A stretch of 35,284 bases of DNA. Origin: Frankia sp. R82 (GTDB lineage: Bacteria; Actinomycetota; Actinomycetes; Frankiales; Frankiaceae). A program made the position numbers and the translations under genes. The notes beneath the pieces were generated by a model, which ran no database searches, was not told the DNA's origin, and worked only from the letters and a program-made list of their open reading frames with translations. Numbering within the stretch: the first letter of the stretch is position 1; every line of letters starts with the position of its first letter. This document shows positions 1 to 35,284 of this stretch, piece by piece. Location of the stretch: NCBI RefSeq assembly GCF_023716925.1, contig NZ_JAMQQG010000295.1:1-35284 (forward strand). Reading direction: 5' to 3'.

Positions 1-62
1 ACGCCCGTCACCCGACACGCCCACTAGAGGCGATCATGAACCTTGCTTGCTAACCGACAACT

Positions 63-315
63 ATGCCGGGGCCCTGGAAGCAACACCCTGACCGGGAAGC
101 CCAGTTCCGTTATCTGAACGAGCAGGTCGTCGACCATCAGAAAGCGGGCGAGCCGGTCATCAGCGTGGATGCAAAGAAGAAGGAGATGCTCGGCCAGCTC
201 CCGAACCCGGGCCGCGAATGGCGACCGAAAGGCGACCCCGTCCAGGTTGAGGATCACAGTTTCTTCACCGGCCCCCAAGGCGAGACCGCCATCCCCTACG
301 GCGTCTATGACTTAG
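63..315 (+). pseudogene. ISAzo13-family transposase fragment
   Basis: The translated segment contains QHPDREAQFRYLNEQV, VISVDAKKKE, GREWRPKGDP and IPYGVYDL. These are the conserved block around the first catalytic Asp (VISVD) of ISAzo13-family (Rhodopirellula-type) DDE transposases. Only about 80 codons of a protein normally several hundred residues long remain. An in-frame stop lies just upstream of position 63, and the 3' side is cut by the IS701-family element that starts at 316. The ATG at 63 is only the first Met in the surviving frame and is not a credible native start. This is a dead remnant that served as target for a later insertion. Bases 1-62 hold nothing I can identify. Confidence 0.8.
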
Positions 316-640
316 TACTGCAACGGCACTTGGCTGTGTCCGCGTTGTTTGTAGTGGGAGCGTCGGGCCTGGTGTTGGCGGCGTCGGCGCCAGGCCGACC
401 AGGCCCAGACGAAGTCGGCCGGGTGGACGCGGTGGAGCAGGGTGGCGATCAGCCGGCGGATCTCGGGTAGGGTCAGTCCGATCATGCCCATGCCGGCGGG
501 TGGGGGTCCCCCTTTACCTGGCTGGCGCGAGCGGCGGCCAGCGCGGCGTAGGCCAGCATCGACAGGGTGATGTGGGCGTACCAGGCCCGGTAGTCCCGGA
601 CCTGGTAGTCATCCAGGCCGCAGGTCTGTTTCGCCTGCTG
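312..640 (-). CDS. IS701-family transposase, 3' exon with apparent -1 frameshift
   Basis: The exon begins CAG CAG GCG AAA and gives QQAKQTCGLDDYQVRDYRAW, then YAHITLSMLAYAAL. This is the expected IS701 continuation after RWPIEECF. In the zero frame it ends early at the TGA at 482-484, after 52 residues. A -1 shift at A AAG GGG (515-509) opens a further 65 codons, including LTLPEIRRLIATLL, WAWSAWRRRRQHQARR and SHYKQRG, which resemble the usual IS701 C-terminus. That reading frame ends at TAA (314-312), which lies in the target tetranucleotide outside the element. The spliced, frameshifted product would be about 439 residues, a normal family length. The shift could be programmed, or it could be a one-base indel that breaks the gene. 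Confidence 0.72.
316..332 (+). repeat. Left terminal inverted repeat of the IS701-family element
   Basis: TACTGCAACGGCACTTG is the exact reverse complement of 3876-3892. It lies at the transposase 3' end and encodes the last residues of the frameshifted C-terminus (QVPLQY). Confidence 0.85.
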
Positions 641-681
641 GTCGGGTAGCGGGGACGCATTGCTGCGTCCCCGCCCCCTCA

Positions 682-715
682 GAACCGTGCGGGCCCGTTT
701 CCGAGCACACGGCTC
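682..715 (-). ncRNA. Group II intron domain V
   Basis: On the minus strand a 34-nt hairpin runs from GAGCCGTGTGC through a GGAAAC-type loop region to GCACGGTTC. It contains the AGC catalytic triad and the conserved closing pairs of domain V. It sits directly downstream of the maturase stop. Domain VI follows at 641-680 with a perfect 11-bp stem (GCGGGGACGCA) capped by GCAA. Confidence 0.88.
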
Positions 716-2264
716 AAGCAAACCCGATGGAGTCGCGGGCGTGCAGAATTGCCGGTCCGTGTCTGCGGCGTCGTCCGACCCAATATCCGGTCAGGGTGGG
801 GTCGTCTACCGACGCGTTGCCCTTGACCAGGTGGTGTCGGACGATCCTGGTCCAGGAGAATTTGGTGAGGTAGTGGCCGCTCTCGCGGTCACCGAAGACC
901 CACCGGTCTCTCCGGGATTTGTTGAACATGCCGAAGTAGCGTGCGGTGATCCAGCGCTTCGACTTGTTCGGGTGCGTGTGGACCGCCCATTTATAGACGA
1001 GTTTCCACATGTATGCGTCCAGCCCATGGAAGGTGCGGCTGGACACCACGCCCCGGTAGTAGGCGGCCCAACCTCGGATGATCGGATTGAGCCTTCGTAT
1101 CACCGCCGCGGCGTTGGCCCCTCGCAGGGCCTTCATCTCGGCGGCCAGCCTTTTGCGGAGACGTCGCACCGCGTCCGCGCTCGGCCTGATCAGCAGCAGC
1201 GTTCCGTCGCGGTAGCGTCGGACGTTGAACCCGAGGAAGTCACAGCCTTCCCGCAGATGGACGATCCGTGTCTTTTCCGCGTTGAAGACTAGCCCTCGCG
1301 GCTCTAGCCATGCGGCCAGCCGTGCCTGAACCTGTGCGCTTTCTTCCTGCGTGTGCGTGAAGACGAGCAGGTCATCGGCGTATCTGATCAATATCGGGGA
1401 GCCGGCCCTTGTCTCACCGGCATGTGAGCCGGCGGTGAAGTACCGGACCCCGGCGGCCGATTCCATCCCGTGGAGGGCAATGTTGAGTAGGAGGGGACTG
1501 ATCGTACCACCTTGAGGGGTTCCCTCCGGGGTAGCGGTGAACAGTTCATTCTCAACGGCTCCGGATTTTAGCCATCCGGAGATCATTCGTCGGCCGGGAA
1601 ACCCGCCCAGCATCTCCATGAGGTGATCGTGATCGATGCAGTCGAATGCGGCCGTAAGGTCCGCGTCGAGTACCCAAGGGCGCCTCGGGTTCTTTCCGTG
1701 CGCCACTCTGAATACTGCCTGGATCGCGTCCTGGCATCCTCTCCCGGGTCTGAAGCCGTAGGATTTCGGCTCAAACCGGGCTTCCCACTCGGGCTCCAGA
1801 GCGTTGACCGTCCTGGATTGCAGGACTCGGTCAACGATGACAGGAATTCCGAGCGGGCGCCGTTTTCTTTTGCCCTTCGGGATGTGGACCCGTCGGACGG
1901 GCTTGGGCTTCCACGAGGCGGACTGGTGCTGGACCCAGGTGGCCAGATCGGCCTTGGCTCCAGGAGTGAGCACCACCTGCCCGTCGACGCCCGCCGTCCG
2001 GCGACCAGCGTTGATCTCCGTCACCCGCCGCACGCTGACCAGCGTGTTGCTGCGGCAGCGGAGCATCAGTTTCTGCAGGTTACGGACCTTCTTCAGGTCA
2101 CCTGCCTGCGACGCCGCGAAGATGCGTTGACGTAGACGACGTACGTTCTCCTCGGCAGCAGACCAGTCGATCTCCTGCCACCGGAGGCCGTCTTCCGGTC
2201 CGTTCACCGGGCCGCTTGGCGGCCTGGTGTCCAACGTGCCCTTCAGCTCCATTGTCCTCGCCAT
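714..2264 (-). CDS. ltrA: Group II intron reverse transcriptase/maturase (516 aa)
   Basis: This intron-encoded protein helps its RNA fold and splice, and reverse-transcribes the intron at new DNA sites. RT blocks are visible: RRVHIPKGKRKRRPLGIP (about 124-141), SYGFRPGRGCQDAI (RT2), VLDADLTAAFDCIDH (RT3), GTPQGGTISPLLLNI (RT4) and the catalytic RYADDLLVF (RT5, about 294-302). The maturase X domain follows (RRLNPIIRGWAAYYRGVV), then the DNA-binding region (SWTRIVRHHLVKGNAS). The protein ends soon after YWVGRRRR, where many relatives continue into a Cys-rich HNH endonuclease, so it is probably endonuclease-minus. The TGA at 716-714 overlaps the first bases of domain V. The gene is intact. The symbol is the generic family name. 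Confidence 0.93.
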   Translation of the reverse strand: MARTMELKGTLDTRPPSGPVNGPEDGLRWQEIDWSAAEENVRRLRQRIFAASQAGDLKKVRNLQKLMLRCRSNTLVSVRRVTEINAGRRTAGVDGQVVLTPGAKADLATWVQHQSASWKPKPVRRVHIPKGKRKRRPLGIPVIVDRVLQSRTVNALEPEWEARFEPKSYGFRPGRGCQDAIQAVFRVAHGKNPRRPWVLDADLTAAFDCIDHDHLMEMLGGFPGRRMISGWLKSGAVENELFTATPEGTPQGGTISPLLLNIALHGMESAAGVRYFTAGSHAGETRAGSPILIRYADDLLVFTHTQEESAQVQARLAAWLEPRGLVFNAEKTRIVHLREGCDFLGFNVRRYRDGTLLLIRPSADAVRRLRKRLAAEMKALRGANAAAVIRRLNPIIRGWAAYYRGVVSSRTFHGLDAYMWKLVYKWAVHTHPNKSKRWITARYFGMFNKSRRDRWVFGDRESGHYLTKFSWTRIVRHHLVKGNASVDDPTLTGYWVGRRRRHGPAILHARDSIGFA

Positions 2265-2566
2265 CGTCCTCTTCGCAGGCTCACCTGACCCACGTCAGCG
2301 CCCTTCCAGGCCGAGACATCTGCCCCTATCCGGCCAGTTATACGGAACGTTGCTACCCGTTCCGGTTTCCTGTTTCCTTTCGGCTGCCGGCATTCGCTTC
2401 TTGGGTCATCCTGTTCCTGCCAGGGAGTTGAGCCTTCCTTACGGTTGGCCTACCCGGCGCCTGTCCGCGTCGGGACCCTTTCAGGGTTTCCACGTTCTGC
2501 ATGAGTGAGACACGAGCGGGATGGGTGCCCCCTCTACCCCGGGACGGCGGTGCTCTCCCGGCCGAC

Positions 2567-2572
2567 TGCTTC
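2567..2572 (-). other. Candidate EBS1 of the group II intron
   Basis: GAAGCA lies about 300 nt into the intron and is fully complementary to TGCTTC, the last six bases of the 5' exon (2876-2871). A candidate EBS2 (CCTCG, 2656-2652) lies 84 nt upstream and pairs with CGAGG in the exon. The position and order are as expected for domain I. The loop structures were not folded computationally. Confidence 0.6.
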
Positions 2573-2870
2573 TCTCCGACCGGCGCCTGCCGCTTTCCAG
2601 CGGCCAGTCCTGCACCCCGCTGAAACATCCCATCTGCGAGGCTCGAAGTTACGAGGCATAGTCAAGGGTTCATTCGCATTCACCCGTCCACTCTTCCCCT
2701 TGCCTGTAACCCCCGGATGGAACGAGAGTCCTTGGGCTTTTCCCCTGGGCTCCGCACCCCCCTGTTACCAGGGACGCACGCCAAGGCGGGGACAGGCCCT
2801 GAACACTGGCCCGGAACTCCATCTTCTCCTCTCGACGAGTCCACTCGACTCAAGCAGCCTCGTGTCGCAC

Positions 2871-3860
2871 GAAGCATTCCTCGATCGGCCAGCGGGCCCC
2901 GGCCACCACCGCGAGCCGCGCGAGGCTGGTCCGCCGGGGCCCGTAGCAGACGTAGAACGCCAGCTCACCGCTGGTCCGGTGGCGCCGGGCGAGCAGCCAG
3001 TGCCCCCACCCCGGCTCCCAGAAGGCCCGGACCCGGATCTCGACCCGTGCCCAGTCGTAGTCCCGCAACCCGTGCGCACCCGGACCGGCCGAGATCCGAC
3101 ACCACACCCGCGCGGGCAGCGCGGCGATCAGCTCGTCGACGCGTCCGTCCCCACCCGAGGCGGTGATCACGGTGTCGTTGCGTTTCGTGGCCAGCACATG
3201 CGCCCGTCTGCGCTCCTCCAGCCAGACCCGCAGGTACTTCGCTTGCCCGTAGGCCTCGTCCGCGGTCACCCAGCCGAACGGCACCCCGGCCTCGATCGCC
3301 CGTTCCAGCATGGCGATCGCCTGCCGGGGCTTGGTGGCGAACTCGACCTCGTCCGGGATCCCCGCCGCCCGGCAGCGGTCCCGATCGTCGGTCCAGGACT
3401 CGGGCAGGTACAGCTCCCGGTCGATCAGCGCATGCCCCCACCGGGACCGGTAGGCCAGGAACGTCCCGATCTGGCAGTTCTCCGTCCGCCCCGCCGTCCC
3501 CGAGTACTGCCGCTGCACGCCGGCGGACCGGGTCCCCTTCTTCAGGAAGCCGGTGTCATCGACGATCAGGACCGCGTCCGGGTCCCCGAGCCGGTCGACC
3601 ACATGACCACGGACATCGTCACGGACGCCGTCGACGTCCGAGTCCGCGCGGCGCAGCAACCGCTGCATCCCGTCCGGTGATCGCTCCCCGGCACGCTCCG
3701 CCAGCGTCCACCCGTTCTTCCGCTCCAGGCCCGCGACCAGCCCGGACACATACTCCCCGACCCGCCGCCGCGGCTCCGTGCGACCGAACCGGCCCCCGAT
3801 CCGCCCACAGAGATCATCCAGTTCGGTCGCCCATGCCTCCACCACCACAACCCGGATCAT
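2871..3860 (-). CDS. IS701-family transposase, 5' exon (330 codons)
   Basis: This exon encodes the N-terminal part and the catalytic core of a DDE transposase. The first acidic residue lies in VLIVDDTGF (about residue 101), the second in GWVTADEAYG (about 201), and the catalytic Glu in RWPIEECF (about 327-328). The exon stops at F330 because the next base on the minus strand (2870) begins GTGCGAC, the 5' end of a group II intron. Without splicing, translation continues only five codons (VRHEA and so on) before a stop. The ATG at 3860 follows an in-frame TGA and a GGTGGTGG stretch, so it is the earliest usable start. The protein cuts and pastes the element at YTAR sites. If the intron is not removed, the transposase lacks its C-terminal region. 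Confidence 0.88.
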
Positions 3861-3875
3861 CCACCACCGGCATCA

Positions 3876-3892
3876 CAAGTGCCGTTGCAGTA
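3876..3892 (-). repeat. Right terminal inverted repeat of the IS701-family element
   Basis: CAAGTGCCGTTGCAGTA is the exact inverse of 316-332. It ends 16 bp upstream of the transposase ATG at 3860 (minus strand) and is followed by CTAG, a YTAR-type target tetranucleotide. Confidence 0.85.
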
Positions 3893-4126
3893 CTAGTGCC
3901 TACGAAGCGCCCAGGGCACCGAGGCGAGTCGACCAGGACGTCGAAGACGACGGCCAGATGCCCAGACGAGGTTCTTGACCCTCAGAGTCCCGACCCGCGC
4001 CGTCATGGGCTGGTCTCAGGCGCGCCGATCTGGTCGGCAGCCTGCTCTGGCGACCTCGACCTCGGATGACGTGGTGGACGACGGAGCGGCCGACGTCCTG
4101 GCTCCGACGGGGTAGCGGGGACGCCT

Positions 4127-4174
4127 ACTGAGACCAGGACTGAGACCAGGACTGAGACCAGGACTGAGACCAGA
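4127..4174 (+). repeat. 12-bp tandem repeat, four copies
   Basis: ACTGAGACCAGG is repeated head to tail without mismatch at 4127, 4139, 4151 and 4163, with the last base of the fourth copy changed. It lies in the noncoding stretch between the IS701-family element and the tRNA-Phe remnant. Apart from this repeat I see nothing coding between 3893 and 4173. Confidence 0.9.
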
Positions 4175-4202
4175 GAAGCCGCCGGCGCCGCCGGTGGCTT
4201 CT
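4174..4202 (-). terminator. Hairpin terminator downstream of the tRNA-Phe remnant
   Basis: AGAAGCCGCCGG and CCGGTGGCTTCT form a 12-bp stem with one G-U pair and a 5-nt loop. On the minus strand it lies 20 nt beyond the tRNA 3' end, so it is probably the native tRNA-Phe terminator. It has no U-tract, which is common in high-GC actinobacteria. Confidence 0.55.
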
Positions 4203-4222
4203 GTCTTGCCTGCTTAGAAGAG

Positions 4223-4270
4223 TGGGCAGGGGCGGGGTCGAACCGCCGACCTTCCGCTTTTCAGGCGGAC
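4223..4270 (-). pseudogene. tRNA-Phe (GAA) 3' half; attachment-site-like
   Basis: Read on the minus strand this is the 3' part of a tRNA-Phe. The anticodon stem is TCCGC/GCGGA around the loop CTGAAAA (anticodon GAA). It is followed by variable loop AGGTC, T-stem GGCGG/CCGCC with loop TTCGACC, acceptor strand CCTGCCC and discriminator A. The D-arm and the 5' acceptor strand are absent: homology stops at the 5' edge of the anticodon stem (about 4270). A tRNA duplicated from the anticodon to the 3' end is the classic product of integration by tyrosine recombinases. The native terminator still follows it. No complete tRNA-Phe or integrase gene lies in the window. Confidence 0.8.
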
Positions 4271-4564
4271 GGATGGTGCGATGTCATCCCAGCCCCGGGC
4301 CAGCTGGTCGCGAACCTCGGCGGCCTGCTCGCCCGGTGGACCATCGACCGTTGGACGTCCACCCCGCACCGCGTCCTACCTGCGACGGCGATGGCGCGGC
4401 GTAGTGTTGCCCACTTCGTTGGCGCCTACCCCGGCGCCCGGATGGAACCGGTCTCCACCTGCGTCGATGTCGACCATCCGCCGCACTTTGCCCCGGTGCT
4501 CGCCGACGACTGGCTGGCTGCCCGCACCCGCCGCCAGCGGGCCGCGGGAACGCGCCCGTCCTGA
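4271..4564 (+). pseudogene. 3' remnant of a 2-oxoglutarate/Fe(II) oxygenase (isopenicillin N synthase-like)
   Basis: One frame reads GWCDVIPAPGQLVANLGGLL, then ARWTIDRWTSTPHRVLPA, ARRSVAHFVGAYPGARMEPV and APVLADDWLAARTRR before TGA at 4562. This matches the C-terminal part of isopenicillin-N-synthase-type dioxygenases. There, the NxGD(L)xxRWTNDRWxSTxHRV block carries the distal Fe ligand His, and a later Arg-Xaa-Ser binds 2-oxoglutarate (here RRSVAHF). The N-terminal two thirds, with the HxD ligands, are missing. The homology begins exactly where the tRNA-Phe fragment ends, so a recombination breakpoint created the truncation. The original enzyme's substrate cannot be inferred. Confidence 0.65.
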
Positions 4565-4583
4565 ACTCACCGCATGGCAGCTG

Positions 4584-5501
4584 CTACGCGGCGATGGCTG
4601 ACCTCGACCCGACATCGCGCCGCCAGAGCCGGCCACGGTGCGGCGATGACAGCCGGCAGGCCCGGATCGTGCCCACCGTCCTCGGACGCGCACCGGGCGA
4701 TCGCCGAGCCACCCCACCAGTCCCGCCGACCCCACCAGTCCCGCCAGTGCCACCAGTCCTGCTAGTGCCACCAGCACGGCCGGCACCGGCGACGATCCGG
4801 CCGGTACCTGGCCGGACTCCGGCCGCCTCAGGGTCTGCCGGGTCATCAAGACGGCGGATGATCCCGATCCCACCGCTGATCGACGCGCCGCCGGTGGGTG
4901 GGATGGCGCTGGCGGGTCCCGCCTGACCCCACACGACGACGGTGCCGTGCTGGCGCACCGGGCCGCCAGGACGAACATCCACCGTTGCGGGAAGGTGCAC
5001 CAGCCCCGGTCCGTCCACTGTGGCTGCCGCTCCCGAGCCGAACAGCAGGGACGACAGAACCTGCACCGACGGCGGGGCGATCTGGCCGCCGACCGGCGCA
5101 GCCGGCCGGGAGCGGGGCTGACCGAGGAAACCGAGGGTGGCGCGTGGGGTGAACACCCGGTCAGATATCTGCGCCGAGCCGGCAGCGTGGGCAAGCCCCG
5201 TGGCGGACGGCGCCGCACCGGCCACGGCGGACGGCGTGACCAGCGGCTCCACCCGGGACAACTCGAGGCGGACCTCGTCGAGCAGATCGGCGAGGCGGAT
5301 CCCGAGGGCCCGGCAGATCGCCGCGAGCACCTCGGACGACGCCTCCTTGCGGCCCCGCTCGACCTCGGACAGGTACGGCATCGAGACCCGGGCGACATCC
5401 GCAACATCACGCAGCGTGCGCCCCTGGGCCTGGCGGTGGCGGCGCAGCGCCTGCCCGACCAGCCGCCGCAGCAACGGCACCTCACTCCGCGGGTCCGTCA
5501 T
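4584..5501 (-). CDS. ClgR-like XRE-family transcriptional regulator with long low-complexity tail
   Basis: The first 80 residues form an XRE-type helix-turn-helix: LLRRLVGQALRRHRQAQG, RTLRDVADVARVSMPYLSEV, ERGRKEASSEVLAAICRALG. These are close to actinobacterial ClgR/PopR, which activates Clp protease and chaperone genes. The rest, about 220 residues, is rich in Gly, Ala and Pro, with a (TGG)n/(VGG)n run near 4700-4760, and matches nothing I recognise. ClgR proteins usually have 100-150 residues, so the tail is odd. Start: ATG at 5501 or GTG at 5507, both after GGAGG; an upstream GTG at 5549 is less likely. The gene is transcribed divergently from the acyl-CoA synthetase. Real ClgR activity is an inference. 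Confidence 0.72.
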   Translation of the reverse strand: MTDPRSEVPLLRRLVGQALRRHRQAQGRTLRDVADVARVSMPYLSEVERGRKEASSEVLAAICRALGIRLADLLDEVRLELSRVEPLVTPSAVAGAAPSATGLAHAAGSAQISDRVFTPRATLGFLGQPRSRPAAPVGGQIAPPSVQVLSSLLFGSGAAATVDGPGLVHLPATVDVRPGGPVRQHGTVVVWGQAGPASAIPPTGGASISGGIGIIRRLDDPADPEAAGVRPGTGRIVAGAGRAGGTSRTGGTGGTGGVGGTGGVARRSPGARPRTVGTIRACRLSSPHRGRLWRRDVGSRSAIAA

Positions 5502-5793
5502 CGTCACCGGGACCACCCTCCGCCCCTCGCTCGCGCCAGCCGCCGACACCGCCCGATCCGGATTACCGACACCATCCGACCCGGATCACCCACACCGTCT
5601 ACGCCGGAACACCCAACGGACCGGGCAGCTCCGCAGCATCCGAGCGCCGATGACCGATGGCGACGGCGCCGCTCGAAGGCTCGAGCGTATCCGCTTTCCG
5701 CACCGCCCGGACCCCGTCCCAACGGTTGCGCGAAGCCGTCCTCCCGACACCCGGCGCCGCCGACCTCCTGACCGTCCATGGCGGCCGGGCGGG

Positions 5794-5821
5794 TTGTCAT
5801 TCGGGGCGATCGGGCTATGTT
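5794..5821 (+). promoter_or_regulatory. Promoter for the acyl-CoA synthetase gene
   Basis: TTGTCA (5794-5799) and TATGTT (5816-5821), 16 bp apart, form a good sigma70-type promoter, about 110 bp upstream of the GTG at 5939. The remainder of the 437-bp divergent region 5502-5938 shows no convincing gene. Confidence 0.55.
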
Positions 5822-5938
5822 GTGACGTGGCGCACTCTCAGGTGGTCGCCGGTCCGGTCTGGGCGCGCGCTGTGGCTCCAGCGCGTTCCTCGTCCGGGCG
5901 TCCACCGGCGTGGCCCGGGCATGCCCACAGGAGGGCCC

Positions 5939-7606
5939 GTGCTCAACCTTGCGGTGGTTCTGGAAGAGGCGGCCCGCACCTGGCCGGAGCGCGACGCACT
6001 CGTGTTCGGCGAGCGCCACCTCACCTACGCCGAGCTGGACGCCGCCGCGCGTCAGGTCGCCGCGGCGCTTGCGGGCCGCGGCATCGGGCCCGGTGACCGG
6101 GTGGCGCTGAGCTGCCCGAACCTGCCGGCCTTTCCCGCCGTCTACTTCGGCATCCTCAAGGCCGGAGCGACGGTCGTCCCGCTGAGCATTCTGCTCGCCG
6201 AACGCGAGATCGCCTTTCACCTCGCGGACTCGGCCGCCCGGGCGTACCTGTGCTTCGAGGGGACGGCGGAGCTCCTGATGGGCCGGGCGGGGCACGCCGC
6301 GTTCGCGTCCGTACCCGGTTGCGAGACGTTCGTCCTGATCACCGCCGACCCCACCGGGAACCTGTCACCAGCCGTCCTTCTGGACGAGGCGACGGGGCGT
6401 GGCCGGCCAGGTGGCGGTGTCGAGACGCTGGCGGCGTTCACCGCCGGGGCGGCGGACGACTTCGACACCGTCCCGACCAGCGAGTCGGATATCGCGGTCG
6501 TCCTCTACACCAGCGGCACGACCGGATCCCCCAAGGGCGCGCAGCTCACCCACTCCAACATGGTGCACAACGCCCTGGTGTCCACCCGGGTCTTCGACGC
6601 CGCCGAGCACGACGTCCACCTGGTCGTCCTGCCGCTGTTCCACGCGTTCGGGCAGACCACCAACCTCAACGCCGGGTTCGCCAGCGGCGCCACGCTGGTG
6701 CTGGTGCCCAGGTTCGAGCCGCAGGCCGCGCTTGCCGCCCTGCAACGCAACGCCGTCACCTTCTTCGCCGGCGTCCCGACGATGTACTGGGCGCTGCTGC
6801 ACTGTCCGGACGTGGCGCCGGCCGACCTGGATCGCATCGCGTCCTGCCTGCGGATCTGCGTGTCCGGGGGGTCGGCGATGCCCGCCGAGGTGCTGCGTGC
6901 GTTCGAGCGGCGCTTCGGCGTCGCGATCCTGGAGGGCTACGGGTTGTCGGAGACCAGTCCCGTCGCCACCTTCAACCGCGCCGACCGGCCGCGGCGGGTC
7001 GGGTCGATCGGCCTGCCCGTCTGGGGGGTGGAGGTCCGGGTCACCCGGGCGGACGGCACCCCCGCCGCGGACGACGAGACCGGTGAGCTGTGCGTGCGTG
7101 GGCACAACGTGATGCGCGGCTACCTGGGCCAGCCCGAGGCAACCGCCACCGCGGTCGACGCCCAGGGCTGGTTCCACACCGGCGACCTCGGTCGCCGCGA
7201 CGCCGACGGCTACTTCTACCTGGTCGACCGACTCAAGGACATGATCATCCGTGGTGGTTTCAACGTGTACCCGCGGGAGGTCGAGGAGGTGCTGCTCACC
7301 CACCCGGACGTCAGTCTGGCCGCGGTCGTCGGGATCCCGCACGAACGGCATGGCCAGGAGATCATGGCCTTCGTGATCCGCCGGCCGGGCGCGTCCCTCA
7401 CCGCGGACGAGCTCGTCGCCTGGTGCCGCGAGACTATGGCCGCCTACAAGTACCCCCGTCACGTCGAGTTCCGCGATGCACTGCCGATGACCGCCGCGGG
7501 CAAGATCCTCAAGCGTCAGCTCGTCGCCGACCAGCCGACCCCGATCGTGGCCCCGGACGCAGCCCGGACCCCGGACGCGGACGCGGACGCCGCCACCGCC
7601 CGTTGA
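5939..7606 (+). CDS. Long-chain fatty acyl-CoA synthetase / AMP-dependent ligase (555 aa)
   Basis: This enzyme activates a carboxylic acid with ATP and couples it to CoA through an acyl-adenylate. The adenylate-forming motifs are in order: VLYTSGTTGSPKG P-loop (about 188-200), EGYGLSETSPV (A5), GWFHTGDLG (A7), DRLKDMIIRGGFNVYPREVE (A8) and the catalytic Lys in PMTAAGKILKR (A10). Length is normal for fatty-acid-CoA ligases. The GTG at 5939 has AGGAGGG directly upstream, and the earlier in-frame ATG at 5921 has no ribosome site. The C-terminus ends in an Asp/Ala/Pro-rich tail of about 25 residues. Chain-length preference cannot be read from the sequence. It is followed after 106 bp by the LLM remnant and a flavoprotein on the same strand. 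Confidence 0.92.
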   Translation: MLNLAVVLEEAARTWPERDALVFGERHLTYAELDAAARQVAAALAGRGIGPGDRVALSCPNLPAFPAVYFGILKAGATVVPLSILLAEREIAFHLADSAARAYLCFEGTAELLMGRAGHAAFASVPGCETFVLITADPTGNLSPAVLLDEATGRGRPGGGVETLAAFTAGAADDFDTVPTSESDIAVVLYTSGTTGSPKGAQLTHSNMVHNALVSTRVFDAAEHDVHLVVLPLFHAFGQTTNLNAGFASGATLVLVPRFEPQAALAALQRNAVTFFAGVPTMYWALLHCPDVAPADLDRIASCLRICVSGGSAMPAEVLRAFERRFGVAILEGYGLSETSPVATFNRADRPRRVGSIGLPVWGVEVRVTRADGTPAADDETGELCVRGHNVMRGYLGQPEATATAVDAQGWFHTGDLGRRDADGYFYLVDRLKDMIIRGGFNVYPREVEEVLLTHPDVSLAAVVGIPHERHGQEIMAFVIRRPGASLTADELVAWCRETMAAYKYPRHVEFRDALPMTAAGKILKRQLVADQPTPIVAPDAARTPDADADAATAR

Positions 7607-7712
7607 GCCACCGACCCCACAGACAGGTTTTGCGTGGCCGAAATGCGGGGCTGACGGCGGCGTCACGGCGCCGGACGAACGTGTTGAGCCCAGCAGCGCG
7701 CGGAGGTGACAG

Positions 7713-7886
7713 GTGCGGATCGGCGTGTTCCCGTTCGGCGGGGTCGAGATGACCGACGCCGGCCTCGGCGGCGCCGCATCCAACGAGCGCCGCGACGGAG
7801 CGCTGCTGGCCACCGCGGGGGAGTCCTTCGCCGAGATCGCCCGCTTCGACCCCCGCCCGTTTCGCTCGGCGGGCCCGTCCGGATGA
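7713..7886 (+). pseudogene. Truncated LLM-class (luciferase-like) F420/flavin oxidoreductase, 57 codons
   Basis: GTG at 7713 follows a strong GGAGGTGA site (7702-7709) and encodes MRIGVFPFGGVEMTDAG, then SNERRDGALLATAGESFAEI. This is the beginning of bacterial luciferase-like monooxygenases, in which the first beta strand of the TIM barrel is followed by a long region. The frame stops at TGA 7884-7886 after 57 residues, so the barrel is missing. The stop overlaps the next gene's start as ATGA (7883-7886). The remnant now acts as a leader that could couple ribosomes onto the downstream flavoprotein gene. Deletion of the enzyme's body is the simplest explanation. Confidence 0.65.
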
Positions 7887-9583
7887 CGGAGGTTCTCGAG
7901 TTGCGGCCGGCGGCGGCCTGGCCCACTCCGTTCGGCGGCAACGAACTGCCGACGTCCGCGGACGTGGTGGTGGTCGGCGGTGGCCACGACGGCCTGGCCT
8001 GCGCGGCCTATCTGGCCCGGGCGGGTCGGGCGGTGGTGCTCCTGGAAGCCCGCGACGATCTGGGCGGCTGCGCGTGCACCGTCGACGCGATCGGCACCCG
8101 GCTCACCATCTGCACCTGCGACCACACGATGGTGCTCGCCAGCGGCATCGTCGAGGAGCTGGAACTCGGCGCCTATGGGCTGCGTTACCTCGACGTCGAT
8201 CCGATGGGCATCGCGATGGGCTGGGGCGGCGAGCCCGTGTTCGTCCACTGGCGTTCGGTGGAACGCACCCTGGACGGCCTGGCCCGAACGGACCCCACAG
8301 CCGCGACCGCAGCCGCCTACCGGCGTTATCTCGAGGTCGCGCTGCCCGCCGCCCGTCTGGTCCAGGCGGTGCAGCGGTCCCGGCCGACGGGCGTAGCGAT
8401 TGCCGCGCGGGTGGCCCGGAGCCGGCTGCGCGGCTCGGCGACCGTGTTCGCCTGGTCCCGCGCCAGCCTGCAGGATGTGCTCGCCTCGTTCGGTCTGCCT
8501 CCATGGTTCATCGCCGCCGCCCACACCGGCGGCCCTGCGCTGCGCGGCCTGGCCCCGGACGCGCCCGGCAGCGGCCTCGACGCACTCGGTTTCGCCCTGC
8601 GTCACCTCATCGGCGTCGCTCGCCCGGCCGGGGGCAGCGGCGCCCTGCCGACGGCGCTCGCCGCCTGCGCGTGCCAGCACGGCGCCCAGCTGATCACCGG
8701 CGTCCGCGTCGCTGGCGTGCAGGTTCGCGACGGCAAGGTGCGGGGCGTGCGCCTCGTCGACGGGCGTACGGTACGCGCCCCCACCGTCGTCGCCGCCGCC
8801 GATCCGCGCACCGTGCGCGTCGACTGCCTCGACGGCGTACCCGCCGCGGCCCGGTTGCCCGCCGCGGCCCGGTTGGGCGCCGGCCGGATCGTTGCCCCCA
8901 CTCCCACTCCCGCCGTCAACGTCAACGGATACGCATCGAAGCTCGACGCGGTCGTCAGCGCCCTGCCACGGCTGCACGCTCTGGAACGCCTCCCCGTCGA
9001 TGTACTGCCCGCAGACGCTCGCCACATGCCGACAGTCGCGATCAGTCCCACCCTCGCCGAGCAGCGTGCCGCCGCCGCGGCCTGCCGCGCCGGCCAGGTC
9101 GGCGAGCCGCCGATGCTCCTGCTGAACACCCCCTCGTTCCTCGACGCCTCGCTGCGCCTGCGTGCTTCGCCGCGCGGCGCTGGGGACGGCGCCGCCCACC
9201 TGCTCAGCCTCGAGGTGCTGGGGACGCCCCACCAGGTCGCCGGCGGCTGGGACAACCCGTCCCGCCCTTGGTCGTGGCTGCGCCGCCTGGCCTCGCTTGG
9301 CGATCCGGCGCTGCTCGCTGCCATCCGCGACTGGCGGGTGCGGACCCCACCGGACCATGACCGCACGGTCATCATGGCCAGCGACTATGCCCCGTCCCTC
9401 CCCGGCGGCGTCGTCGCCGACCTGCTCGGTCACGGGCGAGAGATCAGTCGCTACCGCACCCCCGTTGCCGGCCTCTATCTCACTGGCGCCGGCACCTTCC
9501 CCGGCGCCGACATCTGGGGAGCCAGCGGTCGCAACACCGCCGCAGTGATCCTCGCCGGCCGCCGCGACCGCCTGTCCTGGTAG
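7883..9583 (+). CDS. Phytoene dehydrogenase-like FAD-dependent oxidoreductase (566 aa)
   Basis: This is a flavoprotein of the CrtI/amine-oxidase fold. An FAD-binding Rossmann motif opens the protein (DVVVVGGGHDGLACAAYLAR, with E56 at the end of the second strand, then DLGG). The C-terminal FAD signature LYLTGAGTFPGADIWGASGR lies near residues 530-550. Actinobacterial relatives in this group are mostly annotated as NAD(P)/FAD-dependent oxidoreductases of unknown substrate, and no carotenoid genes lie nearby, so carotenoid desaturation should not be assumed. The ATG at 7883 overlaps the stop of the LLM remnant, implying translational coupling; no separate ribosome site is obvious. The gene probably shares a transcript with the acyl-CoA synthetase. 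Confidence 0.85.
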   Translation: MTEVLELRPAAAWPTPFGGNELPTSADVVVVGGGHDGLACAAYLARAGRAVVLLEARDDLGGCACTVDAIGTRLTICTCDHTMVLASGIVEELELGAYGLRYLDVDPMGIAMGWGGEPVFVHWRSVERTLDGLARTDPTAATAAAYRRYLEVALPAARLVQAVQRSRPTGVAIAARVARSRLRGSATVFAWSRASLQDVLASFGLPPWFIAAAHTGGPALRGLAPDAPGSGLDALGFALRHLIGVARPAGGSGALPTALAACACQHGAQLITGVRVAGVQVRDGKVRGVRLVDGRTVRAPTVVAAADPRTVRVDCLDGVPAAARLPAAARLGAGRIVAPTPTPAVNVNGYASKLDAVVSALPRLHALERLPVDVLPADARHMPTVAISPTLAEQRAAAAACRAGQVGEPPMLLLNTPSFLDASLRLRASPRGAGDGAAHLLSLEVLGTPHQVAGGWDNPSRPWSWLRRLASLGDPALLAAIRDWRVRTPPDHDRTVIMASDYAPSLPGGVVADLLGHGREISRYRTPVAGLYLTGAGTFPGADIWGASGRNTAAVILAGRRDRLSW

Positions 9584-9705
9584 CTCACACTTATCGCAGT
9601 TCATCTGGCGGATATGCGCGGTTCACTATGTGGGAGCCTCGGCCCGGTAGCGAGGATGGGGTACGACTTTCCGCAGGCAACAGGACGATCCGTGGAGGAA
9701 CCAGC

Positions 9706-10626
9706 GTGATCCCCAACAACGTGTCCGGCGAGGCTGCCGAAGCGGTGCCGGCAGGTGCCGGCGGCACTCCAGCTTCCGGTGGAGATCCGGCGCGGGTGCT
9801 CGATCTGCCTGGGGTGATCAACCTGCGAGACGTCGGTGGCTACCACACCGCCGATGGCCGTGCCGTGCGCTGGCGAAGTCTGCTGCGCTGCGGGGCCATG
9901 CACCGACTCGGCGACGACGCCCGCGCCGCCTTCATCGAGATCGGCCTGCGCACCGTCGTCGACCTGCGGGAGAACTCCGAGTTCACCCGCGAACCCGACG
10001 CTCTCGGCCTGGTGCCGGTCAGCTTTCGCCACATCCCCATCTATGCCTCGGTGGTGACCGACAACGACGGGGCATCCGCCCAGCCGGTATCCGCCCAGCT
10101 CGCGGCCGGCCAGCCGGACAGTGCGGGTCAGGCGGTCGCGGCAGGCGCGGCCTCCGCATTGCGAGCGCTCACGGCCGACGGCACCCCCATCACCCTTGAG
10201 AAGATCTACACCTTCGCCATCGAGGAGCGCGGGGACCGGCTGACCGCCGCGGTACTCGCCCTCGCCGCGCCCGACGCGCTGCCCGCCGTCGTGCACTGCA
10301 GCGCCGGCAAGGATCGAACCGGCCTGGTGATCGCCCTGGTCCTGGCGCTGCTCGACGTGCCGGACGAGACGATCGCCGCTGACTACGCGCTGACCGCGCA
10401 ACACCTGATCGGCGAGATTGCCGAGGCGGTGTCCATCGCGCCGGACGGCAAGCGGGTACCGCCGCAACTCATGATCTGCCCACCCGAGCTGATCGTTGCG
10501 ACGCTCGCCCGCGTTCGGGAGCGCTATGGCGACGTCCGTGCCTTCCTGCTGGCCCATGGTGCGACCTCCGCTGCCCTTGACGAACTCCGGAACGCTCTGC
10601 TCGACGACGCGCCCATCGCCCCCTGA
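9706..10626 (+). CDS. PtpB-like protein tyrosine/serine phosphatase (306 aa)
   Basis: The P-loop phosphatase signature VVHCSAGKDRTG (Cys about 198, Arg about 204) and the N-terminal INLRDVGGY block are typical of the PtpB/Y_phosphatase3 family, which dephosphorylates phosphotyrosine and, in Mycobacterium, phosphoinositides. The Asp after Lys in CSAGKDR is characteristic of that subgroup. GTG at 9706 was chosen because GGAGG lies seven bases upstream; an earlier in-frame Met lacks one. An Ala/Gln/Ser-rich insert (about residues 120-155) separates the lid from the core. The enzyme is predicted to be cytosolic or secreted without a classical signal. There is no kinase next to it; the only Ser/Thr kinase in the window is 22 kb away. 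Confidence 0.87.
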   Translation: MIPNNVSGEAAEAVPAGAGGTPASGGDPARVLDLPGVINLRDVGGYHTADGRAVRWRSLLRCGAMHRLGDDARAAFIEIGLRTVVDLRENSEFTREPDALGLVPVSFRHIPIYASVVTDNDGASAQPVSAQLAAGQPDSAGQAVAAGAASALRALTADGTPITLEKIYTFAIEERGDRLTAAVLALAAPDALPAVVHCSAGKDRTGLVIALVLALLDVPDETIAADYALTAQHLIGEIAEAVSIAPDGKRVPPQLMICPPELIVATLARVRERYGDVRAFLLAHGATSAALDELRNALLDDAPIAP

Positions 10627-10740
10627 AACCTGTCTCCCATCTTCTGTACTTCTGCTGACCTGCCAGTTTCATTCGCCGCCAGCTCCTCGGTCGTGTCAGC
10701 TCCCACGGAATCCTATCCCCTCCCTGGACGCGCTTCGAAG

Positions 10741-10812
10741 TTTTCCACAGGTCGGGATGCTCTCTAGTCCGTTTGGGTGGGTGCGTTTTCCACAGGGCTA
10801 TTTTTCCACAGG
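10741..10812 (+). repeat. Three TTTTCCACAGG repeats upstream of the HNH gene
   Basis: Perfect 11-bp copies lie at 10741-10751, 10786-10796 and 10802-10812, starts 45 and 16 bp apart, in a stretch poorer in GC than its surroundings. They resemble DnaA boxes (TTATCCACA), with one or two differences from the known consensus. They end 14 bp before the -35 of the downstream promoter, a good position for a regulator. No function is proven. Confidence 0.75.
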
Positions 10813-10825
10813 TTTCAAACAGGGG

Positions 10826-10855
10826 TTCGACGTTTTGGTCGGGATGCAGTATGGT
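10826..10855 (+). promoter_or_regulatory. Promoter giving a leaderless HNH-gene mRNA
   Basis: TTCGAC (10826-10831) and TATGGT (10850-10855), 18 bp apart, place transcription start about seven bases downstream. That coincides with the ATG at 10862. No Shine-Dalgarno sequence precedes that ATG, which supports leaderless translation, common in actinobacteria. Confidence 0.5.
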
Positions 10856-10861
10856 CTGATC

Positions 10862-12616
10862 ATGCTCATCCATCCGGAGGCTTCCGCTGTCCCTGAAGCA
10901 CCCGTCGTTTCCTTTCCCGATCCTTGTCGTGATGGCGCTTCCGCTATTTCTTCGAATTTTTGTGACCGTTCCATGCAGGAGACCTCCGGCGATTCTCTTT
11001 TTGCTGGGAGAGGTGCTTCGCCGGTTCGGTCGGAGGGTCCTTCTGCCGGATCGGAAGGCAATTTTTCTGGCCGGGGCGGAGATGTTTTCATCGAGGATCA
11101 CGTCGAGCCTGGTGATGGCCTGTGTGGGGATCCTGCGGCTTCCGCTGGTGATCTGCCCGGGAGCGCGGTGACCGGCCGGCCTGATGCGGCTGCGGTGACG
11201 GAGGCGGAGGGTTTGCTGGGCTGCTTGGAGGATGCGGCGCGGGGGCTGGTGGGTTCCCGGTCGTGGCGCTGGTCGCTGGGTGAGGTGTCGTGGGCGATCA
11301 GCCTGCTGGCGCAGGTGGAGGCGCGGCTGGCGGCGGTGCGGGGCCGGATGCTGGTGGAGGCGGACGTGCAGGGTCTGGCCGTGCATGTGGGGCTGTCGAA
11401 CCTGTCGCAGGTGCTGGCGGCCCGCCAGGTCATGGTGCCCGCGGAGGCAGCGAGGCGGGTGAAGCACGCCCGGTTGATGTTCGCTGGTCCGTATCGGCTG
11501 ACTGGGCAGGCATTGGCCGCGGGTCAGCTCAGCGAGGATCATGCTCAGGTGATTGTCGAGGGGATGGAGGCTTTTCCTGACGATCTGCCCTTCGAGATGC
11601 GGGGGCGGGCGGAGCAGGAACTGTTGGGCTATGCACGGCAGTTGGACCGGTTGCAGTTGAAGAAGGCCGTGGTCCGGCTGCGGGAACAGCTCACCGATGT
11701 CGACTGTTCTCCCGGCGGGGACGATCCCGAGCGGGACGGCAGGACCGGCGAGCACTCCCGCCGTACCCGCAAGAAGACCAGGAGCGGTCGGAGCGGCGAA
11801 GACGGCCGGAGCGGCGGTGGCGCCGAGGCTGATGGTGACGGCTCGTCCATCTGGAACAGGCGTGATCCGGAGGCGGTGCGAAAGCTGACGTTCATTGACA
11901 CCCCGGATGGCACGACGGTGATCCGTGGCGAGCTGGATGTCGAGGGCGCCACACTGGTGCGTACCGCGTTGGATGCGCTGTCCGCGCCAACCCCCGTGCA
12001 CGACGGGCAGCGTGATCCACGTAGCCCTGCCCGGCGGCGGGCGGATGCGCTGGTCGAGTTTGTTCGCCGGGCGCTGTCCGCGGACGTTGGCCCGTCCGCC
12101 GGGGGGACTCGGCCGCATCTCAACGTCACTGTTGATCTCGACACCCTGCTTGGGAACGGGCACGAGCCGGCGATGACGGACTGGGGACTTCCGCTGCCCC
12201 TGGACGCGCTGCGTCGGCTCGCCTGCGACGGGCAGGTCACTCGGATTGTTCTCGGGCCGGACAGCGTGCCGTTGGACGTGGGTCGGGCGGAAAGAATCGT
12301 TCCCCCACAGCTCCGCCGTTCCGTGGTATCTCGAGACAAGTGCTGCACGTTTCCTTTCTGTGATCGTCCGCCGTCGTGGTGCGAGTGTCATCATGTGGTG
12401 GAATGGGCTGAGGGCGGGTGTACGAAACTTGGCAACCTTGTGCTGCTGTGTCCTCGCCATCATGGTCAGGTGCACAGGGAGAAATGGCAGATCGTGATGG
12501 AAGATGGCAGTCGGCCGTCGTACATCCCGCCGGCTTTTATCGATCCGCAGCGCCGGCCCCGGCGCAATCCGTACTGCCAGCCGCCGCCGGATCTTTTCGG
12601 CCGCATCGTCAACTGA
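10862..12616 (+). CDS. DUF222 / HNH endonuclease (13E12-repeat family), 584 aa
   Basis: The middle of the protein (about residues 110-440) is the helical DUF222 domain, e.g. LGEVSWAISLLAQVEARLAA and DTPDGTTVIRGELDVEGATL. The C-terminus is an HNH nuclease (CTFPFCDRPPSWCECHHVVE, then GGCTKLGNLVLLCPRHHGQV) with the paired Cys residues, HH and Asn of the ββα-metal fold. Such proteins are abundant, often multicopy and probably mobile in actinobacteria; their target is unknown. About 100 N-terminal residues and a charged linker (RRTRKKTRSGRSG) are low complexity. The first 250 bp use many T- and A-ending codons, unlike neighbouring genes, suggesting foreign origin. The ATG at 10862 is preferred over 10844 because of the leaderless promoter. 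Confidence 0.88.
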   Translation: MLIHPEASAVPEAPVVSFPDPCRDGASAISSNFCDRSMQETSGDSLFAGRGASPVRSEGPSAGSEGNFSGRGGDVFIEDHVEPGDGLCGDPAASAGDLPGSAVTGRPDAAAVTEAEGLLGCLEDAARGLVGSRSWRWSLGEVSWAISLLAQVEARLAAVRGRMLVEADVQGLAVHVGLSNLSQVLAARQVMVPAEAARRVKHARLMFAGPYRLTGQALAAGQLSEDHAQVIVEGMEAFPDDLPFEMRGRAEQELLGYARQLDRLQLKKAVVRLREQLTDVDCSPGGDDPERDGRTGEHSRRTRKKTRSGRSGEDGRSGGGAEADGDGSSIWNRRDPEAVRKLTFIDTPDGTTVIRGELDVEGATLVRTALDALSAPTPVHDGQRDPRSPARRRADALVEFVRRALSADVGPSAGGTRPHLNVTVDLDTLLGNGHEPAMTDWGLPLPLDALRRLACDGQVTRIVLGPDSVPLDVGRAERIVPPQLRRSVVSRDKCCTFPFCDRPPSWCECHHVVEWAEGGCTKLGNLVLLCPRHHGQVHREKWQIVMEDGSRPSYIPPAFIDPQRRPRRNPYCQPPPDLFGRIVN

Positions 12617-12634
12617 GACCGAGGCTGGCTGAAA

Positions 12635-12657
12635 GCCAGGACGACACTCGTCCTGGC
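12635..12657 (+). terminator. Hairpin terminator after the HNH gene
   Basis: GCCAGGACGA and TCGTCCTGGC form a perfect 10-bp stem with a CAC loop, starting 19 bp after the stop codon at 12616. There is no U-tract. The following 300 bp (12658-12958) hold no gene I can support. Confidence 0.7.
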
Positions 12658-12958
12658 TCGATGATGCTGTCGGGTTGGTCGAGTTCGGCGGGACTGGACA
12701 GGCGGCGGCCTCCGAGTTCGGCGCGAGGGCTGCGCGCCGGCTCCGGAAGATCTGACCGTGCTCGAGGGTGGCATGGGAGTGCGTTCTGCGCACCGCCCGG
12801 GCTGTGCCCGGCCCGGGCTGGCCGCCCGGCTGGGCTGGTGGGCGAGACGGTGCTGCCCGCGTGGTTCCGCGGCTCACAGTCCGGATGATCGGCGGCTTCG
12901 GGCTTCCCGTGACGTTAGCATCTCAACATTAGGGATCGATGTCTCAAGGAGTGAGAAA

Positions 12959-13000
12959 ATGTTGATCGTGGGATGCGGCGGTGGCTGGGGAAGGCCGTGA
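12959..13000 (+). CDS. Putative 13-codon leader peptide before the MFS gene
   Basis: ATG at 12959 follows AAGGAG (12946-12951) at seven bases, the best ribosome site in this region. It encodes MLIVGCGGGWGRP and then TGA at 12998-13000, overlapping the putative start of the MFS gene (12973) in another frame. It may couple or gate translation of the transporter. It is too short for a protein family match, and no terminator-antiterminator pair is evident. The TCTCAA direct repeat just upstream (12921, 12943) might be an operator. Confidence 0.3.
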   Translation: MLIVGCGGGWGRP

Positions 13001-14397
13001 CCGGGCCGGCGGCGACGCCAGCGGCATCGGCCTGCGGGCAGCCGGAGCGTGGACCGACCGAGACCGGGCCGCCGATGGTCCCGGCACAGCGGGAGCCGGG
13101 TCGGCGGCGCTGGCTGATGCTGGTGCTCGGGACCGGGGCGCAGACTGTGGCGTGCGTGTTCGTCTATGGCGTGCCGTATCTGGTGCCGCAGCTGCGGGAA
13201 ACCGAGCATCTCTCACTGGCCCGGGCTGGGGTCGTCGTCGCCTGCCCGACGATCGGGCTGGTCCTGGCGCTGGTCGGCTGGGGCGCGCTGGCGGATCGGT
13301 ACGGTGAGCGGCTGGTGCTCGGCGGGGGGCTGTTGCTGTCCGCGGGGTTGCTGTGCGGATCGCGGCTCACTCACGGTGCGGTGGTTCTCGGGGTGACGTT
13401 CGTGCTGGCGGGGGCGGCAGGTGCGTCGGTGTTCGCGGCCAGTGGACGGGTGGTGATGGGCTGGTTCTCCCGGCGTGAGCGGGGACTGGCCATGGGCATC
13501 CGGCAGATCTCGACGCCGCTGGGGATGGGCATCGCCGCGCTGCTGGTCCCGCCGTTGGCCGAACACGTCGGGCTGCGGGCGACCGTGCAGGTCATCGCCG
13601 CGATGATGGCGGCGGTGGCGGTCGCGGCAGGCCTGCTCGTTGCCGACCCACCACGTCCGGCAACCGCCGTCGCCGTCGCCGTCGGTGGGGGTGTTGACGG
13701 CGCTGCTGGCACCGGTGCTGGGCTGCGTGGCACGTCGGCGGCGAATCCGTACCGGTCCTCGGTGCTGTGGCGGATCCATGGCGCGAGCGCCCTGCTGGTC
13801 TGGCCGCAGTTCACCCTCAGTGCCTTCGGCCTGCTGTTCCTGGTGGACGTGCGGGGCTGGTCGGCCACGTCCGCAGGACAGCTGATGGCGGTGGGGCAGG
13901 CGTTCGGTGCCGGGAGCCGGATCGGCGCGGGTGTCTGGTCGGATCGGCTCGGCAGCCGGCTGCGCCCGATGCGGCGGCTGGCCGGTGCCACCGGCGTGCT
14001 GCTCGTGGCGCTGGGGCTCGCGGCGCTGCGTCCGTCGTGGGTGAGCGACGCACTGCTGGTGATGGCCTGCGGGTTGACGGCGAGTTCCAACGGTCTGTCG
14101 TTCACCGCCACCGCGGAGCGGGCCGGGCCGCACTGGGCGGGACGGGCGCTGGGTGTGCAGAACACCGGGCAGAACGTCGTCGGGTCGCTGACCCCGCCGG
14201 TGGTCGGCTGGCTCGTCGGCGCCACCGACTACACGGCCGGGTTCCTGCTGGCCGCTGCTCTGACTGGTGTCGCCATTCTGGTGATCCCGGTGCGCTCTGC
14301 GGCCTCGTCCACCGGCTGGGAAACCGGGGGTGCCGGGGGCGGCACCGATCGGATACCGGCCCCGGCCCCGGTGGCTATGCGGGGTTCTGGGCGTTGA
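12973..14397 (+). CDS. MFS transporter, oxalate/formate- or monocarboxylate-type (474 aa)
   Basis: Twelve hydrophobic segments are predicted. An MFS motif A-like loop lies between helices 2 and 3 (GWGALADRYGERLVLGGG), with a matching half-way copy at GAGVWSDRLGSRLRPM. The second half includes GLSFTATAERAGPHWAGRAL and LGVQNTGQNVVGSLTPPVVG, typical of the MCT/OFA-like branch that moves small organic anions. The substrate is unknown. The ATG at 12973 has no clear ribosome site and overlaps a short upstream reading frame with a good one; an ATG at 13075 (MVPAQREPGRRR) is a reasonable alternative, since the first 45 residues are hydrophilic and unstructured. The 3' end overlaps the convergent lipoprotein gene by 23 bp. 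Confidence 0.85.
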   Translation: MRRWLGKAVTGPAATPAASACGQPERGPTETGPPMVPAQREPGRRRWLMLVLGTGAQTVACVFVYGVPYLVPQLRETEHLSLARAGVVVACPTIGLVLALVGWGALADRYGERLVLGGGLLLSAGLLCGSRLTHGAVVLGVTFVLAGAAGASVFAASGRVVMGWFSRRERGLAMGIRQISTPLGMGIAALLVPPLAEHVGLRATVQVIAAMMAAVAVAAGLLVADPPRPATAVAVAVGGGVDGAAGTGAGLRGTSAANPYRSSVLWRIHGASALLVWPQFTLSAFGLLFLVDVRGWSATSAGQLMAVGQAFGAGSRIGAGVWSDRLGSRLRPMRRLAGATGVLLVALGLAALRPSWVSDALLVMACGLTASSNGLSFTATAERAGPHWAGRALGVQNTGQNVVGSLTPPVVGWLVGATDYTAGFLLAAALTGVAILVIPVRSAASSTGWETGGAGGGTDRIPAPAPVAMRGSGR

Positions 14398-15553
14398 CGA
14401 TTCTGGTCGCCTGGTCGTCGGTCAGGGTGTAATGCAGGAAGTCGCGGAAGAAGGTCCTCGTCTCCGCGACGATGTTCAGGCCGGTGAACAGCTCGGGGTG
14501 CAGCGTCTTGGCCGCCCACTGGATCTGCAGGGCCTCCTCGATGCCGTAGCGGTCCCAGTGCCAGCCACCGGTCGGGTTGACGTAGGCGCGGTGGTCGCGC
14601 ACGGCCGGTTGGCTGCTCCAGAATGGGTCCGTGGTCAGCTTCTCGAGGGTCTGCGCGCCGGTGTCGTTGCCGGTGAACGCGCTGCTGGCCAGGATGATCA
14701 CATCCGGGTTCCAGCTGGCGACCGCCTCCTTGGTGACCTGCCGGGCGTTGCCCTTGACCTGGGCGGCGTTACGGCCGCCGGCGGCAGTGATCCACTCGTC
14801 GATGATGCTGTTGGTTCCGTCCACGACCAGCGGGTCCAGCGAGTAGATGTGCAGCACCTTGGGGCGCTGGTCGGCGGCGATCGGCGAGGTCCTCGCGCGG
14901 ATCTCGGCGAGCTTGCCGTCCAGGTAGGTGTTGTACCGCTGCGCCTGGGCCTTCGCCTCGGGTCCGAGCACGTCCGCGGTGGTGTTGACGACCTTCTTCA
15001 AGCCGTCGAACGTCTGGAAGCTCAGCTGCAGGGTGGGCAGACCCACCTGGGAGGTCTTCGACACGACCTGGGTGCCCGCGTTGTTGAACAGCACGTCGGG
15101 ATGGGTCGTCAGGAGCTCCTCGGTGTTCGCCGTGGTCGTGGTGAACACCGTCCTGGCCTGGCGCAGCTTCGGGCTGATCGTGTAGAGCCACGGTACCGAG
15201 GACGGCGTCAGCACCGTAGCCACGATCTTGTCGCCACCGCCGAGCATCTGCACGACCTCGTTGTGTGCCGGCCACGAGTCGGCGATCCGGTTGACCACCC
15301 CGGGAACCTGCACCGCCGTGCCCGTCGAGTCGGTCACCATGTGTGGTGTTGTCGAGGCGGACGGGGTCGCTGGCGAGCCGGAGCTCGCCCCGTCGGTCGA
15401 GCCGCCGCAGCCGGCGACCACCAATGCCACGGCGCTGGACAGTGCCGCCGCCACCATGACGCGATGCCGCCGCGTTCGCCACCGTCGTGGCGATCCTGCG
15501 AGCGACATCGAACCCGAAATCCGTGCCCCGGCACGGCCAGCCCAAGAACTCAT
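14375..15553 (-). CDS. ABC transporter substrate-binding lipoprotein, TroA/FecB-like (392 aa)
   Basis: The N-terminus is an Arg-rich region followed by MVAAALSSAVALVVAGCGG, a lipobox (VAGC) for signal peptidase II. The mature part has the periplasmic-binding fold of iron-siderophore/cobalamin or metal binders: VNRIADSWPAHNEVVQMLGG, NTEELLTTHPDVLF, WNPDVIILASSAF and AVRDHRAYVNPTGGWHWDRY. ATG at 15553 was chosen for GGAGGA nine bases upstream; the Met at 15508 would leave a shorter leader that still includes the lipobox. No permease or ATPase gene lies nearby, so it must work with a distant transporter or be an orphan. The ligand is not determinable. Confidence 0.85.
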   Translation of the reverse strand: MSSWAGRAGARISGSMSLAGSPRRWRTRRHRVMVAAALSSAVALVVAGCGGSTDGASSGSPATPSASTTPHMVTDSTGTAVQVPGVVNRIADSWPAHNEVVQMLGGGDKIVATVLTPSSVPWLYTISPKLRQARTVFTTTTANTEELLTTHPDVLFNNAGTQVVSKTSQVGLPTLQLSFQTFDGLKKVVNTTADVLGPEAKAQAQRYNTYLDGKLAEIRARTSPIAADQRPKVLHIYSLDPLVVDGTNSIIDEWITAAGGRNAAQVKGNARQVTKEAVASWNPDVIILASSAFTGNDTGAQTLEKLTTDPFWSSQPAVRDHRAYVNPTGGWHWDRYGIEEALQIQWAAKTLHPELFTGLNIVAETRTFFRDFLHYTLTDDQATRIVNAQNPA

Positions 15554-15725
15554 CGACGTCTTCCTCCGCGTTGACCGGCGCGCGAAACAGAACCGCTCGC
15601 CCATGTCGCAGTCGCCGGACCGGAGGCATACCGCTGGATAGTGCATCTGCAGGACGCACATGGCGGGGCCAGGCTATCGAGGGGAAGCCTGCTACCAGCA
15701 GATATCAGGTCATCCGGGGTCTGGG

Positions 15726-17027
15726 TCACATACCGGGCATCGCCGTCTCGCGTGTGCCCGGGCAGGATCTCCGGCGCCCGGCCGAGCCGCGGGCGATGTC
15801 AGCGTCGTCGGAAGCGGCGGTGGAGGCGGCGGAAACCGCCTCGGCGGCGAGCACGGACACGGTGCTGCCGCGGCCGTTCGCCACGACCATGTCGGTGCGA
15901 CCGCGACCGGTCAGGTCGCCTTCCGCAAGCGATGCCGGGCCGGGCCCGGCCAGGTAGACCTGCTGTGGGGCGAAGGTGGCGTCGTCCCGACCCGCCAGCA
16001 CCGAGACGGTGGCATTGCCGGCATTGGCAACAGCCAGGTCGCCCACATCGTCCCCGGTGACATCGCCCAGAGTTACCGAAGACGGCCCAGGGCCGGTTGG
16101 ATAGGACCAGCCTGCCCCGAACCCGCCCCGGCCGGTCGCGGGCAGGACGCTTACCGTCGCGTTGCCGGCATTGGTCACCAGCAGGTCGGCGCGTCCGTCG
16201 CCGGTGACGTCGCCGGTGCTCACCGAGGACGGCCCCGGACCGGTCAGGTAGGGCTGCGGTGGGCCGAACCGGCCGTCACCGGCACTGGAGAGCACGACGA
16301 CCGTGCCGTTGCCGGCGTTGGTCACCGCCAGATCGGGACGGTCGTCGTCGTCGAGACGACCCACTGTCAGCGAGGACGGGCTGGGGCCGGCCGGCAGAAT
16401 CCGCGGGGGCTCGAACGTGCCATCCCCGTGACCGAGTAGCACTGCCACCGTGCCGTCGAACTGGTCCGACACGGCCAGGTCGGCCGTGCCCCGGCCGGTC
16501 AGGTCGCCGATGGCCACGCCGGAGGGGCCCGACCCGGTCGGATAGGCCACGGGCGTGCCGAACGTCCCGTCACCGCGTCCGAGCAGCACCGTTACCGTGG
16601 CGTTGTACTGGTTGGACACGGCGAGGTCGATCGCGCCATCGCCGTTGAGGTCGCCGGTGGCCAACCCCGACGGGCCAGGTCCCACGGGATAGGTCACGGG
16701 GGGCCCGAACGCGCCCTTCCCATCGCCGAGCAGCACCGCCGCGGTCCCGTCGCCGACGTTGACGGTGATGAGGTCGGTGCGGCCGTCCGCACGCAGGTCG
16801 CCCACGGCCACCGACCCCGGCCCGTGCCCGGACAGGTAGTCGACCGGTGCCGCGAACAGGCCGGGCTGGAACGCAGCCGATGCAGCCACCAGCCCGGCCT
16901 GCAAAAGGTCGGTCTGCGGAAGGTCGTTCTGCGCAGCCCGTGGCTGGCCGGCGACCGCACAGGCTGCCGCCACCAGCACCGCGACCAGCCCGGCACGGAA
17001 GCGCCCACCGGTCGGGCACGCATCCAC
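15726..17027 (-). CDS. Secreted FG-GAP/VCBS repeat protein (433 aa)
   Basis: A signal peptide (RFRAGLVAVLVAAACAVAG) precedes seven repeats of about 48 residues. Each holds GPGPSSVxxGDxxGDGxxDLxVxNxxxxTVxVLLGxGDGTFG, the Ca-binding blade pattern of FG-GAP/VCBS beta propellers (e.g. GDLNGDGAIDLAVSNQ). Seven blades make a closed integrin-alpha-like propeller. Such proteins sit outside the cell or on the envelope and bind ligands or surfaces; the ligand is unknown. The C-terminal 40 residues are Ala/Ser-rich without an anchor. GTG at 17027 is preferred over 17033 because AGGAG lies seven bases upstream. The blades are very alike at DNA level, suggesting recent duplication or gene conversion. Confidence 0.87.
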   Translation of the reverse strand: MDACPTGGRFRAGLVAVLVAAACAVAGQPRAAQNDLPQTDLLQAGLVAASAAFQPGLFAAPVDYLSGHGPGSVAVGDLRADGRTDLITVNVGDGTAAVLLGDGKGAFGPPVTYPVGPGPSGLATGDLNGDGAIDLAVSNQYNATVTVLLGRGDGTFGTPVAYPTGSGPSGVAIGDLTGRGTADLAVSDQFDGTVAVLLGHGDGTFEPPRILPAGPSPSSLTVGRLDDDDRPDLAVTNAGNGTVVVLSSAGDGRFGPPQPYLTGPGPSSVSTGDVTGDGRADLLVTNAGNATVSVLPATGRGGFGAGWSYPTGPGPSSVTLGDVTGDDVGDLAVANAGNATVSVLAGRDDATFAPQQVYLAGPGPASLAEGDLTGRGRTDMVVANGRGSTVSVLAAEAVSAASTAASDDADIARGSAGRRRSCPGTRETAMPGM

Positions 17028-17070
17028 GGGCACGCTCCTGGGTTGGGGTTCCGGCCAGCCGGGCTAGACC

Positions 17071-17122
17071 CAGGCCGGGCCGGGGTCAGGCCGGGGTCAG
17101 GTCGGGGTCGGGCTGGGTCGGG
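17071..17122 (+). repeat. Degenerate 11-bp GC-rich repeat between genes
   Basis: CAGGCCGGGGT (17087) and CAGGTCGGGGT (17098), with partial copies on both sides, lie between the FG-GAP gene and the membrane protein gene. No function is evident. Confidence 0.5.
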
Positions 17123-17215
17123 GTGGAACTCTCCGTGTGCGGCTGCTGACGTCGGGCTGATGGTGGCCCAGCCGTCCCCTTGGGTGCCGGAGCGACACAC
17201 CAGATGATCCATGAA

Positions 17216-18808
17216 TCACGAATCGATCTGGTTGCCGCACCGGCTGCCGTCCGCTGTGCGACCGCCCCGCTCGTCCTGCCGGCCGTGCTGCTTTCGCTGC
17301 TGGTACCGCGCCAGGCGTCGGGCGTGCTCCTCCTGTCGGGTCTGCTCGCGGCGGCGGTTGCGCAGATGGAGCCGTGCCGACCACTGTTCGTACCCGGGCC
17401 ACAATCGGGTGTTCCGCAGGGTCAGCGTGGCCAGTACTGCAAGGGGGAGCTCCACAAGGACGGCGAGCGTGCCAGCTGCGAGATGGGCAACCCCTCGCCC
17501 TCGGTGGGCCTGCACGTCGAGCTGCAGCCAGACGACGACGCGGCGCAGGGTGGCCGCCGGCCCGGAGCGGGCCTGGTCGACACCGGCCAGCGCCAGGCGC
17601 AGGCGGCGGACGAAGCCGGCCAGGTCCGCCCCGGCATCGTGATAACCGAGGACGGGACGGCCGGCCACGAGCCGCACGACCTCGTCGGCCACCGGGGCGT
17701 CCCCGACTGTGCGCCGGTTGAGGGCGCGCAGCCGGGCGCAGTCGCCGACGAACACGCACGTGGCGCGCGAGAACCGGCCGACGGTGTCGATCTCCCAAGC
17801 GATGCTCGGTATGGGCTGGGACACATCGAACACGGCGACGTGGCAGACACCGGCGATCGCCAGCACCGCCTGCGGCCAGATCGCACTCTGGACCTGGACG
17901 ATGCCAAGACGCGGCGCGAACAGGCGCCGGTTGCGCAGCCTCAGTTCCGCCACCTCGTCCGGGAGCTGTTCGATGCGGTCGATCCGCACCCGCTGGCCGC
18001 TGTCGGCCTCGGCGATCATCGCTGAGAGCGCTGTCGAGGTGAGGGTCGCCGGCAGGATCGCGATGTACAGCGCCAACGGGATAAGCGGCAGTAAGGAGAT
18101 TGTCATGGCCACGGCGAGGACCACGAGGGTGGCCGCGAACGCCACCCGCGTCAGCACGGGTGCCAGCGGGGACTCGCCGACGACGGCCACCAGGGCAGCA
18201 GCGATCAGGGCGTAGAACACATACCGGCCGAGTCTCAGCCGCGTGGCCAACAGCTCGGACAGCTGTTGGCCACGCATCGACCAGACCGCGAGCCGTTCAC
18301 CGAGCCCGGTGACGGCGTTGGCCGGCGTGCGCAGCGGCACCCGGGGGCCCCGCGCGGCCACCGCATTGTCGTCGAGGGTGACGAAACGCCACCGCCGTCC
18401 GGTGGCGGCCGCGGCCCGGCTCAGCATCGCCGTCCCGGCGGTGTGCCCGAAACGGCGCAGGTAGAGCACGCCACGTCGCCGCCGTCGGGTCCACCAGACG
18501 GCGGGCAGGAACGCGCAGATCGCGAAGGTCAGAAGGTCGCCGATCGGGAACCCGGGCGCCCGGCCCGTCGGTCGGGTGGAGGTCGTCAGGAGAGCGGCCG
18601 TGGATGGCCCGCCGGGGCCGCGATACCCGTGAGCCCACAACCATGCGAACGCCAGCCCGCCCACGAACAGCAGCCACCCGGCGAGCCGCAGCGCGGAGTA
18701 CCGCACCGGGGCCAGCCATCGGGCGGCGATCTGGCCCGGACCTGCTGGTGTTGACGCCACCTCGATGAGGCTCGGATGGATGACGTTCAGCGTGGTGTGC
18801 TCGCTCAC
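17216..18808 (-). CDS. Membrane protein of unknown function (530 aa)
   Basis: Not assigned to a named family. Two hydrophobic segments lie near the N-terminus (LAGWLLFVGGLAFAWLW and LLTFAICAFLPAVWW). A basic RRRRRGVLYLRRFGH motif follows, then a soluble stretch (RRWRFVTLDDNAVAARG). Next come two close helices (YVFYALIAAALVAVVG and AATLVVLAVAMTISLLPLIP). A long soluble domain (about 275-470) includes AVFDVSQPIPSIAWEID and RATCVFVGDCARLRAL, followed by a Lys/Arg/Gln-rich C-terminal tail. LYLRRF followed by VxLDD also occurs in uncharacterised actinobacterial membrane proteins I have seen. GTG at 18808 is the only good start. It is transcribed in the same direction as the FG-GAP gene, 188 bp apart. 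Confidence 0.75.
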   Translation of the reverse strand: MSEHTTLNVIHPSLIEVASTPAGPGQIAARWLAPVRYSALRLAGWLLFVGGLAFAWLWAHGYRGPGGPSTAALLTTSTRPTGRAPGFPIGDLLTFAICAFLPAVWWTRRRRRGVLYLRRFGHTAGTAMLSRAAAATGRRWRFVTLDDNAVAARGPRVPLRTPANAVTGLGERLAVWSMRGQQLSELLATRLRLGRYVFYALIAAALVAVVGESPLAPVLTRVAFAATLVVLAVAMTISLLPLIPLALYIAILPATLTSTALSAMIAEADSGQRVRIDRIEQLPDEVAELRLRNRRLFAPRLGIVQVQSAIWPQAVLAIAGVCHVAVFDVSQPIPSIAWEIDTVGRFSRATCVFVGDCARLRALNRRTVGDAPVADEVVRLVAGRPVLGYHDAGADLAGFVRRLRLALAGVDQARSGPAATLRRVVVWLQLDVQAHRGRGVAHLAAGTLAVLVELPLAVLATLTLRNTRLWPGYEQWSARLHLRNRRREQTRQEEHARRLARYQQRKQHGRQDERGGRTADGSRCGNQIDS

Positions 18809-18937
18809 GTGTGCCCCCGCCGTGACCGGACCATGGCCGGCCGTACGCGGATCATCCCACCAGGGTCGCCTGCGCAGACCGGATTCTGCCCGGGGACACG
18901 TGGCGAGACCGGCGACGCCGCCGTGCTGCCGGCGTGG

Positions 18938-20212
18938 CTACGTGCCCAGGCCGATCGTCGCGTCGACGAAACTGCCGTCCACCAGATCGGCCGGCTTCAG
19001 GTTGGCCGCGATCGGTTTGTTCTGCGCCTGGTAGATCGGGCCGAGAATCTTGATGAGTTTCTCCATCCGTGCCTCGTCGAAATCACCGACAGTGTTGTTC
19101 GAACCGTTTCCGATGATGCCGAGAGATTTCATCGTGCTGACCGCGTACTGTGCGACGCCGTCGGTGTAGACCCAGCCGTTGTTGTACCTGGCGACCAGGC
19201 TGAGGATCAGCTTGTTCGTCGCATCGGGGCTGGCCGTGAAATCGACGATCGCCTGCTGCATGATCGGGACGAGCCTGGTCAGGCAGGGCTTCAGTGCGGT
19301 GAGCCTGTCCCGTCGCACGCCGATGGCCTGCTGATAGAAGTTGAAGCCCGCGTCCGCGATCAGCTGGTACTTCAGTGGCTTGTTCCACGAGCGGACCTCG
19401 TGCGACCAGGTGTAGGGCTCGGAAGTGGCGAATCCCTGAACGGCGCCGGTGCCCCGGGAGGCGACGAAGGTCGCCGGTGTGCCGTCGTAGCTGCCGTCGA
19501 TCTGACTCTTCTTCAGGATGCCGGACCCGGTGAAGTAATCCATGTAGGCACTGCCCTGGAAATACAGCACCTTGGCATCGGTCTTACCGATATCGGCTAT
19601 CGTCGTCCAGTCCGGATGGTTTTCCGGCGACCACTGGATGATCTGCGGGCTCTTCTCCAGCCCGGCGAGCAGCGCGACTGTCGGCTGGGTCTTCGACAGC
19701 GCGATCTGCTCGTCGGTGCTCAGATAGCCCAGCGTGATGTCCGGGTCCTTGTAGAGCTGGGAGGTCACCGCTTCGTAGCCGATCGCGGGCCCGCCGGCGC
19801 GGATTTCCAGCTTGACTCCGGTCCTCACCCCGCCATGGGCAACGAGATCGCTGCTGACCGACTTCGCCGCAGTATTGATCTTTGGGTTGGGTCCGAGCAG
19901 CTGGTACTGGCCGCCGTGCTCGGACTCGGGATTCCAGTCGGTCTGCAGCACAACCGTGGACGGGCAGCCGGCCGCCCTCAGGTCGTCCTGGGCCGGCACC
20001 GTCCCCGATGCCCCGGACGGCGCGGCTGTCGACGAACTGCCACCCCCGGCACTGCCCCCGCTGCTGCAGGCCGCGGCGGTGAGCGCGAGCACCATGGCCG
20101 CCGCCGCAAGCTGTGCAGGCCGGGCAGGCCGGGCAGGCCGGGCAGGCCGGGCAGGCCGGGCAGGCCGGGCAGGCCGGGTTGGCCGGACGAGCCGTCGCCG
20201 AGATCTGATCAA
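18938..20212 (-). CDS. NitT/TauT-type ABC substrate-binding lipoprotein (424 aa)
   Basis: A lipobox (LALTAAACSSGG) is followed by a Ser/Gly linker and an NMT1/SsuA-like fold: VVLQTDWNPESEHGGQYQLL, GPAIGYEAVTSQLYKDPDIT, LGYLSTDEQIALSKTQPTVA and ASRGTGAVQGFATSEPYTWS. These proteins bind taurine, sulfonates, nitrate or pyrimidine precursors; the ligand here is unknown. A TTG at 20212 with GGGGAG upstream fits best, and the ATG at 20368 would read through the broken ATPase gene. The leader contains a run of Arg-Pro-Ala units encoded by a 9-bp tandem repeat, making the basic n-region unusually long. It lies downstream of the ATPase remnant and the SAM-IV-controlled gene on the same strand. The ATPase is broken and no permease is nearby. 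Confidence 0.82.
   Translation of the reverse strand: MIRSRRRLVRPTRPARPARPARPARPARPARPAQLAAAAMVLALTAAACSSGGSAGGGSSSTAAPSGASGTVPAQDDLRAAGCPSTVVLQTDWNPESEHGGQYQLLGPNPKINTAAKSVSSDLVAHGGVRTGVKLEIRAGGPAIGYEAVTSQLYKDPDITLGYLSTDEQIALSKTQPTVALLAGLEKSPQIIQWSPENHPDWTTIADIGKTDAKVLYFQGSAYMDYFTGSGILKKSQIDGSYDGTPATFVASRGTGAVQGFATSEPYTWSHEVRSWNKPLKYQLIADAGFNFYQQAIGVRRDRLTALKPCLTRLVPIMQQAIVDFTASPDATNKLILSLVARYNNGWVYTDGVAQYAVSTMKSLGIIGNGSNNTVGDFDEARMEKLIKILGPIYQAQNKPIAANLKPADLVDGSFVDATIGLGT
20116..20178 (-). repeat. 9-bp tandem repeat in the lipoprotein leader, seven copies
   Basis: CAGGCCGGG is repeated seven times without mismatch. On the coding strand it gives repeated Arg-Pro-Ala units before the hydrophobic part of the signal peptide. 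The unit is a multiple of three, so copy-number changes keep the frame. Confidence 0.92.
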
Positions 20213-20650
20213 CGTGGTACTCCCCGTGCTGTGTGGACGTCCCGTTCGGGCGGTCGGGCCGGGCCGAATACCTCCGTTGGGCGCAGGCAGTCGAAGGGCA
20301 CCACGACGTCCGTCCGCACCCGGCCTGGCTGGCCGCTCATCACCACCACCCGAAGTGGACAGGAACACCGCTTCGGCCGCCGAGTGGGTGATGACCAGGG
20401 CGGCGCACCAGTGCAGCCAGGGCGGCGCACCGGTGCGGTAGGAACATTCGTAGCAGTTCGTCGTTGAGCCGTTCGCGGGTGATCTCGTTGAAGGCGCCGA
20501 ACGGCCCGTCGAGCAGGACGATCGACGGGTCCAGCGCCAGCGAGTGGGCCGGTGACACCCGCATCCGCATCCGGTCGAACAGTCCGTGCGGTCGACTCTT
20601 CTCGAAGATCGAGCAGGCGGCGAACCGAGCCGGGGACGGGCCAGGCCACG
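20213..20650 (-). pseudogene. Broken NitT/TauT-type ABC transporter ATPase
   Basis: The C-terminal half of an SsuB/TauB-like ATPase can be followed through three frames. One frame gives MRMRVSPAHSLALDPSIVLL, then DGPFGAFNEITRERLNDELL. A shift leads to WCAALVITHSAAEAVFLST, and another to RVVVMSGQPGRVRTDVVVP. In the Walker B/D-loop the catalytic Glu is replaced (LLDGPF instead of LLDEPF), the D-loop Asp is Asn, and the signature motif LSGGM is ruined (LFDRM). The Walker A half is absent. This was probably the energy module for the binding lipoprotein just downstream. No gene can be read in 20651-20840, where a permease or the N-terminal half may have been lost. Confidence 0.75.
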
Positions 20651-20840
20651 ATGGCGCCGAGAACACGGCGGGCAATCTCGACAGCCGCACCGGGTCGCAG
20701 CGAGCTCGTGTCCCGGCGCGGCGCAGCCGGAGAGGGTTCACCCGGTCCACACCGTCAGGAGCCCGCTGCCGGCCTGCTGCCGCCCGGGAGGTCGGGTGGT
20801 CCCGTCCGCGGAACCGGGGTTCGCCGTCCTCGGGTCGCCG

Positions 20841-22589
20841 TCAGGTGCCGCAGGGGGCGAACGTGGGGCCTGCGTGCGCAGCGCCGCGGCCAGGAACCTG
20901 AGCGGTGTACTGCTCGGCCCAGGACGGGAGCCGACGCTCGTCCACCGCCGGCTGCCAGCTGCCGTCCATCAGGGTGTACGACAGGCGCGGGCCGGTGCGC
21001 AGGTAGGAGTCGAGCGCGGCGAGCAGCCGATCGATATGCGCGGACGTCGTGCCGACTCCGATACTCGCCCGCAACGCCCCGCCGGGGGCTCCGAGCCGGG
21101 CCAGCAGTGGATGCGCGCAGAATCGGCCGGCCCGCACCCCGATCCCGTGCTCGGCCGACAGATACGCCGAGACCAGCGCCGGATCATGCCCCGGCAACGA
21201 GAACGCGACCACCCCCACCTCGTCGCCACGGACATCAACCGGGACGCTGGCGAGATGCTCGGTGCGGGCGTCGGCTGGCACATGGTCGGCTGGCACATGG
21301 TCGGCTGGCACATGGTCAAACGAAACGTCGTCAAACGAAACGTCGTCGGACGAAACATCGCCGGACCAGATGCGGTGGACGACGGCGCGGCCCGGCGTGG
21401 ACTGGTTCAGCGCAGCGAGGCCGTCGAGCAGTCGGTCACGCAGCGCCGATTCGTGGTGGTGCCACGCACCCGCGTCCAGGTCGGCAAGGGTACGGCAGGC
21501 GGCAGCGATCGCGGTGGCGCCGGCAAGGTTCGGCGTGCCGGCCTCATGCCGGGCGGGGCAGGCGGCCCAGTCGACACTCGCCGTGCCGACCTCGCGCACC
21601 GCGCCTCCACCGGCGAGGTATGGCGGGGCCGCGTCCAACCAGTCGGCTCGTCCGACCAGCACCCCGGCGCCGAACGGCGCGTACAGCTTGTGACCGGAGA
21701 AGGCCAGGTAGTCGATGCCGAGGGCGGCCATGTCGATGCGCCGGTGCGGGACGAGCTGCGCCGCGTCGACGAACAGCCGGGCGCCGACCGCATGGGCCAG
21801 CCGGGCCAGGTGCGCCAGGGGCGGGGCCTCCCCGGTGACGTTCGACGCTCCCGTCACCGCGAGCAGTCGCACCGGGGCGGCGTGTAGCTCGGCAGCGAGC
21901 GCCGCCAGGCTTGCGGTCAGGGTTTCGCGGACAGCCACGCACCGCGCCCCGACCCGTCGCCAAGGCAGCAGGTTCGCATGATGCTCAAGGTCGAACACCA
22001 CGACCTCGGCAGCCGTTCGGCGCCCGGCAACCGCGCCGCCGTCACCGATCGTGGCGGTGGTCACCGGCGCGGACGCAGGGGTGGCGTCGGCACCGGAGGC
22101 GGTCACGGCCGTGCTCGGGGGCGGGGTCGTGCTGGTGGCCGCCACGGCGTGGGCCAGCAGGTTTACGGCGTCGGTGGTGTTGCGGGTGAACAGGACGACG
22201 TCGTCCGTACGCGCGCCGACGAACCGGGCTACGTCGTGGCGCGCGCCCTCGTACAGCGACGTGCACACCGCCGAGGCGAACCCGGCGCCACGGTGCACAC
22301 TCGCCGAGTACGGCAGCACCCGGCGGACGTGCTCGGCCACGGCGACCAGGCACGGCGCGCTCGCCGCACAGTCGAGGTTGGCGTACTCCACCTCGCCACC
22401 GCCGGCCAGCGGCACCTGTAGCCCGGCGCCCTCTACCGGCAGCAGCGCCGCTGTCTGCGGGGCGCCGGGCCAGGAGAGTACGACGGCATCCGGGGTCTGC
22501 ACGATCGGCGGCGGGCCAAGCGGGCCCACCTCGCCAGGAATCGCCCGCGCGGACGCGGATGTGGACACGGCAGAAATGATCGAGGTCAT
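20841..22589 (-). CDS. Cysteine desulfurase-like class V PLP-dependent enzyme (582 aa)
   Basis: This is a fold-type I PLP enzyme of the SufS/class V aminotransferase family. It shows YANLDCAASAPCLVAVAEHV, LFTRNTTDAVNLLAHAV, DLEHHANLLPW, GASNVTGEAPPLA, LFVDAAQLVPHR and the PLP lysine in YLAFSGHKLYAPFGAG (about residue 301). It is longer than family members (about 400-430) because of two low-complexity inserts: a Thr/Ala-rich one (about 150-195) and a 30-residue array encoded by six 15-bp repeats (21271-21360). The second ATG (22589) is preferred, since GGAG lies five bases upstream. A SAM-IV riboswitch in its leader points to sulfur or methionine metabolism. The substrate is unproven. Confidence 0.85.
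   Translation of the reverse strand: MTSIISAVSTSASARAIPGEVGPLGPPPIVQTPDAVVLSWPGAPQTAALLPVEGAGLQVPLAGGGEVEYANLDCAASAPCLVAVAEHVRRVLPYSASVHRGAGFASAVCTSLYEGARHDVARFVGARTDDVVLFTRNTTDAVNLLAHAVAATSTTPPPSTAVTASGADATPASAPVTTATIGDGGAVAGRRTAAEVVVFDLEHHANLLPWRRVGARCVAVRETLTASLAALAAELHAAPVRLLAVTGASNVTGEAPPLAHLARLAHAVGARLFVDAAQLVPHRRIDMAALGIDYLAFSGHKLYAPFGAGVLVGRADWLDAAPPYLAGGGAVREVGTASVDWAACPARHEAGTPNLAGATAIAAACRTLADLDAGAWHHHESALRDRLLDGLAALNQSTPGRAVVHRIWSGDVSSDDVSFDDVSFDHVPADHVPADHVPADARTEHLASVPVDVRGDEVGVVAFSLPGHDPALVSAYLSAEHGIGVRAGRFCAHPLLARLGAPGGALRASIGVGTTSAHIDRLLAALDSYLRTGPRLSYTLMDGSWQPAVDERRLPSWAEQYTAQVPGRGAAHAGPTFAPCGT
21271..21360 (-). repeat. Six in-frame 15-bp repeats in the PLP enzyme gene
   Basis: Three perfect copies of TCGGCTGGCACATGG (21271-21315) are followed by two perfect copies of TCAAACGAAACGTCG and one variant (21316-21360). 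They encode DHVPA-type and DDVSF-type pentapeptides. The array behaves like a minisatellite that leaves the frame intact. Confidence 0.93.
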
Positions 22590-22609
22590 CATTGCTCCGA
22601 GGAAAACCC

Positions 22610-22735
22610 GTATCGGGTCGGCACTTGCCGTCGGCTGGTCGCCGCGGCCCTGTCGTCACCCGGGGCACCCCGCTGCGGGAGGAGGGTTGCCGGCCAGCAA
22701 GCCGGGGCTTGAACGCTGGCGCTCAGGACAGTGAC
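22610..22735 (-). promoter_or_regulatory. SAM-IV riboswitch
   Basis: On the minus strand the leader reads CTGTCCTGAGCGCCAGCG, then CAAGCCCCGGCTTGCTGG, CCGGCAACCCTCC, GCGGGGTGCCCCGGGTGACG and ACAG. This is nearly the actinobacterial SAM-IV consensus, including the CCGGCAACC core shared with SAM-I. P1 can form between CTGTC (22731-22727) and GACAG. A downstream hairpin with CGGCAAGTGCCG matches the 3' pseudoknot region. It sits 20-140 nt upstream of the class V PLP enzyme gene and should lower its expression when S-adenosylmethionine is plentiful. The region 22736-22993 shows nothing else. Confidence 0.87.
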
Positions 22736-22993
22736 CGGACTCTAGCAAAACCCGGCATTCCCTGTCGGCAGAGCCGAGATAGCCCCTGTTGGCAGAGCCC
22801 GGACGGCTGCGCCGGCCGCCCCCGCGCATGCCGATTCCGGCGCCCTCGTCCGGCCGGTGTCGACGCCCTCGCCTTCTCACTCCTCGGTCGGCCGGTCACG
22901 GCGGCCTCGTCCGGCGGATGCGGGCGCCTTCGTCAGGGCGGCGCCAGGCACCGCTGTGCCTCCCGATGTTCGCCCGCGTCGGTTCAGTGCCGT

Positions 22994-23365
22994 TCAGGGC
23001 CGGGTCAGAATCTCCAGATAGTGGCCGGCCGGCTCGACGAAGTACACCCCGCGACCACCGTTGTAGTGGTTGATCTCGCCGGGACGCGACCGGGCCGGGT
23101 CGGCCCAGTAGTCGATTCCGGCCGCCCGGATCCTGGCGAAAACGGTGTCGAACTCGTCCTCGGAGAGCTGGAAGGCGTAGTGCTGCGGGGCAATGGACCC
23201 GGACGAGTCGGTCGCGAAGTCGAGAGTGACGCCGTTCGCGAGGGAGACCGGAAGAAAGCGGCCCGCCTCGGGACCGACCGCCAGCCCCAGAATACCGGCG
23301 ACGAACTCGGCGGACTCGCGCCGGTCGGACGCATGGACGATGGTGTGGTTCAGCATGACAGTCAT
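22994..23365 (-). CDS. VOC/glyoxalase-family protein (123 aa)
   Basis: A single vicinal-oxygen-chelate domain of normal length: LNHTIVHASDRRESAEFVAG, ILGLAVGPEAGRFLPVSLAN, QHYAFQLSEDEFDTVFARI, GGRGVYFVEPAGHYLEIL. Metal-ligand candidates are His7, His62 and Glu near the end (YLEI). The function may be glyoxalase, extradiol dioxygenase or resistance-protein-like; none can be chosen. ATG at 23365 follows GGAGGT. It is preceded by a region with two different direct repeats (23412-23456 and 23561-23591). Confidence 0.85.
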   Translation of the reverse strand: MTVMLNHTIVHASDRRESAEFVAGILGLAVGPEAGRFLPVSLANGVTLDFATDSSGSIAPQHYAFQLSEDEFDTVFARIRAAGIDYWADPARSRPGEINHYNGGRGVYFVEPAGHYLEILTRP

Positions 23366-23411
23366 GGCATTACCTCCGAACTGCGCAGCCGCGCACGGCG
23401 GACAGGCGAGC

Positions 23412-23456
23412 TACGGTCCTGTGAACTGCGGTCCTGTGAACTGCGGTCCTGCGTAC
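23412..23456 (+). repeat. 15-bp tandem repeat upstream of the VOC gene
   Basis: GGTCCTGTGAACTGC occurs at 23415 and 23430, with a partial third copy at 23445. It lies 50-90 bp upstream of the VOC start, in the untranslated leader. No gene is evident in 23366-23711. Confidence 0.85.
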
Positions 23457-23560
23457 GGTGGCCCGCCACGCGGCGAGTCCGGCCGGCCGGCGGTCGGGCA
23501 GCGGCGGTCGGGCAGAGGGGGTCGGGCCGGACCCTGCCGAACGCGTGACATCGCCTCTTT

Positions 23561-23591
23561 ACGGTACGCCGAAGCGTCAACCCACGGTACG
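23561..23591 (-). promoter_or_regulatory. Candidate operator/promoter for the VOC gene
   Basis: ACGGTACG is present at 23561-23568 and 23584-23591, 23 bp apart, about two helical turns. On the minus strand TTGAC lies between the copies, in AT-richer DNA than its surroundings (GTATTTATTC next to it). A regulator binding both copies would cover a -35 element. No matching regulator is adjacent. Confidence 0.35.
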
Positions 23592-23711
23592 TATTTATTC
23601 GATGATCCACCGCAGTGGGTGTTGCTCCGGTGACCGGTGGACCTGGGTCGGATCGCCTCGTCGCACCGGAGTGGGTCGCATCCTCGCAGGCAGCTGTGGG
23701 TGGGTGCGGGA

Positions 23712-24230
23712 CTACCCGGCGGCGCCCAGCCAGCCGGCGACGGCGAGCAGCACCAGAACGACCGCGGCCACCGCGGCCAGCCGCGGTCGCTGCCCGCGCA
23801 GCCAGTACCAGCCCGCCACGGCGACCCCGGCGGCCGGAGTGGCCGCAAGCACGACCATCCCGAGCAGTACGACCGCACTCGCCTGACCATGGCGCAGTCC
23901 GCCGACCAGGTCGGACAGTCGCAGCGCGGCCCGCGGCCCGAGGAGGTCCCCCCGGGACCCGGCCGCCGTCCACAGCGCGCTGTCCTGGCTGAACGCCGTG
24001 ACGAGTCCGGCGAGCACGACCAGCACCCCGAGCACCCCCCCGACGCGCAGCACCAGCGCGACCGGCCGCGCCCCGATCTCCCTCGGTTGCGGCCCCGCGG
24101 CCCGTGCGGACGGCTGTGTGGCCCGCTCGGACCGGTCGGTGGCCGGCATGGGGTCCGAGCTGGTCTCGTGCGGGGTGGCGGCCCGTGCGGGGTCGGTGCT
24201 GAGCCCGTCCGGGGGAGTAGGGGGGGTCAC
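23712..24230 (-). CDS. DUF1634-type membrane protein (172 aa)
   Basis: Three hydrophobic segments are seen: VALVLRVGGVLGVLVVLAGLV, AVVLLGMVVLAATPAAGVAV and LAAVAAVVLVLLAVAGWLGA. The segments are preceded by a 55-residue polar N-terminus. The pattern VLRxGxxxxxxxxxxG... fits DUF1634, a family usually encoded next to TauE/SafE exporters, probably as a partner. GTG at 24230 overlaps the exporter's TGA as GTGA, so translation is coupled. Confidence 0.75.
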   Translation of the reverse strand: MTPPTPPDGLSTDPARAATPHETSSDPMPATDRSERATQPSARAAGPQPREIGARPVALVLRVGGVLGVLVVLAGLVTAFSQDSALWTAAGSRGDLLGPRAALRLSDLVGGLRHGQASAVVLLGMVVLAATPAAGVAVAGWYWLRGQRPRLAAVAAVVLVLLAVAGWLGAAG

Positions 24231-25063
24231 GCGAGGCCGCGCAGGAGCATCTGGACACTGATCACCAACAGCACCACCAGAAAGATCATCCGCAGGGTGG
24301 CGACGGGCACCATGGACAACAGACGCGCACCGATGCGCGCGCCCAGCACCGTGCCGATCGCCACCGCGCCGGCCAACGCCGGCACCACGTCCCCGCGTTG
24401 CAGGTAGACGACGGCGCTGGCCGCGCCCGTCACGCCGATCATGAGGTTGCTCGTGGCCGTCGAGACCTTGAGTGGCAGGCGCATGGCGAGGTCCATCGCG
24501 GGCACCTTCATCGCGCCCGAGCCGATGCCGAGCAGCCCGCTCACGGTGCCCGCCGCGGTCATCATCGTCAGGCCGGTGGCGGTCCTGGTGACCCGGTAGG
24601 CCCGCCGCCCTCCGCCGTCGGCGACGCTGCCGTGCAGGGTGAGGAGATCGGCGATCCGGTCGCCCGGCACCGCGAGCGCGGCATCCGAGTGGTCCGACCG
24701 GGTCCGCAGCATCTGGATCGCGCTGAACGCCAGCACCACACCGAACACGGTGAACAGGACGTGCGTGCCCAGATGGCCGGCGAGCAGCGCGCCGACCACC
24801 GCCCCGGTGACAGTGGCGACCTCCAGGGTCACGGCGACGCGCAGGTTGGCGAACCCCTCGTCCAGATAGCGCGGCGAGGCGGCGGCGCTGCCGGCCACGA
24901 CCGAGATCAGCGAGGCGCCGATCGCGAGGCGGACGTCCAGGCCGAACGCGAGGGTGAGGATCGGCACGATGAAGGTGCCGCCGCCGAGGCCCAGCAGGCT
25001 CCCCAGGGCGCCTGAGGCGACACACACTGCGGTGATGACCGCGAGCTCCACCAACGGACTCAC
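24227..25063 (-). CDS. TauE/SafE family sulfite exporter (278 aa)
   Basis: The two halves carry the family's repeated glycine-rich signature: ASGALGSLLGLGGGTFIVPI near the N-terminus and GTVSGLLGIGSGAMKVPAMD in the second half. About eight hydrophobic segments are present. Such proteins export sulfite, sulfoacetate or other sulfur anions, or other organic anions; the substrate is not given by sequence. GTG at 25063 follows GAGGTGAG. It starts divergently from the TetR gene across 230 bp that contains a palindrome (25096-25110). It forms an overlapping pair with the DUF1634 gene, consistent with a two-gene exporter unit. Confidence 0.88.
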   Translation of the reverse strand: MSPLVELAVITAVCVASGALGSLLGLGGGTFIVPILTLAFGLDVRLAIGASLISVVAGSAAASPRYLDEGFANLRVAVTLEVATVTGAVVGALLAGHLGTHVLFTVFGVVLAFSAIQMLRTRSDHSDAALAVPGDRIADLLTLHGSVADGGGRRAYRVTRTATGLTMMTAAGTVSGLLGIGSGAMKVPAMDLAMRLPLKVSTATSNLMIGVTGAASAVVYLQRGDVVPALAGAVAIGTVLGARIGARLLSMVPVATLRMIFLVVLLVISVQMLLRGLA

Positions 25064-25095
25064 GAACTCACCTCGCTCCCATGATTAGGTCTGCT

Positions 25096-25110
25096 ACAGA
25101 CAATATCTGT
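25096..25110. promoter_or_regulatory. Palindromic operator candidate between the exporter and TetR genes
   Basis: ACAGACAATATCTGT has 5-bp arms (ACAGA/TCTGT) around CAATA. It lies 33 bp upstream of the exporter GTG, in the divergent region that also precedes the TetR gene, the usual place for an autoregulatory TetR-type site. The site is unproven. Confidence 0.45.
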
Positions 25111-25293
25111 GTTGGACCTTTCGGGGGCGGGAAAGTCGCGGGAGTCGCGGCGTCGCACGTGGATGTGGTGCGGGTCACGGCGTTTCGGGGGGCCTGAATT
25201 CCGGTACGGGCCGGTACTGTTTCGGTTGGTGGTCGACGGTCCCTGACCTGGCTGTGGCCCGCCGGGTGGGTGTCGCGACAGAAGGAGGTTCGA

Positions 25294-25917
25294 GTGTCGC
25301 CTCCGGAGGGTTCCGGGCGGGGTCGTCCTCGGGACGAATCTCGCGAGCAGGCGATCCTCGAGGCAGCGCTGGAGCTGTTGGTCGAGGTCGGCTACGAGCG
25401 GATGAGCATGGTCGCCGTCGCGAACCGGGCCCGGGCCAGCAAGGCGACGATCTACCGACGCTGGTCCTGCAAGGACGCGATGGTCGTCGACGCGTTGCGT
25501 CGGCGGGCGCCCGCCGAGCACGTCCCGGCCGACACCGGCAGCCTGCGTGACGACCTGCTGATCGAGGTCGGGCTGATGGCCTGCGCGACCATGGAGGTCG
25601 GTGGCGGGCTGCTCATGGGGGTGCTGCGCGCCGCCTCCGAATCGCCCCGGTTGGCCGAGGTCATCCAGGACCACATGGTGCAGCAGAAGGCCGCGCTGTG
25701 TGGCTGCGCGCTGCAGCGGGCGGCCGCTCGGGGCGAGATTCCCGCCGATCTCGACCCGGTTCCGCTGGCCGAGGCGATCCTGTCCATGATCCTCACACGT
25801 CAGCTGCTCGGCGTGGGCCCGCTCGACGAACAGTTCGTCGCCCACGTCGTGGACGACGTTGCCCTGCCCCTGATCACCGGCCTGGCGAGCCGGCTGCCGT
25901 CGCCTTCGAACGTCTGA
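25294..25917 (+). CDS. TetR/AcrR-family transcriptional regulator (207 aa)
   Basis: The N-terminal HTH is clear: SREQAILEAALELLVEVGYE, RMSMVAVANRARASKATIYR and RWSCKDAMVVDALRRRAP. The rest is a helical ligand-binding domain with a TetR_C_11-like pattern (LRAASESPRLAEVIQDHMVQ, AILSMILTRQLLGVGPLDEQ). GTG at 25294 follows AAGGAGG at five bases; GTG at 25270 is less likely. It lies between the divergent exporter and a codirectional DHA2 exporter, 283 bp upstream of the latter, and probably represses one or both. Confidence 0.92.
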   Translation: MSPPEGSGRGRPRDESREQAILEAALELLVEVGYERMSMVAVANRARASKATIYRRWSCKDAMVVDALRRRAPAEHVPADTGSLRDDLLIEVGLMACATMEVGGGLLMGVLRAASESPRLAEVIQDHMVQQKAALCGCALQRAAARGEIPADLDPVPLAEAILSMILTRQLLGVGPLDEQFVAHVVDDVALPLITGLASRLPSPSNV

Positions 25918-25941
25918 GCTATGATCTGTCCGAACGTCTGA
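25907..25941 (+). promoter_or_regulatory. Direct repeats flanking a -10-like element upstream of the DHA2 exporter
   Basis: CGAACGTCTGA occurs at 25907-25917, overlapping the TetR stop, and again at 25931-25941, 24 bp apart. TATGAT (25920-25925) lies between. A repressor bound to both copies would cover this possible promoter. The start of the exporter gene is 260 bp further on, so a second promoter nearer to it is possible. Confidence 0.4.
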
Positions 25942-26200
25942 TCGGGGATCGGCCGGCGCCGTTCGGGTGCGTGCCGGGAGTCTGGCACGGCTGCCCGCCG
26001 TGTCACGGCCTGCTGCGGTGCCCCGTCCTGGTCAGGCGTACCCGAAATCTGCCCGTACACGATCTGTGTCCGCCCTGCTTTCTGCCAGCTTGGCCGGCCC
26101 GGCCCCGGCCCGACCAACTCGTTCGTGATGGCGATGTCCGCGTGCGTGTCATCCGAAGTGAACATCCGGCATTTCGATTGTTGTGGCTAGGAGCCCACCC

Positions 26201-27700
26201 GTGACCGATACTGTCGCCGCCCGGACCCATGAGAATCCGGCGCAGCTGGCCGACGACGCTCCCGATCCACGGCGCTGGCTGGCGTTGTCGATCATTGCCG
26301 TCGCACAGCTCATGGTCGTGCTCGACGCGTCCATCGTGAACATCGCCCTGCCGCACGCGCAGAACGCACTGCACATCTCCACGGCCAACCGGCAGTGGAT
26401 GGTGACGGCCTACACCCTCGCGTTCGGTGGCCTGCTGCTGCTCGGCGGGCGGATCGCCGACTATGTCGGGCGCAAGCGTGCCTTCATCTGGGGTCTGATC
26501 GGGTTCGCGCTGGCCTCGGGGCTCGGCGGTCTTGCGCCCAACGCCGGGCTGCTGTTCGCCGCCCGGGCGCTGCAGGGCGCGTTCGCCGCGGTGCTCGCGC
26601 CGGCCACCCTGTCCCTGATCACTGTCACGTTCACCGAGAGCAAGGAACGGGCCCGTGCCTTCGGCGTGTACGGCGCGATCTCCGGCGGTGGTGCGGCGAT
26701 CGGCCTGGTCCTCGGTGGGCTGCTCACCGAGTACGCCTCATGGCGGTGGTGCCTGCTGGTCAACGTGCCGATCGCGCTGGTCACCGCACTCGCTGCGGCG
26801 CCGATCGTGCGGGAGAGCCGCACCGAGGGCAGCGCCAGCTACGACCTGCCCGGCGCGTTCACGGTGACCGCAGGTCTGGTTGCGCTCGTCTACGGTTTCA
26901 CCGTCGCCGCCGAGGACGGCTGGAGCGATGCACGCACTCTCGGGCTGCTCGTCGGTGCGGTCGCCCTGCTCGTCGCGTTCGTCGTGATCGAAGTACGGAC
27001 CGCGGCGCCGCTGCTGCCCCTGCGGGTCGCTCTGGAACGCAACCGGGGCGGGTCGTTCCTCGCGTCGCTGCTGACCGGCGCGGGGCTGTTCGCGATGTTC
27101 CTGTTCCTCACCTTCTACTTCCAGCAGACCCTGGGCTACAGCGCGCTGAAGACCGGTCTGGCGTTCCTGCCGTTCAGCGGTGGGATCATCGTCTCGGCCG
27201 GAGTCGCCAGCCAGCTGCTGCCCCGGGTTGGCCCACGGATCCTGGCCGGCGGTGGCGCCGTGCTCGGCGCGATCGGCATGGCACTGCTGACCCAGGTCGG
27301 ACTGGACACCGGCTACGCCTCGCACGTGCTACCCGCCGAGCTGCTGATCAGCTTCGGGATGGGCTTCTCGTTCGTGCCGCTGTCGAGCGTGGCGCTCATC
27401 GGGGTCGACCCGCAGGACGCCGGGGTGGCCAGTGCGCTGGTCAACACCACCCAGCAGGTCGGTGGATCGCTGGGTACCGCGCTGCTCAACACGGTGTTCG
27501 CCACGGCGGTCTCCGGCTACCTCGCCGACCACCGCAACTCCCCGCGGGCCGTCGCGCAGTCCCAGATCGAGGGCTACACGACGGCCTTCACCTGGAGCGC
27601 CGTGCTGGTTGCCGTGGCCGCGGTGGTGACGATCGTGCTCATCAACGCCGGGCGTGAGACGACCGCATCCGCCGACGGGGTGCCCGCGCACGTCGGCTGA
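26201..27700 (+). CDS. DHA2-family MFS drug exporter (EmrB/QacA type), 499 aa
   Basis: This proton-coupled multidrug exporter has 14 predicted membrane helices. Signatures are MVVLDASIVNIALPHAQ (motif D1), GGRIADYVGRKRAF (motif A) and GAISGGGAAIGLVLGGLLTE with ASWRW (motif C, antiporter-specific). The second half has FYFQQTLGYSALKTGLAFLP and ASALVNTTQQVGGSLGTAL, typical of DHA2. GTG at 26201 has TAGGAG at seven bases. Substrates may be dyes, quaternary compounds or natural products; none can be named. A TetR gene just upstream suggests induction by the substrate. Confidence 0.93.
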   Translation: MTDTVAARTHENPAQLADDAPDPRRWLALSIIAVAQLMVVLDASIVNIALPHAQNALHISTANRQWMVTAYTLAFGGLLLLGGRIADYVGRKRAFIWGLIGFALASGLGGLAPNAGLLFAARALQGAFAAVLAPATLSLITVTFTESKERARAFGVYGAISGGGAAIGLVLGGLLTEYASWRWCLLVNVPIALVTALAAAPIVRESRTEGSASYDLPGAFTVTAGLVALVYGFTVAAEDGWSDARTLGLLVGAVALLVAFVVIEVRTAAPLLPLRVALERNRGGSFLASLLTGAGLFAMFLFLTFYFQQTLGYSALKTGLAFLPFSGGIIVSAGVASQLLPRVGPRILAGGGAVLGAIGMALLTQVGLDTGYASHVLPAELLISFGMGFSFVPLSSVALIGVDPQDAGVASALVNTTQQVGGSLGTALLNTVFATAVSGYLADHRNSPRAVAQSQIEGYTTAFTWSAVLVAVAAVVTIVLINAGRETTASADGVPAHVG

Positions 27701-27877
27701 CCGTCGTCGGCCGAGGCGCCGCCGGGCGAGGCGCCGTCGGCGGCGCGTACCTGCGAGCAGCTCCCGCTCGGCCCGGTCCGGACCATCCCCACAGGGTGGC
27801 CCGGGCCGGGCCGGCGGGGTGAGCACAGTGGGCCGGTGTGGTCGGACCCGAGCCTCGATCACCTCGATCGGGGTGGG

Positions 27878-27907
27878 TTACGGTGTGGTTGGGGCGCAAA
27901 GGATTAT
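27878..27907 (+). promoter_or_regulatory. Possible promoter for the MprF-like gene
   Basis: TTACGG (27878-27883) and GATTAT (27902-27907), 18 bp apart, precede the ATG at 27961. The match to the consensus is modest. Confidence 0.3.
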
Positions 27908-27960
27908 CGTCTCCCGGGTCCGGTGCTGTCCCAGTCACCCGTCGGGGGGACGATGCCTTC

Positions 27961-30180
27961 ATGAGTACGTCCAGTGGGGGTGGCCGCATCGCGGGCACCT
28001 CGGGTTCGAGCGGTCCCCGGCCTCCCGCCGCGAGCCGTTCGGCCCTCGGTCGACGCCTCGCCAGCGCACCTGGCGCCCGTGCCCGCGCGCACGTGCGTGG
28101 CCTTGCCCGCACCGGCGGCAGCCGCAGGCTGCGCGGTGCCCCGGGTGATCCGGATTCCCGGAGCGGTCCGGGGGGTCGGGATGATCGGGTTCCCGGTGTC
28201 GCGGGGCAGACCGCGGGCCGGCAGACCGCGGGCCGGCAGACCGCGGGCCGGCAGACCGCGGGTCAGCGAGAGACGGGGGAGCGACCCCAGGGCGATGGTC
28301 GACGCGGCGGAAAGCTGACGTTGCCGGCGTGGGGGCGGCCGTGGGTGCCGCGGCTTGCGGCGCTGCTGACCTTTGTCGTCGGACTGCTCGATGTGGTGTC
28401 CGCGCTCACCCCCGAGTGGCGCACCCGGCTCGCCGACCTGCGGGCGCTGGTGCCGGCGGCCGCCTCCCGGCAGGCGGCGGCGTTCACCGTCGTCGTCGGT
28501 CTGCTGCTCATGCTGCTCGCCGCGGGTCTGCGGCGACGCAAACGCCGGGCGTGGCGGGCGGTCGTGACGCTCCTCGGCCTCGGGGTCGTCCTGCATGTCG
28601 CGAAGGGCCTCGACTATGACGAGGCTGCGGTGTCGGCGGCGCTGCTGGGCATGCTGGTGCTCGCCCGCGGCGAGTTCCAGGCCAAGGGCGACCCGTCGAC
28701 CCGGTGGCGGGCCCTCGGCGCCGGCCTGCTGCTGACCACGCTGTCGATCGGTTGTGGATTTCTGCTCTTCCACCTACGCGAACATCGCATCGTCGGGGCG
28801 CATTCCGCGGCCGCACAGCTCGAGCAGATCGTGCTTGGGCTGGTAGGTATCCCCGGCCCGCTGCATTTCGGCTCCGACCGGTTCGCGGACCTCGCCGCCC
28901 GGGTGCTGCTCACTCTCGGCGTCGTCACCATCGGCGTCACCGGCTACCTGGCGCTTCGCCCGCCGTGCCCGGCGCCGCGGCTCACCGATGATGACCAGGC
29001 CCGGGTGCGTGCCCTGCTCGACAGGCATGGCAGCGCCGACTCGCTCGGCTACTTCGTGCTACGCGCGGACAAATCGGTGATCTGGTCGCCCTCGGGCAAG
29101 GCATGCGTCGCCTACCGGGTGGTCAACGGCGTCATGCTGGCCAGCGGTGACCCGCTCGGTGACCGGGAGGCCTGGCCCGGCGCGATCCGCGCGTTCCTGC
29201 AGGAAGCGGCCGACCATGCCTGGGCCCCTGCCGTCATCGGCTGTTCGGAACCCGCCGGCCAGGCGTGGACCCGTGCCGGTCTGACCGCGCTCGAGTTCGG
29301 CGACGAGGCCGTCGTCGACACCGCGACCTTCTCCCTGGAGGGCCGCCCGATGCGCAACGTCCGCCAGGCCGTCAAGCGGGTGGAACGCGCCGGGTACACC
29401 GTGTGCGCACGCCGGGTGCGTGACCTCGATCCCACGGAGATCGCCGCTGTCGAGGCCCAGGCCAAAGCCTGGCGGGGCGCGCAGACCGAGCGCGGTTTCT
29501 CGATGGCTCTCGGTCGCATCGGCGACCCCGCCGACGGCGACTGTGTCCTCGTCCTAGCCTACGACTCCCCCCCGGCCGAGCAGACCGCGGACGGCGCCGG
29601 TGGTGCCGGTGGTGCCGGTGGTGTGGACAGTGCCGGGGACCTGGACGGTGCTGGTGCTGACGCGGCGGCGGGCGTCGACGGGGGGTGCGCTGCGGCGCCG
29701 CGGTTGCGGGCGTTGCTGCACTTCGTCCCGTGGGGTGGCGACGGGCTGTCGCTGGACGCGATGGTTCGCGACCGGGACGCCGACAACGGCCTCAACGAAT
29801 TCCTCATCGTCAACACGCTGCGTCAGGCCGGTGAGCTGGGAGTACGCCGGGTGTCGCTGAACTTCGCGTTCTTTCGCTCAGCGCTGGAACGTGGCGAGCG
29901 GCTCGGCGCGGGCCCGGTGATCCGCTGCTGGCGGGGGCTGCTGATGTTCATGTCGCGGTGGTTCCAGATCGACAGCCTCTACCGGTTCAACGCCAAGTTC
30001 GCCCCGCAGTGGACACCCCGGTTCGTCTGCTACCCGGCGACCGCCGAGCTGCCGCGGATCGCACTGGCGATGCTCGAGGCCGAGGCCTTCCTGGTCTGGC
30101 CGCGGTGGCGACCACGGCTTCCCCACCCGGTCGGCCGGCTCATCGCGACCGTCCGGTCGGATCGCGCACGCAGCGGGTGA
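27961..30180 (+). CDS. MprF-like membrane protein with DUF2156 (phosphatidylglycerol lysyltransferase-type) domain, 739 aa
   Basis: Six predicted membrane helices (about residues 125-345) include RLAALLTFVVGLLDVVSAL, AFTVVVGLLLMLLAAGL and LLTTLSIGCGFLLFHL. A cytosolic DUF2156/GNAT-like domain follows, with SLGYFVLRADKSVIWSPSGK, CVAYRVVNGVMLASGDPLGD, RQAVKRVERAGYTV, KAWRGAQTERGFSMALGRIG and SLNFAFFRSALERGERLG. This architecture belongs to MprF/LysX-type proteins that transfer amino acids to phosphatidylglycerol; no lysyl-tRNA synthetase domain follows. The N-terminal 120 residues are disordered and include four QTAGR repeats; a Gly/Ala-rich insert splits the catalytic domain near 29590-29690. 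ATG at 27961 has a weak GGGGGGAC site. Envelope charge and antimicrobial peptide tolerance are the likely roles. Confidence 0.82.
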   Translation: MSTSSGGGRIAGTSGSSGPRPPAASRSALGRRLASAPGARARAHVRGLARTGGSRRLRGAPGDPDSRSGPGGRDDRVPGVAGQTAGRQTAGRQTAGRQTAGQRETGERPQGDGRRGGKLTLPAWGRPWVPRLAALLTFVVGLLDVVSALTPEWRTRLADLRALVPAAASRQAAAFTVVVGLLLMLLAAGLRRRKRRAWRAVVTLLGLGVVLHVAKGLDYDEAAVSAALLGMLVLARGEFQAKGDPSTRWRALGAGLLLTTLSIGCGFLLFHLREHRIVGAHSAAAQLEQIVLGLVGIPGPLHFGSDRFADLAARVLLTLGVVTIGVTGYLALRPPCPAPRLTDDDQARVRALLDRHGSADSLGYFVLRADKSVIWSPSGKACVAYRVVNGVMLASGDPLGDREAWPGAIRAFLQEAADHAWAPAVIGCSEPAGQAWTRAGLTALEFGDEAVVDTATFSLEGRPMRNVRQAVKRVERAGYTVCARRVRDLDPTEIAAVEAQAKAWRGAQTERGFSMALGRIGDPADGDCVLVLAYDSPPAEQTADGAGGAGGAGGVDSAGDLDGAGADAAAGVDGGCAAAPRLRALLHFVPWGGDGLSLDAMVRDRDADNGLNEFLIVNTLRQAGELGVRRVSLNFAFFRSALERGERLGAGPVIRCWRGLLMFMSRWFQIDSLYRFNAKFAPQWTPRFVCYPATAELPRIALAMLEAEAFLVWPRWRPRLPHPVGRLIATVRSDRARSG
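28207..28266 (+). repeat. 15-bp in-frame tandem repeat, four copies
   Basis: CAGACCGCGGGCCGG is repeated at 28207, 28222, 28237 and 28252 (the last copy has two changes). It encodes QTAGR in the disordered N-terminus of the MprF-like protein. Length changes preserve the frame. Confidence 0.93.
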
Positions 30181-30212
30181 CGTCCGTCGAGCACGGTCGT
30201 TGACCCGCGACG

Positions 30213-30244
30213 ACTGCTCACGTGCGATAACTGCTCACGTGCGA
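30213..30244. promoter_or_regulatory. Tandem ACTGCTCACGTGCGA operator candidate
   Basis: A perfect 15-bp direct repeat (30213-30227 and 30230-30244, 2 bp apart) lies 40 bp before the esterase start. Each copy contains the palindrome CACGTG. TTGACC lies just upstream (30200-30205), so a -35 may be present. Period is 17 bp. No cognate regulator gene is adjacent. Confidence 0.45.
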
Positions 30245-30284
30245 CGGTTGCCGGCTCGCGACAGGTGGGGCGCGACGACCAGGC

Positions 30285-31436
30285 GTGACGAGTGGGGGTG
30301 GGACGGTGGGATCGCTGGTCATCATCGGAAAGTGGTTTCTGCTGGGCCTCGCCCTGCTCGCGGTTGCCGCCTGGGTGGGCTGCGCGGGGGCCGTGCGCCG
30401 GCAGCGCCGGATGCTCGTCGCGGGGGTCGGCGCCCTGGCCGTCACGTTGACGCTGGCCACGGCCGCCGACCTGGTCAACGCCCACTACAGTTATCTGCCG
30501 CGCCTCGATGACGTCCTCGGGGTGCGCTCGTGGCCCACCGCCTCATCACGGGACGCGGTGGTTGCGGCCCCGGTGCGCGGTCATGCGCAGGGATCCGTCA
30601 TCAGCCTGGCGGTGCCCGGCGCCCATAGCGGGTTCGGCACCCAGCAGGCCCTGGTGTATCTGCCACCGCAGTACTTCACCGAGCCCCGTGCCCGCTTCCC
30701 CGTCGTGTATCTGATGCACGGCTCGCCCGGGGTGCCGGTCGACTGGTACCGGGCGAACCGGGCCGCACAGACCGGCGCGTGGCTCGCCGGGCGCGGCCGG
30801 CCGGTGATCCTCGTCGCCCCGCGCCTGAGCCACGGCTGGCTGGACGACTCCGAATGCGTCGACCGGCCCGGTGAGCACATCGAAAGCTACGTCGTCGACG
30901 ATGTGATCCCCACCGTCGACGCCCGGCTGCGGGTCCGGGCCGACCGCGCCGACCGGATCTTCGCCGGGATGTCGGCCGGCGGCTTCTGCGCGCTCAACCT
31001 GGGGCTGCGTCACCGTGGTCTGGTCGCCACGATCGTCGACATGTCCGGGATGGACCGCCCCACCCACGACGGTGGCATGATCGCCCTGTTCGGTCATCGC
31101 CGCGACCTCGCCCATGTGGTCATGGCGAACACCCCTGCGGTGTACGCGGCGCATCTGCCCGCGTCCCCGCCGATGCGGGTCTGGCTCGACTGCGGTCGCA
31201 GCGACCGGGAGTCCTACTCCGACACCCGGTATCTGGCGGCGACGCTCGGTGCCCGGCCCGGGTTTCAGGTGGAGGTGCACCTGCGTCCCGGCGGCCATGA
31301 CTTCGGCGTGTGGCGCCCGGCGTTGCGCGAAAGCCTCGCCTGGGCTCTGGGCGCGCCTGCCGCGGTGCCCGTCCGCGCGCCGGTGGACCCGGCCAACACG
31401 GTCCGTCATCTACAGGATCATCCTGTCCGGGCCTGA
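30285..31436 (+). CDS. Membrane-anchored alpha/beta-hydrolase esterase (antigen 85/esterase D-like), 383 aa
   Basis: The two N-terminal helices (IIGKWFLLGLALLAVAAWVG, MLVAGVGALAVTLTLATAAD) anchor an extracytoplasmic esterase domain of the PF00756 type. It shows the oxyanion stretch YLMHGSPGVP (about 142-151), the nucleophile in FAGMSAGGFCAL (Ser about 230), the acid region LDCGRSDRESY, and the catalytic His in GGHDFGVWRPAL. Related proteins act on cell-envelope lipids or polysaccharide esters; mycolyltransferase activity should not be assumed. GTG at 30285 or 30306 is the likely start; the ribosome site is the G-rich stretch before either. It follows the MprF-like gene by 104 bp and may share its transcript. 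Confidence 0.82.
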   Translation: MTSGGGTVGSLVIIGKWFLLGLALLAVAAWVGCAGAVRRQRRMLVAGVGALAVTLTLATAADLVNAHYSYLPRLDDVLGVRSWPTASSRDAVVAAPVRGHAQGSVISLAVPGAHSGFGTQQALVYLPPQYFTEPRARFPVVYLMHGSPGVPVDWYRANRAAQTGAWLAGRGRPVILVAPRLSHGWLDDSECVDRPGEHIESYVVDDVIPTVDARLRVRADRADRIFAGMSAGGFCALNLGLRHRGLVATIVDMSGMDRPTHDGGMIALFGHRRDLAHVVMANTPAVYAAHLPASPPMRVWLDCGRSDRESYSDTRYLAATLGARPGFQVEVHLRPGGHDFGVWRPALRESLAWALGAPAAVPVRAPVDPANTVRHLQDHPVRA

Positions 31437-31670
31437 CCTGGTTACTGTGACCAATCGAGCGCGGATGGCGTGCAGATCCTTCTTGTTGGGTTGCCGCGGC
31501 GTACCGGGCCGGGGTTCGGGGAATGTCCGTGGTCGGCGCAGCGTCATGTCAGTGCGCACCGCCGTCGCCGGGCGTCGCGGATGTGGTCCGGTGCGGGTCC
31601 TCGCGATGGGTGGTGCCGCTGTGGTGGGTGACGCCCGCCGCTGACGACGATCCTCCTGAGGTGGGGGTAC

Positions 31671-32681
31671 ATGGTGCGACGACCATGGCGCAGAGCCGAT
31701 GCGGTCTGCGGTCTGCCGATAGCGGGATTCCGGACTCTGGGCGCGCCACCGCTGCCCTCTCGCCGCATCGCCGCGTCCCACGCCGATGCAGGTGCAGGCT
31801 CCACTCGACGGCAAGGCGCGACGCGACGTCCAGCGGGCGCCCGGACGGCCGCCGAGGGGGGATCGGCCCAGGGACTGTCGCCCCTGGCGATGGCCCGGCC
31901 CGATGTGTCGGCGGCGCGGGCAGCGGGCCGGCGGCGTGCGGCCACCGTGGCGGCCCGCATCGCCGCGGTGCCGCGCAGGTACCCCGTGACGGGGCTGCTC
32001 ATGGTGGCACTGTTCACCGCGCGGATCCTGCGGCATGTCACTCCGGATCTCGTCCATCGCTGGTGGTGGGCGACCAGCACCAGCCTGGAGCAGCTCGCGC
32101 ATCATCCCCTCGGCGTACTGGTCGGCAGCATTCCCTGGGTGACCGGTGGTCCCGTCCTGCCGTGGCTGGCGCTGGCCGGGCTCGCGGTCGGCGGCCTGGA
32201 GGCGACCGTCGGCAGCCTGGCGGCGTTCGCCGTCGTGTTCGGCGGGCACACCGTCGCCACCCTGATCTCCGAAGGGATCCTGGGCCTGCGCGTCGCCACG
32301 GGGAACCTGCCGGCCAGCGCGCTGCACATCCTTGATGTCGGCCCCAGCTACGTCGTCGCCACCGCGCTGGCCGCCGTGGTGGCCCTTCCCACGGGCCACC
32401 GGTTGCGGCTGACCTGCGCCGTCGCTCTGGGCGCCATCGCCCCCGCCATGATGTTCGACCTGGTCTACGGCGACGTGGACGGCATCGGCCACACCGCCGC
32501 CTTCGCCCTTGGCGCCCTGGCCGCGGCCTTTCCGGCCCTACGCCGCCGCGCGGTTACCCGCGGTCGTCCCGTCCCGTCTCCGGCAGCGGACATCGCCGTC
32601 ACCGGCGCCGCCACCATGAGCCTCGGTGGCGCCGCCACCAGTGCCACCAGCGCGGTAGCTCTCAGCGACAACGTCGTGTGA
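31671..32681 (+). CDS. Rhomboid-like membrane protein (336 aa)
   Basis: About six hydrophobic segments follow a basic, unstructured N-terminus of roughly 100 residues. Residues suggestive of a rhomboid peptidase are H193 in VVFGGHTVATL, S226 in LDVGPSYVVATAL (in place of the GxSG box) and H274 in GDVDGIGHTAAFALGALA. The Ser/His pair is where a rhomboid dyad would sit, but the canonical GxSG is GPSY here, so it may be an inactive (pseudo-) rhomboid. ATG at 31671 follows GAGGTGGGGG; ATG at 31893 could be the real start of a shorter form. The 230 bp upstream (31437-31670) show no gene. It is convergent with the kinase gene. Confidence 0.65.
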   Translation: MVRRPWRRADAVCGLPIAGFRTLGAPPLPSRRIAASHADAGAGSTRRQGATRRPAGARTAAEGGSAQGLSPLAMARPDVSAARAAGRRRAATVAARIAAVPRRYPVTGLLMVALFTARILRHVTPDLVHRWWWATSTSLEQLAHHPLGVLVGSIPWVTGGPVLPWLALAGLAVGGLEATVGSLAAFAVVFGGHTVATLISEGILGLRVATGNLPASALHILDVGPSYVVATALAAVVALPTGHRLRLTCAVALGAIAPAMMFDLVYGDVDGIGHTAAFALGALAAAFPALRRRAVTRGRPVPSPAADIAVTGAATMSLGGAATSATSAVALSDNVV

Positions 32682-32721
32682 CGGCTTCCCGGTGGCCTGC
32701 GGGCTGCGGGCTGGCGAGGCG

Positions 32722-34944
32722 TCAACTGGCCGGGTCGGCCCAGCGGACGGGGCCGCTGGCCGGGTGGGCGTCGAGCAGGCGGTCGCCGGTGCCGTCGGGG
32801 TTACGGACGTGGACGGGGCCGGAGGCGGCGAAGGGCTGCTCGGCGGAGGAGTCCTGGACGTAGACCAGGCTGCCCTGCGGCGACCAGCTGGGATGCCACG
32901 AATCCGGTCCGCCGACGGGGCGCACCTGTCCGGTACTGACGTCGACCAGGTACAGGGCGCCGGTCCTGGTGCCGAACACGATCGACCTCCCGTCCGGCGA
33001 CCAGGCAGGTTCGGTGATGCCGAGGCCGATGCCGGCGACCGGGGAGGTGGTCAGCAGGGTGTCGGTGCCGTTGCGGCGGACAATGTGCAACGACTGGTCG
33101 TTGCCGTTGCGGTAGGCGAGCCGATCGCCGTCCGGTGCGAAGGACAGCTCGAACGCATTGCGGACCGTGCTGATCCGGCGCCGGCCACTGCCGTCCGCGC
33201 CGATGAGGAAGATGCCACCGATGGTGCGGGTGTAGGCAATGGTGCGCCCGTCGGGGGAGTACACCGCGTTGTCCGACGAGCTGCCCGCTTCGTCGGTGAG
33301 CTGGCGGGCATCGCCGCCGTCGGTGGCCCGCACACTTCTGATCTCACCATCCGTGTCGGTGAAGATCGCCCGGGAGGCATCCGGGGACAGCGCCGGATGG
33401 TCACCGACGCCCACCTGGCGTTCGGTGCCGGCCGGGTCGACCACGATGATCGGGCTCTCGTTGATCGAGGAACCGTCGGTGTGACGCAGGAACACCCGCC
33501 AGCCGCGTGCCTCGGCCAGCGAACCGTCGCCGACCTGCACCACCACGACGCTGCCCGGCGCCACCCGGGATCCGGACGGCGGGGTGGTGTCGATGACCCG
33601 GCCGCGCGTCGTCGACGTGCTCGTCCGCGACACGGTCCGCACGACGAACCCGGCACGCCGCAGCCGTGCCACGACCACGGTGCTCTCCCGTCCCCGGTAG
33701 TCGGCGAGGGTGAACGGCCCGGTGGTGACCGACGGCGTCGGGCCGATCGGAGGTGAGGTGCCGCCCGGCGGCTCGGCACGCAGCCCGAACGCCAGCCCTA
33801 CCCCGCCGGCGGCAACCACGGCGACAGCGACCACGACCAGCAGCGGCATCGTCCACGGCCGCTTCGTGGCCGGCGGTGTGGTCCCTGCCGGCGGTGTGGT
33901 CCCTGGCGGCGCGGTCCGGGTTGCGGGCGGTGGCAGCAGTGGTGGTGGGGTTGCCGTCGTCGGCGCGTCCGCCGGCCCGCCGTCGATCTGATGGGGCGAG
34001 AAGGCGCGGGGCGGCGGTGCCACGGCTGGCTGCGGCGTCATGGGCGGGGCTGGGATGGGCGGGGCTGTGGCGAGTGGCCCCGCGGAGTGGGCGGTGGTGA
34101 GCGGGGCGGGGACGGGATGCGGGGTCGCGCCGGTCAGGTGCAGCAGCAGGGCGGCGGCGCTCGGGCGAGCGGCGGGATCCCGGTTCATCGTCCAGGTGAC
34201 AAGGGCGTGCAGCGCCGGGGTGAGCCCGGACAGGTCCGGTTCGTCGTGCACGATCCGGTACATCAGCACCGGGGTGACGGCCTCGCCGTGCGGGGTGCGT
34301 CCGGTGGCGGCGTACAACATCACCGCACCCCAGGCATAGACGTCCGCGGCCGGGGTGAGCGGTTCGCCGAGGGCCTGTTCGGGAGCCATGAACGCCGGGG
34401 TGCCCAGCACGCCCCGCTGGGTCAGTGTGGTGGTGGCCTCCAGCGCCCGGGCGATCCCGAAGTCGATGACGCGCGCCCCCGACGACGACAACAGGATGTT
34501 GCCGGGTTTGAGATCCCGGTGGATCAGGCCTGCCCCGTGGATGGCGCCGAGTGCCCCGGCCACGGCCACCCCGACCCGCTCCAGCTCGGCCGCGGGCAGC
34601 GGCCCGCCCCGACGGACCCGTTCGGCCAGCGTCGGCCCGTCGATGTACTCGGTGACCAGGTACGGCTCGGCCCGATCGGTGTCGACGTCGAGCACCTCGG
34701 CGGTGCAGAAGCGGGCGACACGGCGGGCGGCCTGTGCCTCGCGCCGGAAGCGGATACGGAACTCCGGCTCCCGGGCGTACTCCCGCCGGATCACCTTGAC
34801 CGCGACCGGGGCGCCGCCGGGTGCCTGCCCGTAGTAGACGCTGCCCATCCCGCCGACCCCGATCCGCCCGGTCAGCAGGTATGGGCCGGCCTGGGCCGGG
34901 TCGCCGTCATCCAGGGGCTCGACGCCGGCCGGCAGGTCCGCCAT
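32722..34944 (-). CDS. PASTA-domain Ser/Thr protein kinase with C-terminal beta propeller (740 aa)
   Basis: Hanks-type kinase domain at residues 22-275: Gly loop RIGVGGMGSVYYG, ATP lysine K50 (VAVKVI), catalytic loop IHRDLKPGN (Asp144), DFG at 161-163 and APEQ at 187-190. A Pro/Thr-rich juxtamembrane stretch precedes one membrane helix (about 366-388). Outside are a single PASTA-like domain (410-472: RLRRAGFVVRTVSR, IDTTPPSGSRVAPGSVVVVQ) and a TolB/WD40-type propeller (about 480-740; repeats like PALSPDASRAIFTDTDGEIR and PAWSPDGRSIVFGTRTGAL). The external part may bind peptidoglycan fragments or another ligand and signal across the membrane. ATG at 34944 follows GGGACGGAG. Most PASTA kinases have several PASTA copies and no propeller, so this layout is less usual. 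Confidence 0.9.
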   Translation of the reverse strand: MADLPAGVEPLDDGDPAQAGPYLLTGRIGVGGMGSVYYGQAPGGAPVAVKVIRREYAREPEFRIRFRREAQAARRVARFCTAEVLDVDTDRAEPYLVTEYIDGPTLAERVRRGGPLPAAELERVGVAVAGALGAIHGAGLIHRDLKPGNILLSSSGARVIDFGIARALEATTTLTQRGVLGTPAFMAPEQALGEPLTPAADVYAWGAVMLYAATGRTPHGEAVTPVLMYRIVHDEPDLSGLTPALHALVTWTMNRDPAARPSAAALLLHLTGATPHPVPAPLTTAHSAGPLATAPPIPAPPMTPQPAVAPPPRAFSPHQIDGGPADAPTTATPPPLLPPPATRTAPPGTTPPAGTTPPATKRPWTMPLLVVVAVAVVAAGGVGLAFGLRAEPPGGTSPPIGPTPSVTTGPFTLADYRGRESTVVVARLRRAGFVVRTVSRTSTSTTRGRVIDTTPPSGSRVAPGSVVVVQVGDGSLAEARGWRVFLRHTDGSSINESPIIVVDPAGTERQVGVGDHPALSPDASRAIFTDTDGEIRSVRATDGGDARQLTDEAGSSSDNAVYSPDGRTIAYTRTIGGIFLIGADGSGRRRISTVRNAFELSFAPDGDRLAYRNGNDQSLHIVRRNGTDTLLTTSPVAGIGLGITEPAWSPDGRSIVFGTRTGALYLVDVSTGQVRPVGGPDSWHPSWSPQGSLVYVQDSSAEQPFAASGPVHVRNPDGTGDRLLDAHPASGPVRWADPAS

Positions 34945-35067
34945 CTCCGTCCCGTCCGTTCTCGTCCGTTGTCATCCCGCCGACGCGTGCGGCGCGTCCG
35001 TCCCGATGTCCCCCAGTATGCGGATCGTGGTGTCCGGGCCGTCACGGCGGTCGGGTCCCGGGACGTG

Positions 35068-35108
35068 CATGGGCCCGGATGGACGTTGCCGATCCACCCG
35101 GGCCCGTG
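35068..35108. terminator. Long hairpin, likely bidirectional terminator
   Basis: CATGGGCCCGGATGGA and TCCACCCGGGCCCGTG pair over 16 bp with two G-U pairs around a 9-nt loop. It lies 100 bp beyond the stop of the gene entering from the right edge and 120 bp upstream of the kinase start, so it insulates the two minus-strand genes. The rest of 34945-35208 shows nothing I can assign. Confidence 0.5.
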
Positions 35109-35208
35109 GCGAAGGTGCACGAGACTGCGCTGGCGGCATACCGCGCCACCCGCACGCCGTGCGGCGGGAAGTCATGCCGCGGTACGGCCGGCGGAGCCGG
35201 CAGGCGGG

Positions 35209-35284
35209 CTAGTGGTCGTCGCCGTTAGTTCGTCGGTGATCGGTGGTGTCAGGTAGGTAGAGGCTGGCGGCGAGGTCGAGTGCG
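35209..35284 (-). CDS. C-terminus of an unidentified protein, cut by the window edge
   Basis: On the minus strand an open frame enters from beyond 35284 and ends in TAG at 35211-35209. It encodes ALDLAASLYLPDTTDHRRTN, then GDDH. The short length prevents assignment. The hairpin at 35068-35108 could terminate it, which supports a real gene end. Confidence 0.35.
   Translation of the reverse strand, partial: ALDLAASLYLPDTTDHRRTNGDDH

Follow-up and report, generated by a model that had tools for sequence, protein, structure and literature searches.

RmInt1 of Sinorhizobium meliloti, an En-minus group II intron, interrupts the transposase gene of ISRm2011-2 and uses that gene as its homing target; it is also found in closely related IS elements, and its stop codons make splicing necessary for the transposase (PMC4238363, PMC5894124). 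Exon ligation is given as below 1% in vivo, and the authors regard RmInt1 as a brake on the IS (PMC4238363); priming from the replication fork is described in a further paper (PMC8914252). E.c.I4 of Escherichia coli sits at specific positions in the IS3-like transposases of IS629, IS911, ISEc16, and ISEc31; occupied and free sites were counted, and IS targeting is called a widely used strategy (PMC3522654). IStrons combine a ribozyme intron with an IS (PMC4227781).

The intron described here interrupts the transposase gene of an IS701-family element of Frankia sp. R82 and lies in a stretch of 35,284 nt, which is called the window throughout. RmInt1 is the closest precedent for its arrangement, i.e., an En-minus intron inside a transposase gene; RmInt1, however, is a class D intron in an IS630-family host of a proteobacterium, whereas the window intron has an IS701 host and comes from an actinobacterial clade, most of whose examined reverse transcriptases (RTs) carry an endonuclease pattern. 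With E.c.I4, the lineage shares closely similar intron copies at set positions in several IS of one family, but the IS family and the host phylum are different. IStrons are group I introns with the IS as part of the element, in contrast to a group II intron nested in a transposase gene. Two actinobacterial introns (loci L023 and L025 of our RT search) resemble the window intron in adjoining the RW..E motif of a transposase, here of the IS4 family, yet they use another codon position and another IBS1, and together with L026 they keep the endonuclease pattern that the window lineage is without. No description of the IS701-site lineage was found in the titles and abstract openings of the open-licence group II intron literature, and in the main text of a paper on En-minus introns (PMC3552965) the words Streptomyces, Frankia, and transposase do not occur. 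Comparison of the sequences makes us highly confident that this group II intron is mobile and that it homes to the active-site motif of IS701-family transposases, with the cycle proposed in the last section.

Boundaries and RNA parts of the intron

The earlier note, made from the letters of the window, had placed the intron at 641 to 2870, directly after the codons for WPIEECF, and this is borne out to the base by the Rfam model RF00029 and by alignment with empty sites. The match to RF00029 spans the whole model, at 717 to 641 of the minus strand (59.7 bits against a gathering score of 40, E 1.8e-9); the 5' end GTGCG, at 2870, fits the 5' GUGYG start, and the 3' end is at 641. The parts are as follows.

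641 to 2870, minus strand: group II intron, 2,230 nt (RF00029 match, GTGCG start, empty sites L101 and L102)
2871 to 2876, minus strand: IBS1 TGCTTC, 6/6 pairs with EBS1
2567 to 2572 (intron 299 to 304), minus strand: EBS1 GAAGCA, upstream of the RT gene, in domain I by position
682 to 715, minus strand: domain V (RF00029 and fold)
641 to 681, minus strand: domain VI with linkers (fold and covariation)
647, minus strand: bulged A, presumed branch point (domain VI fold)

All of the parts that the note had listed (GTGCG, a 6-bp EBS1-IBS1 pairing, domain V, and domain VI with a bulged A) were recovered: besides the full-model match and the 6/6 pairing, the fold of domains V and VI, at -53.8 kcal/mol (z -6.7), has one bulged A seven bases before the 3' end. 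A search for EBS2 by alignment-column pairing gave no convincing site (best column mean 3.05 of 5 pairs).

The RNA also varies as a folded and pairing RNA would. Across 48 distinct domain VI sequences, 10 of the 14 pairs change on both sides, 99.4% of the cells pair, and 122 cells are double-changed versus 33.8 in shuffles; the alignment was confined to a single form (41 nt, ending in TACCCG) and therefore leans towards the structure. The window differs from its relative L020 at ten places within the 41 nt of domain VI, and all of them fall in five compensated pairs. EBS1, read at one fixed alignment column in all introns compared, pairs with its own IBS1 at a mean of 4.88 of 6 positions over 58 distinct introns (65 rows), with 5 or 6 reached in 42 of the 58; with IBS1 shuffled, the mean is 2.43 and the maximum 2.88 in 2,000. 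A few introns count against this, pairing at 0 (L012), 1 (L078), or 2 (L064 and L097) of 6 positions. Taken with the purifying selection on the RT reported below, the EBS1-IBS1 pairing and the covariation of domain VI suggest that the intron is functional.

The host IS701 element

The element around the intron is made up of the following features.

316 to 3892, minus strand: IS701-family insertion sequence, 3,577 bp with the intron and 1,347 bp without
316 to 332 and 3876 to 3892: inverted repeats of 17 bp, perfect (17/17)
312 to 315, no strand: target-site tetranucleotide TTAG; the other side is CTAG at 3893 to 3896
2871 to 3860, minus strand: exon 1, transposase residues 1 to 330, ending ...RWPIEECF
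485 to 640, minus strand: exon 2 in frame 0, QQAKQTCGLDDYQ... to ...PPAWA, stop at 482 to 484
312 to 485, minus strand: C-terminal part of the transposase, MIGLTLPEIRRL..., read in the -1 frame; it overlaps the frame-0 stop as ATGA
509 to 517, minus strand: GTA AAG GGG, a possible slippage site before the -1 frame

Exon 1 matches the IS701 transposase profile NF033540 at 380.4 bits (cut-off 150) over positions 1 to 326 of 363 and exon 2 matches positions 326 to 363 of 363 at 51.7 bits, so that the halves join without loss. Removal of the intron rejoins the two exon halves, which meet at profile position 326, without frame change; past exon 2 in frame 0, the C-terminus of the transposase sits in the -1 frame with its stop TAA inside the target-site tetranucleotide. 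This ATGA/-1 frame arrangement is common to the intron-free sisters L101 and L102, and damage peculiar to the window copy was rejected as its cause on that ground. Counterparts of the slippage site read GTA AAA GGG in L101 and L102, CAA AAG GGG in L105, and GAA AAG GGG in L020; there is none in L021.

The position of the intron within the protein is equally well defined. R323, E327, F330, and K334 (numbering of the sister transposase) are invariant in the 12 IS701 proteins aligned, and the R(3)E(6)K spacing corresponds to the YREK motif of Tn5. No solved relative of the transposase came up in a profile search; in a search with a structural model of the L101 transposase (mean pLDDT 65.8, which is middling) the Tn5 transposase came out as the top structure match (E 1.9e-9, probability 1.00), in line with a Tn5-like DDE fold. 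With the invariant motif and this first match, the intron lies between the presumed catalytic Glu and the Lys of the motif, and the proposal that it sits in the catalytic core of the transposase holds as an insertion within R(3)E(6)K.

IS701-family elements make a 4-bp target duplication. The two tetranucleotides of the window copy, TTAG and CTAG, both fit YTAR and are non-identical, while the sisters have CTAG/CTAG (L101) and CTAA/CTAA (L103); a piece of an ISAzo13 gene on the left flank has no visible continuation on the right. Given the unequal tetranucleotides and the unmatched flank, this IS copy may be rearranged. The same two observations, with the frame break in the transposase C-terminus, would fit a window copy that is a dead remnant in a decaying IS. 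We regard this as distinctly improbable: the frame break is present in L101 and L102 too, the RT is open with YADD and a dN/dS of about 0.2, domains V and VI are intact, and EBS1 still pairs with IBS1 at 6/6.

Empty sites

Two other genomes of the same bacterial family hold the same IS without the intron (L101 and L102), which aligns to the joined flanks of the window at 88-89% identity with no gap at the junction. The IS at L101 measures 1,347 bp between repeats, i.e., exactly the window IS minus 2,230, and has one mismatch in one of its inverted repeats. The junction itself is the following.

Presumed homing target junction: GAGGAATGCTTC/CAG, the intron inserting at the slash, with IBS1 TGCTTC just before it

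A family search gave 21 further IS701 loci, 14 of which show the motif, and all 14 are uninterrupted; 11 were picked up by a first pattern and three (L108, L117, and L120) by a wider one, while the remaining seven do not show the motif to either pattern. Ten of the first 11 empty loci pair with EBS1 at 6/6 (G-U allowed) and one at 4/6. The site was expected to be conserved among sister IS copies, and it is, as gapless empty sites in L101 and L102 and as full pairing in ten of these 11. Two intron-free IS701 copies in Streptomyces sp. V4I2 have sites that pair at only 3/6.

Filled sites

An RT search of 84,980 species genomes gave 294 relatives, the best 80 of which were kept (loci L020 to L099). 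The three nearest (L020, L021, and L022; 77-78% identity) come from two Streptomycetaceae genomes, and each of these introns follows the same codon of another IS701 transposase. Thus, the proposed search for intron-bearing and intron-free IS701 copies returned three of three nearest relatives at the same codon and the gapless L101 and L102, and the finding that was to speak against the idea, i.e., introns at unrelated positions elsewhere, did not turn up among these three. Within the best 80 of the 294, an RT between two IS701 transposase halves, as found by the window exons, occurs only in L020 to L022; L037 and L040 likewise have pieces of IS701 close to their RTs, which do not split them. 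Four members of the IS701-site lineage were found altogether. The site of L022 is filled yet pairs with its EBS1 at only 4/6, which counts against a simple homing picture.

L020 and L021 both belong to Streptomyces sp. V4I2. Their introns are identical over 2,262 nt, their host transposases are 48% identical over 204 columns, and their exon flanks, 150 nt on each side, agree at 67% and 65% of positions. As the two copies occupy different IS elements, they moved as introns and not as IS, and this strongly indicates a recent move of the intron from one IS701 element to another by itself. A similar drop separates the window from L020, with 87% in the 5' part of the intron and 61% and 59% in the exon flanks. 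In V4I2, dnaA lies at 5.557 Mb of a 10.66-Mb contig, and both introns lie to the left of dnaA on the minus strand; the intron sense strand is the expected lagging-strand template in two of two cases, which are too few to mean much.

The lineage has few members and IS copies recombine readily, both of which would suit an intron that does not home and came into each IS by chance or through recombination of IS copies with one another. Recombination, however, should carry flanks along, and the steep fall from a 2,262-nt identical intron to 65-67% in the 150-nt flanks of transposases that are 48% identical speaks against it, as does the use of the same codon by four of four members; we therefore give this reading very little credence.

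The earlier note had further proposed that both elements spread, the IS carrying the intron to new sites. Its first half, homing of the intron between IS elements, stands; the IS as carrier is not seen, with one copy of the intron-bearing IS in the draft and the V4I2 copies having moved as introns. A mutual hitch-hiking, in which regular transport by the IS spreads the intron and efficient splicing preserves transposase activity, would be in keeping with exons that rejoin without frame change while the sister arrangement is kept, with perfect inverted repeats on both sides of the window IS, and with the L020 transposase, which aligns over exon 1 residues 7 to 330. Alignment to exon 1 starts only at residue 124 in L021 and only at 187 in L022, and the host transposases of both thus look N-terminally incomplete; hosts without a recognisable N-terminal part argue against such a partnership, as do the two V4I2 introns. 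So does the single copy: no second intron-bearing IS was found in the 6.9-Mb genome, though a draft of 370 contigs can collapse repeats. RmInt1 points the same way and puts the idea of joint spread at odds with the nearest precedent, its correct splicing being below 1% and the intron being read as a brake on its IS (PMC4238363). We consider mutual hitch-hiking unlikely on balance and prefer homing of the intron by itself.

Beyond these four members, near relatives were rare. Among 393 genomes of the class, one other RT passed E 1e-220 (G040, 66% identity, 736 bits) and a pattern search showed no second filled site; for plasmid RTs, the best identity was 68% among the matches listed (at least 40). 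Even so, the intact parts, the filled and empty sites, and the identical V4I2 introns lead us to conclude that the intron is well preserved and very probably mobile.

A reverse transcriptase without the endonuclease segment

714 to 2264, minus strand: intron-encoded RT/maturase, 516 aa, YADD, no HNH-type endonuclease segment (profile matches)

The RT had been called intact, and we agree: the frame is open, YADD is present, the Pfam families RVT_1, RVT_N, and GIIM all match, and TIGR04416 (NCBIfam) scores 308.1 bits, just above its cut-off of 300. Its stop codon reaches into the start of domain V, in L020 and L021 as in the window, and dN/dS is 0.18-0.22 in three pairwise comparisons. The nearest solved RT structure is 6me0, presumably T.el4h of T. 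elongatus.

At the RT end, an endonuclease pattern C..C...H is found in 73 of the 80 relatives kept (best 80 of 294). Please note that Pfam HNH recognises one of the six En-plus tails scanned (L071), the others being judged by this loose pattern and, for some, by alignment to L071. The seven pattern-free loci are L020, L021, and L022; L035 and L075, whose frames stop inside the RT; L082, whose frame departs in the tail; and L033, which has masked letters. The RTs of the window and of L020 to L022 are missing the endonuclease segment and, by eye, seem to keep a similar last stretch. An assembly artefact was considered and rejected, since four sequences of three genomes share the same shortened end. 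As for intron lengths, 53 of the 56 loci with both ends (among the best 80 of 294) are 2,486-2,572 nt long, the IS701-site introns L020 to L022 are 2,262-2,264 nt, and the window intron is 2,230 nt.

In a quick RT tree, built without class D sequences and without rows that were truncated or duplicated (such as L035 and L075), the window and L020 to L022 form one clade (SH-aLRT 100), and nearest to it are L023, L025, and L026 (support 81). The simplest reading of these sequences is that the endonuclease was lost once, in the ancestor of the IS701 lineage, and this loss was probably independent.

Host genes of the wider clade

The relatives interrupt genes of at least eight IS families, i.e., IS701, IS630, IS4, IS110, and IS5, with IS1380, IS21, and ISAzo13 in a peptide scan. 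Exon-1 profiles break at 264-265 of 299 in IS630 (L033, L035, L038, L045, and L093), at 288 of 332 in IS4 (L023 and L025), at 60 of 343 in IS110 (L054 and L065), and at 229 of 258 in IS5 (L071 and L083); the break points outside IS701 are what we take to be active-site motifs. The IS630-site introns do not all share one branch of the RT tree (L035 is outside it), while the members of the IS4, IS110, and IS5 pairs are close relatives in the tree, and each pair therefore counts as one case.

The counts behind these families have their limits. A first survey covered 30 exon-1 peptides picked by eye, transposase-like ones first (L012 from the wrong strand), and its counts are therefore biased. A fuller scan took all frames open for at least 35 codons, 111 peptides in total, from 59 of the 67 loci qualifying by their 5' end, and yields tallies per family with the members unnamed; many of the 59 loci had no recognised host gene. 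Below the curated whole-protein cut-off are L022 (IS701, 112.3 of 150), both IS110 loci, L025, L071, L036, and L059. Other kinds of host occur as well: L067 (and L068 by peptide) interrupts a methyltransferase at GSG/GYN, and the gene broken by L040, at PQGG/VVSPL, encodes the RT of a different group II intron.

A liking for transposase motifs across the clade is probable. A broader reading goes further: a large actinobacterial intron clade would have specialised on DNA transposons and moved among at least eight IS families by change of EBS1, repeatedly at active-site codons, and the IS701 lineage would have settled on one such site and become endonuclease-free afterwards. Active-site codons cannot drift without killing the IS, which in this reading is the reason they were chosen repeatedly as homing sites. 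The reduction of the IS4, IS110, and IS5 repeats to one case each lowers its probability, and we hold it tentatively, at somewhat short of an even chance.

Proposed cycle and its meaning

For the IS701 lineage, the preferred reading of a homing intron would work as follows. The IS would be transcribed, and the RT/maturase would assist excision of the intron, so that EECF is joined to QQAK again. The lariat with its RT would then find its target in another IS701 copy, mainly by EBS1 recognition of TGCTTC ahead of the same codon; the intron would reverse-splice into the sense strand and then be copied. As the RT is without an HNH-type endonuclease segment, priming would probably come from the replication fork, like that of RmInt1. 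Splicing, reverse splicing, and fork priming are steps that we infer. Splicing is probably required for transposase production, and the intron is therefore most likely parasitic on its host IS and holds it back; that the IS also carries the intron along is possible.

Intron-in-transposase pairs are already known in other bacteria, and the IS701-site lineage adds another case. It offers a natural experiment: the same IS occurs with its site filled and with its site empty, one genome holds identical introns in divergent hosts, and an endonuclease-free lineage stands next to endonuclease-bearing relatives. Two questions become testable with it: do such introns hold their host transposons back or help them, and are active-site codons favoured as homing sites since they are least able to escape by mutation?

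The C-terminal end and surroundings of the IS701 element

The C-terminal part of the IS701 transposase is encoded in a different frame from the sequence that precedes it, as follows:

312-517, minus strand, C-terminal part of the IS701 transposase, read in the -1 frame; an ATGA forms its overlap with the first stop codon

Upstream of this segment there is a run of A residues followed by GGGG, and the same arrangement is found in two intron-free sister copies of the element (L101 and L102, from two related genomes). Judged from the sequence, the frame change may be a programmed -1 frameshift or a coupled re-start. The stop codon of the segment is provided by the YTAR target tetranucleotide (312-315) and not by the IS701 element itself; it is TAA in the window versus TAG in L101.

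The left flank of the element is an ISAzo13-family transposase fragment (63-314, E 1.3e-29) that is broken off at the IS701 end, and no continuation of it was seen by eye on the right flank. Beside the element there is also a tRNA-like match at 4222-4300 (tRNA-Phe gaa by ARAGORN; 36.6 bits with Rfam), and a perfect 12-base tandem repeat lies at 4127-4173. Elsewhere in the window, a SAM-IV riboswitch lies at 22616-22730 on the minus strand (92.2 bits).

Host genes of related introns

At five loci carrying RT relatives of the window's intron (L029, L035, L038, L045, and L093), the introns split transposases immediately 5' of the Glu in SW(L/M)N..E; these hosts are IS630 by NCBIfam assignment, except at L029, where the host is DDE_3 by Pfam. 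A further locus, L033, has an exon 1 that ends like theirs, the comparison covering exon 1 alone.

Related introns also interrupt genes other than transposases. Those from Actinoplanes and Actinomadura (L067, at 3359, and L068, at 401) break a gene at an identical motif, between GSG and GYN, and methyltransferase models match the interrupted gene of L067. At L040, the gene that the related intron splits, between PQGG and VVSPL (junction 688/3208), encodes the RT of a second group II intron; this locus is an intron inside an intron's own gene.
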